The notes below the pieces were generated by a model. That model had not been told where the DNA came from and ran no database searches. It was given only the letters and a program-made list of their open reading frames with translations. The position numbers were made by a program, and so were the translations under genes. Positions 1 to 64,000 of a stretch of 64,000 nt of DNA are shown here, one piece after another; the stretch's first letter is position 1; each line of letters opens with the position of its first letter. Source of the DNA: Prauserella flavalba (lineage in GTDB: Bacteria > Actinomycetota > Actinomycetes > Mycobacteriales > Pseudonocardiaceae); NCBI RefSeq assembly GCF_003202235.1, contig NZ_MASU01000006.1:310001-374000 (forward strand), read 5' to 3'.

Positions 1-1
1 C

Positions 2-565
2 ACGCGCAGCGACCGCGAGTCCATCAAGGGCAGGGTCGGCGGCCGTACCCACGAGATCAGCAGGCTGATCGGCCGGTCGCTGCGCTCGTGCATCGACCTC
101 TCGGCGCTCGGCGAGAACACCATCCAGATCGACTGCGACGTCATCCAGGCCGACGGCGGCACCCGCACGGCCGCCATCACGGGCGCCTACGTCGCGCTCG
201 CCGACGCAATCACCTGGCTCGGCGCCGCGGGCAGGCTCGCCGACCCGAAGCCGCTCTCGGCCGCCGTCTCCGCGGTGAGCGTCGGCGTGGTCGACGGGCG
301 CGTGCGCCTCGACCTGCCCTACGAGGAGGACTCCCGCGCTGAGGTCGACATGAACGTCGTCGCCACCGACGTGGGCACGCTCATCGAGGTGCAGGGCACC
401 GGGGAGGGCGCCACGTTCACCCGGTCCACACTGGACAAGATGCTGGACCTCGCACTGGGCGGCTGCGCCGAGCTGGCCCGCAAGCAGGCCGAGGCACTGG
501 AGGCGCCCTACCCGTACGAGCTGCCGACGCCCGCGCCCGACAAGAAGTCGAAGGGCTCCAAGTGA
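2..565 (+). CDS. rph: Ribonuclease PH, C-terminal part (5' end outside window)
   Basis: Phosphorolytic 3'-5' exoribonuclease that trims tRNA 3' ends. The frame is open from base 2, giving 187 residues; RNase PH is usually 240-260 aa, so about 60 N-terminal residues lie upstream. Family-typical blocks are visible: [18 protein letters not shown], then TAAITGA, and the phosphorolysis-core segment [13 protein letters not shown]. The tail is short and Lys/Ser-rich. Its TGA overlaps the GTG start of rdgB by 4 nt (GTGA). The rph-rdgB pair is common in actinobacteria and couples RNA processing with nucleotide-pool cleaning. Confidence 0.95.
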
Positions 566-1173
566 CCACCAAGGTCCTGCTCGCCACGCGCAACGCCAAG
601 AAGCTCGAGGAACTGCGCCGGATCCTGCTCAAGCGCGGGCTCGGCGAGATCACGGTGCTCGGCCTGTCCGATGTGGACGAGTTCCCCGAGGCGCCGGAGA
701 CCGGGGCGACGTTCGAGGAGAACGCACTCGCGAAGGCCTACGACGCCGCGATGGCGACGGGCCTGCCCTCGGTGGCCGACGACTCCGGGCTCTCCGTCGA
801 CGAGCTCAACGGCATGCCGGGCGTGCTGTCCGCCCGCTGGGCGGGACAGCACGGCGACGACGAGGCCAACCTCCGGCTCGTGCTCTCCCAGCTGAGGGAC
901 ACCCCCGACGAGCGGAGGGGCGCGGCGTTCGTGTGCGCCGCTGCGCTCGTGGTGCCCGACCGTCAGGAGGTGGTGGTGCGCGGCGAGTGGCGCGGCACGA
1001 TCACCCGGGAACCCCGTGGTACCAACGGATTCGGCTACGACCCGATCTTCGTGCCCGAGGGCGGGCAGCGGACCTCGGCGGAACTGGAGCCCTCGGAGAA
1101 GGACGCCGCGTCCCACCGAGGCCGTGCGCTGCGCTCCCTGCTGCCGCACCTGCGCGACCTCGTTCAGGACTGA
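562..1173 (+). CDS. rdgB: XTP/dITP pyrophosphatase (HAM1/RdgB family)
   Basis: House-cleaning nucleotide pyrophosphatase that hydrolyses dITP, ITP and XTP to monophosphates and PPi, keeping deaminated purines out of nucleic acids. The protein is 203 aa, the usual family length. The N-terminal [13 protein letters not shown] block (substrate/phosphate binding), [11 protein letters not shown] with the catalytic Asp pair near residue 73, and the [11 protein letters not shown] block near 153 are all present, as is SHRGRA near the C-terminus. The GTG start overlaps the rph stop codon, so the two are translationally coupled. Confidence 0.95.
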
Positions 1174-1184
1174 CTCAGGATTGC

Positions 1185-2354
1185 TCAGGACTGATACAGC
1201 CAGTCGACGTACTGGTAGTCGTCCAGCCTGCGGTCGGTCAGCAGCGCGTTGCGGAGGGTGCGGGTGAGCCCGTCGCAGTGCCAGATCTCGCCCCACACCC
1301 TCGCCGAGGACTGCACGCGCGCCGTGCGCGCGGTGCGGATGCGCTGGTACGCCTCGAGCGCCCCGGCCCAGTCGCCCTCTCGCTTGCCGGCCTCCGCGGC
1401 CAGGCAGTGCGCGTCCTCCAGCGCCTGACACGCGCCCTGTGCCAGGTACTGCAGCATCGGGTGCGCCGCGTCGCCGGTGAGCGCGAGCCTGCCGTCGACC
1501 CAGTTGCCGATCGGCAGCCGGTCGAACATCGGCCACCGCCGGTCGCGCCACAGCCACGCCAGCCCGCGCTGTACCGCGGGGCACGTGCCGTCGAACGCGG
1601 CGTCGAGCTCGCCGGGCCCGCCCCACTCCTCCTCGCCGCGCGCGTAGGCGGGTGAGGCGAAGACGGCGACCGTGTTGAGCATCTCGCCCTGCCGCAACGG
1701 GTACTGCACGAGGTGGCAGCCGGGTCCGAAGTGGACGACGACGTCGGTGAGCGCGTCGGCGTCCACGTCGGTCACCTCGCTCACCGGTAGCGCGCCCCGG
1801 TAGGCGACGTAGCCGGAGCACACCGGGCTGTCGTCGCTCACCCTGCCCCGCAGCGGCGACCACAGGCCGTCGGCCGCGAGCGCGATCGCGGCGCGGTGCT
1901 TCTCGCCCTTCGCCACCACCACGGCCTCGTCCTCGGCGACGATCACGTCGTCCACCTTGTGGTCGGCGAGCAGCTCGACCCCGGCCCGTTCGCACGCGCG
2001 AAACAGGATCGAGAGCAGGTCGCTGCGGTGGATCACCACGTACGGCGCGCCGTAACGCCGCTCGAACGACCCGCCCAGCTCCAGTGAGGTGAGCTCGGCG
2101 CCGTCGAGCGCGTCCTTGAAGACGAGCCGTCCCGGCCGGACGCCGTGCTCGATCACCTCGTCCAGCAGGCCCCACTCGCGCAGGATGCGGGTCGCGTTGG
2201 GGGCGAGCTGCAGGCCCGCGCCCACCTCCGCGAACGCGGGCGCCCGTTCGAGCACGCGCACCCGGTGGCCCGAGGACGCGAGCGCGAGGGCGTTGGCGAG
2301 GCCGCCGATCCCGCCTCCCACCACGGCGACGTCGGTGTCGGTCCTGTCGGTCAT
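1185..2354 (-). CDS. FAD-dependent 3-hydroxybenzoate 6-hydroxylase-type monooxygenase
   Basis: Predicted to hydroxylate 3-hydroxybenzoate to gentisate using NAD(P)H, FAD and O2. The 389-aa protein has the three class A flavoprotein hydroxylase motifs: a Rossmann GGGIGGLANA near residue 11, the DG motif (AADGLWSPLR) near 160, and the GD motif (LTGDAAHPMLQ) near 290. The ATG start at 2354 follows an AGAAAGG ribosome site and comes just after the maleylpyruvate isomerase stop. As last gene of the gentisate operon its substrate is inferred from context; a salicylate-type hydroxylase is the alternative, but the gentisate dioxygenase next door favours 3-hydroxybenzoate. Confidence 0.85.
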   Translation of the reverse strand: MTDRTDTDVAVVGGGIGGLANALALASSGHRVRVLERAPAFAEVGAGLQLAPNATRILREWGLLDEVIEHGVRPGRLVFKDALDGAELTSLELGGSFERRYGAPYVVIHRSDLLSILFRACERAGVELLADHKVDDVIVAEDEAVVVAKGEKHRAAIALAADGLWSPLRGRVSDDSPVCSGYVAYRGALPVSEVTDVDADALTDVVVHFGPGCHLVQYPLRQGEMLNTVAVFASPAYARGEEEWGGPGELDAAFDGTCPAVQRGLAWLWRDRRWPMFDRLPIGNWVDGRLALTGDAAHPMLQYLAQGACQALEDAHCLAAEAGKREGDWAGALEAYQRIRTARTARVQSSARVWGEIWHCDGLTRTLRNALLTDRRLDDYQYVDWLYQS

Positions 2355-2368
2355 GACGGTCCCTTTCT

Positions 2369-2956
2369 CTACAGCCACGGGCCGAGCGCCGGGGCGGTGT
2401 CGCTGCGGCCGGTGAGCCAGCGCACGAGATCCGGCCCGTGCCCCGCCGCGAACCGCTTGCCGAGCACGTCGTCGGCCAGCGCCCGCAGGAGCCCTGCGGG
2501 CAGGTCGGTGAAGTCGACGCCCGCGGCGAGGTCCACCGCGTGCACGGCGACCTCGCGCGTGCGCATCCACGGGATCTCGCTGGCGGGAACCCTCCGCCCC
2601 TGCGCGGTCACCACCTCGTTGCGCCACGCCTGTTCCGGCAGTGAGTCCAGGTCCTCGGCCAGTGCCCGCGCCGAGCCGTGCACCAGCTCGCGCAGCGTCG
2701 CGACCGGCAGCCTGCTGCCCTCCTCGATCTCGGCGTTGCGCTGCTCGGTGCTTGCGTACATCCGGTTCTCGATGCCCGTGTTCGCCCAGCCCACGAGCCG
2801 CCGCAACGCCTCCGCGTTGTAGTGCACATGTGCCACCAGGTGCCGCCGCGTCCAGCCCGGCAGCGCGCTCGGTGCGTCGAAGTCGCCGTCGGAGAGCCCG
2901 TCCACGGTGCGCAGCAGCAGGTCCGTGCACTCGTCGAGCCATTCCCGCGTGGTCAC
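2369..2956 (-). CDS. Mycothiol-dependent maleylpyruvate isomerase
   Basis: Converts maleylpyruvate to fumarylpyruvate in the gentisate ring-cleavage pathway, using mycothiol instead of glutathione. The 195-196 aa protein has a DinB-like four-helix N-domain with HLVAHVHYNA near residue 40-50 and a later REVAVH segment near 135-140. These match the His...Glu-x3-His zinc-ligand pattern of the MDMPI family. GTG 2956 is chosen because it gives a GTGA overlap with the upstream hydrolase stop; GTG 2959 is equally readable. This isomerase is good evidence that the host makes mycothiol. Confidence 0.88.
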   Translation of the reverse strand: MTTREWLDECTDLLLRTVDGLSDGDFDAPSALPGWTRRHLVAHVHYNAEALRRLVGWANTGIENRMYASTEQRNAEIEEGSRLPVATLRELVHGSARALAEDLDSLPEQAWRNEVVTAQGRRVPASEIPWMRTREVAVHAVDLAAGVDFTDLPAGLLRALADDVLGKRFAAGHGPDLVRWLTGRSDTAPALGPWL

Positions 2957-3786
2957 CACCGCTCGGCCCTCGCCATGTTGTCGAGCCTGCCGATCCCGCT
3001 GATCTCGGTGCCCAGCCGCGCGCCGTCCGTCAGGTAGCGGGCCGGCTTGCGGGCGTGGCCGACCCCGCCGGGCGTGCCGGTGGCGATCACGTCGCCAGGT
3101 TGCAGCGTGAGGATCGTCGAGGTGTAGCGCACCAGCTCGACCGGGTCGAACACCAGGTCGTCGGTGCCCGCCTTCTGCACCGGCTCACCGTCCACGGTGC
3201 ACGACAGTTCCAGTGCGGGCCTGGTGCCGCCGGGCAGTTCGTCCGGGGTGACGAGCACCGGACCGAACGGGGTGGTCGCCTCGAACGTCTTGCCCTGCAA
3301 CCACTGCGGCGAGCGGTACTGCCAGTCGCGCATGGTCACGTCGTTGAGCACGCTGAACCCGGCGATGGCGGCCTCAGCCTCGTCCGCGCTCGCGCGGCGG
3401 ACCCGCTCGCCGATCACGATCGCCAGCTCCGCCTCCCAGTCCACGGCGCCGGACTCCGGGGCCAGGAGCACGTCGTCGTGCGCCCCGACGAGCGCCTCGG
3501 GGAACTTCGCGAACAGCGTCGGGTACTCGGGCAGCTCGCGCCCCATCTCCAGGATGTGGTTGCGGTAGTTCAGCCCGACGCACAGGATCTTGCCCGGCCT
3601 CGGCACCACGGGCGCGTAGGTCAGGCCTTCGACGGCCCGGTCCGCGGTGGCGTTCTCGGCGGCGGCCCGCCAGTCCGGCGTGCGCAGCAGCTCACCGACG
3701 TCGGCGGCGCCGAGGTCGGCGTAGCGGTCGCCGTCGATCCGGACGGCGCTCGTGCCCGTCGCGGTGCGGATGGTGGCGAGCCTCAT
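2953..3786 (-). CDS. Fumarylpyruvate hydrolase (FAH family)
   Basis: Hydrolyses 3-fumarylpyruvate to fumarate and pyruvate, the last step of the gentisate route. The protein is 277 aa. The FAH fold signatures GLNYRNHILEMG near residue 95, the metal-site segment DWEAELAIVIGERV, NDVTMRDWQ, KTFEATTPFGP and the C-terminal PGDVIATGTPGGVG are present in order. The ATG start at 3786 overlaps the gentisate dioxygenase stop (ATGA), and the TGA overlaps the next gene, so the operon is tightly coupled. FAH family members also act on homoprotocatechuate products, but the dioxygenase and isomerase neighbours fix the likely role. Confidence 0.88.
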   Translation of the reverse strand: MRLATIRTATGTSAVRIDGDRYADLGAADVGELLRTPDWRAAAENATADRAVEGLTYAPVVPRPGKILCVGLNYRNHILEMGRELPEYPTLFAKFPEALVGAHDDVLLAPESGAVDWEAELAIVIGERVRRASADEAEAAIAGFSVLNDVTMRDWQYRSPQWLQGKTFEATTPFGPVLVTPDELPGGTRPALELSCTVDGEPVQKAGTDDLVFDPVELVRYTSTILTLQPGDVIATGTPGGVGHARKPARYLTDGARLGTEISGIGRLDNMARAERW

Positions 3787-4904
3787 GCGTTCTGTCCTTC
3801 CACGTGCACGCGGTCCTGCTGCAACCGCTCGAAGATGGGGGTGTCGCTGAACCGGAAGAGGTCCAGCTCGGTCTCGGCGCCGAGCGTCAGCGGGGCCCAC
3901 GACGGCACCACGAACAGGTCGCCGCGCTCGGCACGCCACTCGTGGTCGCCGACCCGGACCTGGCCCTCGCCCTGGAAGACCTGCCACACGGCGGAGCCGA
4001 CCTCGCGGCGGGTGGCCGTCCGCGCTCCCGCGCGCAGGCGGTGGAACTCGGCGCGGATCGTCGGCATCACGTCGCCGCCGGTGGCGGGGTTGCTGAACCG
4101 GATCGCGGCGTGCCCCGGTTCGACGACGCCGGGGTGGCCCTCGTCCTCCAGCGCGAGCTGGTCGGTGAGCGCGGCGTCGGTGTGCTCCCAGCGGTAGGCC
4201 GCGATCGGCGAGCTGGCCGTCGGGCCGGGCTGACTCAGCGGCCGCAGGCCGGGGTGCGCCCACAGGCGCTCGGACCGGGAGCGGTCCGGTGTGCTCGTGT
4301 CGGTGACCTGGTCGGGGCCGAACTCGAAGAACGCCGAGCCGGTCTGGTGCACGAACGGGATGTCGAGCCCGTCGAGCCACGCCATCGGCTCGTCGCTCGT
4401 GTTGTGGTGGCCGTGGAAGTGCCAGCCGGGGGTGAGCAGGAAGTCGCCGCGGCGCATGGCCACCGGGTCGCCGTCGACGACCGTCCACACGCCCTCGCCC
4501 TCGACCACGAAGCGGAACGCGTTCTGGCTGTGCCGGTGCTCGGGCGCGACCTCGCGCGGGCCGAGGTACTGGATCGCGGCCCACAGCGTCGGCGTGGCGT
4601 AGGGGGCGCCGCCGAGACCCGGGTTCGCGAGCGCGATCGCGCGGCGTTCACCGCCCCTGCCCACGGGCACGAGGTCACCCGCCCGCTGGGCGAGGGGCAG
4701 CAGCCGCTGCCAGCGCCACGCGTGCGGCCGCGCGGCGGGCGTGGGGTGCTTCGGCATCAGGTCGCCGATCTCGGTCCACAGTGGAATCAGCAGCTCGCGT
4801 TCGAAGCCGCGGTAGAGCTCGCTCAGCTCGGGCGAAGGGTCGGGCTGGCCGGGTCCGCCGGAATCCACAATGGATACCGGGCTGTCGAGTTGTTCGGTGG
4901 TCAT
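3783..4904 (-). CDS. Gentisate 1,2-dioxygenase
   Basis: Ring-cleaving iron(II) dioxygenase producing maleylpyruvate from gentisate. The 373-aa protein is a bicupin. The first cupin keeps the metal ligands in PEHRHSQNAFRFVVEGEG and GWHFHGHHN (about residues 120-175), while the second cupin in the C-terminal third lacks a clear His cluster, as is usual in this family. The ATG start at 4904 overlaps the stop of the MFS gene (ATGA). It is encoded between the importer and the two downstream pathway enzymes, in reaction order. Confidence 0.92.
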   Translation of the reverse strand: MTTEQLDSPVSIVDSGGPGQPDPSPELSELYRGFERELLIPLWTEIGDLMPKHPTPAARPHAWRWQRLLPLAQRAGDLVPVGRGGERRAIALANPGLGGAPYATPTLWAAIQYLGPREVAPEHRHSQNAFRFVVEGEGVWTVVDGDPVAMRRGDFLLTPGWHFHGHHNTSDEPMAWLDGLDIPFVHQTGSAFFEFGPDQVTDTSTPDRSRSERLWAHPGLRPLSQPGPTASSPIAAYRWEHTDAALTDQLALEDEGHPGVVEPGHAAIRFSNPATGGDVMPTIRAEFHRLRAGARTATRREVGSAVWQVFQGEGQVRVGDHEWRAERGDLFVVPSWAPLTLGAETELDLFRFSDTPIFERLQQDRVHVEGQNA

Positions 4905-6193
4905 CGCGTGGTGACTCCTTCCGGTTGCGGGATCGATGGGGCAGGCGTGCTGGGCCGGGTGAGCAGCAGCGCGCCCGCGACGGCGGCGGCCACCGCGAAC
5001 ACGAGGAAGGCGGCGTCGACGCCCAGCCCGGCGGCGAGCAGCCACCCGCCCGCCTGCGGGGCGAGCACGGCACCGATGCGGCCCGCGCCGAGCGCGAAGC
5101 CGAGGGCCGAGCCGCGCAGGTGGGCGGGGTAGTGGTCGGCGACGGCGGCGATGATCAGGCACTGCGTGCCGTGGGTGCCGACCCCGGCGAACACGAGCGC
5201 GCAGTAGACCGCGAGCGACGGCGGGTGGACGAGCAGCACGAGCAGTCCAACGGCGGCCGCGGCAGCGGCGAACGCACCCGCCCTCGCGGGGCCGGCGCGC
5301 GTGCCGAGCCAGGCGGTGACCAGCGAGCCCGCCACGGCGCCGAGGTTGAGGGCCAGCAGGAACGTCAGCGACGAGCCGAGGTCGAAGCCGCTCTGGCGCA
5401 TGAGCTGCGGCAGCCACGTGCCCAGCCCGTACCAGGCGAACAGGGTCGCGACGGTCGCCGCCGCGAACAGCATCGTGGCCCTGGTGAACGGCGGGCGCAG
5501 CAGCGCGCGGAACCCGCCCGTGGACACCCGCTCGGCCGCCGGCTCCGGCGTGAGGCCGAACCGCTCCTCCAGCGCCAGGGCCTGCGCGTCGCGGCCCTTC
5601 GAGCGCAGCCACGCTGGCGACTCGGGCAGCAGCCGCACGCACAGCGGCAGCACGACCACCACGGCCAGCAGGGCGATCGCGAACATCGCCTGCCAGCCGA
5701 AACGGGGGAGGACGCCGATCCCGGCGAGCGCGGCGAGGCTGCCGCCGATGGGAACGCCGGACATCATGAGCGTCGCGACGACGGAGCGGTTGCGCGCGCC
5801 GACGTACTCCGTGGCCAGCGCGCTCGCCGACGGCACGAGCCCGCCGAGGCCGAGCCCCGCGAGTAGCCGGAACACGCCGAAGACGGCCGGGTTCGGCGCG
5901 ATCGCGCACAGCGCGGTGAGCACGGAGAACCAGGCCGTGCAGGCGAGGATCGTGCGGCGCCGGCCGAGCGTGTCGGCCAGCCGCCCCGCGAGCAGCGCGC
6001 CGACCAGCATCCCGGCGAAGGCGAGGCTGCCGAGCAGGCCCGCGCTGTTCTCGGTGAGGTTCCAGCCGGGCTCGTCGAGCAGCTCGGGCAGGACCGTGCC
6101 GTAGACGATCAGGTCGTAGCCGTCGAAGACGACGAGCACCCAGCACAGGCCGGTCACGAGTGGCGCAGCACTGCGCCGCGAGGGCTCGGACAT
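4901..6193 (-). CDS. MFS aromatic acid:H+ symporter (AAHS family)
   Basis: Inner-membrane importer, probably for gentisate or 3-hydroxybenzoate. The 430-aa protein shows about 12 hydrophobic segments. It has the AAHS-typical FDGYDLIVYGTVLPELL motif in the first helix and the MFS loop motif GRLADTLGRRR between helices 2 and 3. It is the first gene of the catabolic operon and is divergent from the IclR regulator across only 49 bp. The substrate is inferred from the operon. Confidence 0.85.
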   Translation of the reverse strand: MSEPSRRSAAPLVTGLCWVLVVFDGYDLIVYGTVLPELLDEPGWNLTENSAGLLGSLAFAGMLVGALLAGRLADTLGRRRTILACTAWFSVLTALCAIAPNPAVFGVFRLLAGLGLGGLVPSASALATEYVGARNRSVVATLMMSGVPIGGSLAALAGIGVLPRFGWQAMFAIALLAVVVVLPLCVRLLPESPAWLRSKGRDAQALALEERFGLTPEPAAERVSTGGFRALLRPPFTRATMLFAAATVATLFAWYGLGTWLPQLMRQSGFDLGSSLTFLLALNLGAVAGSLVTAWLGTRAGPARAGAFAAAAAAVGLLVLLVHPPSLAVYCALVFAGVGTHGTQCLIIAAVADHYPAHLRGSALGFALGAGRIGAVLAPQAGGWLLAAGLGVDAAFLVFAVAAAVAGALLLTRPSTPAPSIPQPEGVTTR

Positions 6194-6206
6194 GAGTCAC
6201 CACGCT

Positions 6207-6217
6207 AGAAGCGTTCT
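6207..6217. promoter_or_regulatory. Candidate IclR operator in divergent intergenic region
   Basis: The 49-bp gap between the MFS gene and the iclR-type gene holds an inverted repeat AGAA-GCG-TTCT. It is the only symmetric element in the gap and lies where both promoters must overlap. Assignment as operator is inference; the arms are short. Confidence 0.3.
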
Positions 6218-6242
6218 GCGCTCAGGGACGTAAGATTCTGCT

Positions 6243-6986
6243 GTGAAGAACAAGCCGCCGTACGCCATCGAGTCGGTCGACCACGCGTTGCACCTGGCGA
6301 CACTGCTGCAACAGGAGAACTCCCTGGGGGTGGCCGAGGCGGCCGAGCGGCTGGGGGTGTCGCGTTCGACGGCCCACCGCCTGCTGGCGATGCTCGTGTA
6401 CCGGGACTTCGCGGAGCAGGACGCCGACCGGCGCTACCGGGCCGGGCCCGTGCTGCGGCCCGGTGACGCGACCTCGGCGCCGGTGTCGCTGCTGCGCCGC
6501 GCCGCGCTGCCACACCTGGAGGCGCTCGTGGCGAAGCAGCGGGAGACGGCGAACCTCATGGTGCTGGCGGGCACGCAGGCGTTGTTCGTGGCGTCGGTGG
6601 AGGGCGACCAGGTGCTGCGGGTCGGCGACCGTGCGGGCAGGGCGCTGCCCGCGCACCTCGCGTCGGGCGGCAAGGCGCTGCTCGCGGCGTTGTCCCCGGG
6701 GGAGCTGGCCGAGCGCTACGCCGACGCGGGCGACGCGGTGGATCTGCCGCGGCTGCGGCGGGAGCTGGCGCTGGTCCGCAAACGCGGGTTCGCCCTCAAC
6801 GACGGGCTCACCGAGGCGGGCCTGACGGCGGTCGGCATGGCCGTGCCCGCCGAGAACGGAGCTCCCGCGGCGGCGGTGTCGCTGGCGATGCCGTCGGCGC
6901 GCTTCGACCGCGACCTGCTGCCGAGGTGGGTCGCCGCCCTGTCGGCGACCACCACGGCGATCGAGGAGGCCCTCCGACCGCAGTGA
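6243..6986 (+). CDS. IclR family transcriptional regulator
   Basis: Likely regulator of the divergent gentisate operon. The 247-aa protein has an N-terminal winged helix-turn-helix (about residues 10-65, with GVAEAAERLGVSRSTAHRLL as recognition region) followed by the IclR ligand-binding domain, including ASGGKALLA near residue 138 and the C-terminal ALSLAMP-like strand. The GTG start at 6243 is the first plausible start after the divergent promoter. The stop codon at 6984-6986 lies inside the left arm of a dispersed palindromic repeat. Confidence 0.88.
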   Translation: MKNKPPYAIESVDHALHLATLLQQENSLGVAEAAERLGVSRSTAHRLLAMLVYRDFAEQDADRRYRAGPVLRPGDATSAPVSLLRRAALPHLEALVAKQRETANLMVLAGTQALFVASVEGDQVLRVGDRAGRALPAHLASGGKALLAALSPGELAERYADAGDAVDLPRLRRELALVRKRGFALNDGLTEAGLTAVGMAVPAENGAPAAAVSLAMPSARFDRDLLPRWVAALSATTTAIEEALRPQ

Positions 6987-7088
6987 AGGCCACCTTGCCT
7001 GCGCTGATCGAACGCAGGGGCGCGCAGCGTCTCCGCTTGGGCGGCGGTGGGAGACGGGTGGGCGCAGTGAAGGTGGCCTTCACTGCGG
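6978..7088. repeat. Dispersed palindromic repeat, long composite copy (family A)
   Basis: Outer arms 6978-6996 and 7070-7088 are perfect 19-bp inverted repeats containing GTGAAGGCCACCTT. Inside them a second inverted repeat, CGTCTCC (7028-7034) with GGAGACG (7050-7056), forms a nested stem. The same composite layout recurs in opposite orientation at 61297-61397. It lies between convergent genes, so it may end transcription on both strands; there is no U-tract. Confidence 0.85.
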
Positions 7089-7102
7089 CTTGGTGACCAG
7101 GT

Positions 7103-7582
7103 TCAGGAGGCGAGGTTCAGGTCCCGCAGGAGTTTGGCGACGTGGCCGGTGGCGCGCACGTTGTAGAGCGCCTTGGCGATCTTGCCCTCGGGGTCGACGA
7201 TGAACGTCGAGCGGATGACGCCCTGCACCACGCGCCCGTAGTTCTTCTTCTCGCCGAACGCGCCCCACTCCGTCAGCACGGTCTTGTCGGGGTCGGACAG
7301 CAGCGGGAACGTCAACTGCTCCTGCTCGACGAACTTGGCGAGCTTCTCCTGCTTGTCGGGCGAGATGCCGAGCACCTGGTAGCCGGCGTCGTTCAGCTCG
7401 GCGAGGTTGTCCCGGAAGTCGCACGCCTGCTTCGTGCAGCCGGGAGTGCCCGCGGCGGGGTAGAAGTACACCACCACGGACCGCCCGCGGAAGTCGGCAA
7501 GCGAGACCTTGTTGCCCTCGCTGTCGGCGAGGGTGAAGTCAGGTGCCGGATCGCCGGGGGAAAGCCGCTTCTGCTCGGTCAT
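7103..7582 (-). CDS. bcp: Thioredoxin-dependent peroxiredoxin, PrxQ/Bcp type
   Basis: Reduces hydrogen peroxide and organic hydroperoxides. The 159-aa protein has the AhpC/TSA thioredoxin fold. The active-site segment YFYPAAGTPGCTKQACDF near residue 40 holds the peroxidatic Cys (in TPGC) and the resolving Cys five residues later, the atypical 2-Cys PrxQ arrangement. RSTFIVDPEGKI is the family-typical later block. It stands alone, convergent to the IclR gene. Confidence 0.93.
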   Translation of the reverse strand: MTEQKRLSPGDPAPDFTLADSEGNKVSLADFRGRSVVVYFYPAAGTPGCTKQACDFRDNLAELNDAGYQVLGISPDKQEKLAKFVEQEQLTFPLLSDPDKTVLTEWGAFGEKKNYGRVVQGVIRSTFIVDPEGKIAKALYNVRATGHVAKLLRDLNLAS

Positions 7583-7612
7583 GGCGAAAGCGTAACCGGC
7601 CGCGCGGCACCG

Positions 7613-8146
7613 TCACACGGAGCCGCCGTAGACCGCCGTCGCCGGTGTCGAGACGTCGGGCCGCACGACCAGGCGCACCGGGGTGGACCGGTCGGGCACG
7701 ACGAAGGCCAGCTGCAGGCGCACGATCTCGCCCGGCGGGATGTCGCGGTCGGCGTCGACGATGCCGTTGTAGCCCTGCGTGGGGTCCACGACCTGCTTGG
7801 CCTGCTGGTCGGCGGTCGTGGCGCTGACCGAGAGGCTGGAGAGGCGGTAGGGCTGCTCGGTCTCGTTGTAGACCACCACACCGAAGGCGGCCGCCCTGCC
7901 CGCGCGCGGGTACGCGGACTCGCTCGGGCGGAAGATCTTCGGTCCCGTCACGGTGACCACCAGGCCCGACTCGAACCGGTGGTCGGCGCCGAAGACGAGC
8001 ACGGCGTCGCGGTCGGCTGCGGTGGCCGCCCTGCGCTCCGCGGTGACCGCCTCGGAGGTGTTCGTGGCCGCGCTGTGCCCCGCGGCCGGGGCGGCACAGG
8101 AGGTGACGGCCAACAGCACGAGCCCGGCCAGTACGGGCCTCGGCAT
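7613..8146 (-). CDS. Putative secreted lipoprotein, DUF4352-like
   Basis: 177-aa exported protein of unknown role. The ATG at 8146 gives a short signal peptide ending in the lipobox LAVTSC, so Cys17 would be lipidated. The remainder is a small beta-rich domain (GLVVTVTGPKIF, AFGVVVYNETEQPYRL, then a PPGEIVRLQLAFVVP strand) resembling the DUF4352/telomeric-repeat-like immunoglobulin fold of actinobacterial lipoproteins. An upstream start would add 27 basic residues and spoil the signal peptide, so it is rejected. Confidence 0.7.
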   Translation of the reverse strand: MPRPVLAGLVLLAVTSCAAPAAGHSAATNTSEAVTAERRAATAADRDAVLVFGADHRFESGLVVTVTGPKIFRPSESAYPRAGRAAAFGVVVYNETEQPYRLSSLSVSATTADQQAKQVVDPTQGYNGIVDADRDIPPGEIVRLQLAFVVPDRSTPVRLVVRPDVSTPATAVYGGSV

Positions 8147-8352
8147 TCGCACGGCTGCCGCTCCTCTGCTCCGATCGCGGTGGGTAATTACTCCGTTCGG
8201 TGGCGGTAGCACGCCACCTCGGTCCACTCTGACGACGCCGCTGGCGGACTGCCAGGCGGATCACGGGGTTGCGGCGGACCTGGTGTACTTCCGTGTCCTA
8301 GCCGTGATCGATGGCGTACGGGGAGTGAGCGCGATCACGCCGTCCGGAGGGT

Positions 8353-8535
8353 TCAGACCGCGAGGGCGAAGAAGAGGATGAACACGGCCAGCCCGGCGAG
8401 CCACGTGACCATGAGCCAGCCCCAGTCGCGCCAGGGGTCGACCATGCGGTTGTCCTCACCTGGGACGTAGACGCCGCGCATCTCGAACCAGTCGGCCCAG
8501 CGACCGGGCCAGCGCAGCGGGTTGCGCTCGGCCAT
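8353..8535 (-). CDS. Small single-pass membrane protein, unknown function
   Basis: 60-aa protein. The first 42 residues are polar and Trp-rich (RWPGRWADWFEMRG, then GEDNRMVDPWRDWG), followed by one hydrophobic helix that ends the protein (about residues 43-60). The ATG at 8535 is preferred over upstream starts that only add low-quality sequence. I recognise no family. It lies alone between the lipoprotein gene and the ABC binding-protein gene. Confidence 0.55.
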   Translation of the reverse strand: MAERNPLRWPGRWADWFEMRGVYVPGEDNRMVDPWRDWGWLMVTWLAGLAVFILFFALAV

Positions 8536-8703
8536 GCCGTCCACCTCCCGCACCTGCTCGCTCGCGTGCCGTGTGCTTGACGCTACTCCACGTATATCGT
8601 GCCTGACGGCTGAGTCAAGGCGACATATCAATCGGACATTCATCGTTCACCGGACGTCGCTGGCGGATCTAGGCTTCAACCCTCGCAAGTCGCACGACAA
8701 CCA

Positions 8704-8723
8704 GGGCGGGACTGGCCCCGCCC
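8704..8723. terminator. GC-rich hairpin upstream of the binding-protein gene
   Basis: Perfect 7-bp stem GGGCGGG/CCCGCCC with a 6-nt loop, 70 nt ahead of the ATG of the downstream gene. It could be a terminator or a leader structure; there is no U-run. Confidence 0.4.
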
Positions 8724-8793
8724 CCGAGCAGCTGTGCCCGGTCGGCTTCGCCGGTCTGCCGCCCATCATTCTCGGATGACGGGAGCTGTAGTG

Positions 8794-10059
8794 ATGCGAA
8801 CGTCGATCTTGTGGCGGACCGCCCTGTGCCTCAGCGTGACGGCGCTGGTGGCGACCGCCTGTGGCGATGGTGACGGCGGCGGGGGCGGCGGAGACGGCGA
8901 CGGCGGCGGAGGTGACGCCCTCAACCTGGGTTACGTGCTTCCGGAGACCGGCCAGCTCGCCTACCTGGGGCCCCCGCAGATCCAGGCGGCCAAATTCGCC
9001 ATCCGTAACATCAACCAGGCCGGTGGCGTGCTGGGGCAGGACATCCCCGACATCACCGGTTCGGACGAGGGCGGCCAGGAGGCGGTGGCGGTCCAGTCCG
9101 CCGACCGCGTGCTCTCCGCGGGCGTCGACGCGATCATCGGCGCGGCGGCGTCGGGCATGTCGCTGGCCTTCATCGACAGCGTCACGGGCTCGGGCGTGGT
9201 CCAGTGCTCGGGCTCCAACACGGCGCCGACGTTCACCGACTACGAGGACGGCGGCTTCTACTTCCGCACCGCGCCCAGCGACGCGCTCCAGGGGCCCGTG
9301 CTGAGCAAGGTGATCAGGGAGGACGGGCACAACCGCGTCGCGCTCGTCGCACGTGCCGACGACTACGGGCGTGGCCTGATGGAGTCCACGAAGCGCGCAC
9401 TCGAGGCGGCGGGCGCGCGGGTGGTGCTCTCGCAGACCTATGACCCTGAGGCGACCAACTTCCAGCAGCTCGTGCAGCAGGTCAAGAACTCGAACCCGGA
9501 CGCGGCCGGCGTGATCGCGTTCGAGGAGGGCACCCAGATCCTGCAGGCCATGATCGAGGCCGGCGTCGGCCCGAGGCAGATCGGCGTCTACGGAGCCGAC
9601 GGCCTGCGCAGCGAGGAGCTGGCGAGCCTGGTCTCCCCGAACGACCCCGCCGTGCTCAACGGCATGAAGGGCACCGCGCCCGCGTCGGCGGAGAACCAGC
9701 AGTTCGTGTCGCAGCTCAGGAAGTTCGCGCCCGACCTGCGTGAGCTGCAGTTCGCGCCCCAGGTGTACGACTGCGTGAACATCATCGCGCTGGCCGCGCA
9801 GCAGGCGAACTCCAGCGATCCCGCCGACTTCGCGCCGGAGATCAACGGCGTGACCAAGGACGGCGAGAAGTGCACGTCGTTCCAGCAGTGCAAGAACCTG
9901 GTCGAGCAGGGTTCGAACATCGACTACGACGGCGTGAGCGGCCCGCTCGACTTCATCGAACAGGGTGAGCCGGGACAGGCCACGATCGAGGTCTACGCCT
10001 ACGACCAGTCCGGCAAGCTCCGCACCGTCCGCACCGAAGTGAGCACCGGCGAAGGCTGA
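8794..10059 (+). CDS. Branched-chain amino acid-type ABC transporter substrate-binding lipoprotein
   Basis: Extracytoplasmic receptor (Peripla_BP_6/LivK class), 421 aa. The signal peptide ends in VATAC with Cys23 as lipidation site, followed by a low-complexity Gly/Asp linker (about residues 24-41) that probably spaces the domain from the membrane. The ligand domain begins LNLGYVLPETGQLAYLGPP and contains four Cys that may form disulfides. ATG 8794 is 8 nt after GGGAG; GTG 8791 is also in frame. The permease and ATPase genes are convergent downstream, so the receptor is expressed separately. The substrate may be amino acids, short amides or aromatic acids and cannot be fixed from sequence. 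Confidence 0.88.
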   Translation: MRTSILWRTALCLSVTALVATACGDGDGGGGGGDGDGGGGDALNLGYVLPETGQLAYLGPPQIQAAKFAIRNINQAGGVLGQDIPDITGSDEGGQEAVAVQSADRVLSAGVDAIIGAAASGMSLAFIDSVTGSGVVQCSGSNTAPTFTDYEDGGFYFRTAPSDALQGPVLSKVIREDGHNRVALVARADDYGRGLMESTKRALEAAGARVVLSQTYDPEATNFQQLVQQVKNSNPDAAGVIAFEEGTQILQAMIEAGVGPRQIGVYGADGLRSEELASLVSPNDPAVLNGMKGTAPASAENQQFVSQLRKFAPDLRELQFAPQVYDCVNIIALAAQQANSSDPADFAPEINGVTKDGEKCTSFQQCKNLVEQGSNIDYDGVSGPLDFIEQGEPGQATIEVYAYDQSGKLRTVRTEVSTGEG

Positions 10060-10069
10060 CCCACCGGCC

Positions 10070-10116
10070 CCCAAGGCCACCTTTGTTGCGCTCAACGCAA
10101 CAAAGGTGGCCTTGGG
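10070..10116. repeat. Dispersed palindromic repeat, T-rich subtype (family A); probable bidirectional terminator
   Basis: Perfect 21-bp stem with arms 10070-10090 and 10096-10116, core AAGGCCACCTTTGTTGCG and loop CTCAA. It lies exactly between the convergent binding-protein gene and livF. A near-identical element occurs at 33475-33525. Confidence 0.85.
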
Positions 10117-10131
10117 AGCGTTCGGGCAGGC

Positions 10132-10872
10132 TCAGCGGGCGCGGGCGAGGGTGCCCAGGTAGAGCTCGATCACCTTCTCGTCGTGCAGGAGTTCCAAGCC
10201 GGTGCCGGTGTAGGCGTTGGTGCCCTGGTCGAGGACGTAGCCGCGGTCGCAGATCTGCAGGCAGCGGCGGGCGTTCTGCTCCACCATCAGGATCGCCACG
10301 CCCGTCGCGTTGATCTCCCTGACCCGCTCGAACACCTGGTCCTGGAAGCGCGGCGACAGGCCGGCCGACGGCTCGTCCAGCAGCAGCACGTCGGGTTCCA
10401 TCATCAGCGCCCTGCCCATGCTGAGCATCTGCCGCTCCCCGCCGGACATGGAGCTGGCCTTCTGGTTCCTGCGCTGCGCGAGCACGGGGAACAGCTCCTG
10501 CACCGCCTCGGCCCGCCGCGTGAACTCCTTCGGCTGCAGGTAGGTGCCCATGCGCAGGTTCTCCTCGACGGTGAGGGTCGGGAAGACGTTCTGCCGCTGC
10601 GGCACGTACCCGATGCCCTTCGCGACGAGCTTGTGCGCGGGCTCATTGGTCACGTCCCGGCCCCGGAACGTCACCCGCCCCGTGCGCACCCGCAGCAGGC
10701 CGAACATCGCCTTCACGAGGGTGGACTTCCCGGCGCCGTTCGGCCCGATCACGCCCACGAGCTCGCCCTCGTTCAGCAGCAGCCCGCAGCCGGCCAGCAC
10801 GTCGACACCCCGCACGTAGCCCGCGAAGATCCGCTCCGCGACGAGGAGCGCGGGCTCGTCCAGCTCATCCAT
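10132..10872 (-). CDS. livF: Branched-chain amino acid-type ABC transporter ATP-binding protein LivF
   Basis: Cytoplasmic ATPase of the Liv-type importer, 246 aa. Walker A GPNGAGKST near residue 43, signature MSGGERQML near 143, and Walker B LLLDEPSAG near 164 are intact, as is the switch His region (MVEQNARR, with Gln-Asn as usual in LivF). The ATG lies 8 nt inside the end of livG, so the two genes overlap. Confidence 0.92.
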   Translation of the reverse strand: MDELDEPALLVAERIFAGYVRGVDVLAGCGLLLNEGELVGVIGPNGAGKSTLVKAMFGLLRVRTGRVTFRGRDVTNEPAHKLVAKGIGYVPQRQNVFPTLTVEENLRMGTYLQPKEFTRRAEAVQELFPVLAQRRNQKASSMSGGERQMLSMGRALMMEPDVLLLDEPSAGLSPRFQDQVFERVREINATGVAILMVEQNARRCLQICDRGYVLDQGTNAYTGTGLELLHDEKVIELYLGTLARAR

Positions 10873-11704
10873 CGTCGTACTCCGTTCCCGGTTCGTCGTG
10901 GTGCCTGCCGAGGTAGGCGTCGATCACGGCCGGGTTCTGCGCCACCGCCCTCGGCGGACCCTCGGCGACGACCTCACCCTCGGCCATGCACACCACCCAG
11001 TCGCTGATGCCCATCACCACGTCCATGTCGTGCTCCACGAAGCACACCGTCATGCCCTCGTCGCGCAGATCCGTGATGTGCGAGAGCAGCGACTGCGTCA
11101 GCGCGGGGTTCACGCCGGCCATCGGCTCGTCGAGCAGCACCATCGTCGGCCGCACCATCAGCGCCCTCGCCATCTCGAGCAGCTTGCGCTGCCCGCCGGA
11201 GAGCGTGCCCGCGTACTCGTCGCGCATGTGCGCCAGCCGGAACCGTTCGAGCAGCTCGTCCGCGCGCTGTTCGATCGCCCGTTCCTGACCGAGCCACAGC
11301 GGCGGCAGCAGCCCCGCGACCAGCCGCTCACCCCGTTGCCCCGTGGCGGCGAGCTTCATGTTCTCCAGCACCGACAGGCGCCCGAGAGTCTTGGTGAGCT
11401 GGAAGGTGCGCACGAGCCCCCTGCGCGCCAGCCGGTGCGCCGACCTGCCGGTGACCGGCGCGCCGTCGAACGTCCAACGCCCCGCGTCGGCGCGGTCGAA
11501 GCCGCTGAGCACGTTGAACAGGGTGCTCTTGCCCGCACCGTTGGGGCCGATGAGCGCGGTGATGGCGCCGCGCTGGATCTCCAGGTGCTCGACGTGCACG
11601 GCGACGAGCCCGCCGAACGCTCTCGTGACGCCGTCGACCACGAGCAGCGGGTCGGGTTTCGGCACTCCCGGATCGGCGGTGAGGCCTGCGAGGTCAGCGT
11701 GCAT
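10865..11704 (-). CDS. livG: Branched-chain amino acid-type ABC transporter ATP-binding protein LivG
   Basis: Second ATPase of the importer, 279 aa. Walker A GPNGAGKST near residue 56, signature LSGGQRKLLE, Walker B VLLDEPMAGVNP and the H-switch FVEHDMDVV are present in order. The C-terminal BCA_ABC_TP_C-type tail (NPAVIDAYLG) is typical of LivG. The ATG start overlaps the end of livM by 11 nt, within the livH-livM-livG-livF operon. Confidence 0.92.
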   Translation of the reverse strand: MHADLAGLTADPGVPKPDPLLVVDGVTRAFGGLVAVHVEHLEIQRGAITALIGPNGAGKSTLFNVLSGFDRADAGRWTFDGAPVTGRSAHRLARRGLVRTFQLTKTLGRLSVLENMKLAATGQRGERLVAGLLPPLWLGQERAIEQRADELLERFRLAHMRDEYAGTLSGGQRKLLEMARALMVRPTMVLLDEPMAGVNPALTQSLLSHITDLRDEGMTVCFVEHDMDVVMGISDWVVCMAEGEVVAEGPPRAVAQNPAVIDAYLGRHHDEPGTEYDDG

Positions 11705-12686
11705 CGAGCAGCATCTCCTTCCTGCTGCCGAGCAGCCCCTGCGGGCGGAAGATCATGAGCAGCACCAGCCCGAGCCCCACAAGTGCGAAGCGCACGGCGC
11801 CGACCTCGGGTGCGCTGATCACGCTCGGCGAGACGTACCCGGCGCCGATCGCCTCGCGCAGGGCGCTGTCGAAGAAAGTCAGGATCGCCCAGAACAGGAT
11901 CGAGCCCACGATCGGCCCGAGCACCCGGCCCGCCCCGCCGAGCACGACGATCGTGTACAGGAAGAACGTCACGACGGGGTCGTAGCTGTCCGGGTTCACC
12001 GACTGGTTCTGGATCGCGAGCATCATGCCGGCCATCGAGCCGATCACGCCGCCGAGCACGAGGCTCTGCATCTTGTACGCGTACACGCTCTTGCCGAGGC
12101 TGCGCACGGCGTCCTCGTCCTCGCGGATCGCGCGGATCACCCGGCCCCAGGGGCTGTGCACGAGCAGTGCGATCACCACTGCCGCGAGCAGCACCATCGC
12201 CCACGCCACGGCGAGCGCCCACAGGTCCAGCGACGTGTACCGCACGAGCCAGAACCCGTACGTGTCGCGGGGAATCGGGCTGACGTCGTAGAACTCGACG
12301 GCGAAGCGCTGGAGGCCGAACACGCCGCCCGTCACCGGTTCCGCCCAGCTGGACCGGTAGAACAGGCGCAGGATCTCCCCGGCCGCGATCGTCGCGATCG
12401 CGAGGTATTCCGCGCGCAGGCGCAGGGTCGGCAGGCCGAGCAGCAGTGCCAGCACCACCGACGAGCCGAGTCCGATGAGGACACCCACCCACAGCGGAAG
12501 GTCGTAGGTGGAGACGGAGGCCGCGACGCCGTACGCGCCGACGAGCATGAACGCGACCTGACCGAAGTTCAGCAGGCCCGTGTAGCCGAAGTGCAGGTTG
12601 AGGCCGATCGCGGCGAGCGCGTACACGGCGGCGACCGGGCCGATCCCGGAGCGGATCGCGTCGGAGACGATGACTGCCCAGTCCAT
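11694..12686 (-). CDS. livM: Branched-chain amino acid-type ABC transporter permease LivM
   Basis: Integral membrane permease, 330 aa, with about 10 hydrophobic segments. The LivM-type GYTGLLNFGQVAFMLVGAYG block lies near residue 35 and the cytoplasmic coupling segment WGRVIRAIREDEDAVRSLGK near 175. It follows livH after a 10-nt gap and partners with it as a heterodimer. Confidence 0.92.
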   Translation of the reverse strand: MDWAVIVSDAIRSGIGPVAAVYALAAIGLNLHFGYTGLLNFGQVAFMLVGAYGVAASVSTYDLPLWVGVLIGLGSSVVLALLLGLPTLRLRAEYLAIATIAAGEILRLFYRSSWAEPVTGGVFGLQRFAVEFYDVSPIPRDTYGFWLVRYTSLDLWALAVAWAMVLLAAVVIALLVHSPWGRVIRAIREDEDAVRSLGKSVYAYKMQSLVLGGVIGSMAGMMLAIQNQSVNPDSYDPVVTFFLYTIVVLGGAGRVLGPIVGSILFWAILTFFDSALREAIGAGYVSPSVISAPEVGAVRFALVGLGLVLLMIFRPQGLLGSRKEMLLDAR

Positions 12687-12696
12687 TGTGTACCGC

Positions 12697-13659
12697 CTAG
12701 CCCACGCGTTCCCGCTGGCCGAGGATGCCCTGCGGGCGGATCAACAGCACCACGATCAGCGCCAGCAGCGCCCACGCGTTCTGCAGGTCGATCGGGAACC
12801 ACAGACTCGACATCTGCGCGACGATGCCGATCACGAAGCTGCCGACCATCGCCCCGTAGGCGGAGCCGAGCCCGCCGAGGATGATGCCGGCGAACATGAG
12901 CAGCAACAGCCGGAATCCCATGTCCCACGTGATGATCTCGGTCAGCCCGTAGAACACCCCGCCGAGCGCGGCGAGCCCGCCGCCGAGGACCCACACGATC
13001 AGCACGACCCGGTTGACGTCGATGCCGGAGGCCTCGGCGAGGTCGGGGTTGCTCGACAGCGCGCGGATCGCGGTGCCTGTGCGCGTGCGCTGGAGCAGGA
13101 ACGCGACACCGAGCAGCACCAGCACCGACAGCGCGATGATGATCAGATCGCGCGGGGTGATCCCGATCGGCCCGAGGTCCAGCGCCTGCTGGATGTCGTA
13201 CTCCCGGTACGACTGTGGGCGCGTACCGAAGAACACGAGCACGATGTGCCGCAACAACAGCGACAGCCCGATCGTGATGATGAACAGATTGATGAGGCCG
13301 ACGCCGCGCTTGCGCAACGGCCGCCACATTCCTCTCTCGATGAGCCCACCGAGCAGTGCGCCGATGACGATCGCGACGGCGGCGGACGGGATCAGGTGCC
13401 AGCCGGGCCCCGCCGCGCCGACGTTGAGGAAGAAGGCGACGACGGCGCCGATGGTCACCAGCTCACCGTGCGCGAAGTTGATCAGGTGCGTGGTGCCGAA
13501 GATCAGGGAGAGGCCCACCGCGGTGATCGCGATGATGGCCCCGAACTGGATGCCGTCGACCAGCGCCTGCAGCGCGCGATCCAGGAAGCCCGGGCCCTGC
13601 GGCACCTCGTCGCCCTGAGCCAAAGCCGTTGCGAGTACCAAATGAACACGCACAGTCAC
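12697..13659 (-). CDS. livH: Branched-chain amino acid-type ABC transporter permease LivH
   Basis: Integral membrane permease, about 320 aa, first gene of livHMGF. The family block LIFGTTHLINFAHGELVTIGA and the coupling loop RTRTGTAIRALSSNPDLAEASGI are present, with roughly eight further membrane spans. GTG 13659 is taken as start because it follows a GTGAGG ribosome site; GTG 13653 or a start at 13704 are alternatives. The N-terminal 30 residues before the first LivH helix are poorly conserved in type, so the exact start is uncertain. Confidence 0.85.
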   Translation of the reverse strand: MTVRVHLVLATALAQGDEVPQGPGFLDRALQALVDGIQFGAIIAITAVGLSLIFGTTHLINFAHGELVTIGAVVAFFLNVGAAGPGWHLIPSAAVAIVIGALLGGLIERGMWRPLRKRGVGLINLFIITIGLSLLLRHIVLVFFGTRPQSYREYDIQQALDLGPIGITPRDLIIIALSVLVLLGVAFLLQRTRTGTAIRALSSNPDLAEASGIDVNRVVLIVWVLGGGLAALGGVFYGLTEIITWDMGFRLLLLMFAGIILGGLGSAYGAMVGSFVIGIVAQMSSLWFPIDLQNAWALLALIVVLLIRPQGILGQRERVG

Positions 13660-13819
13660 CTCACGTGCGGGCTCGATCCTGGGATCAATCAGTGTAAGTC
13701 GCACGTACGGCTGAGAAACCTCAATGTGCGCGATTGTTACGCGACGGGGGCGTCACCATGAGTACGCGCGGCCCGCGGGGCGTCATAACGGGGTGGCCCG
13801 TTCGTCTGAGTAGGTAGGC

Positions 13820-13833
13820 CGTTCGGCCGAACG
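13820..13833. promoter_or_regulatory. Palindrome upstream of a small gene
   Basis: Perfect 14-bp palindrome CGTTCGGCCGAACG, ending 17 nt before the ATG of the 83-aa gene. The position fits an operator or leader hairpin; the regulator is unknown. Confidence 0.35.
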
Positions 13834-13850
13834 AGAGAAGGTGGCGTTCC

Positions 13851-14102
13851 ATGAACGAGCAGACGGGCGCGATGGTGGCGGCGCTGGCCGCACTCGGCAA
13901 CGACCTTCCCGGCGTCATCGAGGGGCTGCGTGCCGGAACGCTCGAAGTGTCCGGCCAGCACGAGTTCGCGGCCCTGCTGATCGAGCTCGGCGAACAGCTC
14001 GACGACCACGCCGACGACCAGGCGAGAGCGGGCAACGGTCATTACGGCGGTTACGGGTTCAGCTACGGCGAGAGCGCGCCGCGCGACATCGACGATCTCT
14101 GA
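13851..14102 (+). CDS. Small acidic protein, unknown function
   Basis: 83-aa soluble protein with no recognised family. The first 60 residues look helical (MVAALAALGNDLPGVIEGLR; FAALLIELGEQLDDHADDQ). The tail is Gly/Tyr-rich (GHYGGYGFSYGES) and ends acidic. ATG start follows a GAGAGAAGG ribosome site. It precedes a DUF985 cupin gene by 36 nt and may share its transcript. Confidence 0.6.
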   Translation: MNEQTGAMVAALAALGNDLPGVIEGLRAGTLEVSGQHEFAALLIELGEQLDDHADDQARAGNGHYGGYGFSYGESAPRDIDDL

Positions 14103-14138
14103 CCGGCTTTCCCGCGCGGAGTGCCGCAGGATGGGGCC

Positions 14139-14651
14139 ATGACCGACATCGATGCCGACGCCGTGATCGCGAAGCTGGGCCTGCGGCCCCTGCCCGTGGA
14201 AGGCGGACTGTTCGTCCAGACCTGGCGCAGCGACGACGAGCCCGCGCCGGCGGGGACGGCGACCTACGCGGCGTTCACGCGCGACCCGGACTCGTTCTCG
14301 GCCATGCACCGTCTCGCCGCCGACGAGATCTGGCACTTCTATCTCGGCGATCCGGTGGACCTGCTGATCCTGCACCCAAACGGCACGCATTCCACGCCCA
14401 GGCTCGGGTCCGATGTGCTCGGTGGCGAGCATCCGCAGCTCACGGTGCCCGCCGGGCACTGGTTCGGCGCGTCGCTGGCCCCCGGCGGCACGTTCGCCCT
14501 CTTCGGCAACACGCTCGCGCCCGGCTTCCACAGTGGACTGTACGAGGGCGGGGAGCGCGACGCGCTCGTGGAGAGCTGGCCGCAGGCCGCCGAGCGGATC
14601 AGGGCGCTCACCCGGCCCGGCGCGGACCTGGTGCTGCCGCCGGGGTTGTGA
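14139..14651 (+). CDS. Cupin family protein, DUF985
   Basis: 170-aa small cupin of the DUF985 family, function unassigned. Family-typical features are an N-terminal LGLRPLPVEGGLFVQTWRS, a central FSAMHRLAADEIWHFYLGDPV containing the metal-site His and Glu, and a late WFGASLAPGGTFALFGNTLAPGF strand pair. ATG 14139 gives MTDIDAD and is preferred over a start 18 nt upstream. It ends 6 nt from the convergent tetR-type gene. Confidence 0.75.
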   Translation: MTDIDADAVIAKLGLRPLPVEGGLFVQTWRSDDEPAPAGTATYAAFTRDPDSFSAMHRLAADEIWHFYLGDPVDLLILHPNGTHSTPRLGSDVLGGEHPQLTVPAGHWFGASLAPGGTFALFGNTLAPGFHSGLYEGGERDALVESWPQAAERIRALTRPGADLVLPPGL

Positions 14652-14657
14652 TCGCGT

Positions 14658-15422
14658 TCAGCCCCGCTTGCCCTCGATGAGCGCGCCGATGCCGTCGAGC
14701 ACGCGGCGCAACCCGAACTCGAAGGCGCGCGAGGGGTCCGACGCGGCCTGGTACTCGGCGCCGACCTCGCCACCGACCTCGGCGGCGGTCGGGTACTTCC
14801 CGGGGTCGAAGACCTTGTCCAGCAGCGGCGCGTACTCCTCCCACCACTCGAGGTCGGTCCGCCCTGTCTGCTGCCCGGCCTGTGCCGCCTCGACGGCGTT
14901 GCGCGCGGCGCCGTGCGTGTAGTCGGTGATGAGCGTGACGACGAGGTCCATCTCCACGGACGTGAGCCCGAGGCCCGCGACCGCGCGTAGCTCGTAGTCG
15001 TACTTGGCGATCATGTTCGGGCCGAGCACCGGCCTGCTGCTGGACACCTGGAGCAGCCAGGGATGGCGCAGGCTGAGGTTCCAGTTCTGCCGGGCGACGT
15101 GTTCGAGGCGGGCCCGCCAGCCGTCCGGCAGCTCGGCCGATATGTCGACCTCGCCGACGACGCGGTCCACGAGCAGGTCGATCAGTTCCGCCTTGCCCGG
15201 CACGTATCCGTACAGCGACATGGCGGTGACGCCGAGATCCGAGGCGACCCGGCGCATCGACACCGCGGCCAGCCCCTCGGCGTCGGCGATGGCGAGCGCC
15301 GAGGCCACGACGTCGTCGAGTGTGAAGCGGGGCTTGGGGCCGCGCCGCGGCCGGTCCTCCTGGATGCCCCACAGCAGCTCCAGGCTGCGCTTCGGGTCGC
15401 CTCCGCCGCCGTACACCGTCAC
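14658..15422 (-). CDS. TetR family repressor of the adjacent ABC exporter
   Basis: 254-aa regulator with an N-terminal helix-turn-helix (about residues 33-80; VASDLGVTAMSLYGYVPGKAEL is the recognition region) and a TetR_C_1-type tetracycline-repressor-like ligand domain. It is divergent from a DrrAB-like exporter, and two palindromes that fit TetR operators lie between them. The start is GTG 15422. By analogy with such pairs, a ligand exported by the ABC pump would relieve repression (inference). Confidence 0.85.
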   Translation of the reverse strand: MTVYGGGGDPKRSLELLWGIQEDRPRRGPKPRFTLDDVVASALAIADAEGLAAVSMRRVASDLGVTAMSLYGYVPGKAELIDLLVDRVVGEVDISAELPDGWRARLEHVARQNWNLSLRHPWLLQVSSSRPVLGPNMIAKYDYELRAVAGLGLTSVEMDLVVTLITDYTHGAARNAVEAAQAGQQTGRTDLEWWEEYAPLLDKVFDPGKYPTAAEVGGEVGAEYQAASDPSRAFEFGLRRVLDGIGALIEGKRG

Positions 15423-15435
15423 GGTTGAAAACTCC

Positions 15436-15446
15436 CTACGCCGTAG
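15436..15446. promoter_or_regulatory. TetR operator half-site pair, proximal to tetR
   Basis: CTACG-C-CGTAG, a perfect short palindrome sharing its core with the longer element at 15469-15483, 14 nt upstream of the repressor start. Likely autoregulation. Confidence 0.6.
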
Positions 15447-15468
15447 AGTATTGTCCTCCCGCTCATCA

Positions 15469-15483
15469 CTCTACGCTGTAGAG
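15469..15483. promoter_or_regulatory. TetR operator proximal to the ABC exporter operon
   Basis: Perfect inverted repeat CTCTAC-GCT-GTAGAG, 23 nt ahead of the ATPase ATG and overlapping its expected promoter and leader. The core matches 15436-15446, supporting one repressor for both directions. Confidence 0.7.
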
Positions 15484-15505
15484 AGTTCGGAGAGGATCCC
15501 TGAAG

Positions 15506-16465
15506 ATGCCTGCCGAGGAACCGGCCGTCCTGGCCGAGAACCTGCGCAAACGATACGGCGACACCAGAGCGCTCGACGGCTTCGACCTCACCGTCGCCCC
15601 AGGCACGGTGCACGGCCTGCTCGGCCCCAACGGAGCAGGCAAGACCACCGCCGTGCGCGTGCTCGCCACCCTGCTGCGGCCCGACTCCGGCACCGCGAGG
15701 GTCGCCGGCTTCGACGTGGTCCGCCAGGCCGGGCAAGCGAGGTACCGGCTCGGGCTCGTCGGCCAGCACGCCGCCGTCGACGAGCTGCTCAGCGGGCGGC
15801 AGAACCTGGAGATGTTCGGCAGGCTCTACCACCTGAGCGCCGCCGACGCGCGGCGAAGGGCGGGCGAGCTGCTCGAGCGCTTCCGCCTCGCCGGCACCGG
15901 CGGCAAGCCCGTCACGCAGTACTCCGGCGGCATGCGCAGGCGGCTCGACCTCGCCGCCGGGCTCATTCTCGCCCCGCCCGTGCTGTTCCTCGACGAGCCG
16001 ACCACCGGCCTCGACCCCCGCGCCCGCAACGAGGTGTGGGACGCCGTCCGGCGGCTCGCCGCCTCGGGCACGACCGTGCTGCTGACCACGCAGTACCTGG
16101 AGGAGGCCGACCAGCTCGCCGACCGCGTCTCCGTGATCGACCACGGCAGGGCCATCGCCGAGGGCACCCCGGACGAGCTCAAGCACCGCCTCGGCGCCGA
16201 CCGGATCGATGTCGTGCTGCACTCCCTGGCCGACCTCCCCGCCGCGTCGGCCCTGCTGGCCCGCATCGCCGGGGCGGAGGCCGAGACCGACCCCGACCGG
16301 CGGCTGGTCAGCGTGCCCGTGCGCGACCGCATGGCCGCGCTCGGCGAGCTGGTGCCCGCGCTGGCCTCGGCGGGGATCACGGCGGAGGACGTCGCGCTGC
16401 GCAGGCCCACCCTCGACGAGGTGTTCCTGCACCTCACCGCCGAGCAGAAGGAGGCCGTGGCGTGA
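15506..16465 (+). CDS. DrrA-like ABC transporter ATP-binding protein
   Basis: 319-aa ATPase of a two-component drug or lipid exporter (daunorubicin-resistance class). Walker A GPNGAGKTT lies near residue 38, signature YSGGMRRRLDL near 138, Walker B VLFLDEPTTGLDP near 160. The C-terminal extension of about 95 residues (from DRIDVVLHSL) is the DrrA-CT type domain that contacts the permease. ATG follows a strong GAGAGGAT site. Its stop overlaps the permease start (GTGA). The substrate is unknown. Confidence 0.9.
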   Translation: MPAEEPAVLAENLRKRYGDTRALDGFDLTVAPGTVHGLLGPNGAGKTTAVRVLATLLRPDSGTARVAGFDVVRQAGQARYRLGLVGQHAAVDELLSGRQNLEMFGRLYHLSAADARRRAGELLERFRLAGTGGKPVTQYSGGMRRRLDLAAGLILAPPVLFLDEPTTGLDPRARNEVWDAVRRLAASGTTVLLTTQYLEEADQLADRVSVIDHGRAIAEGTPDELKHRLGADRIDVVLHSLADLPAASALLARIAGAEAETDPDRRLVSVPVRDRMAALGELVPALASAGITAEDVALRRPTLDEVFLHLTAEQKEAVA

Positions 16466-17289
16466 CCATGACCCTCACCGCGCCGTCGCGCTCCCCGCTC
16501 GCGCGGCTGCGCTGGGCGTTCACCGACGGCTGGACCATCACCAGGCGCGACCTGACGCACTGGGCCAACCAGCCCGTGCAGTTCGTGGTGAACCTGCTGT
16601 TCTCCGTGATGGTGCTGCTGATGTTCGGCTTCCTCTTCGGCGGCGCCATGTCCGTGCCGGGAGGGGGCGGCTACCAGGACTTCCTGGTGCCCGGGGTGCT
16701 CGCGCTGACGATGGTGTTCGGCGTCGAGGCCACGTTCACCGCGGTGAGCACCGACGCGCAGCGCGGCGTCACCGACCGCTTCCGCTCCCTGCCGATGGCG
16801 CCGTCGGCGGTGGTGCTCGGCCGCTGCACGGCCGACCTGCTCAACGCGGTGCTGACGCTGGCCGCACTGGTGGTGGCGGGACTGCTCATGGGCTGGCGGT
16901 GGCACAACGGCTTCGCCGCGGCACTCGCCGCGTTCGGGCTGCTGTTGCTGCTCCGGCTGGCGATGCTGTGGCTCGGCATCTACCTCGGGCTCGTGACGCG
17001 AAGCCCGGAAGCCGTGATGGCGCTGCAGATCCTGGTGTGGCCACTGGGTTTCCTGTCGAACGCGTTCGTGGCGCCCTCGACGATGCCAGGCTGGCTCGGC
17101 ACGATCGCGGAGTGGAACCCGCTGTCGGCCACGGCCGCGGCGACGAGAGAGCTGTTCGGCAACCCCGGCTGGGGAGGAGAGGGCTGGCTCGCCCAGCATC
17201 CGCTGCTGCTCGCGCTGCTGTGGCCCGCGGTGCTGACTGCGGTCTTCTGCCCGCTGGCGATCCGCCGCTACCGCAACCTGAGCCGTTAG
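16462..17289 (+). CDS. DrrB-like ABC-2 type exporter permease
   Basis: 275-aa ABC-2 membrane protein with about six hydrophobic spans. Family features include the N-terminal TRRDLTHWANQP segment, the helix FVVNLLFSVMVLLMFGFLFGG and the late LVWPLGFLSNAFVAPSTMPG block typical of DrrB. GTG 16462 overlaps the ATPase stop; ATG 16468 is an alternative two codons in. Together with the ATPase it forms a complete exporter. Confidence 0.9.
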   Translation: MTMTLTAPSRSPLARLRWAFTDGWTITRRDLTHWANQPVQFVVNLLFSVMVLLMFGFLFGGAMSVPGGGGYQDFLVPGVLALTMVFGVEATFTAVSTDAQRGVTDRFRSLPMAPSAVVLGRCTADLLNAVLTLAALVVAGLLMGWRWHNGFAAALAAFGLLLLLRLAMLWLGIYLGLVTRSPEAVMALQILVWPLGFLSNAFVAPSTMPGWLGTIAEWNPLSATAAATRELFGNPGWGGEGWLAQHPLLLALLWPAVLTAVFCPLAIRRYRNLSR

Positions 17290-17325
17290 GCTGCGGGCAC
17301 ACCCGGCTCGCCGTCAGGAGGCCTC

Positions 17326-17886
17326 GTGACCGATCCCGCGGAAGGCATCGCGACCTTCGGGTACGAGCTGGGTGTGCTCAAGCGGATCCGGCGGGCGGGG
17401 TGGTGGCACGCGGGTGTGCGCGACCCCGAGTCCGTCGCCGAGCACACCATGCGTGTCAGCCAGCTCGCCGCGTTGCTGGCCGCCGAGGAAGGCGCCGATC
17501 CCGCGCGCGCCGCGTACCTGGCGCTCTGGCACGACACCCAGGAGACCCGCACCGGCGACCTCCCGCACACCGCGAGGGCCTACCTGGACAAGCCCGATCC
17601 GCAGCGCATCACCGAGGACCAGACCACGCCACTGCCGGACGCCGCGCGGGACAGCGTGCGCGGCGCCGTCGCGGAGTACGAGCGGGCGGCCACACCCGAG
17701 GCCCGCTGTGCGCGGGACGCGGACAAGCTGGAGATGCTGTTGCAGGCGCTGGAGTACCGCGCGGCCGGGGTGGAGCGGGTCGGGGAGTGGGTCGACAGCG
17801 CCACGAACAGTCTCACCACCGGCATCGCCCGACGGGTCGCCGAGGCGGCCCTGCGTACCTCTCCGCTGGCGTGGCGGGACAGCTGA
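17326..17886 (+). CDS. HD-domain phosphohydrolase (YfbR/5'-nucleotidase-like)
   Basis: 186-aa metal-dependent phosphohydrolase. The HD superfamily ligands are visible as the SVAEHTMR His, the paired LWHDTQE His-Asp near residue 69 and a later Asp in CARDADKLEM. This is the pattern of YfbR-like 5'-deoxynucleotidases and related HD proteins. GTG 17326 follows GGAGGCCTC. Likely a nucleotide-pool or house-cleaning role; the substrate cannot be read from sequence. Confidence 0.8.
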   Translation: MTDPAEGIATFGYELGVLKRIRRAGWWHAGVRDPESVAEHTMRVSQLAALLAAEEGADPARAAYLALWHDTQETRTGDLPHTARAYLDKPDPQRITEDQTTPLPDAARDSVRGAVAEYERAATPEARCARDADKLEMLLQALEYRAAGVERVGEWVDSATNSLTTGIARRVAEAALRTSPLAWRDS

Positions 17887-17920
17887 GCGGCCGGACGGCC
17901 CGGGTGGACTGTCCGGCCGC
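17887..17920. terminator. Bidirectional hairpin terminator
   Basis: Perfect 10-bp stem GCGGCCGGAC/GTCCGGCCGC with a 14-nt loop, between the convergent HD gene and the DinB-like gene. The T-tract is absent, as is common at high GC. Confidence 0.65.
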
Positions 17921-17927
17921 CCGTGCC

Positions 17928-18494
17928 TCAGGGGCGCCAGGCCGGGTCGCGGCCGATGAAGGCCATCAGCCTGTCCTGCGGGGGCGCGTCCTCGGGCACC
18001 GGAACGGCGGGGCCGAACTGCCCGCTGTCCCGCAGCAGCTGCTCGATCGGTTTCATGCCGTCCAGTGCGGCCGCACAACGCTCCTGGCCCAGGTCGGGCT
18101 CGCGGCCGAGTGCCTTGGCGAGATCCCAGGAGTGCATCCAGACGTCGGCGGTGTAGAACTGGTCGATCGCCTCGTCCACGGGTTTGTCGCCGGTGTTCGG
18201 ATTGCTCAGCACGCGCCCGGCGGGGTCGTCGAGAATGGCCTGGATGTCGGCGGCGTGCCGGTTCCACGCGGCGGCCGGGTCGGCCTCGACGTCCAGCGCG
18301 GGCAACTCGATCCCGGCGCCCTTCAGGAAGCCCCGGGACCACTCGACGAGGTGCTTCACGATGTCGAGCGCCGTCCACTCGGCGACCGGCGAGGGCCGGG
18401 CCCAGTCGCCTGCCGAGGCGGACTCGACCAGTGCGGTGAACCGGGCCGCGTCGTCCGCGTGCCGCCGGGCGGGGCCGGTGGGTGCCGATGTCAT
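17928..18494 (-). CDS. TIGR03086/DinB-like mycothiol-transferase-fold protein
   Basis: 188-aa protein of the maleylpyruvate-isomerase N-domain/DinB superfamily, function unassigned. It shows the fold pattern WTALDIVKHLVEWSRG near residue 40 and a later FYTADVWMHSWDLAKALG near 118, with conserved His that probably bind metal. It is the third gene of an arsR-SRPBCC-DinB operon (2-nt gap after the SRPBCC stop). ATG 18494 is the start closest to the upstream stop. Confidence 0.75.
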   Translation of the reverse strand: MTSAPTGPARRHADDAARFTALVESASAGDWARPSPVAEWTALDIVKHLVEWSRGFLKGAGIELPALDVEADPAAAWNRHAADIQAILDDPAGRVLSNPNTGDKPVDEAIDQFYTADVWMHSWDLAKALGREPDLGQERCAAALDGMKPIEQLLRDSGQFGPAVPVPEDAPPQDRLMAFIGRDPAWRP

Positions 18495-18496
18495 CG

Positions 18497-18985
18497 TCAG
18501 GCGCCCTTCGCCAGCAGCTCGTCGAGCTTCTCGTAGCCCTCCCTGACCCCGACGTCCATGCCGCTGGACAGGATGCCGTCGCGGGTCTCGAAGTCCTCCA
18601 CCACGCTCAGCGTCCGCAGCCGCGTGCGCCCGCCCTCGAGCTCCTCGAAGGTCAGGGTCTCCAGCGCGACGCCGTCGGGGTGGCCTTCGTAGGTGAAGGT
18701 CCACACGATCCGCTCGTTCGGCCGCACCTCGTGGAAGCTGCCGTAGAAGCTGGCGATCTCCTCGCCGTCCCGGTCGTTGGCGAAGGCCCATTCGCCGCCT
18801 CTGCGCGGGTCCCACCTGGTGATCCTCGTGGTCACCGAGCGCGGTCCGATCCACTGTGTGTAGAGCTCGGGGTCCACGTGGGCGCGGAAGACGTGCTCGG
18901 GCCTCGCGTCGAACTCCCGGACGATCTCGATCGTCGGGACCTTCTCGTCGGCCTTGATCTCGGTCTGGTGCTTGGTCGTGGTCAT
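18497..18985 (-). CDS. SRPBCC (AHSA1/START-like) domain protein
   Basis: 162-aa AHSA1-type protein with a hydrophobic-ligand START-like fold. IEIVREFDARPEHVFRAHVDPELYTQWIGP is the family N-terminus and WDPRRGGEWAF and IVWTFTYEGHPDGVA follow. It is coupled to the upstream ArsR regulator by an ATGA overlap, a frequent actinobacterial pairing in which the SRPBCC protein may bind a small hydrophobic ligand. Specific role unknown. Confidence 0.82.
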   Translation of the reverse strand: MTTTKHQTEIKADEKVPTIEIVREFDARPEHVFRAHVDPELYTQWIGPRSVTTRITRWDPRRGGEWAFANDRDGEEIASFYGSFHEVRPNERIVWTFTYEGHPDGVALETLTFEELEGGRTRLRTLSVVEDFETRDGILSSGMDVGVREGYEKLDELLAKGA

Positions 18986-19353
18986 GATGCGTCCCTCGTG
19001 TCGGTGTGTGTCGGTTGCTCGTCGTCGGCCATCCGGGCCAGCAGGGCGTCGAGGCGGCGGTAGCGCTCCTCTGCTTCCCTTCGGTAGCGCTCGATCCATT
19101 TCGTCATCAGGTCGAACACCTCCGCGTCGAGGTGGACCGGCCGGCGCTGGGCGTCCTTGCTGCGGGTCACGAGCCCGGCCTCCTCCAGCACCTTCACGTG
19201 CTTGGAAACGGCCTGGAGGCTCATGTCGTAGGGCTCCGCCAACTCGCCCACGGTCGCGTCCTCGCGGGCCAGGCGGGCCACCAGGTCGCGCCGGGTCGGA
19301 TCGGCCAGCGCCGCGAACGCCCGGTTGAGCCGTTCCGTACTGTCGTCCACCAT
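18982..19353 (-). CDS. ArsR family transcriptional regulator
   Basis: 123-aa winged helix regulator. The recognition helix region DMSLQAVSKHVKVLEEAGLV lies near residues 42-62, preceded by LADPTRRDLVARLA. There is no CxC metal motif, so it is probably not a metal sensor. It heads the arsR-SRPBCC-DinB operon and is preceded by two matched palindromes, so autoregulation is likely. Confidence 0.88.
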   Translation of the reverse strand: MVDDSTERLNRAFAALADPTRRDLVARLAREDATVGELAEPYDMSLQAVSKHVKVLEEAGLVTRSKDAQRRPVHLDAEVFDLMTKWIERYRREAEERYRRLDALLARMADDEQPTHTDTRDAS

Positions 19354-19359
19354 GCTTCC

Positions 19360-19375
19360 TCAACTCATCGGTTGA
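19360..19375. promoter_or_regulatory. ArsR operator copy 1
   Basis: TCAAC-N6-GTTGA inverted repeat, 6 nt upstream of the arsR-type ATG, where binding would block the leader. A second copy with the same arms and the same 6-nt spacer lies 46 bp further upstream. Confidence 0.65.
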
Positions 19376-19405
19376 ATACGAAGGTAAGTCGCTTGCGCGG
19401 CGTTG

Positions 19406-19421
19406 TCAACCTGTTGGTTGA
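19406..19421. promoter_or_regulatory. ArsR operator copy 2
   Basis: TCAAC-N6-GTTGA, identical arms and spacer length to 19360-19375. The two flank the presumed arsR promoter. Confidence 0.65.
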
Positions 19422-19514
19422 GGAAGGTGTTGTCCCGGCTCGCGCACCGACGAGTTGTCCGCCCCGCGCGGGTCTGTCCGTTCAGGGCAAGGCCGGGGAA
19501 GGGAAGGGGTAGCG

Positions 19515-20606
19515 ATGAGTGAGATCCAGGAACGGATTCAGCGCCATATCGATGCGCGGGTCGGTACCGGTGCGGAGACCGGTGTGCAGGTTGCCGTCTA
19601 CCGGGATGGCGCGCTGATCGTCGACGCGGTGGCCGGCACTGCCGACCCGGCCACCGGGCGACCGCTCACCTCCGGCACGCCGATCTTCAGCTTTTCCACA
19701 GCCAAGAACGTGGTGGCCACGCTCGCGCACCTGCTTGTCGCGCGCGGTTTCCTCGACTACGACAGCCCCGTCGTGGACCTCTGGCCGGAGTTCGGCGTGC
19801 ACGGCAAGGACAAGGTGACCCTGCGGCACGTGCTGACCCACACCGTCGGTCTGCCGGCCATCCCGCGCGAGATCGGGCCGGGCGAGCTTCCCGACTGGTC
19901 CAGGGTGTGTGCGTCGCTGGCCGCCGCCGAGCCGCGCTGGCGGCCGGGCACCGCCGTGGGCTACCACTCCTACACCTTCGGCTACCTCGTCGGCGAGCTG
20001 GCCCGCCGTGCGACCGGGCGGCGCATGTGCGAGCTGCTGCGTGAGTGGATCACTACGCCGCTCGGGATCGAGGGGCAGCTCTACTTCGCCGCTCCGCGGG
20101 AGTCGTTGCCGCGCTTGGCGCGCCTGGAGCAGCAGGCGCGCCCATGGCCTGGCGACCCGGACGACGGTGACGCGATCCTCGCCCCGTGGGAGAGCCGGCC
20201 GAGTGCCGATTTCGGCAATGCCGCTGAGATCCTGTGCGCCGACATACCGTCGGTTGGTATCGCCACCGCGCGCGGCCTTGCCACCATGTTCGACGCCGTG
20301 CTCCAGGGCGAGCTCGTGGACGCGGCGCGCCTGACGGACCTGTCCGCGCTCGCGTTCGAGGGGACGGATCAGGTCTTCGGTACCCGGGCGCGGATGGCGC
20401 TGGGCTTCCCGATCGGCAGGATCGGCGCACCCGCCGAGGAGAACTCCGGAGCATTCGGATGGCCAGGCGGGGGCGGCAGTTACGCCTACGCCGACCCCGC
20501 GCGGAGGGTGGCCTTCGCGCTGACGAAAACCCGGCTCGTCCCGAACTTCGACACCGCGCTGTCGGTTACCACCATCCTGGCCGACCACCTCGCCGGGACC
20601 CGCTGA
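19515..20606 (+). CDS. Beta-lactamase-family serine hydrolase (class C/EstB-like esterase)
   Basis: 363-aa serine hydrolase of the penicillin-binding-protein-like fold. The SxxK motif is Ser61-Thr-Ala-Lys64, and a YHS sequence near residue 155 takes the Tyr-x-Asn position. GWPGGGGSYAYADP near the C-terminus fits the third conserved box, with Gly-Gly in place of Lys-Thr-Gly as in EstB-type esterases. There is no signal peptide, so it is probably a cytoplasmic esterase or peptidase rather than a resistance enzyme. ATG 19515 follows GGGAAGGGG. Confidence 0.85.
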   Translation: MSEIQERIQRHIDARVGTGAETGVQVAVYRDGALIVDAVAGTADPATGRPLTSGTPIFSFSTAKNVVATLAHLLVARGFLDYDSPVVDLWPEFGVHGKDKVTLRHVLTHTVGLPAIPREIGPGELPDWSRVCASLAAAEPRWRPGTAVGYHSYTFGYLVGELARRATGRRMCELLREWITTPLGIEGQLYFAAPRESLPRLARLEQQARPWPGDPDDGDAILAPWESRPSADFGNAAEILCADIPSVGIATARGLATMFDAVLQGELVDAARLTDLSALAFEGTDQVFGTRARMALGFPIGRIGAPAEENSGAFGWPGGGGSYAYADPARRVAFALTKTRLVPNFDTALSVTTILADHLAGTR

Positions 20607-20734
20607 GCATCGTCGTCGCGACGAGTCAGGGAAACCGTGGCGACCGCGTTCGAACAGGCCTATGCCTGGCAGCTGGTTCGCCTCCGCCACCGGTAACGAG
20701 TCGCCGCAGGACGGTGTTCGTACAGTGACTGATC

Positions 20735-20811
20735 TGGTGGGCCCGGTGGGACTCGAACCCACACTGGCACGGACCTAAACCGTGTGCCTCTGCCAATTGG
20801 GCTACGGGCCC
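20735..20811 (-). tRNA. tRNA with anticodon UAG (Leu CUA decoding) but class I architecture
   Basis: Complete cloverleaf with CCA encoded. Acceptor stem GGGCCCG/CGGGCCC, D-stem GCC/GGC, anticodon stem CACGG/CCGTG with loop TTTAGGT, a 5-nt variable loop CCAGT, T-stem GTGGG/CCCAC with TTCGAGT, discriminator A73. U33 and G37 frame the anticodon UAG. Bacterial leucine tRNAs normally have a long variable arm; this one does not, so amino-acid identity is uncertain although A73 suits Leu. Confidence 0.85.
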
Positions 20812-20922
20812 GACGGATGCAGCCTAGCCGCCCGCCTTCGGCGCCCCGCTCGGCGTGCCCGTGGGATGTGCCCGGCCGGCGTGATCTAGCCTGCTGGCAA
20901 GCATGCTGCCGAGGGAGGACAC

Positions 20923-21144
20923 GTGGCTCGCGATCCGGAGACCATCGAACGCGACATCGAGAAGGCCAGGCACGCGCTGGCCTCGACGCTCGACCAGCTC
21001 GGTACCAAGGCCAGCCCCAAGCGGCTCGCCGACTCCGCGCGTACGAGCCTGCGGGCGAAGTTCGACGACCCCAAGGTGAAGTTCCCGCTGATCGGCGCCG
21101 GTGCGCTGATCGCGGTGCTGCTGGTGCGGAAGCTGATCCGCTGA
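20923..21144 (+). CDS. Small DUF3618 membrane-associated protein
   Basis: 73-aa DUF3618 protein. The N-terminus RDPETIERDIEKARHALASTLDQL is the family signature, predicted to be an amphipathic helix. A single hydrophobic C-terminal helix (FPLIGAGALIAVLLV) anchors it, with basic residues at the end. GTG 20923 follows GGGAGG. Function unknown. Its TGA pairs with the stop codon of the convergent gene in a hairpin. Confidence 0.82.
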   Translation: MARDPETIERDIEKARHALASTLDQLGTKASPKRLADSARTSLRAKFDDPKVKFPLIGAGALIAVLLVRKLIR

Positions 21145-21160
21145 GCCGGTTCCCGGCTCA
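21142..21160. terminator. Minimal bidirectional hairpin built from both stop codons
   Basis: Perfect 8-bp stem TGAGCCGG/CCGGCTCA with loop TTC. The outer three base pairs are the TGA of the DUF3618 gene and the TGA of the convergent gene on the other strand. Confidence 0.6.
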
Positions 21161-21688
21161 GCCGCCCGCGCTCGCCGAGCCTGCCGATCCGGGCAGGCCG
21201 GCCGCGGTCGTGCGCACGTAGCGCCCGTCCGCTCCCCGCGGCTTGGTCTCCTTCTCCGCGGCGGGCTGCGGGCTCTTGCTGAGCTCCTTGCGCGGCACGT
21301 TCCGCTTGCGCGGTTTCGTCTCCGTGGCCGCGGCATCCTCCTTGGCGGAGGAATCCTTCGGCTCGGCCGGCTTGTCCTTCGGCTCCGCCTTGCTCGCCTC
21401 GGCCTTGGCCTCCGGCGCGGACTCCGCGGGCTGCTCGGTGCCCGGCTCGGGACGCGCGAGCCTCGCGGTCATGTACGCCGAGGTGAACTCCAGTGCGCTG
21501 CCGTTGAGCAGGTGCACCACGGTCGGGGTGCTGCCCTCTGGGGCGAGCTTCTCGACCAGCTGGTCCGCCCGGTCGCGTGCGGCGATGATGCCCGGCGCCC
21601 GGTCGTTGAGCTCCTTGCCGAGCCCGGCGACCGTGACCGCCCAGTCTTCGGCTTCCTGCACGTACCGTGCGGTGATCGCTTGCACCAC
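21158..21688 (-). CDS. Hypothetical protein with disordered Lys/Ala/Glu-rich tail
   Basis: About 176 aa, no recognised family. The first 85 residues look folded and helical (ITARYVQEAEDWAVTVAGLG, then VHLLNGSALEFTSAYM). Residues 88-155 are low complexity (repeated PEPKDKPAEPKD-like, Lys/Ala/Ser/Glu), followed by a GADGRYVRT segment. No signal peptide or membrane span. GTG 21688 or GTG 21685 may be the start; both follow GGGGTGAGG. Confidence 0.6.
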   Translation of the reverse strand: MVQAITARYVQEAEDWAVTVAGLGKELNDRAPGIIAARDRADQLVEKLAPEGSTPTVVHLLNGSALEFTSAYMTARLARPEPGTEQPAESAPEAKAEASKAEPKDKPAEPKDSSAKEDAAATETKPRKRNVPRKELSKSPQPAAEKETKPRGADGRYVRTTAAGLPGSAGSASAGG

Positions 21689-21921
21689 CAGTCCTCACCC
21701 CTCCTCGACGGGTACGGCTCCACAGTGCAAGACCGTTTCGCCACCGTCCTATGACGCCAGTTCGTGAACAACCCGATCGGTTGAGCCCATCAGGCGCGTG
21801 TTCAGATTCTGTTACGAAATGATCCACCCAGCAATACGACAATGCGTCAGGAACTACTGAGCGTGAGAACACTCTCAGTATGTCGCTACGACGGGTGATC
21901 CATTGTTCTCGGTGCGTTCAG
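21689..21921. other. Intergenic region, no gene seen
   Basis: 233 bp between the hypothetical gene and the tetR-type gene. The sequence is less GC-rich than its surroundings. The only structure I see is an inverted repeat ACTGAG (21856-21861)/CTCAGT (21874-21879). It may serve as promoter for the minus-strand hypothetical gene and as terminator zone for the tetR gene. Confidence 0.4.
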
Positions 21922-22539
21922 CTAACGGCTCGTTAGCCGCTGCAAACCGCCCCAGAGCAGGTCCATCGCGTACTCGGTGACGGTCTCCGGGGGTAGATCC
22001 TCGTACCGTTCGCACCAGATCGCCAATCGTTCGCAGCCGCCCACCACGAACTCCGCGGCCGCCTCGACGCGCACCGTGTCGGAGTCGTCGAAATAGCCGC
22101 TCATCAACGTCGCGATGAGGTCGGTCTGCTGTTGCCGGGTCGCCTCGATCTCCTCGGCGGCCGAGGTGCCGACCAGCGTGATCTCGTGGCGCACCAGCGA
22201 CCACGCCTGCCTGCGATCCCTGATGAACCGGAAGAACGCGTGCAGCCCGGCGCGCATCGCGTCCTCGGCTCCGGCCGCGCCCACCACGGCCTGCTCGGTG
22301 ACGTGCCGCAGCTCGGCCCTCGCCTCCCTGATGCAGGCGAGGAGCAGGCCTTCCTTGGAGCGGAAGTACTCGTAGAGCATCGGCTTCGAGACGCCGACCC
22401 GTTCCGCGATCTCGTCCATCGACGCCGCGGCGTAGCCCCGCTCGGCGAACACGACCTCAGCGACCTCGATCATCTGCCGCTCGCGTTGCGCTCTCGGCAT
22501 GCGTTTGCGCCGGGCAGGGGCCTTTTCGGTGGTGCTCAC
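21922..22539 (-). CDS. TetR family transcriptional regulator
   Basis: 205-aa regulator with an Arg/Lys-rich N-terminus, a helix-turn-helix (ASMDEIAERVGVSKPMLYEYFRSKEGLL near residue 38-66) and an all-helical ligand domain. It is divergent from a Baeyer-Villiger-type monooxygenase gene across under 80 bp, an arrangement like ethR-ethA, so it probably represses that gene. GTG start at 22539. Confidence 0.85.
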   Translation of the reverse strand: MSTTEKAPARRKRMPRAQRERQMIEVAEVVFAERGYAAASMDEIAERVGVSKPMLYEYFRSKEGLLLACIREARAELRHVTEQAVVGAAGAEDAMRAGLHAFFRFIRDRRQAWSLVRHEITLVGTSAAEEIEATRQQQTDLIATLMSGYFDDSDTVRVEAAAEFVVGGCERLAIWCERYEDLPPETVTEYAMDLLWGGLQRLTSR

Positions 22540-22558
22540 GCCGACGACTCTACCGGAA

Positions 22559-22575
22559 GTAACCTACTGCTGGTA
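22559..22575. promoter_or_regulatory. Candidate TetR operator between divergent genes
   Basis: Imperfect palindrome TAACC-N7-GGTAA in the short gap between the tetR-type and monooxygenase genes. Four of five arm positions pair; assignment as operator rests mainly on location. Confidence 0.35.
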
Positions 22576-22617
22576 AGGTGGACTCCGGGTAACAGGAACT
22601 GCGGCATGGAGGCACGC

Positions 22618-24087
22618 ATGGGCAACCGCACCGAAGCGGGAGTCGTCATCATCGGCACCGGGTTCTCCGGCCTCGGCATGGCGATCCAGCTCCGCAAGGA
22701 AGGCCGCGAGGACTTCGTGATCCTGGAGAAGGCCGACGACGTGGGCGGCACCTGGCGCGACAACACCTATCCAGGCTGTGCCTGCGACATCCAGTCGCAC
22801 ATGTACTCGTTCTCCTTCGAGCAGAACCCGGAGTGGTCGCGCTCGTTCTCGCCGCAGCCCGAGATCTACGACTACATGCGGAGGGTCGCGCGGAAGTACG
22901 ACCTGTACCGCTTCATCCGCTTCGGCCAGGAGATGACCGGCGCGCGCTGGGACGCCGACGAGAACCGCTGGTACGTCTCCACCTCGGGCGGCGACGAGTT
23001 CGCCGGCCGCTACCTCGTCGCAGGGGTCGGTGCCCTGCACCTTCCGCAGATTCCGGACCTGCCCGGCATCGAGCGGTTCCAGGGCCGCAGTTTCCACTCC
23101 GCCGAGTGGGACCACGACTTCGACCTGCGCGGCAAGCGCGTCGCCGTGATCGGCACGGGAGCGAGCGCGGTGCAGTTCGTGCCACAGATCGCCAAGGACG
23201 TCGCCGAGCTGACCCTGTTCCAGCGCACGCCGCCGTGGATCATGCCGAAGCCCGACCACGCGATGCCGGACTGGGCGAAGCGGCTGTTCGCGAAGGTGCC
23301 CGGAGCCCAGCGGGCCTACCGCAACCTCCTGTACTGGATGCTCGAGGTGCGCGCCGTCGGCTTCAACGGCAACCCGCGCGTCATGAAGCTCGCGCAGAAG
23401 CTCGCCAAGCACAACATCGACAAGCACGTCGACGACCCCGCCCTGCGCGCGAAGCTCACGCCCGACTACGTCATGGGCTGCAAGCGCGTGCTGATCTCCA
23501 ACGACTACTACCCGGCACTCAACCGGGACAACGTCGACGTGGTGACCGACGGCGTCGCCGAGGTCACCGAGCACGGCGTGATCGACAAGGCCGGCGTCGA
23601 GCACGAGGTGGACGCCATCATCTACGGCACCGGCTTCCACGTCACCGACGCCTTCGACGACCTGGACATCATCGGTGTGGACGGCCGCAACCTCGGCAAA
23701 CTGTGGTCCACCGAGGGCATGCAGACCCACAAGGGCATCACCGTCGCGGGCTTCCCGAACCTGTTCTTCCTGCTCGGTCCCAACACGGGACTCGGCCACA
23801 ACTCGGTGGTCTTCATGATCGAGCAGCAGATCCGCTACATCTCCGAGGCGATCCGCTTCGTCGAGTCGCGCGGCGCCGAGTCCATCGAGGTGCGTGAGGA
23901 CGTCCAGGCGCAGTTCAACGACGACATCCAGCGCAAGCTGGAGCGCGGCATCTGGACCCAGGGCGGTTGCAAGAGCTGGTACCTCGACGCCAAGGGCGTC
24001 AACCGCACCATCTGGCCGGGCTTCACCTGGCGATACTGGCTGGAGACGCGCAAGCTCCGCCCGAGCGACTTCGAACTGACCCGCTGA
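22618..24087 (+). CDS. Flavin-containing (Baeyer-Villiger type) monooxygenase
   Basis: 489-aa FAD/NADPH monooxygenase. The FAD Rossmann motif IGTGFSGLGMA is near residue 11, the BVMO fingerprint FxGxxxHxxxW is present as FQGRSFHSAEW near 152, and the NADPH Rossmann motif VIGTGASAVQ follows. It is predicted to insert oxygen next to a ketone (ketone to ester or lactone); the substrate is unknown. ATG 22618 has GGAGG 5 nt upstream; an ATG 12 nt earlier is in frame but poorly spaced. The paired TetR regulator suggests ligand induction. Confidence 0.88.
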   Translation: MGNRTEAGVVIIGTGFSGLGMAIQLRKEGREDFVILEKADDVGGTWRDNTYPGCACDIQSHMYSFSFEQNPEWSRSFSPQPEIYDYMRRVARKYDLYRFIRFGQEMTGARWDADENRWYVSTSGGDEFAGRYLVAGVGALHLPQIPDLPGIERFQGRSFHSAEWDHDFDLRGKRVAVIGTGASAVQFVPQIAKDVAELTLFQRTPPWIMPKPDHAMPDWAKRLFAKVPGAQRAYRNLLYWMLEVRAVGFNGNPRVMKLAQKLAKHNIDKHVDDPALRAKLTPDYVMGCKRVLISNDYYPALNRDNVDVVTDGVAEVTEHGVIDKAGVEHEVDAIIYGTGFHVTDAFDDLDIIGVDGRNLGKLWSTEGMQTHKGITVAGFPNLFFLLGPNTGLGHNSVVFMIEQQIRYISEAIRFVESRGAESIEVREDVQAQFNDDIQRKLERGIWTQGGCKSWYLDAKGVNRTIWPGFTWRYWLETRKLRPSDFELTR

Positions 24088-24097
24088 AGCCGGGGGA

Positions 24098-24139
24098 GGC
24101 TACCGACCCTGGGCAGGGGGGACCCAGGGGTCAGTAGCC
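24098..24139. terminator. Bidirectional hairpin between convergent genes
   Basis: Arms around GGCTACCGACCCTGGG and CCCAGGGGTCAGTAGCC pair with one mismatch and one bulge. The element covers the stop codon of the XRE gene on the minus strand. Confidence 0.6.
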
Positions 24140-24604
24140 GGGCGGGAGGCCGGACAGCTTCCGGAGGCGGGCGATCAGGTCCTGGGTCTCCATACCGCAG
24201 AGCTCCGCCATGCGTTCGAGCGCGCTGAACTCCAGCTGGACGTCGTTGCCGCTCGCCTGCTCGAGCCTGCCGCGGGCCCACCGGCGCAGCGGAAGCAGCT
24301 CGGGCTGGTCGTCGGCGACCACCTTGGCCAGGTTCAGCCGCACCCGGCCCGGCTCGTCGCCGAAGACCCGCCGGTGCACGCGCTCGAGCAGGTTCTGCGG
24401 TAGCTCGTCCATGGCGAGGCAGATCTCGACCAGGCGCACCACCGAGCACTGCCGGGTGCCCAGCTCGTACGTCGCGAGTGTCTGCAGCGAGATCTCGCTC
24501 TGCAGGCGCTCGTTCAGTTCCTTGCGGGTCCATCCTCGTTGCTTGCGGAGCTTGCGTAGTTCCTCGCCAAGCACCCGCTGGTAGGCGTCCGCGTCGATCA
24601 GCAC
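24131..24604 (-). CDS. XRE-type helix-turn-helix regulator
   Basis: 157-aa protein (from GTG 24604) with a Cro/CI-type helix-turn-helix: LGEELRKLRKQRGWTRKEL then QTLATYELGTRQCSVVRLVEI, about residues 10-60. A C-terminal helical region follows, ending RLRKLSGLPPGY. Upstream in-frame codons could extend it by up to 47 residues, but LIDADAYQRVLGEEL looks like a natural N-terminus and GGACCTGGA precedes it. Probably a DNA-binding regulator; targets unknown. Confidence 0.75.
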   Translation of the reverse strand: MLIDADAYQRVLGEELRKLRKQRGWTRKELNERLQSEISLQTLATYELGTRQCSVVRLVEICLAMDELPQNLLERVHRRVFGDEPGRVRLNLAKVVADDQPELLPLRRWARGRLEQASGNDVQLEFSALERMAELCGMETQDLIARLRKLSGLPPGY

Positions 24605-24807
24605 TCCAGGTCCCCTGCCCGCACCGCGTGGGATGCCGTGCGCCGGCTCCGCCGACACAGTGCATGCGTTCTTCACGCGAGTGAAAGCCTCTGAGGTCCC
24701 TCGCCTTACGCGGCTTCCGTAGAAAACTTGACAAAAGCCCGCCAACTACCCCGAACGGGGTAACAAAAGGCGCCGAATGGGCTCACCCGGATTTCGCGGT
24801 CACAGAC

Positions 24808-24862
24808 TGCAGTGAAGGCCACCTTCACTGCGTTCAACGCAGTGAAGGTGGCCTTCACTGCA
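24808..24862. repeat. Dispersed palindromic repeat, canonical copy (family A); terminator of the LCP gene
   Basis: Perfect 25-bp inverted repeat, arms 24808-24832 and 24838-24862, loop TTCAA. The core GTGAAGGCCACCTTCAC is itself palindromic. It follows the LCP stop (24880) and precedes the XRE gene on the same strand. Confidence 0.88.
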
Positions 24863-24879
24863 GCCGGGTGGAGGGGTGC

Positions 24880-26568
24880 CTAGTTCACGCAGGGGACTCC
24901 TTGCGCCGTGATGGGCGGCTCCTCGGTGGGCTCCTGCTTGGCCACGGGTGACGCCTGCTGCTGCATGGCGGGCTCGGCGACGCCCTCGGCGGAGCCGGAC
25001 TCGTCCGGAGGTGTGTAGTCGGGAGCCAGCAGCACGCGCACGTGCCCGGCCGGCACGGAGGGGTCGGATTCGACGTCCACGTCGCCGCCCAGCGACCCGG
25101 CCACCTTCTCGCCCGCCGCCTCCTGGCCCTCGGGCACCTGCACGACCGTGGTGGAGCGCGCCGTGGCGTTGCCGACCTCGCCCGGCACGTAGCCCTCCGC
25201 CGTCAGCGACTCCGACACGCTGCCGGCCAGGCCCGTGATGCCGGAGGCGTTGAGCACGTCCACGGTGATCTCGCCCGCGGGCGGAGCGGGTGCCTTCTTC
25301 TCCTCCGAAGGCGGGGGGCCCGAGAGGCCCTGCACGAAGTCGCGCACCTCGTCCGGGTCGACCTGGATGGCCTGCCCGTCGTCGGTGTCGTACTCGGTGT
25401 CGACGACGGGGATGGTGCGGAACTCGATCTGGCCGCCCGTGAGGCCCTGCATCTGCTGGGCGAAGCCGAGCAGGTCCCAGCCCTGGTTGACCACCACGGA
25501 CTTCTGGACCGCTCCGACGAGGTCGTTGAGCTTGGCGGGGTCGGCCAGTGTTCCGGCGGAGAGGACCTTGCGCGCCAGCCCGGCCATGAACACCTGCTGG
25601 CGCACGACGCGGTCGAGGTCGCCGCGCAGCAGCCCGTGCCGCTGCCGGACGAACGCCAGCGCGTCGAGGCCCGAGATGGTCTGCGGGCCCGCCTCGAAGT
25701 TCGCGCCCGAGTAGTCGTCGTCGACGGGCTCGTTGAGGCACACGTCCACACCGCCGATGGCCTTCGTGATGTCGTAGAAGCCGAGCAGGTTGATCGAGGC
25801 GTAGTTGTCGATCGTGGACCCGGTGAGGTTCTCGACGGTCTTGATGAGGGTCTTCGCGCCCTCCTGGTTGCTGTCGACCTCGAGCTGCTTCGGGTCGGTG
25901 ACGCCCTCTTCCTCCAGCTGCGAGCGGGCGGCGGCCTTGCCGCGCGCGTACGCGGAGTTGATCTTGTGCTCGCCGAAGCCGGGGATGTCCACGTAGGAGT
26001 CCCGCGGCAGCGAGATCGCGACGGCCTTGCTGCCGTCGTTGGGGATGTGGACGAAGATCAGGGTGTCGGTGTTCAGCTCACCGTCGGAGACACCGGCGCG
26101 CAGCTTGGCGAGCATCTCCTCGGACAGCGGGTTGCCCTGCGCGTCCGTGCGGCTGTCCATGCCGACCAGGAGGATGTCGCGGGCGCCGTCGGCGGGGAGT
26201 TCGTCGTCGCCGCCCTCGATCACGTCGGCCATGGTCAGCCCGTTGACGAGGCCCTGCATCGCGGCCCACGCGTAGCCCGTCAGGCACATCACGAGCGCGG
26301 AGACGACCGCGAGCACGATCTTCGGGCCGCGCAACCTGCGGCCCGCGCGCGAAGGCGGCGCGGGCGGAGCCGGCCTGCGGGGACGCTGTGCCGGCGGACG
26401 TCCCTGACCTGCGGCGGGCGGGCGGCGACCCGGCTGCCGCGCTGCCTGTGCCCTGCGCGGGGGAGCCGGCCTCCCGCTGGGGGGCGGCGCCTGCCTGCCC
26501 CCGGCGCGGTCCTGCCACGGCCTCGCGGGACCACGGCCTCGCGGGGAGTTCCGCGGCGGGTAGTCCAC
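24880..26568 (-). CDS. LytR-CpsA-Psr (LCP) family cell-wall glycopolymer ligase with LytR_C domain
   Basis: 562-aa envelope enzyme. The N-terminal 80 residues are a Pro/Arg-rich cytoplasmic tail, followed by one membrane helix (about 83-105). The LCP domain holds ILLVGMDSRTD, then AVAISLPRDSYVDIPG with the pyrophosphate-binding Arg, and FVRQRHGLLRGDLDRVVRQQ. A LytR_C domain (about residues 425-515, beginning ITVDVLNASGITGLAG) and a short acidic tail close the protein. LCP enzymes transfer arabinogalactan or related polymers from lipid carriers to peptidoglycan. GTG start with AAAGGAG upstream. Confidence 0.9.
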   Translation of the reverse strand: MDYPPRNSPRGRGPARPWQDRAGGRQAPPPSGRPAPPRRAQAARQPGRRPPAAGQGRPPAQRPRRPAPPAPPSRAGRRLRGPKIVLAVVSALVMCLTGYAWAAMQGLVNGLTMADVIEGGDDELPADGARDILLVGMDSRTDAQGNPLSEEMLAKLRAGVSDGELNTDTLIFVHIPNDGSKAVAISLPRDSYVDIPGFGEHKINSAYARGKAAARSQLEEEGVTDPKQLEVDSNQEGAKTLIKTVENLTGSTIDNYASINLLGFYDITKAIGGVDVCLNEPVDDDYSGANFEAGPQTISGLDALAFVRQRHGLLRGDLDRVVRQQVFMAGLARKVLSAGTLADPAKLNDLVGAVQKSVVVNQGWDLLGFAQQMQGLTGGQIEFRTIPVVDTEYDTDDGQAIQVDPDEVRDFVQGLSGPPPSEEKKAPAPPAGEITVDVLNASGITGLAGSVSESLTAEGYVPGEVGNATARSTTVVQVPEGQEAAGEKVAGSLGGDVDVESDPSVPAGHVRVLLAPDYTPPDESGSAEGVAEPAMQQQASPVAKQEPTEEPPITAQGVPCVN

Positions 26569-26694
26569 GCCAACGGCTCCTTTCGGTCGACAGTTCGGTC
26601 CGTTGTTGGACGTCCGAACAAAGACACAGGTTGTCGTAGGGTGTCACACCGGTTCACCGATGTGGTTGGTACCACTCCGGCGTGGGCGCTCCGA

Positions 26695-28863
26695 CTACGT
26701 CGCGTAACCGCTCGTCGGCCGGGCGGCCCACACCGTAGCCAACGCCGCCGACACGGCCAGCAGCCCTGTGACGCCGTGCACAACGACGCCCAGCGCGAAC
26801 GTGCTCGGCCCCGCCGTCGCCGACAGCAGCGGCGGTACGCACGCCAGCGCCGTCAGCAGCCACGTCCTCGGCGCGTTGCTGACGCCGGTGCGGACGGTGT
26901 GCAGCAGGGACATCCCGAGCAGCAGGTGCACGAGACTCTGGATCGGATCGAGTGGCAACCCCGCCAGCGTGACCTGGCCGGCACCACTGAAGCTGCTCAG
27001 CGCGAACCCGAACACACCAAGGGTGGAGTACCCGATTCCGGCGACCGTAGCCGCGTGCGCCAACGCCCGATCGAGTCGTCCTGGCGCGGTCCGCCACGCG
27101 GGCAGCGGTGGCGGGCGGTAGCCGAGGTGGCGTTCGAACCACCAGAACACGAGCGCGGCCGGCCCGGTGAGCATCGCGACGGCCAGCAGTACCCGCAGGC
27201 TGCCCGCCGCGAGCCGCTCCGGCAGGTAGACCGCCGCGACGACCAGCAGCATGCCGGCGAGGAAGAGCAGATACAGGCTCATCGGCGCGCGGGAGGCGAA
27301 CCCCGCCGCGCGCAGTACCCGTGGACTGGCCGCCAGCCGGGCGAGCGGCGCTCGGAGCAGCCCGAGCAGGCTGAGCTGCACCAGTCCGAGCGCCAGCACG
27401 GGCAGCACGGGGCCGGTGAGCGCGGGCGACTCGGCTGACGAACCGAGCAGGGTCGCCGGCACGAGGCCCGACACCGCACCGGCCGTGAGCGCGCCCGCCC
27501 CGGCGAGCCCGGCGACCGCGAGCAGCCACGGTCGCGGCCTCGGCCGGCCGGCGTGGGCGAACGCCAGTTGCTGGGCGAGCAGCGCGAGCACCACCACGCT
27601 CAGGTTGCCGAGCACCGGCGAGTCCACCCGGTCGGCGAGCAGCTCCACCCCCGCGAGCGCGGCGACGAGGGCGAGTCCCGCCGGCACCGGCGCGCGGCGG
27701 TGCAGCGCCAGCAGTACCGGAGTCGCCGCCAGCGTCACCATGTAGACGCCGAGCAACCACAGCGGATGGAGCGCGATCCTGACCACCACGTCGCTGGTCC
27801 CCTCCGGTACCGCGAGCAGCTCCAGCGCCGTGGGCACGGCGAACGCCACCACGGCGAACACCAGCGTCAGGCGGAGCAGCCAGCTCGCCCGGTGCGCGAG
27901 GTACTCGCGGTAGCCGCCGCCGTGCCTGCGCACCGTGAGCCAGCCGGTGAGGTTGGAGTGCCCTGCCGCGAAGAAGAACACGAAGGCCAGCTGTGCGAGC
28001 CACGTGAACGGCCAGAGCCAGTCCGAGGGCGCACCGGCCCAGCGCGCGAGCGCGACCGAAGCCTCGCCGAGCACGAGTAGCCCGATGCTGCCGACGCCGA
28101 GCAGCGTCCAGCGTCCGCCGGGCACGGGTTCCGGCCTGGGCTCCGGTGCGTCGGTCCGGGGCCGGGTGCGCCGCGCGACGAGCCAGCCCCGCAGCCGGAA
28201 CGCGACGAGGAAGCCGATCACCGCGACGCCGGCGAGCATCGGCACGATCGGCTCGCCGACGGGAGGCCCCCAGCGCTGGTGCCACGAGTTGACGACGAGC
28301 CCCGCCGAGTACAGCGACGCGACGCCCTGGCACAGCTGCGGTGAGCCGCTCGGGTTGAGCGCGCACGTGGCGCGCATGTCCGCGGAGAGCCGGTCGTCGA
28401 GGGCCCTGCGCACCTCCGGGCCCAGCGGGTGGCCCTTCTTCTCGGCGTAGCGCAGCAGGTCGTAGCCGAGGTCGTGGGCGCGGCACGGGGTGCCGAAGTC
28501 CCAGCGGGTGTCGTCGTCGCCCCACGGCGTCGAGCACCCGCCGTCGACGTGCACGGCCCTGACCGTGCCGTCGCGTGCCGTCGCCTCGCCCGGCACCACG
28601 CCGGTGACCCGGGTGAAGTCGGCCGGCAGCGAGGCGAGCGCACCGGGGGTGGTGCCGGGGTCGAGCAGCGCGTCGATCGCGCGTTGCGCGGCCGCGACGT
28701 CACCCCGCGGCGGGCCCTGGTCGGGCGGTGCCTCCGAACGGGACGCCAGGAACCCGAACCCCGTCACCACCAGGACGAGCAGAACGACCCATGCCGACGT
28801 CCCGAGGAGGCCCCGCCCGCGTCTGGACGCGGGCGCTGCGGTCTCCTCGGCTGCTGCGGTCAT
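26695..28863 (-). CDS. Fusion protein: phospholipase A2-like domain + multi-span acyltransferase-like membrane domain
   Basis: 722 aa. An N-terminal signal/anchor helix (about 24-40) is followed by an extracytoplasmic phospholipase A2-like domain with the catalytic pair in CRAHDLGYD (His130-Asp131) and nearby Cys110, Cys127 and further Cys. From about residue 205 about 14 hydrophobic spans follow: a middle region resembling acyltransferase-3 membrane proteins (FFFAAGHSNLTGWLTVRRHGG, with a His in the early helices) and a C-terminal four-span unit resembling DUF4383. It is likely to remodel acyl lipids: deacylation outside, acyl transfer across the membrane (inference). ATG 28863 follows GGGGA. 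Confidence 0.75.
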   Translation of the reverse strand: MTAAAEETAAPASRRGRGLLGTSAWVVLLVLVVTGFGFLASRSEAPPDQGPPRGDVAAAQRAIDALLDPGTTPGALASLPADFTRVTGVVPGEATARDGTVRAVHVDGGCSTPWGDDDTRWDFGTPCRAHDLGYDLLRYAEKKGHPLGPEVRRALDDRLSADMRATCALNPSGSPQLCQGVASLYSAGLVVNSWHQRWGPPVGEPIVPMLAGVAVIGFLVAFRLRGWLVARRTRPRTDAPEPRPEPVPGGRWTLLGVGSIGLLVLGEASVALARWAGAPSDWLWPFTWLAQLAFVFFFAAGHSNLTGWLTVRRHGGGYREYLAHRASWLLRLTLVFAVVAFAVPTALELLAVPEGTSDVVVRIALHPLWLLGVYMVTLAATPVLLALHRRAPVPAGLALVAALAGVELLADRVDSPVLGNLSVVVLALLAQQLAFAHAGRPRPRPWLLAVAGLAGAGALTAGAVSGLVPATLLGSSAESPALTGPVLPVLALGLVQLSLLGLLRAPLARLAASPRVLRAAGFASRAPMSLYLLFLAGMLLVVAAVYLPERLAAGSLRVLLAVAMLTGPAALVFWWFERHLGYRPPPLPAWRTAPGRLDRALAHAATVAGIGYSTLGVFGFALSSFSGAGQVTLAGLPLDPIQSLVHLLLGMSLLHTVRTGVSNAPRTWLLTALACVPPLLSATAGPSTFALGVVVHGVTGLLAVSAALATVWAARPTSGYAT

Positions 28864-28937
28864 GGTTCCCCAGGGTGTCAGCGGCAAACGGGAGGCGGCA
28901 TCCGGGTAACCCCCGGATATCAGCAGTGCAGGTCAGC

Positions 28938-30353
28938 CTACCCGCCGGCGGCGTCGGCGAAGCGGACTTGGTTTCGCCCGTTCTCCTTCGCCTCGTACAC
29001 CGCGGCGTCGGCGGCCTGCATCAGTCCCTGCAGCGTGCTCGCGTGCCTCGGATACACGGCGACGCCGATGGAGGTCGTGCGGCCGGTGACCGTGGTCTGG
29101 GCCCCGCGCTTGTCGGTGGTGTCGATCTCCAGCGCGGCGATGGTGTTGCGGACGCGCTCCGCGGCGACCTCCGCCGCGGCCGCGTCGGCGTCGGGCAGCA
29201 GCACGAGGAACTCCTCGCCGCCGAACCGGCCGACGATGTCGGCGGGCCTCGTGACCTCGCCGAGGGCCTTCGCGATCGCTCCGAGCACGTCGTCGCCCGC
29301 CGGGTGCCCGAAGGTGTCGTTGATCCACTTGAAGTGGTCGAGGTCGATCATGAGCATGGCGAGGCTGCCGTCGGCGCGGCGCACGCGCGTGAGCGCCCGC
29401 TCCGCGGACTCCGACCAGCCGCGCATGTTGAGCAGCCCGGTCTTGGGATCGGTGACCACGTCGTCCTGCAGCTGGTCGAGCTCGGCGAGCCGGTTGAAGA
29501 ACACGGTCACCACGGCCATGATCGCGACCGACGGCGGCATGGTCACCACGAGCACGGCCGTGACGGCGCCGAGTCCCGTCGTGATGGCCTCGATGGTGTT
29601 GTCGGCCTTGCTGCCGAGGACGTTGCGCAGCGTGGGGTTCGGGTCGCTCAGCGCGAGGATGCCGCCGACGTAGAGCAGTTGGACGCCCTCGTACACGGCG
29701 GCGGCGACGAGCACGTAGCCGAACTCGCGCAGCGAGCCGAGCGCGGTGATGGTGTGCCAGTCGTGCGGCCCGAGCGAGCCGTAGACGAGCCCGGCGAGCG
29801 CGGCGGCCAGACTGTGCGAAATGGACGAGAACACGAAGTTGTGCGCCGGGCGGCGCGCGGTGAACCAGCGCTGAACGCGGATCAGCACCACGAGCAGGAC
29901 CGTGAGCGTGGTGGGCAGTACGAGCACCGCGGGGAACACCCACACGGCGATGAGGTCGATGAGGACGGTCTTCGTCCGGTTGCGCCTGCGTTCCTCCTGG
30001 CGCTGGGTGAGCTGGATGTGGACCGTCGCGCCCGCCGCGAGTATCGCGAACCGCAGCCAGTCCGTCCCGGTCGGCGAGTGGGCGCCCGCGAACGCGACGG
30101 CGAAACCGCCGATCGCCACGAGCTCCATGACGATCAGGAAGACGATGAAGCGTCTCGGCCGCTTCCACAGTGCCCAGTTCCGCGGGCGTAACCGGTGGCG
30201 CCGCCGAGCGTGCGCGGGCTCACCGTCGGCGCTCGCGCCGCCGGCCGGCGGCGCCGGACCGGTCACGGCGGCGGCGTCGCCCATGCCGGGCGCACCGTTG
30301 CGACCTGCGGCAGCGGGTGCTGGCGGTGGCCGGTCGTGAGGCGTGAGCGGCAC
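28938..30353 (-). CDS. Membrane diguanylate cyclase (GGDEF domain)
   Basis: 471 aa. A Pro/Ala-rich N-terminal tail, about six to eight membrane spans (residues 68-290), then a C-terminal GGDEF domain. The active site is GGEEF at 378-382, and an RxxD product-inhibition site (RPAD, 369-372) stands five residues before it, so it should be an active, feedback-inhibited c-di-GMP synthase. The start is a GTG with GGGGAGG 8 nt upstream. No EAL domain is fused. The micro-ORF array begins upstream on the other strand, so the two promoters are divergent in the same 190-bp gap. Confidence 0.88.
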   Translation of the reverse strand: MPLTPHDRPPPAPAAAGRNGAPGMGDAAAVTGPAPPAGGASADGEPAHARRRHRLRPRNWALWKRPRRFIVFLIVMELVAIGGFAVAFAGAHSPTGTDWLRFAILAAGATVHIQLTQRQEERRRNRTKTVLIDLIAVWVFPAVLVLPTTLTVLLVVLIRVQRWFTARRPAHNFVFSSISHSLAAALAGLVYGSLGPHDWHTITALGSLREFGYVLVAAAVYEGVQLLYVGGILALSDPNPTLRNVLGSKADNTIEAITTGLGAVTAVLVVTMPPSVAIMAVVTVFFNRLAELDQLQDDVVTDPKTGLLNMRGWSESAERALTRVRRADGSLAMLMIDLDHFKWINDTFGHPAGDDVLGAIAKALGEVTRPADIVGRFGGEEFLVLLPDADAAAAEVAAERVRNTIAALEIDTTDKRGAQTTVTGRTTSIGVAVYPRHASTLQGLMQAADAAVYEAKENGRNQVRFADAAGG

Positions 30354-30541
30354 TCGCCAAACCTCCCCAAGGTGTGCGTTCCGGCGGTTAAGTACCCTCT
30401 GCGAAGTCCGCGAGAGAACGGGGCGCTCTCCACAGCAGGTATCATCTCACCGCGCCAGAACTGCCGTGTAGGCGAGGACGCCGGCATGTAGTCTCGGGGC
30501 GCCCCGTCTTCGGCTCAAAGGGCGATCGGAGGTGTTCTCCC
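30354..30541 (+). promoter_or_regulatory. Divergent leader region upstream of the micro-ORF array
   Basis: 188 bp between the diguanylate cyclase start and micro-ORF 1. It contains a possible -10 hexamer TATCAT (30440-30445) without a clear -35, and a perfect palindrome CGGGGCGCCCCG (30495-30506) 36 nt before the first micro-ORF start. No longer ORF is supported here. Confidence 0.4.
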
Positions 30542-30562
30542 TTGCCTGGCCGTGACTTCTGA
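30542..30562 (+). CDS. Micro-ORF 1: hexapeptide MPGRDF
   Basis: TTG start, six codons, TGA. GGAGG at 30528-30532 gives a 9-nt spacer. First of six tandem copies of the pattern M-x-G-R-D-F-stop; it uses GGC CGT GAC TTC for the shared four residues. No in-frame ATG or GTG lies close upstream, so the short reading is the natural one. Confidence 0.7.
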   Translation: MPGRDF

Positions 30563-30612
30563 TCTAGAACAAACACATGTTGGTTGATTGCGCTCTCAAT
30601 GGGAGGTGTCCC

Positions 30613-30633
30613 GTGGCTGGCCGCGATTTCTGA
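30613..30633 (+). CDS. Micro-ORF 2: hexapeptide MAGRDF
   Basis: GTG start with GGGAGG at 30601-30606 (6-nt spacer). Shared residues coded GGC CGC GAT TTC, differing from copy 1 only at third bases. An in-frame ATG at 30577 would give an 18-residue form, but it has no ribosome site and no counterpart in the other copies. Confidence 0.75.
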   Translation: MAGRDF

Positions 30634-30685
30634 TCCTGTGCGTTGGTGAACTCTGTGAGCAGACGAAGTAAAGGAGGAGTTTCCG

Positions 30686-30706
30686 GTGACCGGTCGTGAT
30701 TTCTGA
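30686..30706 (+). CDS. Micro-ORF 3: hexapeptide MTGRDF
   Basis: GTG start with AAGGAGGA at 30671-30678, GGAGG ending 8 nt before the start. Shared residues coded GGT CGT GAT TTC, TGA stop. An in-frame stop at 30656-30658 and the lack of any start codon after it rule out an upstream extension. Confidence 0.75.
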   Translation: MTGRDF

Positions 30707-30755
30707 GACACGTGGCGTTCGGGAAAATCGTTAGCGGATGTGAAGGAGGCTGGCT

Positions 30756-30776
30756 GTGGCCGGGCGTGACTTCTGA
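30756..30776 (+). CDS. Micro-ORF 4: hexapeptide MAGRDF
   Basis: GTG start with AAGGAGG at 30743-30749 (6-nt spacer). Shared residues coded GGG CGT GAC TTC, TGA stop. A TGA in frame at 30741-30743 limits the ORF to the hexapeptide. Confidence 0.75.
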   Translation: MAGRDF

Positions 30777-30832
30777 GCAAGGGCAGTCGGTAGTGGAGAG
30801 TCGAGCCGGGATCGCCGGGGAGGTGTGTGCAA

Positions 30833-30853
30833 GTGCGTGGCCGTGATTTCTGA
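30833..30853 (+). CDS. Micro-ORF 5: hexapeptide MRGRDF
   Basis: GTG start, GGAGG at 30819-30823 (9-nt spacer). Shared residues coded GGC CGT GAT TTC. An earlier in-frame GTG at 30827 would add two residues but would lie only 3 nt from the ribosome site. Confidence 0.7.
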   Translation: MRGRDF

Positions 30854-30921
30854 ACACTCGTAGTCATTATGAGCACTCACAGTGACAATTTTTCTTAATC
30901 GCGTTCGAGGAGGAGCCCCCG

Positions 30922-30942
30922 ATGGCCGGCCGTGACTTCTGA
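30922..30942 (+). CDS. Micro-ORF 6: hexapeptide MAGRDF
   Basis: The only copy with an ATG start, and GGAGG at 30909-30913 (8-nt spacer). Shared residues coded GGC CGT GAC TTC, TGA. It is the last copy; 47 nt later the convergent MFS gene ends. A TGA in frame at 30883-30885 excludes an extension. Confidence 0.8.
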   Translation: MAGRDF

Positions 30943-30989
30943 TTGCCCCTCAATTCTTCTTTCTCCGTTCGTGCCCCTCAGCAGCGGAA

Positions 30990-32198
30990 CTATCCGGCGT
31001 AGCTACGGACGCGCGCCCACGAAAGCGCGACCGGCACGGTGAAAACAACTCCCAGTACGCCGGCAAGTGCGATAGCGGTGGTCGCGGAGCCAACCCATTC
31101 CGCGAGTACGCCGCCCATCGCCACACCAAGGCCCTGTGCTACCCGCAGCCCGGTGCGGTAGAGCCCTCCCGCTCCTCCGCGTAGTTCGTTGGGAACCCAC
31201 GTGATGAACGTGGCGCCGACGGTGATGATGTAGGCACCCGCCGCGCCCGCGAGTGCCAGCAGGACCAGTGCGAGCACCAGTCCTGGCTCGAGGGCGAACA
31301 CGACGAGCACGCCCGCCGCGGCGATCGCGAGCACGCCGACGTACCGTCGCCGGTTCTCCGCGGAGACGAAGCGCGACAGCACGAACGCGCCCAGGATGAA
31401 CCCGACGGGGTCGGCCGCGAGCAGCCAGCCGACCGCCTGCTCGCCCGCGCCGATCTGGTGGGCCAATGGCGCGGCGAGACCTTCGGGCACGACGGCGAGC
31501 CCGACGAGCCACGAGAACGCGAGCAGCACCCGCAGCCTGCGCTGCCCGAACACCCACTGGGCCGCGCCGAACCACGGACCGTCCGGATCGCCTGCCGGGG
31601 GCCGCGCGCGTACCTGCCATCGCACGACGGCCGCCGCGACCGCGAACGTGACCGCGTCGATCGCGAGCGCCCACGACGGGCCGAGCGCCGTCACGAGCAC
31701 GCCACCGGCGGCGAGGCCGGCGAGCATCGCGATGTTGGTGGTGATGCCGCGCAGATCCTGGCTGCGCAGATAGACCTCGTCGTCGTCGAAGATCTCCCTG
31801 GTGAGCGCGTTCTGCGCGGCGTTGACCGGTGCGCCGGCCAGCCGCACGCCCACGACGAGCACGCAGAGCAGGGCGAGCGGGGTGCCGGGGATGGCCATGG
31901 CGCCCACGAGCACGGCTTGGATCAGTGCGCACGTGACCAGCACGGTCCGGCGGGGGAACCGGTCGGCGAGCTGGGAAAGCCCGAGCCCGCCCGCGAGCGC
32001 GGGGAGGAACGTGAGGGCGTAGACCACCGCGGCCCACAGTGCGGAGCCGGTGCGGCCGTAGACCACGATGGCGAGCGCGACCGTGGTGAGGTGGTCCCCG
32101 GCCACCGACTGTGCCTCGGCGAGCCACAGCGCGCGAAACTCCGGGTTGCGGATCGCGACGTTCATCCGTGGCGCCGTGCTGGTACCCACCCTTGTCAC
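30990..32198 (-). CDS. MFS transporter (EntS-like, MFS_3 type exporter)
   Basis: About 400-aa membrane transporter with 12 predicted spans. It starts NPEFRALWLAEAQSVAGDHL, typical of the MFS_3/EntS-like exporter group, and carries the loop motif QLADRFPRRTVL near residue 65. GTG 32198 or ATG 32165 may be the start; neither has a strong ribosome site, and a short or leaderless transcript is possible. It is convergent with the six-copy micro-ORF array, 47 nt away. Export of a small molecule or short peptide is plausible but unproven. Confidence 0.82.
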   Translation of the reverse strand: MTRVGTSTAPRMNVAIRNPEFRALWLAEAQSVAGDHLTTVALAIVVYGRTGSALWAAVVYALTFLPALAGGLGLSQLADRFPRRTVLVTCALIQAVLVGAMAIPGTPLALLCVLVVGVRLAGAPVNAAQNALTREIFDDDEVYLRSQDLRGITTNIAMLAGLAAGGVLVTALGPSWALAIDAVTFAVAAAVVRWQVRARPPAGDPDGPWFGAAQWVFGQRRLRVLLAFSWLVGLAVVPEGLAAPLAHQIGAGEQAVGWLLAADPVGFILGAFVLSRFVSAENRRRYVGVLAIAAAGVLVVFALEPGLVLALVLLALAGAAGAYIITVGATFITWVPNELRGGAGGLYRTGLRVAQGLGVAMGGVLAEWVGSATTAIALAGVLGVVFTVPVALSWARVRSYAG

Positions 32199-32563
32199 CT
32201 TGTACTGACTCGATTACCCCGTGCAACACACACGACAACGTTAAGTTCTACCCCCGCAACGGGAGGACGAACAGCGAACGTCGCCCGGATGGGACTAACG
32301 GCGCTCTCCTTTCGGCCATCTGTCCGAGGTCAAACGTACGGGGCCGCCCGGTCGCCCGGGCGCCCGCCCGGCCCGTCGCCGCTACCGCGCGAAGCAGCCC
32401 GGCAGTATCCCGGGACCGATCAGCGCTCACTCGTTCGGCGCAGTGTGGCGGCCGTTCGGCGAGCTCGCCGGGCCGGGAAGGCGACTCTGCCGAAGACTGA
32501 GGGAGACGTCGGCTGCACGGGTGGACCGAGCGTGAATCGGTGCCGGCGGGTGGGAGTGGAACG
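32199..32563. other. Intergenic region, no gene seen
   Basis: 365 bp between the MFS gene and an SDR gene, holding both divergent promoters. I see no convincing coding frame, repeat or long hairpin. The MFS-proximal part (32210-32260) is AT-richer and is the more likely promoter zone. Confidence 0.4.
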
Positions 32564-33466
32564 ATGAACGAGCTGCTGAGCGGCAAATCGGTGGTGGTGA
32601 CCGGTGCGGGAAGGGGCCTGGGGGAGGCCTTCGCCGTGCACGCCGCACAGGCGGGCGCCGCGGTCGTCGTGAACGACGTCGACGCGGGCCTGGCCGAGGC
32701 CACCGCGGCGAACATCAGGGCACACGGCGGCCGCGCGGTGGCCAGCGGGCACAGCGTCGCGGACCCGGAACAGGCGAAGGCGATCGTCGAGCTGTGCGAG
32801 GCGGAATTCGGCCGGGTCGACGGGCTGGTGAACAACGCCGGGGTCAACTACGAGGCTCTGCCGTGGCAGGACGATCCGGCGCAGATCCGCGAGCTGATCG
32901 AGACCAACGTCCTCGGTGTCATCTACACGGGCACGGCGGCGGCCGAGGCGATGATGCGTCACGGCGGCGGCTCGATCGTCAACATCTCGTCGGGCGCGTC
33001 GCTGGGGCAGCGCAAGCTCTCGACGTACGCGGCGAGCAAGGGCGCGGTCGCGTCGCTGACCTACTCGTGGGCGCTCGACATGGAGGACGTCGGCATCCGC
33101 GTCAACGCCGTCTGCCCGCTCGCGCATACGCGCATGGTCTGGAAGTCGGAACGGTCGCTGCGCAACTGCCCGCCGGACCGTACGCCCGCGCGGATCGCGC
33201 CGGTGGTGCTGTTCCTGCTCGGCGACGGCTCCCACGGCATCACCGGACAGCTGATCCGGTGCAACGGCCCGCAGCTGCACATCGTCGGCCAGCCGTACCT
33301 GAAGGCGCCGATCCTGGAGCGGGACGTGTGGGACTCCGACAGCGTCCAGCGCGCGTTCGACGAGGTCTTCGGCGCCCACCTGGAGCCGTACGGCCTGGAG
33401 AAGCGGGTGCCGCCGCGCCTGCGCAAGTGGACGGAAGGCCCCTCGAGCCCGCTGCGCAGCGCCTGA
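32564..33466 (+). CDS. Short-chain dehydrogenase/reductase
   Basis: 300-aa NAD(P)-dependent SDR. The cofactor motif TGAGRGLGEA lies near residue 14, the NNAG motif near 90, catalytic Ser in NISSGAS and the YxxxK pair in TYAASKGA near 155. The C-terminal 60 residues (from QPYLKAPILERDVWDSD) extend past the usual SDR end and suggest a dedicated substrate. ATG 32564 follows GGGAGTGGA. Substrate unknown. Confidence 0.85.
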   Translation: MNELLSGKSVVVTGAGRGLGEAFAVHAAQAGAAVVVNDVDAGLAEATAANIRAHGGRAVASGHSVADPEQAKAIVELCEAEFGRVDGLVNNAGVNYEALPWQDDPAQIRELIETNVLGVIYTGTAAAEAMMRHGGGSIVNISSGASLGQRKLSTYAASKGAVASLTYSWALDMEDVGIRVNAVCPLAHTRMVWKSERSLRNCPPDRTPARIAPVVLFLLGDGSHGITGQLIRCNGPQLHIVGQPYLKAPILERDVWDSDSVQRAFDEVFGAHLEPYGLEKRVPPRLRKWTEGPSSPLRSA

Positions 33467-33474
33467 CCTGACTG

Positions 33475-33525
33475 CCCCCAAGGCCACCTTTGTTGCGTTC
33501 AACGCAACAAAGGTGGCCTTGGGGG
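33475..33525. repeat. Dispersed palindromic repeat, T-rich subtype (family A); probable bidirectional terminator
   Basis: Perfect 23-bp inverted repeat, arms 33475-33497 and 33503-33525, loop TTCAA, core AAGGCCACCTTTGTTGCG. It lies between the convergent SDR and acyl-CoA ligase genes and matches 10070-10116 almost base for base. Confidence 0.86.
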
Positions 33526-33534
33526 CCGGTGGGC

Positions 33535-35367
33535 TCAGTCGTAGAGGGCGGCGATGTCGGGTTCGTACCGTTCGGCGATGACGCGGCGCTTGAGCTTCAG
33601 CGTCGGCGTGAGCTCTCCGCTCTCGGGGGTCCACGCCTTGGTCAGCAGCTGGTACCGCTTGATCTGCTCGGCCCTGGCGAGGCGTTCGTTGGCCGCTTCG
33701 ACGGCGCGGTCGATCTCCGCGCGCACGTCGGGGTGGGCGGCCAGAGCGGCCACGTCGGTGTCCTCGATGCCGCGCGCCGCCGCCCACGCGGGGGCGATCT
33801 CGTCGTCAAGCACGATCAGCGCGGTCACGTACGGCTTGCCGTCGCCGATCGCCACCGCCTGCCCGATGAGCTGGTGCTCCTTCAGCAGGCCCTCGATCCG
33901 GCTCGGTGCGATGTTCTTGCCGCCTGCCGTGATGATGAGCTCCTTCTTGCGGTCGGTGATCGTGACGAACCCGTCGGCGTCGATCGTGCCGATGTCTCCG
34001 GTCGCGAACCACCCTTCGGCGTCGGTCGCCGGCTCGATCGACCCGTCCTCCTGGAGGTAGCCGAGGAAGACGATCGGGCCGCGGACGAACAGCTCGCCGT
34101 CCTCGCCGGTGCGCACCTCGACGTCGGCGAGCGGCCTGCCGACCGTTCCCGCCTTGAACGCGTTCGCGGTGTTCGACGTGACGGCGCCGGTGGTCTCCGA
34201 GAGGCCCCACACCTCCTGGATCTCGATCCCGAGCCCCGCGATGAAGTACAGGACCTCCACCGGAAGCGCCGCGGCGCCGCTGGAGGCGAGCGTGAGCTTG
34301 TCGAGGCCGAGCAGCTGCCGTACCGGCGCGAGCACGGTCTCGTCGGTGTCGGCGATGCGCTGGGCGAGGTCGGCGGGTACCTCCTTGCCCGCGCTGCGCA
34401 GCTTGTAGCCCTCCTGCAGCAGAGCGTTGGCCTGCAACAGCGCGGTGCGCCGCTCCTCGGGGACGCCCCCGAGCATGTTCTTGAGGCCCGCCACCATCTT
34501 CTCCCACACGCGGGGCACGCCGAACAGGACGTCGGGCCGCACCCGGCCGAGCGCGGGGACCAGGTCCTTCGCGTCGGCGAGCGTGTGCACGTGCCCGGCA
34601 TACACGATCGGCAGGTAGATCGACAGCTCGCGTTCGGCGATGTGCGCCAGCGGCAGGTAGGCGATGTTCGACAGGTGCATCTGGTTGTCGTGCAGCGAAT
34701 GGACCGCGAGCGCCTCGTGGATGGCGTTGCGGTGGGAGAGCACCACGCCCTTCGGCACACCCGTGGTGCCGGAGGTGTAGATCATCGACAGCGGGTCGTC
34801 GGGCTTGATCTCGTCCGTCGCCTGCTCGAACTCGCGCGGCTCCCGTGCGTGCCGGGCGGCGCCGCGCTCGCGCAGGGCGGCGAAGGTGAGGAAGCGGTCG
34901 TCGCCTTCCGGCAGCTCGACGGGGTCGAGGACGACGACGTGCTCGAGGTTGGGCAGCTGGTCGAGCACCGGGAGCCAGCGGTCCAGTTCCTCACGGCCGG
35001 CGAGCACCGCGATCGGCGCCGCGCTGTGGTTGACGACGTAGGCGATCTGCTCACTGCTCAGCGTCGAGTACGCGGTACACGGGATGGCGGCGATGTTGGT
35101 GGCCGCGAGGTCGGCGATCAGGTGCTCGGGGCGGCTCGGCGCCATGATGATCAGCCGCTGGCCCGCCCGCAGGCCGAGGTCGGCGAACCCGGCGGCCACC
35201 GAGGCCACCTCCTCGCGCAGCTGTCCCCACGTGAGCGTCGGCGTTCCCTCGGCGTCCAGCGACGTGAGCGCCGGCTTGTCGGCGAACTCGGTGGCGTTGC
35301 GGCGCAGCAGCACGGGGATCGTGAGGTTGTCGGTCTGGCTGGCGACCGAAGTCTGGGTGGACGGCAA
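33535..35367 (-). CDS. Long-chain acyl-CoA ligase (FadD15-like)
   Basis: 610-aa AMP-forming ligase that activates fatty acids with ATP and CoA. Motifs in order: P-loop YTSGTTGVPKG near residue 190, VWGLSETTG, GWFATGDIG near 440, hinge DRKKELI and the C-terminal TPTLKLKRRV with the catalytic Lys region. The start is a TTG at 35367, supported by GAGGAG 7 nt upstream and by the lack of a better start. Length and motif spacing fit the bacterial long-chain class. Not linked to the steroid cluster by operon. Confidence 0.9.
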   Translation of the reverse strand: MPSTQTSVASQTDNLTIPVLLRRNATEFADKPALTSLDAEGTPTLTWGQLREEVASVAAGFADLGLRAGQRLIIMAPSRPEHLIADLAATNIAAIPCTAYSTLSSEQIAYVVNHSAAPIAVLAGREELDRWLPVLDQLPNLEHVVVLDPVELPEGDDRFLTFAALRERGAARHAREPREFEQATDEIKPDDPLSMIYTSGTTGVPKGVVLSHRNAIHEALAVHSLHDNQMHLSNIAYLPLAHIAERELSIYLPIVYAGHVHTLADAKDLVPALGRVRPDVLFGVPRVWEKMVAGLKNMLGGVPEERRTALLQANALLQEGYKLRSAGKEVPADLAQRIADTDETVLAPVRQLLGLDKLTLASSGAAALPVEVLYFIAGLGIEIQEVWGLSETTGAVTSNTANAFKAGTVGRPLADVEVRTGEDGELFVRGPIVFLGYLQEDGSIEPATDAEGWFATGDIGTIDADGFVTITDRKKELIITAGGKNIAPSRIEGLLKEHQLIGQAVAIGDGKPYVTALIVLDDEIAPAWAAARGIEDTDVAALAAHPDVRAEIDRAVEAANERLARAEQIKRYQLLTKAWTPESGELTPTLKLKRRVIAERYEPDIAALYD

Positions 35368-35488
35368 CGGATATCTCCTCGTCTCGCCGGTCGAGAAGCG
35401 CCCAGCCTATGTGTTCGAGGTCACTCAGGGAACCATGATCGTTCGTCTCGCCGGTGTCGCGCGGCGGTCACCCGGGTACGCGGGTGGG

Positions 35489-36133
35489 ATGAGCAAAGAG
35501 CCCGAGCGCATCGCCGAGCGGCTGTTGGACGTGGCGGGCACGACCTACGCGAGCGAGGCGGGCATCAAGCTCGCGGACACCCCGGCCGCGCTGTACCGGC
35601 TGCTGGTGCTTTCCGTGCTGCTGTCCACGCGCATCAAGGCCGACCTCGCCGTCGCCGCCACGCGTGAGCTGGTCAAGGCGGGAGCGGGAACGCCGAGGAA
35701 GATGCTGGACACGTCGTGGCAGGAGCGGGTGGACGCGCTCGGCCGCGCGCACTACGTCCGCTACGACGAGAGCACGGCGACCGCGCTCGGCGAGGGTGCG
35801 CGGCTGCTGCTCGACGAGTACAAGGGTGACCTGCGGCGGCTGCGCGAGCGGGCGTCGGGCGATGTTGGCGAACTGCGCAACTTGTTGTGTGAACTGCCCA
35901 GGCTGGGCGCTGTGGGCGCGGACATCTTCTGTCGTGAGGCGCAGCAGGTGTGGCCCGAACTGCGGCCGTACCTCGACCGCAAGGCGACCTCCGGTGCCGG
36001 GCGGATCGGCCTGCCCGAGAAGCCTTCCGAGCTGGCCAAGCTGGTCAAGGACGCCGACCTCGCCCGGTTCTCGGCCGCGCTGGTGCGGGTCGCTCTCGAC
36101 AAGAAGCTGGCCGCGAGGGTGACCAAGAGCTAG
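35489..36133 (+). CDS. HhH-GPD superfamily DNA glycosylase/endonuclease III-like protein
   Basis: 214-aa protein of the helix-hairpin-helix base-excision-repair fold. VLSVLLSTRIKADLAVAATREL resembles the EndoIII N-terminal helix pair; the hairpin is LPRLGAVGADIFCREA near residue 133, followed by PYLD where the catalytic Asp would lie. The C-terminal four-Cys iron-sulfur loop of classical EndoIII is absent, and the hairpin lacks the usual LPGVG, so activity or specificity may differ. ATG 35489 has GGGTGG upstream. Confidence 0.7.
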   Translation: MSKEPERIAERLLDVAGTTYASEAGIKLADTPAALYRLLVLSVLLSTRIKADLAVAATRELVKAGAGTPRKMLDTSWQERVDALGRAHYVRYDESTATALGEGARLLLDEYKGDLRRLRERASGDVGELRNLLCELPRLGAVGADIFCREAQQVWPELRPYLDRKATSGAGRIGLPEKPSELAKLVKDADLARFSAALVRVALDKKLAARVTKS

Positions 36134-36230
36134 TTGCGCACTCTTTCCAACTTTTTCCTCCGAAGTGCTTGTTTTGAGCGACTGAGTCGGGGCATGATGA
36201 CGGCTCCGTTCAACGCCAAGGAGGATCACC

Positions 36231-37676
36231 GTGGATCTTCAGCTGCTGGCTGCGCTCGTACTGGGGATCGGCGCCATCGTGCTGATCGTGCTGCGCACCC
36301 GGCTCGACGCTTTCGTCGCGCTGCTCATCGCGGCGCTGCTCACCGGGTTCGTCGCGGGCGCACCGGTGACCGACATCCTGGGCTCGATCACCGACGGGTT
36401 CGGTTCGACGATGGGGGCCATCGGCATCGTCATCGGCCTCGGGGTGGGGGTCGGCAAGATCCTGGAGGTCTCGGGCGCGGCCGACGCGCTGGCCAGGGCC
36501 TTCGTGCGCGCTCTCGGCAAGGACAGGGAGCCGTGGGCGATGGCGGGCACGGGCGCGCTCGTGTCGATCCCGGTCTTCTGCGACTCCGGCTACGTGATCA
36601 TGAACCCGCTCGCGCGCTCGATAGCCCGCCGCAAGCGGGCCGGGTACGTGACGCTGGCACTGGCGCTCGGCTGCGGCATGACCCTCACCCACCACCTCGT
36701 GCCGCCGACGCCCGGTCCGCTCGGCGTCGCCGGCATCCTCGGCGCCGACGTGGGCGGCATGATCCTCACCGGGCTGATCTTCTCCGTCGTGCTGCTGCCG
36801 ATCGTGGTGCTGTACGCGAAGTGGATGGGACCGCGGCTGGAGGAGCACGTGCTCCCGAACGTCAAGGCCGAGGTCTACGGCTCCGCCACGTCCCGCAGCA
36901 CCGTGGTCACGGGCGGGTCGGCGGGCGACGGCGGCTCGGTGGCCGGCGACGAGACCGAAGAGGCCGGGGAACCCCAGCGTAAGCGCATGTCGGCGTGGCT
37001 GGCCTCGCTGCCGCTGCTCGTCCCGCTGCTGCTGATCGTGGCCAACACCGTCGCCGAGGCGGTCGACCGCAGCGCCAAGGGCGTGCTCAGCGGTGACGAC
37101 TACACCCCGTCCGGTGTGGTGGCCGTGCTGTCGTTCGTCGGCAGCCCCGTGGTGGCGCTGCTGATCGGGCTCGTGCTCGCGGTCTACGTCCTGCTGCCCC
37201 GGGTGACCACGCGCAACCAGGTGGCGGACTGGCTCTCGCAGGCGGCGTCGTCGGCGGGGCTCATCATCCTCATCACGGGCGCGGGCGGTGCGTTCGGCCA
37301 GGTCCTGCGCGACACCGGCGTCGGTGACGCGCTCGCCGAGACCATCGCGTCGTGGAGCCTGCCCGGCGTGCTCGTGCCGTTCCTGATCGCCACGCTGGTG
37401 CGGCTCGCCCAGGGCTCCGGGACGGTCGCGATGATCACCGCGGCGTCGGTGACGGCTCCGCTCGTGGCAGGGCTCGGGGTGTCGCCGCTGGCGGCCGCCG
37501 TCGCCTGCTGCGCGGGTTCGATGGTGTTCAGTTACTTCAACGACTCGTACTTCTGGGTCGTCACGCGGTTCACTGGTCTCGACGGCGCGGCGGCGATCCG
37601 CGGCTGGTCCGGCATCACCACGGCGGTGTGGCTGGGTTCGCTGCCGCTGGTCCTGCTGGCAGGGGCGGTGTTGTGA
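36231..37676 (+). CDS. GntP family gluconate/acid-sugar:H+ symporter
   Basis: 481-aa permease with about 12-14 spans. Family-typical segments include VSIPVFCDSGYVIMNPLARS near residue 110 and the late GSGTVAMITAASVTAPL block. A polar cytoplasmic loop (about residues 218-258) splits the protein. GTG 36231 follows GGAGG. As first gene of the acid-sugar operon it probably imports the four-carbon sugar acid used by the kinase downstream. Confidence 0.9.
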   Translation: MDLQLLAALVLGIGAIVLIVLRTRLDAFVALLIAALLTGFVAGAPVTDILGSITDGFGSTMGAIGIVIGLGVGVGKILEVSGAADALARAFVRALGKDREPWAMAGTGALVSIPVFCDSGYVIMNPLARSIARRKRAGYVTLALALGCGMTLTHHLVPPTPGPLGVAGILGADVGGMILTGLIFSVVLLPIVVLYAKWMGPRLEEHVLPNVKAEVYGSATSRSTVVTGGSAGDGGSVAGDETEEAGEPQRKRMSAWLASLPLLVPLLLIVANTVAEAVDRSAKGVLSGDDYTPSGVVAVLSFVGSPVVALLIGLVLAVYVLLPRVTTRNQVADWLSQAASSAGLIILITGAGGAFGQVLRDTGVGDALAETIASWSLPGVLVPFLIATLVRLAQGSGTVAMITAASVTAPLVAGLGVSPLAAAVACCAGSMVFSYFNDSYFWVVTRFTGLDGAAAIRGWSGITTAVWLGSLPLVLLAGAVL

Positions 37677-38938
37677 ACTCGGTGAAGGCCCACGTGCTGG
37701 TGATCGGCGACGATCTCACCGGCAGCAACGCGACCGGCGCCCGGTTCGCGCGTGCCGGCCTGCGCACGGTGTCGGTCAGCGGCATCGAGCGGGTGCCGTG
37801 CGCCCAGGGCGCCGATGTGGTGGTGCTCAACCTCGGCACCCGGCAGTACCCCGCCGGCCGCGCCAGGGAGCTCGTGCGCGAGGCGGTCGGCGCGGTGACG
37901 CCGGTGGACCTGATCGCCAAACGTGTGGACACCACCCTGCGCGGCAACGTCGGCGCCGAGGTCGACGCGCTGCTCGGTGTGCTGGAGCCGGGCACGCGGG
38001 CGCTCGTGGTGCCCGCCTTCCCCGACGCGGGCCGCACGACGGTCGGCGGACTGCACCTGGTCGACGGCGTTCCACTCGCCGAGACCTCCGCCGCCCGCGA
38101 CCCGCTCACGCCGGTGCGGGCCTCCCGCGTCGCGACGATCCTGCGCCAGGGCACCGAGCTGCCGATCGCCGAGCTGCCGCTCGACGTCGTGGAGTCCGGT
38201 GTGGACGTTCTCGCCGGCAGGCTGGCGGACACCGATGCTCCACTCGTCGTGTGCGACGCGACCACCAACGCGCACCTCGGAACCATCGCCGAGGCGGCGG
38301 CGAAAGTCCAGCAGCAGTGGGGAACCCGCTGGGTGTCCGTCGACAGTGGACCTTTCGCGGTGCAGCTGACGGCGGCGCTGGGCATCGGCCCCGGCGTGCA
38401 CGAGCTGCCGCCGGTGCTCGCCGTGGTCGCCAGCATCACCGGCACCACCCAGGAACAGGTGCTCGAACTCGAACAGATGCTGCGGGCCCGGTTCGTGGAC
38501 GTGGCGCTCGACGGGCTCGACGCCCGTGTCGTCGCCGACCGCGTTGCCGCGCAGCTGCGGCCGGGCGTGCGGGTGGTGGGCATCCGGACGTCGCCGCCCG
38601 CGCCCGGCGAGCGGATCGACCCGGCGACCGCGGAACGCATCCCGAGGGTGCTCGCCGAGGCCGTCTCGATCCTGCTCGCCGAGCACCGGTTCGGCGGCCT
38701 CTACGCCACGGGCGGCGACATGGCCGAGGCCACCACCGCCGCGCTCGCGAGCGACGGTTTCGCCATCGACGCCGAGGTGCTGCCGCTCGCCGTCGCGGGC
38801 AGGCTCGTCGGCGGCCCGCACGACGGCCTGCCGTTCGCCACGAAGGGCGGGCTGATCGGCGGCCGCGACGCCGCACTCGCCTGCGTCGAGCACCTGATCA
38901 GCGTCAGCGCACAACGAGAGAGAGGAACCGCGCAGTGA
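37673..38938 (+). CDS. Four-carbon acid-sugar kinase (DUF1537/OtnK family)
   Basis: 421-aa kinase of the DUF1537 family, which phosphorylates four-carbon sugar acids (threonate, erythronate or their 2- or 3-oxo forms). The N-terminal domain begins VLVIGDDLTGSNATGARFA, with the substrate-binding Asp pair; the C-terminal nucleotide domain has GLYATGGDMAEATTAAL near 350 and GPHDGLPFATKGGLIG near the end, both family signatures. GTG 37673 overlaps the permease stop (GTGA). Pairing with a PdxA2-type dehydrogenase points to D-threonate (family knowledge; inferred here). Confidence 0.88.
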   Translation: MNSVKAHVLVIGDDLTGSNATGARFARAGLRTVSVSGIERVPCAQGADVVVLNLGTRQYPAGRARELVREAVGAVTPVDLIAKRVDTTLRGNVGAEVDALLGVLEPGTRALVVPAFPDAGRTTVGGLHLVDGVPLAETSAARDPLTPVRASRVATILRQGTELPIAELPLDVVESGVDVLAGRLADTDAPLVVCDATTNAHLGTIAEAAAKVQQQWGTRWVSVDSGPFAVQLTAALGIGPGVHELPPVLAVVASITGTTQEQVLELEQMLRARFVDVALDGLDARVVADRVAAQLRPGVRVVGIRTSPPAPGERIDPATAERIPRVLAEAVSILLAEHRFGGLYATGGDMAEATTAALASDGFAIDAEVLPLAVAGRLVGGPHDGLPFATKGGLIGGRDAALACVEHLISVSAQRERGTAQ

Positions 38939-39975
38939 CCGCAGCCAGTACCGACCGTCCCATCCTCGCTGTCACCCTCGGTGACCCGGTGGGCATCGGC
39001 CCGGAGATCACCGCCCGCACGCTCGCCGACAAGGAGGCGACCGAGACGGCGCGCCCGCTGGCGGTGGGCGACGCGGCCGTGCTGCGGCGCGCGATCGGCG
39101 TGTGCGGGCTCGACGTGGAGGTCAACGCGATCTCGTCGGTGTCGCAGGCCCGGTTCACCCCCGGCGTGCTCGACGTGCTCGACCTCGGCATCGCGCCCGC
39201 CGACCTGCCCTGGGGCAAGGTCGACGGCACGGCCGGCCGTTCGGCCGTGGCCGCGATCGAGACCGCGACCAAGGCCGCGCTCGCGGGCGAGGTCGACGCC
39301 GTGGTGACCTCGCCGATCAACAAGGAGGCCATCTGGGCGGCCGGGTCCAAGCACCTGGGGCACACCGAGATGCTCGGTGAGCTGACCGGCTCCGACCGCT
39401 TCAACACGATGTTCTGGGTGCGCGGCCTGAAGATCTTCTTCGCCACGCGGCACCTCTCGCTGCGCGAGGCGCTCGACCGGATCACCAAGCCGAACATCGA
39501 GCACTCGATCCGCGAGGCGTACACGGCGCTGGAGGTGTTCGGCACCAGCGAGCCGAAGCTCGCCGTCGCCGCGCTCAACCCGCACGGCGGGGAGAACGGC
39601 AAGTTCGGCGACGAGGAGATCGTCGCCATCGCGCCGGCCGTGGAGGCCGCGCGGGAGGCCGGGCTGGACGTCGTGGGACCGATTCCGGCCGACTCGGTGT
39701 TCCATCAGGGGCTCGAGGGCCGCTTCGACGGCGTGCTGTCGCTCTACCACGACCAGGGGCACATCGCGTCGAAGACGGTGGATTTCCACGGCACGGTGTC
39801 GGTGACGGTCGGGCTGCCGATCCTGCGGACGTCGGTCGACCACGGCACGGCGTTCGACATCGCGGGCACCGGCCAGGCCGACGCGGGCACGATGCGCGCG
39901 GCGTTCCGCGCGGCCGTCGAGCTGGCTCCGTTCGCGGGCAAGCTGCGGGACGTCTACCCGCCCGCGGCGTCGTAA
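38935..39975 (+). CDS. PdxA2-type 4-phospho-D-threonate dehydrogenase
   Basis: 346-aa PdxA-family enzyme. Family signatures are LAVTLGDPVGIGPEI at the N-terminus, TSPINKEAI near 123, the metal-site region GHTEML, the ALNPHGGENGKFGDEE block and LYHDQGHIASK. In acid-sugar operons this protein oxidises and decarboxylates 4-phosphothreonate to dihydroxyacetone phosphate rather than making vitamin B6. GTG 38935 overlaps the kinase stop (GTGA). A genuine biosynthetic pdxA cannot be excluded by sequence alone, but the operon argues against it. Confidence 0.87.
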   Translation: MTAASTDRPILAVTLGDPVGIGPEITARTLADKEATETARPLAVGDAAVLRRAIGVCGLDVEVNAISSVSQARFTPGVLDVLDLGIAPADLPWGKVDGTAGRSAVAAIETATKAALAGEVDAVVTSPINKEAIWAAGSKHLGHTEMLGELTGSDRFNTMFWVRGLKIFFATRHLSLREALDRITKPNIEHSIREAYTALEVFGTSEPKLAVAALNPHGGENGKFGDEEIVAIAPAVEAAREAGLDVVGPIPADSVFHQGLEGRFDGVLSLYHDQGHIASKTVDFHGTVSVTVGLPILRTSVDHGTAFDIAGTGQADAGTMRAAFRAAVELAPFAGKLRDVYPPAAS

Positions 39976-39984
39976 GGTTCGGGC

Positions 39985-40782
39985 GTGACCGTTCCCCGGC
40001 AGACGACGACCCAGCGGCGCACGATGCTGCTCGCCGCCGTGCGCGGCGGTGACAGCAACATCCAGGCGCTGGCCGAGCAGTTCGGGGTGTCGTCGTCGAC
40101 GATCCGGCGTGACCTGACCGAGCTGGCCAGGGAGGGGCACGTCGTGCGCACCTACGGCGGTGCGCTCGACACCGGGCCCAGTGTCGAGCGCACCCTGCGG
40201 GAGAAGGACGCGAGCCACGCCGAGGAGAAGAACGCGGTCGCGCGTACCGCTGCCGGGCTGGTGCGCGACGGCGAGGTGGTGCTGCTCGACGCCGGCACCA
40301 CCACGGGCAGGCTCGCGCACCACCTGGCCGGCCGGTCGGGGCTGACCGTGGTGACCAACGGGCTCACGGTGCTGCTCGCGCTCGCCGACAGCCCCGACAT
40401 CGAGGTGGTGGTGCTCGGCGGGCGGCTGCGGCACCCCAACGAGGCCATCCTCGGCCCGACCGTCGAGCGGCAGCTGCGGCACATCGCGCCGGATCGCGTG
40501 TTCCTCGGCGCGGACGGGCTGACCGCGCGGCGCGGGCTGTGCGCCCCGACGCTGGAGCAGGCGCAGCTCAAGCACGCGATGCTGCACGCGGGGCTGGAGT
40601 CCTATGTGCTCGTCGACCATTCCAAACTGGACAGCGCGCCGTTCTCGTACTGGGCGCCGATGGACCGCGAGCACACGGTGATCGTGGACGATGGCGACCC
40701 TGCGGCGCTGGAGCCGTTCGAGTCCGTGCCGGGCTGCGCGCTGCTCCCCGTGCGGGTCTCCGGGGCCGTCAGCGAACCGTGA
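39985..40782 (+). CDS. DeoR family transcriptional regulator of the acid-sugar operon
   Basis: 265 aa. N-terminal DeoR helix-turn-helix (ALAEQFGVSSSTIRRDLTEL near residue 28-48, then VRTYGGAL). The sugar-phosphate-sensor domain carries DAGTTTGRLA near 99, VVLGGRLRHPNEAILG and a final VDHSKL Lys, all DeoR-sensor features. It is last in the operon and its 3' end overlaps the convergent tetR-type gene by 14 nt. It likely senses a phosphorylated intermediate. Confidence 0.88.
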   Translation: MTVPRQTTTQRRTMLLAAVRGGDSNIQALAEQFGVSSSTIRRDLTELAREGHVVRTYGGALDTGPSVERTLREKDASHAEEKNAVARTAAGLVRDGEVVLLDAGTTTGRLAHHLAGRSGLTVVTNGLTVLLALADSPDIEVVVLGGRLRHPNEAILGPTVERQLRHIAPDRVFLGADGLTARRGLCAPTLEQAQLKHAMLHAGLESYVLVDHSKLDSAPFSYWAPMDREHTVIVDDGDPAALEPFESVPGCALLPVRVSGAVSEP

Positions 40783-41359
40783 GCTCGTCGAACGCGGCGT
40801 CGACCGCGCGCGGCAGTGCCTCCGGGTCGTCGCCCGCGAGCTGGACGGCCGTGTTGAAGCACGCGAGTGCGAGCTGGGGCGCGAGCGTGGCGACCAGGTC
40901 GGTGGCGCCCCGCTCGCGCAGGTTCTCGGTCAGCGTGCCGGTGTAGAGCGCGAACTTGCGCGTGCTCCGGTCGCGTAGTTCGGGGGTCTCGTTGACGAGC
41001 CGCAGGTACGCGAGGTAGCGCTCGGGGTCGGCTGTCACGTCCTCGCAGATCGCCACGGTGGCCGCGCGCAGGTGCTCGACCGCCTCGGCGAGGGTCGGCC
41101 GCTCCGGTGTCAGTGCGCGGTGGCGCTCGATGATGCCGTCGAGGATGGCCTGCTCGTCGTAGAACACGACCTCCTGCTTGTCGCCGAAGTACCGGAAGAA
41201 CGTCGTGCGGCCCACCTCGGCGCGCTCGGCGATGTCGGCGACGGTGACGTGCGCGTAGCCGCGCTCGGCGAACAGTTCGAACGCGGCCTTGATGATCTGC
41301 TCCCGCACACGCTGCTGTTTGCGCTCGCGCAACGGGACACGATCGGGCATGACCGTCAT
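40769..41359 (-). CDS. TetR family transcriptional regulator
   Basis: 193-196 aa. Helix-turn-helix ADIAERAEVGRTTFFRYFGDKQEV near residues 41-64, then a helical ligand domain. ATG 41359 or ATG 41350 may be the start; no strong ribosome site precedes either. It is divergent from an SDR gene and probably controls it. Its 3' end overlaps the DeoR gene by 14 nt on the opposite strand. Confidence 0.82.
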   Translation of the reverse strand: MTVMPDRVPLRERKQQRVREQIIKAAFELFAERGYAHVTVADIAERAEVGRTTFFRYFGDKQEVVFYDEQAILDGIIERHRALTPERPTLAEAVEHLRAATVAICEDVTADPERYLAYLRLVNETPELRDRSTRKFALYTGTLTENLRERGATDLVATLAPQLALACFNTAVQLAGDDPEALPRAVDAAFDELTVR

Positions 41360-41368
41360 TGTACGGGG

Positions 41369-41378
41369 ACGGTACCGT
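41369..41378. promoter_or_regulatory. Palindrome between divergent tetR and SDR genes
   Basis: Perfect 10-bp palindrome ACGGTACCGT, 10 nt upstream of the tetR-type start and just before a TATAGT -10-like hexamer (41382-41387) on the plus strand. The position fits a TetR operator controlling both genes. Confidence 0.45.
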
Positions 41379-41431
41379 GTCTATAGTGGTACTCAGTTCC
41401 AGATGGAACTTGATGCCATTGAGAGGGCGAC

Positions 41432-42352
41432 ATGGGAACTCTGCTGATGACCGGCGCCAGTCGGGGCCTTGGCCGGGAGGCCGCCGAGCGACTGCTGCGC
41501 GACCATCCGGACCAGCACCTCCTGCTCACCGTCCGTGGCGCGAACGGCGACCGGCTCGCCGCCGAGCTGGCCGGGAAGACCGGCAACGCCAACGTGTCCA
41601 CGGTTCCGGCCGACCTGGCCTCCTTCGCGAGCCTCCACGAGGCGGTCCGGGAGATCGAGCGGCGGATCGATGCCGGGGAGCTGCCCCCGCTGACCGGCTT
41701 CCTCGGCAACGCGGGCCTGCAGCTGACCTCGACGGAGCGGGCGACCGAGGACGGGTTCGAGGTCACGTTCGGCGTCAACGTGCTGGCCTACTACCTGCTG
41801 CTGCGGCTGCTGTTCGACCGGTTCCAGCCGGGCTCGCGGATCGTCGTGGTGGGCAGCGACGTGCACTTCGGCGACGTCAGGCACAACCTCGGCCTCGTCC
41901 CGGCGCCGAGGTGGGCCACGGTGGCCGAGCTGGCCCGGCCGAGGCCGGGCGGCGCGCTCGCGGGCAGGCGGGCCTACGCGACGAGCAAGCTCGGCGTGTT
42001 GTACCTGGTGCATGCGCTTGCGCGCCGCCTGCCGGACGGCGTGGACGCCTACACGTACAACCCCGGCCTGGTGCCGGGAACGGGGCTCCTGCGGGATGCT
42101 CATCCCGTCACGCGCGCGGTCGCGGGACCGCTGCTGCAGGCGGTGCGGGCGACGCCGTTCGCGATGGGGCCCGTGGCCGCGGGCGGGCTGCTGGCCGAGA
42201 CCGCGCTGGGCCCGCGGCCCGGCGCGAGCGGGTCGTATCTCGATCGCGGCAAGGTCGCGCCGTCGTCGCCGGAGTCCTACGACGAGGACCGCGAGGAGGA
42301 ACTGTGGGCCGCGGCGGCACAGCTGTGCGGCCTGCCCGTTGAGGTGCGATAG
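41432..42352 (+). CDS. SDR family oxidoreductase
   Basis: 306-aa protein. Cofactor motif TGASRGLGREAAE near residue 7, NAG motif in GFLGNAGLQ near 90, and the YxxxK pair in AYATSKLGVLY near 180. The length and the LGLVPAP insert after the Ser strand resemble protochlorophyllide-reductase/retinol-dehydrogenase-like SDRs. The TetR gene is divergent. Substrate unknown; it lies upstream of the steroid cluster but has its own promoter region. Confidence 0.82.
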   Translation: MGTLLMTGASRGLGREAAERLLRDHPDQHLLLTVRGANGDRLAAELAGKTGNANVSTVPADLASFASLHEAVREIERRIDAGELPPLTGFLGNAGLQLTSTERATEDGFEVTFGVNVLAYYLLLRLLFDRFQPGSRIVVVGSDVHFGDVRHNLGLVPAPRWATVAELARPRPGGALAGRRAYATSKLGVLYLVHALARRLPDGVDAYTYNPGLVPGTGLLRDAHPVTRAVAGPLLQAVRATPFAMGPVAAGGLLAETALGPRPGASGSYLDRGKVAPSSPESYDEDREEELWAAAAQLCGLPVEVR

Positions 42353-42384
42353 CGACCCGGACCACCCCGGCGCTTGTCCATTTC

Positions 42385-42398
42385 GAGAACGTGTTCTA
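42385..42398. promoter_or_regulatory. KstR-like operator box upstream of the HIP operon
   Basis: GAGAACGTGTTCTA fits the KstR consensus TnnAACnnGTTnnA at all fixed positions but the first, 34 nt before the first gene of the SDR-SDR-echA20-ipdABC operon. A nearly identical box with the same flank (TAG..TTTCG) stands at 50871-50884. Confidence 0.65.
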
Positions 42399-42431
42399 GT
42401 TTCGAGGGCAAGCGAACGAGCGGAGGTGGCC

Positions 42432-43205
42432 GTGGCAGTGCCGGACGTGCGGCAGGACGGTGCCGTCGTGCTGGTGACCGGTGGCGTCCGCGGGGTCGGC
42501 GCCGGGATCGCCGGGGTTTTCCGCGAGAACGGCGCGACAGTGGTGACGTGCGCCCGCAACCGGCCCGAGGACGTCGGGCCCGGGTTCATCCGCTGCGACG
42601 TGCGCGAGCCCGAGCAGGTCGAGCGCATGATGCAACAGGTTCTCGACGAGCACGGCAGGCTCGACGTGCTCGTCAACAACGCGGGAGGCGCACCGTTCGC
42701 GCCCGCGGCCGGAGCCTCACCCCGCTTCCACGACAAGGTCGTCCAGCTCAACCTGCTCGCACCGCTGCTCGTCGCGCAGCACGCGAACGCCGTGATGCAA
42801 CGGCAGGACACGGGCGGCTCGATCGTGATGATCAGCAGCGTCAGCGGGTGCAGGCCGTCGCCGGGCACCGCCGCGTACGGCGCCGCCAAGGCCGGGCTCC
42901 GCAACCTCACGGCCAGCCTCGCCGTCGAGTGGGCGCCGAAGGTGCGCGTCAACGCGCTCGACGTCGGCATGGTCCGCACCGAGAACGGCGAGCTGCACTA
43001 CGGCAGCGAGGCGGCGGTCGCCGCCGTCGGCAAGACCGTGCCGCTCGGCAGGCTCGCCGAGCCCGAGGAGATCGGCAACTGCGCGCTGTTCCTCGCCTCA
43101 CCGCTCGCCTCCTACGTCACCGGCGCCACGCTGCTCGTTCACGGTGGCGGCGAGCTGCCCGCCTTCCTCGCCGCCACCGACGTCAACCACGGGGAGCACG
43201 CATGA
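42432..43205 (+). CDS. SDR oxidoreductase of the HIP cluster (Rv3549c-like)
   Basis: 257-aa SDR. Cofactor motif TGGVRGVGAG near residue 15, NNAGG near 80, catalytic Ser in MISSVSG and YxxxK in AYGAAKAG near 150. The Gly-rich C-terminal GGELPAF is typical. GTG 42432 has GGAGG 5 nt upstream. It is the first gene of the operon and overlaps the next SDR by ATGA. By position it corresponds to one of the two SDRs near echA20 in mycobacterial HIP clusters; the exact step is not assigned. Confidence 0.82.
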   Translation: MAVPDVRQDGAVVLVTGGVRGVGAGIAGVFRENGATVVTCARNRPEDVGPGFIRCDVREPEQVERMMQQVLDEHGRLDVLVNNAGGAPFAPAAGASPRFHDKVVQLNLLAPLLVAQHANAVMQRQDTGGSIVMISSVSGCRPSPGTAAYGAAKAGLRNLTASLAVEWAPKVRVNALDVGMVRTENGELHYGSEAAVAAVGKTVPLGRLAEPEEIGNCALFLASPLASYVTGATLLVHGGGELPAFLAATDVNHGEHA

Positions 43206-44113
43206 GCAGTGGACTGTGTCAGGGCCGCGTCGTGATCGTCACCGGAGCCGGGCGCGGCATCGGCAGGGCGCACGCGCTCGCGTTCGCGGCCGAGGGCGCG
43301 CAGGTGGTGGTCAACGACGTCGGCGTCGCGCTCGACGGCTCCGCCACCGGCGAGGGACCGGCCGCCGAAGTCGTCGCCGAGATCGAGGCACGCGGCGGCA
43401 AGGCGGTGGCCAGCACCGACGACGTGGCCGACTTCGCGGGCGCGCAGCGGCTGATCGGCTCCGCACTCGAACACTTCGGACGCCTGGACGTGCTGGTGAA
43501 CAATGCCGGCGTGGTGCGCGACCGGATGCTCGTCAATCTCGCCGAGGACGAGTGGGACGCCGTGATCCGCGTGCACCTGAAAGGACATTTCGCGCCGCTG
43601 CGGCACGCGGCCGCGCACTGGCGGGCCGAGGCGAAGGCGGGCCGGACGCCGAGCGCCCGCGTGATCAACACCAGCTCGGGCGCCGGGCTGCTCGGCAGCG
43701 TGGGACAGGGCAACTACGTGGCCGCCAAGGCCGGGATCGCCGGGCTCACCGTGGTGGCGGCCGAGGAACTGGCGCGCTACGGCGTGACCGTCAACGCCAT
43801 CGCCCCCTCGGCCCGCACCCGCATGACCGAGGAGGTGTTCGCCGACCTGATGGCCGCGCCGCGCGACGGCTTCGACGCGATGGCACCCGAGAACGTCTCG
43901 CCGCTCGTGGTGTGGCTCGGCAGCGAGGAGTCCGCTGATGTGACGGGCCGCGTGTTCGAGGTCGAGGGCGGGCAGGTGTCGCTCGCGCAGGGCTGGCGCC
44001 ACGGCCCAGCCGAGGACAAGGGCGCCCGCTGGGAACCCGCAGAACTGGGGCCCGTCGTGGCCAGGCTGCTGGAGCGCGCACCGGAACCCGAGCCCGTCTA
44101 CGGGGCGCGCTGA
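43202..44113 (+). CDS. SDR oxidoreductase of the HIP cluster (Rv3548c-like)
   Basis: 303-aa SDR of the multifunctional-enzyme/17beta-HSD4-like type. TGAGRGIGRAHALAFAAEGA with a downstream NDVG acidic cofactor-selecting residue indicates NAD(H). NNAGV near 100, Ser in INTSSGAG and YxxxK in NYVAAKAG near 180 are intact. The start overlaps the previous stop (ATGA) and its own stop overlaps echA20 (TGATG). Likely a ring C/D hydroxyacyl-CoA dehydrogenase (inference from context). Confidence 0.82.
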   Translation: MSSGLCQGRVVIVTGAGRGIGRAHALAFAAEGAQVVVNDVGVALDGSATGEGPAAEVVAEIEARGGKAVASTDDVADFAGAQRLIGSALEHFGRLDVLVNNAGVVRDRMLVNLAEDEWDAVIRVHLKGHFAPLRHAAAHWRAEAKAGRTPSARVINTSSGAGLLGSVGQGNYVAAKAGIAGLTVVAAEELARYGVTVNAIAPSARTRMTEEVFADLMAAPRDGFDAMAPENVSPLVVWLGSEESADVTGRVFEVEGGQVSLAQGWRHGPAEDKGARWEPAELGPVVARLLERAPEPEPVYGAR

Positions 44114-44862
44114 TGGGCATCGTCACCAGCAGGCCCGAGAGCCACATCGAGGTCGTCACCGTCGACTTCCCGCCCGTCAACGCCCTGCCCGTGCGGGGCT
44201 GGTTCGACCTCGCGGAGGCGATCGAGAACGCGGGCAAGGACCCCGACGTGCACGCCGTGGTGCTGCGCGCCGAGGGCCGCGGGTTCAACGCGGGCGTCGA
44301 CATCAAGGAGCTCCAGCGCGGCACCGGTTACGAGGCGCTCGTGGGCGCCAACCGCGGCTGCTACGCGGCGTTCGGCGCGGTGTACGACTGCGCGGTGCCG
44401 GTGATCGCCGCGGTGCACGGCTTCTGCCTCGGCGGCGGCATCGGGCTCGCCGGCAACGCCGACGTGGTGGTGGCCTCCGACGACGCGACGTTCGGCGTGC
44501 CGGAGGTGGAGCGCGGCGCGCTCGGCGCGGCCACCCACCTCGCGCGGCTCGTGCCGCCGCACCTGCTGCGCACCCTGTACTTCACCGCCCGCACCGTCGG
44601 TGCGGGTGAGTTGCTCGGCTACGGCTCCGTCTACCGGGTGGTGCCGCGCGCCGAACTCGACGAGGCAGCGCTGGACGTGGCCCGCGACATCGCGAAGAAG
44701 GACACGCGGGTGATCAGGGCCGCCAAGGAGGCGCTCAACGGCATCGACCCGCAGGACGTCCACCGCAGCTACCGGTTCGAGCAGGGCTTCACCTTCGAGC
44801 TGAACCTGCTGGGCGCCTCCGACGAGGCGCGCCAGAAGTTCCTGGACGACAAGGACACGTGA
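44113..44862 (+). CDS. echA20: Ring-opening enoyl-CoA hydratase-family hydrolase EchA20
   Basis: 249-aa crotonase fold protein. GRGFNAGVDIKELQ near residue 57 forms the first oxyanion loop and VHGFCLGGGIGLAGNADVVV near 100-120 the second. In mycobacteria EchA20 opens steroid ring D of HIEC-CoA by retro-aldol-type hydrolysis. Its place directly before ipdA and ipdB, in the same order as in known HIP clusters, supports the same role. Confidence 0.87.
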   Translation: MGIVTSRPESHIEVVTVDFPPVNALPVRGWFDLAEAIENAGKDPDVHAVVLRAEGRGFNAGVDIKELQRGTGYEALVGANRGCYAAFGAVYDCAVPVIAAVHGFCLGGGIGLAGNADVVVASDDATFGVPEVERGALGAATHLARLVPPHLLRTLYFTARTVGAGELLGYGSVYRVVPRAELDEAALDVARDIAKKDTRVIRAAKEALNGIDPQDVHRSYRFEQGFTFELNLLGASDEARQKFLDDKDT

Positions 44863-45725
44863 TGGCCGACAAGACCGCCACCGCCGACGAGGTCGTCGCC
44901 GGGCTGGAAGACGGCATGACGATCGGCATCGGCGGCTGGGGCTCCCGGCGCAAGCCGATGTCGCTCGTGCGCGCGATCCTGCGCTCCCCGGTGAAGGACC
45001 TCACCGTGGTGTCCTACGGCGGACCCGACGTCGGCCTGCTCGCCTCGGCCGGCAAGCTGCGGCGGGTCGTGTTCGGGTTCGTGACCCTCGACTCGATCCC
45101 GTTCGACCCGTGGTTCGGGCGCGTGCGCGAGTCCGGCGCCATCGACGTGACCGAGTACGACGAGGGCATGTTCGCCGCGGCGCTGTCGGCGGCCGCGCAG
45201 CGGTTGCCGTTCCTGCCGACGCGCGCCGGGCTCGGCTCCGACGTCCTGCGCGTCAACCCCAGCCTGCGGACCGTGCGCTCGCCCTACGCCGACGGGGAGG
45301 AGCTGGTCGCGGTGCCCGCGCAGGAACTCGACGTCGCGTTCGTGCACCTCAACCGCGCCGACGCGCGCGGCAACGCCCAGTACCTCGGACCCGACCCGTA
45401 CTTCGACGACCTGTTCTGCCTGGCCGCGAAACAGCGGATCGTGTCGGTGGAGAAGGTGGTGGACACCGGTGACCTCCTCGCGGAGGGACCCGTGCAGTCG
45501 CTGCTGCTCAACCGGTCCACTGTGGACGCCGTGGTCGAGTCGCCGCACGGTGCGCACTTCACCCCGGCCGTGCCCGACTACGGCCGCGACGAGGCGTTCC
45601 AGCGGTACTACGCCGAGTGCGCCAAGGATCCGGACCGCTGGCCCGGCTTCGCCGACCGGTTCCTCTCCGGCGACGAGCGGGCGTACCAGAACGAGGTCGC
45701 GCGGTTCGCGGAGGAGACGAAGTGA
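44862..45725 (+). CDS. ipdA: IpdA, CoA-transferase-family alpha subunit (COCHEA-CoA hydrolase)
   Basis: 287-288 aa family I CoA-transferase alpha-type subunit. GLEDGMTIGIGGWGSRRKPM is the glycine-rich CoA site near residue 15, and GNAQYLGPDPYFDD follows near 170. With IpdB it hydrolyses the last steroid ring rather than transferring CoA; the catalytic Glu typical of true transferases is replaced in this family. ATG 44862 overlaps the echA20 stop by one base; GTG 44859 is possible. Its stop overlaps ipdB (GTGA). Confidence 0.9.
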   Translation: MADKTATADEVVAGLEDGMTIGIGGWGSRRKPMSLVRAILRSPVKDLTVVSYGGPDVGLLASAGKLRRVVFGFVTLDSIPFDPWFGRVRESGAIDVTEYDEGMFAAALSAAAQRLPFLPTRAGLGSDVLRVNPSLRTVRSPYADGEELVAVPAQELDVAFVHLNRADARGNAQYLGPDPYFDDLFCLAAKQRIVSVEKVVDTGDLLAEGPVQSLLLNRSTVDAVVESPHGAHFTPAVPDYGRDEAFQRYYAECAKDPDRWPGFADRFLSGDERAYQNEVARFAEETK

Positions 45726-46456
45726 ACGACGCGAGCAGGGCCGAGGTGGCGATCGTCGCGGTCGCCGAACTGTTCCGCGGCGACGGTGAGCAGCTGGTGA
45801 GCCCGATGGGCCTCGTTCCCTCGCTCGGCGCGCGGCTGGCGAGGCTGACGTTCGAGCCGGAGCTGTTGCTGTCCGACGGCGAGGCGTACCTGCTCGACGC
45901 CGGTGGCGTGGTGGAGGGCTGGCAGCCGTTCCGCAAGATGCTGGAGGTGATCGTGCCGCACGGACGGCGGCACGTCGTGATGGGCGCCAACCAGATCGAC
46001 CGGTACGGCAACCAGAACATCTCCGCCATCGGCGACCACGCGCGGCCCGCCAAACAGCTGCTCGGGGTGCGCGGCGCGCCCGGCAACACCGTCAACCACC
46101 GCACCAGCTACTGGGTTCCCCGGCACAGCAGGCGCGTGTTCGTCCCGTCCGTCGACGTCGTGTCCGGGGTCGGGTACGACAACGCCGCGAAGGCCGGCCC
46201 CTCGGCGCAGCGGTTCCACGACGTGCACCGCGTGGTGACCAACCTTGGCGTGTTCGACTTCGGCGGGGCCGACCACGCGATGCGGGCGGTGTCACTGCAT
46301 CCCGGCGTCTCGTCCGGAGAGGTGGCGGAGGCGACGTCGTTCGACATCGAGCTGGACGGCGCGGGCGTGACGCGGCAGCCCTCCACCGAGGAGCTGCGGC
46401 TCATCCGCGAAGTGCTCGATCCCTCGGGTTCGCGGGACAGGGAAGTGCGCTCGTGA
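45722..46456 (+). CDS. ipdB: IpdB, CoA-transferase-family beta subunit
   Basis: 244-aa partner of IpdA. AEVAIVAVAELFRGDGEQLVSP opens the fold; VMGANQIDRYGNQNISAIGD near 90-110 is the family core, and NHRTSYWVPRHSRRVFVPSVDVVSG follows. The alpha and beta subunits form the ring-C hydrolase that converts COCHEA-CoA to MOODA-CoA. GTG start and stop overlap both neighbours by GTGA. Confidence 0.9.
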   Translation: MNDASRAEVAIVAVAELFRGDGEQLVSPMGLVPSLGARLARLTFEPELLLSDGEAYLLDAGGVVEGWQPFRKMLEVIVPHGRRHVVMGANQIDRYGNQNISAIGDHARPAKQLLGVRGAPGNTVNHRTSYWVPRHSRRVFVPSVDVVSGVGYDNAAKAGPSAQRFHDVHRVVTNLGVFDFGGADHAMRAVSLHPGVSSGEVAEATSFDIELDGAGVTRQPSTEELRLIREVLDPSGSRDREVRS

Positions 46457-47517
46457 TCGAGACCGCGCTGACGCGCCTGGTGGGTGTGCGGCATCCCGTG
46501 GTGCAGACGGGGATGGGCTGGGTGGCCGGTCCGCGGCTCGTGTCGGCGACGGCCGAGGCGGGCGGGCTCGGCATCCTCGCGTCGGCGACGATGACCTACG
46601 GCGAGCTGGCCGCGGCGATCGCGGAGACCAAGAAGCGCACCGGCAACCCCTTCGGCGTCAACCTCCGCGCCGACGCCGATGATGCGGGCGAGCGCGTGGA
46701 GCTGCTGATCGCCGAGGGGGTGCGGGTGGCGTCGTTCGCGCTCGCGCCGCGTAAGGAGCTGATCGCCAAGCTCAAGGACAACGGCGTCGTCGTGATCCCC
46801 TCGGTGGGCGCTGCGCGGCACGCGGAGAAGGTCGCCGGGTGGGGCGCCGACGCCGTGATCGTGCAGGGCGGCGAGGGCGGCGGGCACACGGGCGCGGTGG
46901 CGACGACGCTGCTGCTGCCGTCGGTGCTCGATGCCGTGGACATCCCCGTGGTGGCCGCGGGCGGCTTCTATGACGGGCGCGGGCTCGCGGCGGCGCTGGC
47001 GTACGGAGCGGCCGGGGTGGCGATGGGCACGCGGTTCCTGCTGACGAAGGACAGCACGGTGCCCGACGACGTCAAGCGGTACTACCTCGGGCAGGGCCTG
47101 GCGGGCACGGTGGTGACGAGGCGGGTGGACGGCCTGCCGCACCGCGTGCTCCGGACCGAGCTGGTGGAGCGGCTCGAGTCGGCGGGCCGGCTACGCGCTC
47201 TCGGGCAGGCGCTGCGCAACGCGCTCCGTTTTCGTGCGCTGACGGGGCTCTCGCTCCCGGCGATGGTCCGCGAGGGGCTGGCGATGAAGCGCGGCAACGA
47301 GCTGACGTGGAGCCAGGTCGTGATGGCCGCGAACACCCCGATGCTCCTGCGCTCGGGGCTCGTGGAGGGGCGAACCGATGCGGGTGTCCTGGCCTCCGGC
47401 CAGGTGGTGGGCCTGCTCGACGACCTGCCCACCGTCGCCGAGCTGGTCGACCGCGTAGTCGCCGACGCGGAAACGATCCTGAGCGCCCTGCCGACCCACG
47501 TGACCGCTGCGCCCTGA
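46453..47517 (+). CDS. ipdC: IpdC-like nitronate-monooxygenase-family flavoprotein
   Basis: 354-aa TIM-barrel FMN enzyme of the nitronate monooxygenase/enoyl-reductase II family. VQTGMGWVAGPRLVSATAEAGG is the N-terminal FMN loop; GVNLRAD, VQGGEGGGHTG near 137 and GGFYDGRGLAAALAYGAAGVAMGTRFL follow. The last gene of the operon, as in known HIP clusters, where IpdC acts as a double-bond-forming reductase/dehydrogenase on 5-oxo HIP-CoA products. GTG start overlaps ipdB (GTGA). It ends at a convergent gap filled with 21-nt repeats. Confidence 0.85.
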   Translation: MIETALTRLVGVRHPVVQTGMGWVAGPRLVSATAEAGGLGILASATMTYGELAAAIAETKKRTGNPFGVNLRADADDAGERVELLIAEGVRVASFALAPRKELIAKLKDNGVVVIPSVGAARHAEKVAGWGADAVIVQGGEGGGHTGAVATTLLLPSVLDAVDIPVVAAGGFYDGRGLAAALAYGAAGVAMGTRFLLTKDSTVPDDVKRYYLGQGLAGTVVTRRVDGLPHRVLRTELVERLESAGRLRALGQALRNALRFRALTGLSLPAMVREGLAMKRGNELTWSQVVMAANTPMLLRSGLVEGRTDAGVLASGQVVGLLDDLPTVAELVDRVVADAETILSALPTHVTAAP

Positions 47518-47530
47518 CACCCACCTTCGC

Positions 47531-47757
47531 GAGTCGTGCGCTCAGGCGCGCGAGTCGTGCACTCAGGACGCCGAGTCGTGCGTTCCCGACCGCGAGTCGT
47601 GCGTTCGGGACGCCGAGTCGTGCGTTCCCGTGTCCGTGTGGCCGCCGCGGAGCCGTCGAGCGCGATGCCTCGCTCCGTCCGGAGCGCAGAACTCGCGTGC
47701 CCGAGTGCATGACTCGCGTGCCCGAGTGCACGACTCGCGGTCTGGAGTGCACGACTC
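47531..47757. repeat. 21-nt period repeat array with facing inverted array (family B)
   Basis: Five direct units starting GAGTCGTGC at 47531, 47552, 47573, 47594 and 47615, exactly 21 nt apart, are followed by a spacer of about 62 nt and then four inverted units (one diverged; GCACGACTC or variants) at 47686, 47707, 47728 and 47749, again 21 nt apart. The two blocks can pair as one giant stem. It fills the gap between convergent ipdC and fadA6. The units have no CRISPR-like unique spacers. Confidence 0.85.
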
Positions 47758-47764
47758 GCGGGCG

Positions 47765-48916
47765 TCAGAGGCGTTCGATGATGGTGACGTTGGCGGTGCC
47801 GCCGCCCTCGCACATGGTCTGCAGGCCGTAACGGCCACCGGTGCGCTCCAGCTCACTCAGCAGGGTCGCCATGAGCTTCGTGCCGGTCGCGCCGATGGGG
47901 TGCCCGAGCGCGATCGCGCCGCCGTTGACGTTGACGCGGTCCGGATCGGCTCCGGTCTCGTCGAGCCAGGCGAGCACCACGCTCGCGAACGCCTCGTTGA
48001 CCTCGAAGAGGTCGATGTCGTCGATGGTGAGTCCCGTCTTGCGCAGCGCGTGGCCGGTCGCGGGGATGGGGCCGGTCAGCATCCACACCGGATCGGCGGC
48101 ACGCACCGAGATGTGGTGGATCCGCGCCCTCGGCTTCAGCCCGTGCTCGTTCACGAACGGCTCCGACGCCAGCAGCACCGCGCTCGCCGCGTCGGAGAGC
48201 TGGCTCGCCACGGCGGCCGTGAGTCGCGAGCCCTCGCTCAACGGCTCCAGCCCGGCCATTTTCTCCGGCGTCGTGTCGGGGCGCGGGCCCTCGTCGACGG
48301 CGAACCCCGCGAAGGGCACGATCTCGCGCGCGAACCGGCCCTCCTCGACGGCCGTCAGCGCTCGCTGGTGACTGCGGTAGGCGTACGCTTCCATGTCCTC
48401 GCGCGTGATGTCCCAGTGCTCGGCGATCATGTCGGCGCTGCGGAACTGTGACACCTCCACGCTGCCGTACCGTTCCTGCCAGCCCTTCGACCCGGAGAAC
48501 GGGTCGTCGAACCCGTACTCGCGCCCGGCCAGCATCGCCGCGCTGATCGGGATCCGGCTCATGTTCTGCACCCCGCCCGCCACGACGGCGTCCGCGGTTC
48601 CCGACAGCACCGCCTGCGCCGCGAAGTGCACCGCCTGCTGCGACGACCCGCACTGCCGGTCCACGGTCACGCCGGGCACGTGGTCGGGCAGGCCCGCCGC
48701 GAGCCACGCCGTGCGCGCGATGTTGCCTGCCTGCGGGCCGAGCGTGTCGGTGCAGCCCAGGATCACGTCGTCCACGAGCGCGGGATCGACGCCGCCACGC
48801 TCGACGACCGCGCCGATCACGTGTGCGGCGAGATCCGCGGAGTGCACTGTGGACAATGCGCCGCCCCGCTTGCCGACGGGTGTGCGCAGTGCGTCGATGA
48901 GGTAGGCCTCGGGCAC
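47765..48916 (-). CDS. fadA6: FadA6-type acetyl-CoA acetyltransferase (thiolase)
   Basis: 383-aa thiolase. VDRQCGSSQQAVHFAAQAV near residue 85-100 carries the nucleophilic Cys; INVNGGAIALGHPIGATG near 340 (NGGAIALGHPIG) holds the catalytic His and MCEGGGTANVTIIE the second Cys near the end. It cleaves a beta-keto acyl-CoA in ring C/D degradation. GTG 48916. Third gene of the minus-strand fadE30-ipdF-fadA6 unit, 9 nt after ipdF. Confidence 0.9.
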   Translation of the reverse strand: MPEAYLIDALRTPVGKRGGALSTVHSADLAAHVIGAVVERGGVDPALVDDVILGCTDTLGPQAGNIARTAWLAAGLPDHVPGVTVDRQCGSSQQAVHFAAQAVLSGTADAVVAGGVQNMSRIPISAAMLAGREYGFDDPFSGSKGWQERYGSVEVSQFRSADMIAEHWDITREDMEAYAYRSHQRALTAVEEGRFAREIVPFAGFAVDEGPRPDTTPEKMAGLEPLSEGSRLTAAVASQLSDAASAVLLASEPFVNEHGLKPRARIHHISVRAADPVWMLTGPIPATGHALRKTGLTIDDIDLFEVNEAFASVVLAWLDETGADPDRVNVNGGAIALGHPIGATGTKLMATLLSELERTGGRYGLQTMCEGGGTANVTIIERL

Positions 48917-48925
48917 GGAGAACTC

Positions 48926-49693
48926 CTAGGGATGCTGGCTGGACACGGAGACGGTCTCGCCGGTGAGGTAGCTGGCGTAGTCGCTGGCGAGGAAAACCAT
49001 GACGTTGGCGACCTCCCACGGTTGGGCGGCCCGCCCGAACGCCTCGCGCCGCTCCAGGCGCTCGAGCAGCTCGTCGCTGGTGACCTTGGCGAGGAAGGGG
49101 TGCATGGCGAGGCTCGGGGCGACGGCGTTGACGCGGATCCCGTGCTCCGCGGCGTCGATCGCGGCGCAACGCGTGAGCGCCATGACACCCGCCTTCGCCG
49201 CCGCGTAGTGCGCCTGCCCGGCTTGCGCCCGCCAGCCCACCACCGACGCGTTGTTGACGATCACGCCACCGCCGCCCTGCTCGACGAACCGGCGCAGCGC
49301 GGCTCGGGTGCAGCGGAACGTCCCGCCCAGCGTCACGTCCAGCACCCGTGACCACTCGTCGTCGGTCATGTCCAGAATGGACTTCGTGCCGCCGAGGCCG
49401 GCGTTGTTGACGAGCACGTCGATCCGTCCGAAGTGGCCGGACGCGCCGTCGATGAGCGCCTGTACCTGCGTTTCGTCGGTGACGTCGCAGGGGATCGCGT
49501 GTACCTTGCCGAGCTCGGCCAGCTCGGCGGCCGTGGCGGCGAGCCGCCGTTCGTGCCGATCGCTGACGACCACGGAGGCGCCCTCCTCGAGCGCGCGGCG
49601 CGCGACGGCGGAGCCGATGCCGGTGCCGGCGGCGGCCGTGACCACCACGACCTTGCCCGCCAGCAGGTCCCGCCCCGGTGGGTACTCGGGCAT
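48926..49693 (-). CDS. ipdF: IpdF-like SDR dehydrogenase (Rv3559c type)
   Basis: 255-aa SDR. TAAAGTGIGSAVARRALEEGA near residue 19 is the cofactor loop, NNAGLGG near 96, Ser in NNASVVG, and YxxxK in HYAAAKAGVMA near 165. The order fadE30-ipdF-fadA6 equals the mycobacterial one, where this SDR oxidises the 5-hydroxyl of the HIP-CoA derivative. The ATG overlaps the fadE30 stop by one base. Confidence 0.85.
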   Translation of the reverse strand: MPEYPPGRDLLAGKVVVVTAAAGTGIGSAVARRALEEGASVVVSDRHERRLAATAAELAELGKVHAIPCDVTDETQVQALIDGASGHFGRIDVLVNNAGLGGTKSILDMTDDEWSRVLDVTLGGTFRCTRAALRRFVEQGGGGVIVNNASVVGWRAQAGQAHYAAAKAGVMALTRCAAIDAAEHGIRVNAVAPSLAMHPFLAKVTSDELLERLERREAFGRAAQPWEVANVMVFLASDYASYLTGETVSVSSQHP

Positions 49694-50838
49694 CACGCGC
49701 GTGCCTCCTTCGGCAGGCCGAGCACGCGCTCGGCGATGATGTTGCGCTCGATCTCGTCGGAGCCGCCGTAGATGGTGTCGGCGCGGGAGAACAGGAACAG
49801 TCGTTGCCACTCGTCGGGCTCACCGTCGTGGACGAGCGACCGCGCGCCCCGCGCGCGCATGCCCAGTTCGCCGAGGCGGCGGTGCCACTGGGCCCACAGC
49901 AGCTTGCCCACTGCGACCTCGGGCCCCGCGTCCTCGCCGAGCGTGCGCAGCGCGTGGGCACGCAGCACGCGCAGACCGATCCACGCGCGCGTGAGCTCCG
50001 TTCGCAGCACGGGGTCGTCGATCGTGCCCGTGCGCCTGGCCTGCTCGATCACGCCCTCCAGCTCGCGCCGGAAGCCGATCTGCTGGCCGAGGGTGGACAC
50101 GCCGCGCTCGAAGCCCAGCGTCGCCATCGCCACGCGCCAGCCGTCGCCGGGCTCGCCCACCACCATCGACGCGGGCGTGCGCGCGCCGTCGAAGAACACC
50201 TCGTTGAACTCCGAGGTTCCGGTGAGCTGCCGGATCGGCCGCACGGTGACGCCGTCCTGCCGCAGCGGCACGAGCAGGTACGACAGCCCGGAGTGCCGCC
50301 GTGAACCGGGTTCGGTGCGCGCGAGCACGAAGCACCAGTCGGCGACGTGGGCGAGCGAGGTCCAGATCTTCTGCCCGGTCACCACCCACTGGTCACCCTC
50401 GAGCCGCGCCGATGTCGACACTGCCGCCAGATCCGAGCCCGCTCCCGGCTCGGAGTAGCCCTGGCACCACAACTCCTCGACGGCCACGATCCTCGGCAGG
50501 AACCGCTGCCGCTGCTCGGGTGTGCCGTGCGCGATGAGCGTGGGGCCGAGCAGCTGTTCGCCGAGGTGGCCGACACGTGCGGGCGCGCCGGACGCCGCGT
50601 ACTCCTCGTGGAAGATCACCTGCTCCGCCAGGCTCAGCCCCCGTCCGCCGAACTCGCGCGGCCAGCCGACGCAGGTCCAGCCCGACGCGGCGAGGTGCCG
50701 CTCCCAGGCCAGGCGCAGGTCGAACGCCTCGTGCTCGCGGCCGGGACCGCCGAGCCCGCGCAGCGCGGCGAACTCGCCGGTGAGGTTCTCGGCCAGCCAG
50801 TCCGCCACCTCGCGGCGGAACAGCTCGTGGTCCTTCAC
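49693..50838 (-). CDS. fadE30: FadE30-type acyl-CoA dehydrogenase
   Basis: 381-aa FAD acyl-CoA dehydrogenase, first gene of the minus-strand unit. WCQGYSEPGAGSDLAAVSTSA near residue 125 is the family signature 1, GDQWVVTGQKIWTS follows, and the C-terminal IYGGSDEIERNIIAERVLGLP the typical end. Mycobacterial FadE30 dehydrogenates HIP-CoA. GTG 50838 is chosen, 5 nt after AGGAGG; GTG 50844 would overlap the ribosome site. Divergent from fadD3 across a KstR-like box. Confidence 0.88.
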   Translation of the reverse strand: MKDHELFRREVADWLAENLTGEFAALRGLGGPGREHEAFDLRLAWERHLAASGWTCVGWPREFGGRGLSLAEQVIFHEEYAASGAPARVGHLGEQLLGPTLIAHGTPEQRQRFLPRIVAVEELWCQGYSEPGAGSDLAAVSTSARLEGDQWVVTGQKIWTSLAHVADWCFVLARTEPGSRRHSGLSYLLVPLRQDGVTVRPIRQLTGTSEFNEVFFDGARTPASMVVGEPGDGWRVAMATLGFERGVSTLGQQIGFRRELEGVIEQARRTGTIDDPVLRTELTRAWIGLRVLRAHALRTLGEDAGPEVAVGKLLWAQWHRRLGELGMRARGARSLVHDGEPDEWQRLFLFSRADTIYGGSDEIERNIIAERVLGLPKEARA

Positions 50839-50870
50839 CCTCACCTCCTGCTACGGTTCACTGGCATAAT

Positions 50871-50884
50871 GAGAACACGTTCTA
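50871..50884. promoter_or_regulatory. KstR-like operator in the fadE30-fadD3 divergent gap
   Basis: GAGAACACGTTCTA matches TnnAACnnGTTnnA except the first base and shares flanks with 42385-42398. It sits in a 72-bp gap serving both directions, so one site may control two operons. Confidence 0.7.
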
Positions 50885-50910
50885 GATTTCGCGTCCAGTG
50901 AGGGAGCGAG

Positions 50911-52461
50911 ATGGCAGAGACGCACATCGCGCGGTCGATCCCCGGCGCGGTCAGGGCTGCGGCGGAGCGGTTCGGTTCCCGTGAGGCTGTGGTGGACGGC
51001 GACGTGCGCTTGACGTTCGCCGAACTTCTAGAACATGTTCAAATGCTGGCTCGCGTGTTCGCCGCGGGCGGCGTCCGGCCGGGCGACCGCGTGGCGATCA
51101 ACTCGCCGAACACCCACCACTGGGTCGTGGCGGCGCTCGGCGCTCACTACGCGGGCGCGACGCTCGTGCCCGTCAACACCCGGTTCACCGGGGCCGAGAC
51201 GGTCGACCTGCTGCGCCGCAGTCGCGCCCGCGCGCTCGTGGTTGCGGGCGACTTCCTCGGCACCGACCGGCTCGCCGGCATCCACGAGGCCGCAGGCGAG
51301 GCGGGCCTGCCCGAGCTGGGCACGGTCATCCGCATCCCGGTGCCCGGTCCGCTCGCCCCCGCCGAGGGCGTGCTCGACTGGCCCGACCTGCCCGGCGTCG
51401 CCCAGCGCGTACCGCTCACCGAGGTCGAGGCGCGCGCCGACGCGGTGTCGCCGGACGACGTGAGCGACATCCTCTTCACCTCGGGCACCACGGGCCGGAG
51501 CAAGGGCGTGCAGTCGGCGCACCGGCAGGCACTCGCCGTGGCACAGGCCTGGGCCGAGTGCGGAGAGGTGACCGAAACCGACCGCTACCTCGTGGTGAAC
51601 CCCTTCTTCCACAGCTTCGGCTACAAGGCCGGGATCCTGGTCAGCCTGCTCACCGGCGCGACGCTGCTCCCGCAGGCCGTCTTCGACACCCGGTCGCTGC
51701 TCGACCTCGTCGAGGCCGAACGGGTGTCGGTGCTGCCAGGAGCGCCCGCGATCTTCCAGAGCCTGCTGCCCGAAGCGCCCGGCCGGGACCTCTCGTCGCT
51801 GCGGCTCGCCGTGACCGGAGCCGCCCCGGTTCCGGTGACACTCGTCGAGCGCATGCGCGACGAGCTCGGCTTCCGCACCGTGCTCACCGCGTACGGGCTC
51901 ACCGAGGCAGTGGTGGCCACGATGTGCCGTCCCGGCGACGACCCGGAGACCGTCTCGCGCACGTCGGGCCGCGCCACCGCGGGGTTCGAGGTCGCGATCG
52001 CCGGATCCGGCGAGATCCTGCTGCGCGGCCCGAACGTCATGCTCGGCTACCTCGACGACCCCGGGGCCACGGCTACGGCGATCGACGCCGACGGCTGGCT
52101 GCACACCGGCGACGTCGGCGCGCTCGACGCCAACGGAAACCTCACGATCACCGACCGGCTCAAGGACATGTACATCTGCGGCGGCTTCAACGTCTACCCG
52201 GCCGAGGTCGAACAGGCACTCCGGCGGCTCGACGGCGTCGAGGACGTCGCCGTCGTCGGCGTGCCGGACGGGCGGCTCGGCGAGGTCGGCAAGGCGTTCG
52301 TCGTCTCCGGCGGGCAGCTCTCCGAGGACGACGTGCACGCGTTCTGCCGCGAACGGCTCGCCAACTACAAGCGGCCCCGCTCGGTCGAGTTCGTACCCGA
52401 GCTGCCGCGCAACGCCTCGGGCAAGGTGCTGAAACGCCTGCTGGGTAAGGAGGACGCATGA
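50911..52461 (+). CDS. fadD3: FadD3-type HIP-CoA ligase
   Basis: 516-aa AMP-forming CoA ligase that activates the steroid-derived propionate side chain (HIP), committing it to the pathway. ILFTSGTTGRSKGVQSAHR near residue 190 is the P-loop, AYGLTEAVVATM near 330, GWLHTGDVGALD near 395, DRLKDMYICGGFNVYPAEVE the hinge, and NASGKVLKRLL the C-terminal Lys site. ATG follows GAGGGAGCG. Stop overlaps the next gene (ATGA). A KstR-like box lies inside the coding sequence at 51029-51042. Confidence 0.9.
   Translation: MAETHIARSIPGAVRAAAERFGSREAVVDGDVRLTFAELLEHVQMLARVFAAGGVRPGDRVAINSPNTHHWVVAALGAHYAGATLVPVNTRFTGAETVDLLRRSRARALVVAGDFLGTDRLAGIHEAAGEAGLPELGTVIRIPVPGPLAPAEGVLDWPDLPGVAQRVPLTEVEARADAVSPDDVSDILFTSGTTGRSKGVQSAHRQALAVAQAWAECGEVTETDRYLVVNPFFHSFGYKAGILVSLLTGATLLPQAVFDTRSLLDLVEAERVSVLPGAPAIFQSLLPEAPGRDLSSLRLAVTGAAPVPVTLVERMRDELGFRTVLTAYGLTEAVVATMCRPGDDPETVSRTSGRATAGFEVAIAGSGEILLRGPNVMLGYLDDPGATATAIDADGWLHTGDVGALDANGNLTITDRLKDMYICGGFNVYPAEVEQALRRLDGVEDVAVVGVPDGRLGEVGKAFVVSGGQLSEDDVHAFCRERLANYKRPRSVEFVPELPRNASGKVLKRLLGKEDA
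51029..51042. promoter_or_regulatory. KstR-like motif inside the fadD3 coding sequence
   Basis: TAGAACATGTTCAA matches TnnAACnnGTTnnA at every fixed position, 118 nt into the gene. It may be a second operator (roadblock) or a chance coding match; no start lies just downstream. Confidence 0.35.
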
Positions 52462-53300
52462 CGGACGTGGTCCGCTACGAGTGCCGCGACGGGGTGGCGC
52501 TGGTGACGATGAACCGGCCGGAGTACCGCAACGCGCAGAACTCGGCGATGACCTACGCGCTGGACGACGCGTTCACGCGGGCGGTGGACGATCCGGAGGT
52601 GCGCGTGATCGTGCTGGCGGGGGAGGGCAAGCACTTCTCGGCGGGCCACGACATCGGCTCTCCCGGCCGGGACGCCGACGAGTCCTTCGACCGCAGGGCC
52701 GTGATGTGGTGGGACCACACCACCCGGGAGGGCGGTGACCGGAGGTTCGCCCGCGAGTCCGAGGTGTATCTGGGGATGTGCCGGCGGTGGCGGGAGATCC
52801 CGAAGCCGATGATCGCGTCGGTGCAGGGCGCGTGCATCGCGGGTGGGCTGATGCTGGCGTGGGTGTGTGATCTGATCGTGGCCGCCGACGACGCGTTCTT
52901 CGCCGATCCCGTGGTGCGGATGGGCATTCCTGGCGTCGAGTACTTCGCGCACCCGTGGGTGCTGGGGCCGAGGGCGGCCAAGGAAGTGTTGTTCACCGGC
53001 GAACGCTTCGACGTTCACCAGGCCAGGGAGTGGGGCATGGTGAGCATGGTCGTGCCGCGGGCGGAGCTTGAGCAGCGCACGCTGGAGCTGGCCGGGAAGA
53101 TCGCCGCGATGCCCTCGTTCGGGCTGGCCCTCGCGAAGAAGGCGGTGAACCAGGCCGAGGACCTGATGGGCCTGCGGTCCGGCATGGACTCCGTGTTCGG
53201 CCTGCACCACTTCGCCCACGCCCACAACGCCGAGACCTCCACCGACTCGCTCGGCGGGCAGACCGCCCGGTCGATGCGGGACGGGAACGGGGCCCGCTAG
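52458..53300 (+). CDS. Enoyl-CoA hydratase-family protein in the fadD3 operon
   Basis: 280-aa crotonase. EGKHFSAGHDIGSPGRDAD near residue 57 and QGACIAGGLMLAWVCDLIVAADDAFFADPV near 125-150 form the oxyanion loops; the later Asp-Pro in place of the usual Glu-x-Gly suggests altered water activation. The C-terminal GLHHFAHAHNAETSTDSLGG tail resembles steroid-pathway EchA19-like proteins. Overlaps fadD3 by ATGA and fadE31 by TAGTG. No equivalent sits here in the M. tuberculosis cluster as I recall it. Confidence 0.82.
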   Translation: MTDVVRYECRDGVALVTMNRPEYRNAQNSAMTYALDDAFTRAVDDPEVRVIVLAGEGKHFSAGHDIGSPGRDADESFDRRAVMWWDHTTREGGDRRFARESEVYLGMCRRWREIPKPMIASVQGACIAGGLMLAWVCDLIVAADDAFFADPVVRMGIPGVEYFAHPWVLGPRAAKEVLFTGERFDVHQAREWGMVSMVVPRAELEQRTLELAGKIAAMPSFGLALAKKAVNQAEDLMGLRSGMDSVFGLHHFAHAHNAETSTDSLGGQTARSMRDGNGAR

Positions 53301-54433
53301 TGGACCTCGACATCGACGAGGCGTCGGCGGCCTTCCGCGACGAGGTGCGCGCATGGCTGGCCGAGCACGTGCCCAGACCCGCGCTGCCCTCGATGGACAC
53401 CGCCGTGGGCTTCCAGGCGCACCGTGAGTGGGAGGCGACGCTCGCCGACGCGCGCCTGTCCGTGGTGTCCTGGCCGCGCGAGTACGGAGGCCGCGACGCG
53501 TCGCTGCTGCAGTGGCTGTTGTTCGAGGAGGAGTACTACGCGGCGGGTGCGCCCGGCCGGGTCGGGCAGAACGGGATCTTCATGCTCGCCCCGACGCTGT
53601 TCGCCCACGGCACGCCCGAGCAACGCGAGCGGATCCTGCCGCCGATGGCCCGCGGTGAGCAGGTGTGGGCGCAGGCGTGGTCCGAACCCGAGGCGGGCAG
53701 CGACCTCGCCGCGCTGCGCAGCCGGGCCGTGCGCACCGACGGCGGCTGGCTGGCCTCGGGTGCGAAGACGTGGAGCTCGCGGGCCGCGTTCGCCGACCGC
53801 GCCTTCGGGCTGTTCCGCACCGACCCGGAGTCGCGGCGCCATCGCGGGCTCACCTACCTGATGCTCGATCTGCGGGCCGAGGGCGTGACGGTGCGGCCGA
53901 TCCCGCAGCTCGACGGCGAGCCTGGGTTCGCCGAGATCTTCCTGGACAACGTGTTCGTGCCCGACGCCGACGTGATCGGCGAGGCCGGCGAGGGCTGGCG
54001 CGTGGCGATGACCACCGCGAACAACGAGCGCGGCCTCTCGCTGCGCAGCCCCGGCCGGTTCCTCGCCGCCGCGGACCGGCTCGCGGCACTGTGGCGGGAG
54101 CGGGGTGAGCCGGCGCAGTTCACGGACCGCGTTGCCGACGCGTGGATCGGCGCGCGCGCCTACCAGCTCTACACCTACGCCACGGTGACCAGGCTCGCCG
54201 AGGGCGGCGGCCTCGGCCCCGAGTCCAGTGTCAACAAACTGTTCTGGTCGCACCTCGACGTCGCGCTGCACGAGACCGCGCTCGACCTGCTCGGTCCCGA
54301 GGGCGAGCTCACCGGCCCGTGGACCGACGGCTACCTGTTCTCCCTCGCCGGGCCCATCTACGGCGGCACCGACCAGATCCAGCGCAACACGATCGCCGAA
54401 CGCCTGCTCGGCCTGCCCAGGGAGGCACGATGA
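53300..54433 (+). CDS. fadE31: FadE31-type acyl-CoA dehydrogenase
   Basis: 377-aa acyl-CoA dehydrogenase. QAWSEPEAGSDLAALRSRAV near residue 130 is the signature; GEPGFAEIFLDNVFVPDADVIGEAGEGWRVAM near 208-235 is the FAD/substrate segment; the end GPIYGGTDQIQRNTIAERLLGLP is typical. GTG 53300 overlaps the previous TAG by one base; the stop overlaps fadE32 (ATGA). Expected to act on ring-opened CoA thioesters. Confidence 0.86.
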   Translation: MDLDIDEASAAFRDEVRAWLAEHVPRPALPSMDTAVGFQAHREWEATLADARLSVVSWPREYGGRDASLLQWLLFEEEYYAAGAPGRVGQNGIFMLAPTLFAHGTPEQRERILPPMARGEQVWAQAWSEPEAGSDLAALRSRAVRTDGGWLASGAKTWSSRAAFADRAFGLFRTDPESRRHRGLTYLMLDLRAEGVTVRPIPQLDGEPGFAEIFLDNVFVPDADVIGEAGEGWRVAMTTANNERGLSLRSPGRFLAAADRLAALWRERGEPAQFTDRVADAWIGARAYQLYTYATVTRLAEGGGLGPESSVNKLFWSHLDVALHETALDLLGPEGELTGPWTDGYLFSLAGPIYGGTDQIQRNTIAERLLGLPREAR

Positions 54434-55368
54434 GGTTTGCCCCCACCGCCGAGCAGCGGCAGTTCGCCGCGAGCCTGCACGATCTGCTGGCCGGAGCCGA
54501 CACCCCCGCCACCGTCCGCGCCTGGGGCGACGGCAGGCACGAACCCGGCCTCAAGATCTGGCGCGACCTCGCCGACCTCGGGCTACCCGCCCTGCTCGTT
54601 CCCGAGCGCGACGGCGGCCTCGGCGGCTCGGCCACCGACCTGGTGGTGGCGTTCGAGGTGCTCGGCTACCACGCGGTGCCGGGACCGCTCGCCGAGTCGG
54701 TCGCGGTGGCGCCGAGCCTCGCGCCGCGGGAGTCGCTGCCCGCGCTCGCCTCCGGTGAACTGCTCGCCACCGTCGCGCAGCCCCCGCTCGTGCCGTACGC
54801 CCTCGACGCGGACGTCGCCGGGCTCGTACTGCGTGTGCACGACGGCGCCGTCGAGCGGACCGGAGCCGACGGGGAGCCGGTGCGATCGCTCGACGCCGCC
54901 CGGCGACTGTTCCCGGTGCGAGCGGGCGAGGTGCTCGGCACCGCACCGGCGGAGGCATTCGAGCTGGGCGTGCTCGCCGTGTCCGCTCAGCTGACCGGTG
55001 CCGGGCGGTGGCTGCTGGGGCAGGCGAGCGCGTACGCGAAACAGCGCGAACAGTACGGCCGGGCCATCGGCTCGTTCCAGGCCGTGAAGCACCTGCTCGC
55101 CGACGTGGCGACGCGACTGGAGCTCGCGCGCCCCCTCGCGCACGGTGCCGCGGTCACGATGACCGCGCGCGACGTCTCCGCAGCCAAGGTCGCGGCCGGC
55201 GAGGCCGCCTACCTCGCCGCTCGCACGGCATTGCAGGTGCACGGCGCCATCGGCTACACCGCCGAGCACGACCTGGGACTGTGGCTCACCAGAGTGAGGG
55301 CGCTGACCGGGGCGTGGGGCGGCGCGGCCTGGCATCGCGCGCGGGTGCTGGGCGGGCGCGATGGATGA
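54430..55368 (+). CDS. fadE32: FadE32-type acyl-CoA dehydrogenase (short subunit)
   Basis: 312 aa, shorter than a standard 380-aa acyl-CoA dehydrogenase: the central beta domain is reduced and the WSEPxAGSD signature is missing. The C-domain keeps AYAKQREQYGRAIGSFQAVKHLLADVATRLE near 195-225 and LQVHGAIGYTAEHDLGLWLTR, which supplies the catalytic/FAD contacts. Such short proteins pair with a second FadE as alpha2beta2 heterotetramers in steroid degraders. It overlaps fadE33 by 8 nt, consistent with subunit coupling. Confidence 0.82.
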   Translation: MRFAPTAEQRQFAASLHDLLAGADTPATVRAWGDGRHEPGLKIWRDLADLGLPALLVPERDGGLGGSATDLVVAFEVLGYHAVPGPLAESVAVAPSLAPRESLPALASGELLATVAQPPLVPYALDADVAGLVLRVHDGAVERTGADGEPVRSLDAARRLFPVRAGEVLGTAPAEAFELGVLAVSAQLTGAGRWLLGQASAYAKQREQYGRAIGSFQAVKHLLADVATRLELARPLAHGAAVTMTARDVSAAKVAAGEAAYLAARTALQVHGAIGYTAEHDLGLWLTRVRALTGAWGGAAWHRARVLGGRDG

Positions 55369-56449
55369 GACGACCGCGCTACGTCAGGCCGTGCGCGGCC
55401 TGCTCGCCAAACGCTCCGAACCGAGGACGGCCGTCGAGACCCCGCTCGGCTACGACCACGAGCTGTGGTCGATCCTGACCGGGCAGATCGGCGTCGCCGC
55501 CCTGGCCGTGCCCGAACGCTACGGGGGCGCGGGCGCCACGCTCGCCGAACTGTGCGTCGTGCTCCACGAGCTTGGCCGCACGCTGACCCCGTGCCCGCTG
55601 CTCGGCTCCGCGGTCGTGGCGGCGCAGGCGCTGCTCGCGACGGGTGACACCGACGCGTGCGCGCGGCTGCTCCCCGGCATCGCCGAGGGCACCCGCGTCG
55701 CCACGCTCGCGTGGAGCGGACCCGACGGCGGCTGGTCCCCGGAGCGGCCCGCCGTGAAGGCCGACGGCTCCACCCTGACCGGAACGGCGTGCTACGTGCT
55801 CGACGGCGATCTCGCCGATGTGCTGCTCGTGGCCGCCCGCACCACCGGGGGGACCGGTCTGTTCGAGGTGGACGCCACCGCCGCCGGCGTGCGGCGCGAG
55901 CACACCCCTTCGCTCGACCCCGCCCGCAGGCTCGCGATCGTGGACCTTGCCGGGGTGCCCGCGCGCCGCCTCGACCGGGGTGACTACACGCCGTGCCTGC
56001 GACACGTCCGGGACGTCGCGCTCGTCGCGCTCGCCGCGGAACAGACCGGGGCGGCCGAGCGGGCGCTGGAGGCCACCGTCGAATACAGCCTGCAACGACA
56101 CCAGTTCGGCAGGCCCATCGGCGCTTTCCAGGCGCTCAAGCACCGCATGGCGGACGCGTTCGTCCGGCTCGAGCAGGCACGCTCCGCCGTGCACGCGGCG
56201 CTGCGCTCCGCTGTCGGCGACACCCCGGAGCTGCCGCTCGACGCCGCGGTCGCGAAGATCGTGTGCGCGGAGGCACTGCGGCACATCGCCGCCGAGATGA
56301 TCCAGCTCCACGGCGGCATCGCCATCACCTGGGAGCACGACGCGCACCTGTACTTCCGGCGGGCCCACGGCAGCGCGCAGCTCTTCGGTGAACCCGAGGC
56401 GCACGTGGCCGCGCTCGCGGTCTGCGGCGTTCCGGGTGGGGGTGTGTGA
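55361..56449 (+). CDS. fadE33: FadE33-type acyl-CoA dehydrogenase (partner subunit)
   Basis: 362-aa acyl-CoA dehydrogenase-like protein. The N-domain has VPERYGGAGATLAELCVVLHELGR near residue 47-70; the middle domain is degenerate; the C-domain has YSLQRHQFGRPIGAFQALKHRMADAFVRLEQ near 245-275 and MIQLHGGIAITWEHDAHLYFRR near 320. Probably the heteromeric partner of the short FadE encoded just upstream. Last gene of the fadD3 operon. Confidence 0.82.
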   Translation: MDETTALRQAVRGLLAKRSEPRTAVETPLGYDHELWSILTGQIGVAALAVPERYGGAGATLAELCVVLHELGRTLTPCPLLGSAVVAAQALLATGDTDACARLLPGIAEGTRVATLAWSGPDGGWSPERPAVKADGSTLTGTACYVLDGDLADVLLVAARTTGGTGLFEVDATAAGVRREHTPSLDPARRLAIVDLAGVPARRLDRGDYTPCLRHVRDVALVALAAEQTGAAERALEATVEYSLQRHQFGRPIGAFQALKHRMADAFVRLEQARSAVHAALRSAVGDTPELPLDAAVAKIVCAEALRHIAAEMIQLHGGIAITWEHDAHLYFRRAHGSAQLFGEPEAHVAALAVCGVPGGGV

Positions 56450-56459
56450 TGCTGGCGGA

Positions 56460-57173
56460 ATGACCGACGAGCTGACGCACGCGGCGGGCCCGGGAGAACC
56501 GGAAGGGCTGGCCGGCGTTCTGAGCAAGATCGCTCGCTCGCTCGAACCGGAACCCGACGTCGAGCGCACCGTCGAGCAGATCGTGGCGGCCACGGCGCTG
56601 ACCGTGCCCGGCGTGGAGCACGCCGGGATCTCCTTCGTGGAACGCGGGGAGATACGTTCGGTCGCGCCGTCGAACGACCTGGTCGCCAAGCTCGACCAGT
56701 GGCAGCACGAGCTGCGCGAGGGCCCGTGCGTCGACGCCATCTTCGACGACCCGGTCTACCGCACCGGCGACCTCGCGCTGGACGACCGGTGGCCGAGGTT
56801 CGGCGAGCGTGCTAAGGGCGGCGGGATCCGGTCGATGCTGTGTTTCCGCCTGTTCACCAGCAAGACCGTGCTCGGAGCGCTGAACCTGTACTCGTCGGTG
56901 CCGGACGCCTTCGACGCCGAATGCGAGCGCATCGGGGAGCTGTTCGCCGCACACGCCGCGATCGCGCTCGCGGGGTCGCGCGGACTCGAACAGCTGCAGG
57001 ACGCCCTGCGCACCCGCGACGTCATCGGCATGGCCAAGGGCATCCTCATGCAGCGCCACGGCGTCGGCCCCGACCGCGCGTTCGAACTGCTCGTCCAGGC
57101 CTCCCAGCACACCAACATCAAGCTCCGCGACGCCGCCGAATGGCTGGTCAACGACAGCGCCCGCGGCCGCTGA
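56460..57173 (+). CDS. GAF and ANTAR domain antitermination regulator
   Basis: 237-aa regulator. A GAF sensor domain (about 25-165, with PGVEHAGISFVERG and EGPCVDAIFDDP) precedes a C-terminal ANTAR RNA-binding domain (about 172-232; LRTRDVIGMAKGILMQRHGV then ASQHTNIKLRDAAEWLV). ANTAR proteins bind dual-hexaloop RNA hairpins to prevent termination. It begins 10 nt after fadE33, so read-through transcription from the steroid operon is possible. Confidence 0.88.
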   Translation: MTDELTHAAGPGEPEGLAGVLSKIARSLEPEPDVERTVEQIVAATALTVPGVEHAGISFVERGEIRSVAPSNDLVAKLDQWQHELREGPCVDAIFDDPVYRTGDLALDDRWPRFGERAKGGGIRSMLCFRLFTSKTVLGALNLYSSVPDAFDAECERIGELFAAHAAIALAGSRGLEQLQDALRTRDVIGMAKGILMQRHGVGPDRAFELLVQASQHTNIKLRDAAEWLVNDSARGR

Positions 57174-57187
57174 TCCACCCATCCCGG

Positions 57188-57214
57188 CCGCAGTGAAGGT
57201 GGCCTTCACCGCGG
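57188..57214. repeat. Dispersed palindromic repeat, solo-arm copy (family A)
   Basis: Single arm CCGCAGTGAAGG-TGG-CCTTCACCGCGG, itself an inverted repeat with 11 of 12 pairs and a 3-nt loop. It lies between convergent genes and may be a reduced form of the two-arm element. Confidence 0.75.
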
Positions 57215-57243
57215 AGGCAGGGTGTTCGTACCTCAGGCCCGGC

Positions 57244-58050
57244 TCAGCCCTGCCCGGGACGCAGGTGGGCGCTCACCGGCACCACGAGCGGGGTGCCCGC
57301 GACCGGGTCGGGCAGCACCTTCGCGTCGAGGTCGAACACATCCGACAGCAGCTGCTCGGACAGCACCTCCGAGGGCGGGCCCTGCGCGACGACCCGCCCC
57401 TCGCGCATGGCCACGAGCGTGTCGGCGTAACGCGCCGCGAGGTTGAGGTCGTGCAGCACCATCACGACCGTGGTGCCGCGCTCGGTGTGCAACCGGTGCA
57501 CGAGGTCGAGCACGTCCACCTGGTGGGCCAGGTCGAGGTAGGTGATCGGCTCGTCGAGCAGGAGCAGGGACGTGTCCTGCGCGAGCGTCATGGAGATCCA
57601 CGCGCGCTGCCGCTGTCCACCCGACAGCTCGTCGACCACCCGCTCGGCGTGGACGTCCATCCCGGTCAGCGACAGCGCGCGCGACACGGCCTCCTCGTCG
57701 CCGGCCGACCACTGGCGGTACCACCGCTGGTGCGGTTGGCGTCCTCGCGACACCAGGTCGGCGACGGTGAGCCCCTCCGGTGCGCTCGGCGTCTGCGGCA
57801 GCAGGCCCACGACCGTCGCGACCTCCCGCGTCGGCAGCCGGTCGATGCGCTTGCCGTCGAGCAGCACGGCACCCGAGCGCGGCGCCAGCAGCCGGCCCAG
57901 CGCACGCAGCAGCGTGGACTTGCCGCAGCCGTTGGGGCCGATGATCACCGTGATGGAGCCGTCGACCACGTCGAGGTCGAGCTCGTCGACCACCACGCGG
58001 TCGCCGTAGCCGAGCCGCACCCCCTCGGCCCGTAGCCGTACCTCGGTCAC
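57244..58050 (-). CDS. Iron-siderophore ABC transporter ATP-binding protein (FepC/FecE type)
   Basis: 268-aa ATPase. Walker A IGPNGCGKST near residue 38, the Q-loop LLPQTPSAPEGLTV, signature LSGGQRQRAW near 142, Walker B LLLLDEPITYLD near 162, and the H-loop VLHDLNLAARY. The ITYLDL sequence after Walker B is characteristic of siderophore importers. GTG 58050 overlaps the permease stop (GTGA); third gene of the minus-strand import operon. Confidence 0.92.
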   Translation of the reverse strand: MTEVRLRAEGVRLGYGDRVVVDELDLDVVDGSITVIIGPNGCGKSTLLRALGRLLAPRSGAVLLDGKRIDRLPTREVATVVGLLPQTPSAPEGLTVADLVSRGRQPHQRWYRQWSAGDEEAVSRALSLTGMDVHAERVVDELSGGQRQRAWISMTLAQDTSLLLLDEPITYLDLAHQVDVLDLVHRLHTERGTTVVMVLHDLNLAARYADTLVAMREGRVVAQGPPSEVLSEQLLSDVFDLDAKVLPDPVAGTPLVVPVSAHLRPGQG

Positions 58051-59126
58051 GCGCGAACCCCCTTGCGAGAGCGGACGAACAGGTAGATCAGGTAGGGCGC
58101 GCCGAGCACCGAGGTCAGCACGCCGACGGGCAGATCGGGGGCGAACGTCCGCAGCGCGAGGTCGGCGCCGACGGTGAGCAGCGCGCCCAGCACCATCGCG
58201 CCGGCGAGCGGCGGCCGCGGCGTGCGGGCGAGCCGCAGCGCGATCTGGGGCGCAGCGAGCGCGACGAACGTGATCGGGCCTGCCGCGGCGGTCGCCACGG
58301 CGGCAAGCCCGGCGGCGAGCAGCAGCAGCGTGCCCCGCGCGGCGTCGACACGGATGCCGAGCCCGCGCGCGGTGTCGTCGCCGAACTGCAGGCCGCCCAT
58401 CGTGTGCGCGCAGACGAGCGTCGCCGGGACGAGCACGGCGAGTGCGATCGCGACGGGCCCGATGGACTCCCAGCCGACGTCGGCGAGGTTGCCGACGAGC
58501 CATGTCGTCGCGCGCGTCGCGTCATCGACGTCGCCGACCGTGAGCAGCCAGTACACGGCGTTGTAGCCGATCGCCGACAGACCGATGCCGACGAGCACCA
58601 TGCGGTGCCCGTCGATGCCGCGCCGCCACGACAGCGCGTACAACAGCAACCCGGCCACCAGCCCCGCCCCGAGGGCTGCGAGCGGTACGCCCAGCTCGGC
58701 CACCACGCCGCTGACCTGCCCCCGGGTTCCGCCCGCGACGATCAGCGCGACCGCGCCGACGGCCGCGCCCCAGGTGACGCCGAGGATGTCTGGGCTGGCC
58801 AGCGGGTTGCGCGCGATCGTCTGGAAGATCGCGCCCGCGAGCCCGAACGCCCCGCCCACGAGCACACCGGCGAGCGTGCGCGGGAGGCGCAGGTCGAAGA
58901 TGATCCCGTTCTCGCGCCGGTCGCCGCCGCCGAGCAACGTGCGCAGGACGTCGAGGACCTCGATGTGCGAGCTGCCCTTGCCGATGTTGAGCGCCGCGAC
59001 CAGGACCAGCAGCGCGGCGCCGACCACCGGCACGAGCACGATCCTCGGCCGGAACGTCCAGGCGAGCGGGCCCAGCCGCAGCACTTTGCGGCCGGGCACC
59101 GCCGCGAGATCATGAACGGTTTTCAC
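58047..59126 (-). CDS. FecCD-family iron-siderophore permease 2
   Basis: 359-aa permease with about nine to ten spans. FDLRLPRTLAGVLVGGAFGLAGAIFQTIARNPLASPDILG near residue 75-115 is the FecCD signature, and LVCAHTMGGLQFGDDTARGLGI the coupling region. GTG 59126 overlaps the upstream permease stop (GTGA). Forms a heterodimer with the other permease. Confidence 0.9.
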   Translation of the reverse strand: MKTVHDLAAVPGRKVLRLGPLAWTFRPRIVLVPVVGAALLVLVAALNIGKGSSHIEVLDVLRTLLGGGDRRENGIIFDLRLPRTLAGVLVGGAFGLAGAIFQTIARNPLASPDILGVTWGAAVGAVALIVAGGTRGQVSGVVAELGVPLAALGAGLVAGLLLYALSWRRGIDGHRMVLVGIGLSAIGYNAVYWLLTVGDVDDATRATTWLVGNLADVGWESIGPVAIALAVLVPATLVCAHTMGGLQFGDDTARGLGIRVDAARGTLLLLAAGLAAVATAAAGPITFVALAAPQIALRLARTPRPPLAGAMVLGALLTVGADLALRTFAPDLPVGVLTSVLGAPYLIYLFVRSRKGVRA

Positions 59127-60169
59127 AGTCGTGTCAGGCCTTTCCTCCGCACCAGCGCGATGAACATCGGCGCCCCCACGATCGCGAGCATGATGCCCAC
59201 CTCGAGGCTGTCGCCCGTGAGGACCCGTCCGAGGACGTCGGCGGCGAGCACGAGGATCGCCCCGATGAGGCCCGCGAACGGCACGAGCCAGCGGTAGTCG
59301 GGGCCGGTGATCGCCCTGGCCACGTGCGGCACGATCAGCCCCACGAACGCGATCGGCCCGCACGCCGACACGGCCGCGCCCACCAGCAGGGTGATGGCGA
59401 GGACGCCGACGACCCGCGTGCGGCGGATGTCGCGGCCCAGCGCCGTCGCGACGTCGTCACCCAGCGAGAGCGCGTTGAGCCCCGGAGTGTTGGCGAGTGC
59501 GAGCAACACGCCCACCACCAGGAACGGAGCGATCTGGCCTGCCACGGCGAAGTCCCGGCCCGCGATCGAGCCGACGTGCCAGAACCGGTACGTCTCCATG
59601 CCCTGCCGGTCGCCGAGCACGATCGCCGAGATGAGGCCGTAGAGCAAGGCGCTCACCGCGGCGCCGGCCAGCGCGAGCGTCACCGGCGTCGAGCCGCGCC
59701 CGCCGACCGCGCCCAGCAGGAACACCACCACCGCGGCGAGCAACGCGCCCGCGAAACCGAACCAGATGAGGCCGTGGATTCCCTGGATCCCGAACACCAC
59801 CACGGCGAGCACGATCGCGAACGCCGCGCCCTGGTTGACGCCCAGCAGGCCGGGGTCGGCGATCGGGTTGCGCGTGTGGCCCTGCATGAGCGCTCCGCCA
59901 ACGCCGAGCGCGACCCCGGCGAGGATGCCGATCACCGTGCGCGGGCCGCGCAGGGACCGGACGATGATGTCGTCCTCGGTCCCGGTTGGACCGGTCAGCG
60001 CGTGCCACACCGCGTCGAGCGGCACGGGGTGCGCCCCGAAGACGATGCTGAGCGCGGACATCACGGCGAGCAGCCCCACGAGCACGGCCAGTCCGGCGAT
60101 CCGGCGCCCGCGCGTACGACCACCGCCGTCGCGCACGGTGGCGGGCCGTGTCGCGAGGGGCGTTGCCAT
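59123..60169 (-). CDS. FecCD-family iron-siderophore permease 1
   Basis: 348-aa permease, first gene of the import operon. RSLRGPRTVIGILAGVALGVGGALMQGHTRNPIADPGLLGVNQGA near residue 68-112 is the FecCD signature; GDDVATALGRDI is the coupling segment. ATG 60169 with AAGGAG upstream. Divergent from the siderophore-binding lipoprotein; the gap contains an iron box close to the lipoprotein side. Confidence 0.9.
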   Translation of the reverse strand: MATPLATRPATVRDGGGRTRGRRIAGLAVLVGLLAVMSALSIVFGAHPVPLDAVWHALTGPTGTEDDIIVRSLRGPRTVIGILAGVALGVGGALMQGHTRNPIADPGLLGVNQGAAFAIVLAVVVFGIQGIHGLIWFGFAGALLAAVVVFLLGAVGGRGSTPVTLALAGAAVSALLYGLISAIVLGDRQGMETYRFWHVGSIAGRDFAVAGQIAPFLVVGVLLALANTPGLNALSLGDDVATALGRDIRRTRVVGVLAITLLVGAAVSACGPIAFVGLIVPHVARAITGPDYRWLVPFAGLIGAILVLAADVLGRVLTGDSLEVGIMLAIVGAPMFIALVRRKGLTRL

Positions 60170-60238
60170 GCCGGCTCCTTGTCATCCGCATTACGAAGTC
60201 TTTTGCCTGGCGCCCCGGTCGTTTAAGGTCCAGTGGCC

Positions 60239-60254
60239 GTTAGGAGAGCCTAAC
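60239..60254. promoter_or_regulatory. IdeR/DtxR-type iron box
   Basis: GTTAGGAGAGCCTAAC is a near-perfect match to the DtxR/IdeR consensus TTAGGTTAGGCTAACCTAA core (TTAGG...AGCCTAA). It lies in the divergent gap between permease 1 and the binding protein, so iron would repress both directions. Confidence 0.8.
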
Positions 60255-60273
60255 CGAACGTGAAAGGTGTCCG

Positions 60274-61275
60274 ATGATTCGCCTGTCCCGACCGTGGCGC
60301 GCCGCCTTCGTCGCCGGCGCCGCCGCCTGCCTCGCGCTGACGGCGTGCTCACCCAGCAACGAGGAGCCCTCCGAACAGAGCGGGCAATCCGCCGAGCAGG
60401 GCGGTTTCCCGCGCACCGTCCAGCACGCGATGGGTGAGGCGACGCTCGAGAGCCGGCCGCAGACGGTCGCGGCGCTCGACTCCAGCTACGTCGACGCCGC
60501 GCTCGCACTGGAGACCAAGGTCGTCGCGTACACCAAGTACCCGTCCTACGACGCGCTGCCGGACTATCTCGGTGACGACGCTCAGTACGGCAAGGACGCG
60601 AAGATGATCGGTGAGCTCTCGAGCCCCGACGTCGAGCAGCTCTACGACATCGCGCCGGATCTCATCGTCTCCGCCAAGATCCGGCACGAGGAGATCTACA
60701 ACGAACTGTCCAATGTGGCCCCCACGGTCTTCAGTGAGACCACGGGCGCCACCTGGAAGGACAACATCCGCCTGCTGGCCAAGGCGCTCGGCAAGGAGGC
60801 GCTCGCCGAGCAGAAGATCGGCGCGTACGAGGAGCGGGCGAAGCAGATCGGCGACGCCATCAAGGCCAAGCTCGGCCGCACCCCGACGTACTCACTGGTG
60901 CGGTTCATCGAGGGCGAGCCGACCGTGCGGCTCTATGGCAGCGAGTCGTTCCCCGGCATCGTGATGTCGGACGTCGGCCTCGCGCGGCCGAAGGGCCAGC
61001 CCGACGCGGAAGGACAGATCGCAACCGACCTCAGCCAGGAGAACATCGGCCAGCTCGACGCCGACAACGTCTACGTCTCCACCTACGCCGACGCGACCCA
61101 GGAGGCGGCCGACCCGAAGGCGCAGTTCCAGTCGAACCCGCTGTGGGGCACGCTGAAGGGCAAGATCGCCGACGTCAACGACGACACGTGGTACACGTCG
61201 GTGAGCCTCCAGGGCGCCCACGCCATGCTCGACGACATCGCGAAACAATTCGGCGTCGACCCGGCCCGCGCCTGA
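60274..61275 (+). CDS. Iron-siderophore ABC transporter substrate-binding lipoprotein
   Basis: 333-aa receptor of the FepB/FhuD class. Signal peptide ends ACLALTAC with Cys25 lipidated, then a Ser/Glu/Gln-rich linker. The ligand domain starts RTVQHAMGEATLESRPQTVAALDSSYVDAAL, a typical siderophore-receptor opening, with LYDIAPDLIV and a final YTSVSLQGAHAMLDDIAKQF helix. ATG 60274. Divergent from its transporter genes; no siderophore biosynthesis genes are in the window. Confidence 0.9.
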   Translation: MIRLSRPWRAAFVAGAAACLALTACSPSNEEPSEQSGQSAEQGGFPRTVQHAMGEATLESRPQTVAALDSSYVDAALALETKVVAYTKYPSYDALPDYLGDDAQYGKDAKMIGELSSPDVEQLYDIAPDLIVSAKIRHEEIYNELSNVAPTVFSETTGATWKDNIRLLAKALGKEALAEQKIGAYEERAKQIGDAIKAKLGRTPTYSLVRFIEGEPTVRLYGSESFPGIVMSDVGLARPKGQPDAEGQIATDLSQENIGQLDADNVYVSTYADATQEAADPKAQFQSNPLWGTLKGKIADVNDDTWYTSVSLQGAHAMLDDIAKQFGVDPARA

Positions 61276-61296
61276 TCCTCACCCCGGCCGGCCGCC

Positions 61297-61397
61297 GTGA
61301 AGGCCACCTTGCCTGCGCCCACCCGTCTCCCACCACCACCCACACGGAGACGCTGCGCGCCGCTGCGTTCAACCAACGCAGTGAAGGTGGCCTTCAC
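61297..61397. repeat. Dispersed palindromic repeat, long composite copy, opposite orientation (family A)
   Basis: Outer arms 61297-61310 and 61384-61397 (GTGAAGGCCACCTT) with a nested CGTCTCC/GGAGACG pair at 61324-61330 and 61346-61352. The reverse complement aligns along its length with 6978-7088. It sits between convergent genes. Confidence 0.83.
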
Positions 61398-61406
61398 TGC
61401 ACGTGG

Positions 61407-62240
61407 CTAGCGGGCGTTGAAGGTGTCCGGGTCGGGGCCCGTGCGCTCGCCGCGGTCGAGCCTGGCCAGCTCGGCGAGGTCACCGTCGTCGAGCGAGAAA
61501 CCGAAAAGGTCGAGGTTCTCGCGCATCCGCGACGGCGTGACCGACTTCGGGATGATCACGTTGCCGAGCTGGAAGTGCCAGCGCAGCACGATCTGGGCGC
61601 TCGTGCGGCCGTGCTTCTCTGCCAGCGCCGTCACCGCCGGGTCGGTGAGCAGCTCGCCGCCCTTGGCGAGCGGGCTCCACGCCTCGGTGACGATGCCGTG
61701 CTCGGCGTCGTACGCGCTCGCCTCGAGCTGCCGGAGGTATGGATGCAGCTCGATCTGGTTCACCGCGGGCACCACGTCGGACTCGCGCGCGAGCCGCTCG
61801 AGGTGGTGCGGCTGGAAGTTCGACACGCCGATGGCCTTCGCCCGGCCCTCGGCGTAGATCTTCTCGAACGCGCGCCACGTGTCGACATAGCGGTCGAACT
61901 CCGGTACCGGCCAGTGGATCAGGTACAGGTCCACGTACTCCATGCCGAGCTCGCGCAAGCTGTTGTCGAACGCACGCAGCGTCTCGTCGTAACCCTGGTC
62001 GCTGTTCCACAGCTTCGTGGTGATGAACAGCTCCTCACGGGAGACACCCGACTGGGCCACGGCCTTTCCGACGCCCGCCTCGTTGCGGTAGGCAGCCGCG
62101 GTGTCGATGCTGCGGTAGCCGGCCTCCAGCGCGGACGTCACGGCCGCCGCCGTCTCGTCGACGGGCACCTGGAAGACCCCGAAGCCGACCTGCGGCAGCT
62201 GGACACCGTTGTTGAGGGTCACTGCGGGGACGTCGGTCAT
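61407..62240 (-). CDS. Aldo/keto reductase
   Basis: 277-aa AKR of the 5-type subfamily (2,5-diketo-D-gluconate reductase-like). GYRSIDTAAAYRNEAGVG near residue 41-58 holds Asp46 and Tyr51; TTKLW with Lys76 and YLIHWP with His109 complete the catalytic tetrad; IPKSVTPSRMRENLDLF is the NADPH site. ATG 62240. Physiological substrate unknown; it follows the beta-helix gene on the same strand after 6 nt and may be co-transcribed. Confidence 0.9.
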   Translation of the reverse strand: MTDVPAVTLNNGVQLPQVGFGVFQVPVDETAAAVTSALEAGYRSIDTAAAYRNEAGVGKAVAQSGVSREELFITTKLWNSDQGYDETLRAFDNSLRELGMEYVDLYLIHWPVPEFDRYVDTWRAFEKIYAEGRAKAIGVSNFQPHHLERLARESDVVPAVNQIELHPYLRQLEASAYDAEHGIVTEAWSPLAKGGELLTDPAVTALAEKHGRTSAQIVLRWHFQLGNVIIPKSVTPSRMRENLDLFGFSLDDGDLAELARLDRGERTGPDPDTFNAR

Positions 62241-62246
62241 CGCTCG

Positions 62247-64000
62247 TCAGCTCCTTTCGATCACACGCTCGCCCTCGAGTGTCCCCGAGCCGGTTCGCGG
62301 GGGCAGCCCGGGTCCGGGCGAACCCAGCCTGCCGGCCTGCGCGCGTCGCCGGTCGGCGAGCCGGTGGGCGACACCCGCGGTCACCGAGGCGGACAGCAGC
62401 ACCGCCGCGCACCCGAGGACCAGGCCCGGCCAGTCGCCGAGCCCGGGACGACCGGGCGCCTGCGCGGCCCCGGCGAGCACGACCGCGGTCGCCCCGAGCA
62501 GCACCACCAGTGCCGCGACCGCGCGGCCCGGCCGGTAGCCGTAGCCGACGAGCCCGCGTTGCAGCCGGCTCCACAACCGCACGACGAACCCGAACAGCAG
62601 CAGGTCGTCCGCCAGCGCGGCGTACCGGTACTGATGCTTGCGGGCCAGCACCGTGCGCGCCCTGGTTTCCTCACCGCTCGTGCGCAGTGCCGCCGCGAGC
62701 TGGTCGTAAGGACCCGGCTGGTGGAACGCCATTGCCCGGCGCAGCAGGTCGGCGCCCTCGTCGCCGCGCAGCGTGTCCGGCACGCTGACCATGTCGTACC
62801 GGAAGTCGAGCAGGCCGATGCCGGCCGTGGCGTGCCACAGCGTCGGCGCGGCACTCAGCAGCCTGCAGCGCGCGCGGCGAAGGTCGACGGTGCCGGTGCG
62901 GATCTCGGCGGGCCACAGGACGAACTCGGCGCTCGTGCCGCCGCCCGCGTCGAAGGCGACCCACGGCGCGGTGCCGACGTCGAGCATCGCGCCGGTGAGA
63001 TCGGTCCGCCTGCTCACGGCCGCGCCGTCGATGGTCACGCCGCTGTCGGCGCTGAACGGCCGGTCGTCCCGGGCCATGAGGAGCAGGTCCCCGCCCACGC
63101 GGGCCGAACGCAGGTCCAGCGACCAGTGCGCGTACGGCGCATCGGTGAGCCGCGAACCGCTCAGGTCCACGTCGCCGCCCGCCGTGAACCCCGGCAGCCG
63201 CACCGTGCCCGCGATCCGCGCGCACGTGAGCCGAAGGTCCCCGGACACACTGCCCCGCGCGGCCGACAGCACGTCGTGCCCGGGGGCGACGAGGATCGCG
63301 CCGGGCAGCCGCACCTCGCCTGCGACGTACACGCCCGTGGCGCGCACCTGACCGAGCACGGCGAGCCGCTGCGCGTCGACGTCACCGCCGACGCGCAGCC
63401 TGCACGCCTCGACGATGGGCTCGCCCGGGCTGCCCTTGCCGAGCCGGGCGCGGCGCAGGAGCAGGTCACCTCCCACGTGCGCACCGGTCAGCGACAGCGT
63501 GCCGCCGATGCGGGCGCCGGAGGCGTCGAGGTCGCCGCCGGTGCGCAGGCCGCCGAGGCCGACCTCGCCGACGACGTCCAGCCGCTGCGCCGAAACCGAA
63601 CCGGTGACGGCGAGCCGGTCGGCACGCAGCGCGTGGCCGTCCGGGTGCTGGAGGCGGCTGCCGGTGAGCACCAGCGAGCCGCCCGCCCACGCGTCCGTGA
63701 GGTCCACGGCCCCGTCGTCGGCGTCGCCCGCGGTGACCTCACAGCCGAGCAGCCGGATGTCGCCGCGCACGCGCGCGTTGCCGGCCCGCAGTCCAGGCAG
63801 CGAACACTCCTCGAAGGCGAGCCCGAGCAGATCCGCGTCACGCAGGTCCGGCGGCTCGTCGAACCGGCAGCGGGTGAACCGCAGCAGCCGGGAAAGACGG
63901 CACGCCCGCAGGTCGAGCGCGCCGGTGACGTGGGCGTCGCGGATCTCCACGACCGGCAGGTCGGCGCCAATGGAGCGCACGCGGCAGCGCACCTCGCCGG
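62247..64000 (-). CDS. Beta-helix/bactofilin-like membrane protein (5' end outside window)
   Basis: At least 584 residues, open to the window edge; a GTG at 63992 could start it, but the preceding codons continue the same GEVRC-like repeat, so the true start is probably upstream. About 350 residues consist of short strands with repeated motifs such as GGDLDASGARIGGTLSLTGAHVGG, typical of right-handed beta-helix/bactofilin-like folds. A DUF-like helical part (FHQPGPYDQLAAALR) and two membrane spans (about 500-550) follow, then a basic tail. Often annotated as membrane-associated oxidoreductase, but I see no cofactor motif; function unknown. Confidence 0.65.
   Translation of the reverse strand, partial: GEVRCRVRSIGADLPVVEIRDAHVTGALDLRACRLSRLLRFTRCRFDEPPDLRDADLLGLAFEECSLPGLRAGNARVRGDIRLLGCEVTAGDADDGAVDLTDAWAGGSLVLTGSRLQHPDGHALRADRLAVTGSVSAQRLDVVGEVGLGGLRTGGDLDASGARIGGTLSLTGAHVGGDLLLRRARLGKGSPGEPIVEACRLRVGGDVDAQRLAVLGQVRATGVYVAGEVRLPGAILVAPGHDVLSAARGSVSGDLRLTCARIAGTVRLPGFTAGGDVDLSGSRLTDAPYAHWSLDLRSARVGGDLLLMARDDRPFSADSGVTIDGAAVSRRTDLTGAMLDVGTAPWVAFDAGGGTSAEFVLWPAEIRTGTVDLRRARCRLLSAAPTLWHATAGIGLLDFRYDMVSVPDTLRGDEGADLLRRAMAFHQPGPYDQLAAALRTSGEETRARTVLARKHQYRYAALADDLLLFGFVVRLWSRLQRGLVGYGYRPGRAVAALVVLLGATAVVLAGAAQAPGRPGLGDWPGLVLGCAAVLLSASVTAGVAHRLADRRRAQAGRLGSPGPGLPPRTGSGTLEGERVIERS

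Follow-up and report, generated by a model that had tools for sequence, protein, structure and literature searches.

The window, a stretch of 64,000 nucleotides from the soil actinomycete Prauserella flavalba, contains an array of six micro-ORFs, which is the sole plus-strand feature between the gene of a GGDEF protein (28938-30353, minus strand) and that of a major facilitator superfamily (MFS) transporter (30990-32198, minus strand). The locus comprises the following features:

28938..30353, minus strand: membrane diguanylate cyclase (DGC), 471 aa (longest ORF), divergent from the array, with an N-terminal multi-helix membrane sensor followed by GGDEF
29454..30215, minus strand: sensor domain of the cyclase, residues 47-300 of the model; putative receptor for the peptide
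30438..30484, plus strand: conserved block (GGTATCATCTCACCGCGCC...), about 60-100 nt upstream of unit 1, from an alignment of 7 genomes
30542..30562, plus strand: micro-ORF 1, TTG start, peptide MPGRDF; GGAGG at 30528-30532, gap 9 nt; orthologue in 7/7 aligned genomes
30613..30633, plus strand: micro-ORF 2, GTG start, peptide MAGRDF; GGAGG at 30602-30606, gap 6 nt; in the 7-genome alignment
30686..30706, plus strand: micro-ORF 3, GTG start, peptide MTGRDF; GGAGG at 30673-30677, gap 8 nt; missing from G041 and G014
30756..30776, plus strand: micro-ORF 4, GTG start, peptide MAGRDF; GGAGG at 30745-30749, gap 6 nt; in the 7-genome alignment
30833..30853, plus strand: micro-ORF 5, GTG start, peptide MRGRDF; GGAGG at 30819-30823, gap 9 nt; in the 7-genome alignment
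30922..30942, plus strand: micro-ORF 6, ATG start, peptide MAGRDF; GGAGG at 30909-30913, gap 8 nt; in the 7-genome alignment
30990..32198, minus strand: MFS transporter (402 aa), in convergent orientation to the array; putative exporter

A first-pass annotation of this DNA had placed six units on the plus strand, with starts at 30542, 30613, 30686, 30756, 30833 and 30922 and GGAGG 6-9 nt upstream of each, and all of these positions were confirmed. The units fit the pattern DTG-NNN-GGN-CGN-GAY-TTC-TGA and encode the peptides (f)M-P/A/T/A/R/A-G-R-D-F. When the slightly wider pattern DTG-NNN-GGN-CGN-GAY-TTY-TGA was used, 6 matches were obtained in the window as opposed to 0 in 100 dinucleotide shuffles, and the six units were the sole matches in the whole 8.09-Mb assembly. 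A chance origin of the array was ruled out by these shuffles and by the tandem micro-ORF screen described below. The conserved block at 30438..30484 is a candidate promoter of the array, with TATCAT (30440-30445) as a possible -10 element; a sigma-70 scan detected no promoter-like site for the array. A lone terminator-like match overlaps unit 2. A search of the window against Rfam returned only a tRNA, and a structured RNA as the function of the array was rejected because 99 of 100 shuffles folded at least as well as the native sequence, which is less structured than its shuffles (z +1.95).

The two genes flanking the array had not been named as its partners in the first-pass annotation, and both are linked to arrays in relatives. 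Further out lie, on one side, genes for a membrane protein (weak phospholipase A2 match), a LytR/CpsA protein and an HTH protein and, on the other side, genes for a short-chain dehydrogenase (SDR) and an AMP-ligase. The HTH protein, of the XRE type (24131-24745), is encoded by the fourth gene away and lacks a match at the loci of family f21 (see below). Pfam searches with 10 neighbouring proteins of the window yielded no TPR family, no MccB/ThiF-type enzyme and no P450, in agreement with the earlier statement that no MccB- or P450-type maturation gene lies beside the array; the other loci were compared by clustering only. Genes of most loci were called with our own GC-frame script, so that their starts are approximate.

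The cyclase was assigned by Pfam (PF00990, E 1.4e-43) and carries the active-site motif GGEEF, which an RxxD motif precedes by five residues (read by eye) and from which cyclase activity is predicted. Its structure was modelled with AlphaFold (mean pLDDT 88.4 for the whole protein and 92.4 for the sensor-only model), and the catalytic half of the model matched solved GGDEF domains in structure comparisons. The sensor was predicted to form a bundle of about eight helices and had neither a Pfam match nor a sequence match in the PDB. The best Foldseek matches, to ECF S-components such as ThiT, were weak (E 0.12 at best, with a probability of 0.98), and none reached E 0.001. ECF transporter S-components bind small ligands. 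The transporter matched Pfam MFS_1 (E 1.1e-24), and the TIGR00900 and EntS models matched far below their cut-offs.

Relatives of the array were sought in the family of P. flavalba. The strict GRDF pattern was found in 12 of 297 family genomes, that of P. flavalba included, with six copies each in Prauserella cavernicola, P. endophytica, P. shujinwangii and Qaidamihabitans albus, three in G213, two in each of four Saccharomonospora genomes and one each in G044 and G077. A scan of an 84,980-species collection for GGAGG followed by the GRDF pattern returned 17 stretches; the 8 with multiple copies all belong to Saccharomonospora, Prauserella or Qaidamihabitans, and the nine single matches, in scattered taxa, were taken as chance on the basis of our own rough estimate. 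A looser pattern (codon 3 RRN) matched in 91/294 family genomes and 14/46 genera, stray matches included.

DGC homologues with E 1e-20 or better were present in 214/294 family genomes. To this search we added a set of 80 loci chosen by the DGC alone (among the matches listed, every further genome with E 1.2e-40 or better except G107 and G124), in which the DNA 5' of the best-matching DGC gene was inspected. In this set, which shows the micro-ORFs independently of the GRDF pattern, 78 of the 80 loci carry 1-11 micro-ORFs divergent from the DGC. Together with the 12 pattern-found loci, this gave 92 loci, 90 of them with units, and 272 units that passed a motif filter (ending in R-[DEA]-x, or in GCDF, GRNF or DRDG). 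The C-termini in the family include GRDF, DRDF, NRDF, SRDF, GRDY, DRAW, DRDW, ERDW, DREA, DREY, DRDL, DRDM and a few rarer ones. The peptide is nearly uniform within a locus and differs between lineages, most relatives examined keeping the trio of DGC, array and MFS gene with another peptide. Among the motif-filtered units, the last four residues are common to 394/404 pairs within loci versus 487/2850 pairs between loci; when the motif filter was omitted, 208 of 243 micro-ORFs in 68 DGC-chosen loci had the commonest C-terminus of their locus, and 255/356 pairs shared the last four residues.

For the tandem micro-ORF screen, the regions 5' of 149 sensor-DGC genes (148 distinct, G029:C4 being counted twice) were searched for tandem pairs with the same C-terminus. 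Such pairs were found in 102 regions on the strand divergent from the DGC and in 0 on the opposite strand, and in 92/137 regions after removal of the 12 pattern-found loci. By our own reading, the other 47 regions comprise 30 with a single, diverged or fused unit and 17 without a unit. In 1.41 million strand-bases of long loci, the tandem pairs listed were the arrays and nothing else. Several variants of the layout were seen. Genus g8 of the same family has, at a different chromosomal site, a more distantly related pair of DGC and MFS genes that flank one M[RCS]NRDF unit (six loci viewed). In genus g27, an MFS gene is preceded on its own strand, at a distance of about 200 nt, by one unit; two genomes of this genus have a unit by an MFS gene but lack a DGC in the surrounding genes (within about 4 kb). 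The DGC of G172 lies on a separate contig. The Saccharomonospora relatives G195 and G215 (83% and 82% complete) were not among the genomes with a DGC match.

A convergent MFS gene lies beyond 78 of the 90 arrays (72/78 DGC-chosen and 6/12 pattern-found). The 12 arrays without an adjoining MFS gene have an SDR gene 236-452 nt downstream, on the strand of the array. In the clustering comparison, no gene other than those of the DGC and the MFS transporter was common to the different kinds of array site.

The codons of the units were compared among the five six-unit genomes. At each of codons 3-6, 0 of 60 pairs differed in the amino acid, while third-base differences numbered 22, 14 and 12 at codons 3, 4 and 5 and codons 6-7 were invariant; codon 2 was freer (26/60 pairs differing). 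The claim that differences in the shared codons are all synonymous third-base changes agrees with these counts, with the caveat that four of the five genomes had been found with the strict GRDF pattern itself, so that the codon count is partly by construction. An alignment showed no further, degenerate unit in the pattern-found six-unit genomes. The linkers (25 nt) were 25% identical between units of one genome, which is the chance level, and 54% identical between orthologues; their description as unrelated holds for the units of one genome. Recent gene conversion as the cause of the uniformity is unlikely in Prauserella because the linkers between units are only 25% identical, whereas in G009 and G430 the exact 73- or 78-nt spacing suggests recent amplification. 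Alignment with the window showed that G041 and G014 hold counterparts of units 1, 2, 4, 5 and 6. When matched by position and flanks, units 2, 4, 5 and 6 of both genomes carry D in place of the G of the window; unit 1 alone keeps G, but has lost R (SGCDF) or D (SGRNF).

Across the 272 motif-filtered units, the stop codon is TGA in 268, and the start codons are GTG (167), ATG (76) and TTG (29). Their arginine codons are CGT in 165 units, CGC in 101 and CGG in 4, whereas CGT accounts for 9 of 258 arginine codons in eight neighbour genes of the window. As CGT is far commoner in the units than in the neighbour genes, some constraint at the RNA level near the start of the unit is likely in addition to that on the peptide.

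Comparable loci were found in family f21, which by its kinship label belongs to a different order and is probably Micromonosporaceae. Its DGCs are 28-37% identical to that of the window over the sensor query and again have divergent arrays, whose peptides are MRDNTWT, MRDTTWS, MRGNSWD, MRANSWD, MRDNNWN and relatives; G430 has 13 copies of MRDTTWS, one of them ending in R. At 18 of 19 f21 loci fetched with their surroundings, an MFS gene lies beyond the array, the product of which is 38-44% identical to the MFS transporter of the window, and in 12/12 f21 genomes the best genome-wide match of the latter adjoins an array. Third MFS homologues of similar score in five f21 genomes (L310-L314) have neither array nor DGC beside them, and no array was found beside ten weaker MFS homologues (L320-L329). 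The trio recurs at several chromosomal sites and in two orders. A sensor profile search across the class gave a match in 74/393 genomes. Ten sensor loci outside the two families were viewed: no array was present at 7/7 loci of the more distant sensors of family f18 (L353-L359), L350 and L352, and L351 has MRHTSWS twice.

DGC paralogues within one genome have peptides of their own. Two such DGCs are present in each of six f21 genomes (G420, G430, G450, G470, G488 and G531), paired with MRGNSWD units in one case and MRDxxWx units in the other, and beyond the DGC and MFS genes the surroundings of these two site types are not alike. The genome of P. flavalba itself encodes another DGC of this kind, beside which lies a single unit (MRNKDL). 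In G210, three DGCs are accompanied by MRSRDW/MSRDW (11 copies), MRGDREL (3) and MRNREY (2); G009 has MSSRDF (M or V start; 10 copies), MRxDRDM (2) and xRNRDN (2); and G077 has one VTGRDF at the main site and six MRDNNWT in a further cassette of DGC, array and MFS gene.

At six DGC loci, the separate units are replaced by fused ORFs with 2 to 6 cores:

L317: fused ORF with six STDW(T) cores
L240: fused ORF with six PTDW cores
L316: fused ORF with RPNEWA twice
L235: fused ORF with GRPSEWR twice
L247: fused ORF with RENTW twice
L202: four fused ORFs with two RDTNW cores each

A screen for such ORFs, written after L316 and L317 had already been seen, gave 5 weak matches in 259,466 strand-bases of other DNA, each of them a short motif repeated once. 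We regard the fused ORFs as the strongest single argument for the peptide as the predicted product. Taken with the private peptides of DGC paralogues, they indicate that the peptide product matters and not the DNA or RNA, and selection on the peptide is strongly supported by the comparison of genomes. The same had been proposed in the first-pass annotation, and it is borne out by the lineage-wise turnover of the peptide, the synonymous codons and, above all, the fused ORFs. That the repeats are a DNA or RNA element (protein-binding repeats, or an antisense or sponge RNA), open in frame by accident, would fit their regular spacing, mostly 65-80 nt across loci, and the GGAGG before each unit of the window. 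This reading is nevertheless scarcely credible: variation between orthologues is confined to third bases of codons 3-5 (subject to the reservation made above about genomes found by the pattern), amino-acid changes extend to almost every unit of a locus, distant homologues have peptide repeats of different sequence in the same position, and the fused ORFs already contradict it.

The units might instead act in cis, as translated leaders or minigenes that control a neighbouring gene through ribosomes that stall, through drop-off of peptidyl-tRNA or through RNA stability. The short ORFs, with their strong ribosome sites and biased codons, are compatible with such a role, as are the g27 unit upstream of a same-strand MFS gene and the same-strand SDR gene downstream of the 12 arrays that lack an MFS gene, where a leader role is conceivable. 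However, the next recognised gene is convergent in 78/90 loci, the window included, the RNA of the array is less structured than its shuffles, and each fused ORF has a single start, its stop codon not being repeated. We therefore consider control in cis very unlikely. Among the roles suggested in the first-pass annotation, that of a signalling or exported peptide is favoured, and that of an array of translated leaders is disfavoured by the convergent MFS genes and by the fused forms, which lack separate starts. A third, the precursor of a minimal modified peptide, is possible, but no gene besides those of the DGC and the MFS transporter is common to the different kinds of site. In its wider form, this last reading has the peptide as the material from which a small modified natural product, such as a RiPP, a toxin or a metallophore-like compound, would be made, with the MFS transporter as an export or immunity pump and the DGC as a regulator. 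A micro-gene next to an MFS pump resembles microcin C, and multi-core precursors are common in RiPPs. Set against this are the lack of a shared gene outside the DGC-MFS pair (Pfam on ten proteins of the window; other loci by clustering) and the private peptides of DGC paralogues in one genome, which are unexpected for a product pathway, and we judge such a precursor improbable.

The association of the peptide with the two flanking proteins was followed in trees, both midpoint-rooted and read by eye. The DGC tree (33 of 71 orthologues, with all of a further 57 and 8 others) contains one group with W-containing peptides and one with RD-type peptides, which extend across family borders. Six genomes (G077, G206, G276, G181, G009 and G157) hold both kinds of DGC, each with the peptide class of its own group; elsewhere in the tree, L233 (RDKIW) has no clear placement, and L243 (RGRTT) fits neither class well. 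The MFS tree (25 of 79, with 34 more) divides in the same way, in that the minimal clade enclosing the 22 W-type MFS proteins includes just one other, L315.

Branch tests were performed with the 51 genomes that have all three proteins, out of 71 with DGC and peptide. The last four residues require 14 parsimony changes on the tree of these genomes, as compared with a mean of 29.5 and a minimum of 25 for shuffled labels. The 14 branches with a peptide change hold 37% of the total branch length of the sensor, 24% of that of GGDEF, 24% of that of the MFS transporter and 15% of that of the SDR control. Relative to the SDR, the sensor is enriched on these branches 2.57-fold (3 of 2000 permutations as high), relative to its own GGDEF domain 1.57-fold (36/2000) and relative to the MFS transporter 1.56-fold (12/2000); permutations were matched for branch length, 18 ratios were tried in all, and the counts are uncorrected. 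Without the long branch of G008, 63 (GGDEF), 17 (MFS) and 0 (SDR) of 2000 permutations were as high. With peptide position 3 alone, the corresponding values were 264, 488 and 41 of 2000, the first two not significant. The MFS transporter is enriched over the SDR on peptide-change branches as well (13/2000). The branch tests lend modest support to the sensor domain as the putative receptor.

We propose, with somewhat better than even confidence, that the array encodes a self- or quorum-sensing peptide that would be exported by the MFS transporter and read by the membrane domain of the DGC, thereby setting the level of c-di-GMP. Translation, export, direct sensing and the effect on c-di-GMP are steps that we infer from the genomes. 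Transcription from the divergent region would yield a short plus-strand RNA that is translated at every micro-ORF, each unit giving rise to one leaderless peptide, whose common C-terminal tetrapeptide (here GRDF) would be the active epitope. The formyl group of the initiator Met and, where residue 2 is small, Met itself might be removed, as expected from the general processing rule. The number of units (1 to 13) would set the dose of the peptide, and the neighbouring MFS transporter would export it. The membrane sensor of the divergent cyclase would then detect the peptide, so that c-di-GMP levels change and the cell responds to the peptide of its own kind, with each lineage and each paralogue using a code of its own.

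The peptide could also stay inside the cell and bind the cytoplasmic face of the DGC (or the MFS transporter) as a tiny regulatory subunit, the transporter carrying other cargo. The units lack a leader or signal sequence, and the peptide class tracks both the DGC and the MFS tree and is private to each paralogue, all of which would suit a subunit. On the other hand, up to 13 copies per locus and a linked transporter better fit a secreted signal, residue 2 and even the length vary, and the fused ORFs would need processing; this alternative is unlikely in our view. In the boldest reading, the loci would represent a whole class of ribosomal peptide pheromones of Actinomycetes that couple peptide quorum sensing directly to c-di-GMP, with leaderless tandem micro-genes or fused repeats, dedicated MFS export, direct reading by a membrane DGC, a private code per lineage or paralogue and copies that change together, a generalisation to which we give an even chance.

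We rate the system as categorically new, with a predicted function. The first-pass annotation knew of no described system with this layout, and our literature search agrees: in the full-text collection searched, which covers few subscription journals and preprints, neither this array nor a DGC that senses a peptide was found described for these bacteria. If our reading is right, the units would be, in our judgement, among the smallest complete signal genes known, and the DGC would be a direct receptor linking a ribosomal peptide to c-di-GMP. They would also constitute a peptide quorum code in a phylum whose described signals are typically enzyme-made small molecules (PMC10075063). The units are genes of 18-24 nt kept under apparent selection across two orders, below the size usual for gene callers. 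If the proposal holds, synthetic hexapeptides might serve as simple tools for these antibiotic producers, since both development and the making of antibiotics are under c-di-GMP control in related filamentous bacteria.

Among known systems, microcin C has a precursor gene, mccA, of 7 codons and an MFS exporter. The array shares with it a tiny gene and a peptide encoded beside an MFS pump; it differs in that it lacks an MccB-type enzyme (Pfam, window) and has tandem copies and a linked DGC. Biarylitides are made from a pentapeptide precursor with a P450, according to the portion of the source that treats them (PMC12951456), and so resemble the array in a precursor as short as 5 codons, but no P450 is found among the ten window neighbours, and the peptide of the window lacks the cross-link residues Tyr, His and Trp. 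Ligand-sensing membrane DGCs, such as those detecting AI-2 by a dCACHE domain, are covered in a 2022 review, the pertinent sections of which name no ribosomal peptide ligand (PMC8846402). They share with our proposal the conversion of an extracellular signal into c-di-GMP by a membrane DGC, whereas the array-linked sensor has no Pfam match. RRNPP quorum-sensing systems employ propeptides and intracellular receptors, as outlined in the corresponding passages of PMC10075063; a peptide gene adjoining the receptor and a short mature peptide are common features, but no TPR family was found among the ten window neighbours, and units of 5-7 codons leave no room for a leader. Closest are the leaderless communication peptides (LCPs) of Firmicutes with receptors of the RopB clan, for which the part of PMC10518010 concerned describes a leaderless signal of about 8 residues with its own ribosome site, characterised genes divergent from the receptor gene and codes that differ between related species. 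Judged by that description, the array is similar in its leaderless peptide ORFs with a Shine-Dalgarno sequence (about 6-10 aa being expected of LCPs), its orientation divergent from the proposed receptor and its lineage-specific codes. In contrast, LCPs mostly have 8-10 hydrophobic residues and a cytosolic RopB-type receptor, whereas the array adjoins a membrane GGDEF protein and is characterised by peptides of 5-8 residues that are polar for the most part and often end in an acidic and an aromatic residue, by tandem copies, by a linked MFS transporter and by its occurrence in Actinomycetes. The array system works like an LCP system without being a member of that group, LCPs being its nearest precedent, with an unrelated receptor.

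Within the units, CGT was strongly preferred (5/6 in the window array, 30542-30942), and TGA was the stop codon in 268 of the 272 units present at the 92 loci. The Asp codon was GAT in three of the six window units, whereas in eight genes nearby GAT accounted for only 7 of the 177 codons for Asp. These codon preferences may perhaps serve to leave the start region unstructured.

In the two relatives whose aligned units 2, 4, 5 and 6 read D where the window has G (G041 and G014), unit 1 (L092 and L094) was the sole unit with G and had lost either R (SGCDF) or D (SGRNF). These changes look as if an old code were being discarded. An apparent decayed copy, MAGLDFS without a stop codon, was observed in Saccharomonospora saliphila (L015/L059), flanked by the two intact units of this species.

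The genome containing the window encodes a second paralogue of the membrane sensor-GGDEF diguanylate cyclase (DGC) at G000:C24:24301-25050 (L231, L269), accompanied by one divergent unit, MRNKDL. No match to the MFS transporter was found in the 14 kb of DNA covering this locus. Next to other related DGCs, the units took a different form:

L317, L316, L240, L235, L247 and L202: fused multi-core ORFs adjoining related DGCs, for example with six STDWT repeats

At the first five of these loci, the fused ORFs replace separate micro-ORFs, and L202 carries two-core ORFs that are themselves repeated.

Units were also observed elsewhere. In genus g27, an MRNRDF unit preceded a same-strand MFS gene by ~200 nt (L182) or 120 nt (L183) according to our own gene calls, and no DGC was seen among the nearby genes of these two loci. 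Four genomes of genus g8 contained MSNRDF* at a second site (L174, L175, L187, L191). At two of these loci (L174 and L187), the ATG of the unit shares bases with the stop codon (ATGA) of a 71-aa ORF located downstream of a response-regulator-like ORF. This second-site copy is perhaps a translationally coupled stray unit, or perhaps a coincidence.

Beside an array in a family of another order (f21), the MFS match was split into two pieces lying in different stretches (G409:C110:71445-72650), as if the gene were interrupted. Two further neighbours in the window were considered:

24131-24745, minus strand: XRE-type HTH regulator, member of the syntenic neighbourhood
26695-28887, minus strand: membrane protein of 730 aa that weakly matches phospholipase A2 (PF09056)

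The membrane protein adjoins the DGC in 7/12 compared loci. A PDB search with the regulator returned weak matches only (best E 0.0035), which do not establish a kinship with BldD.
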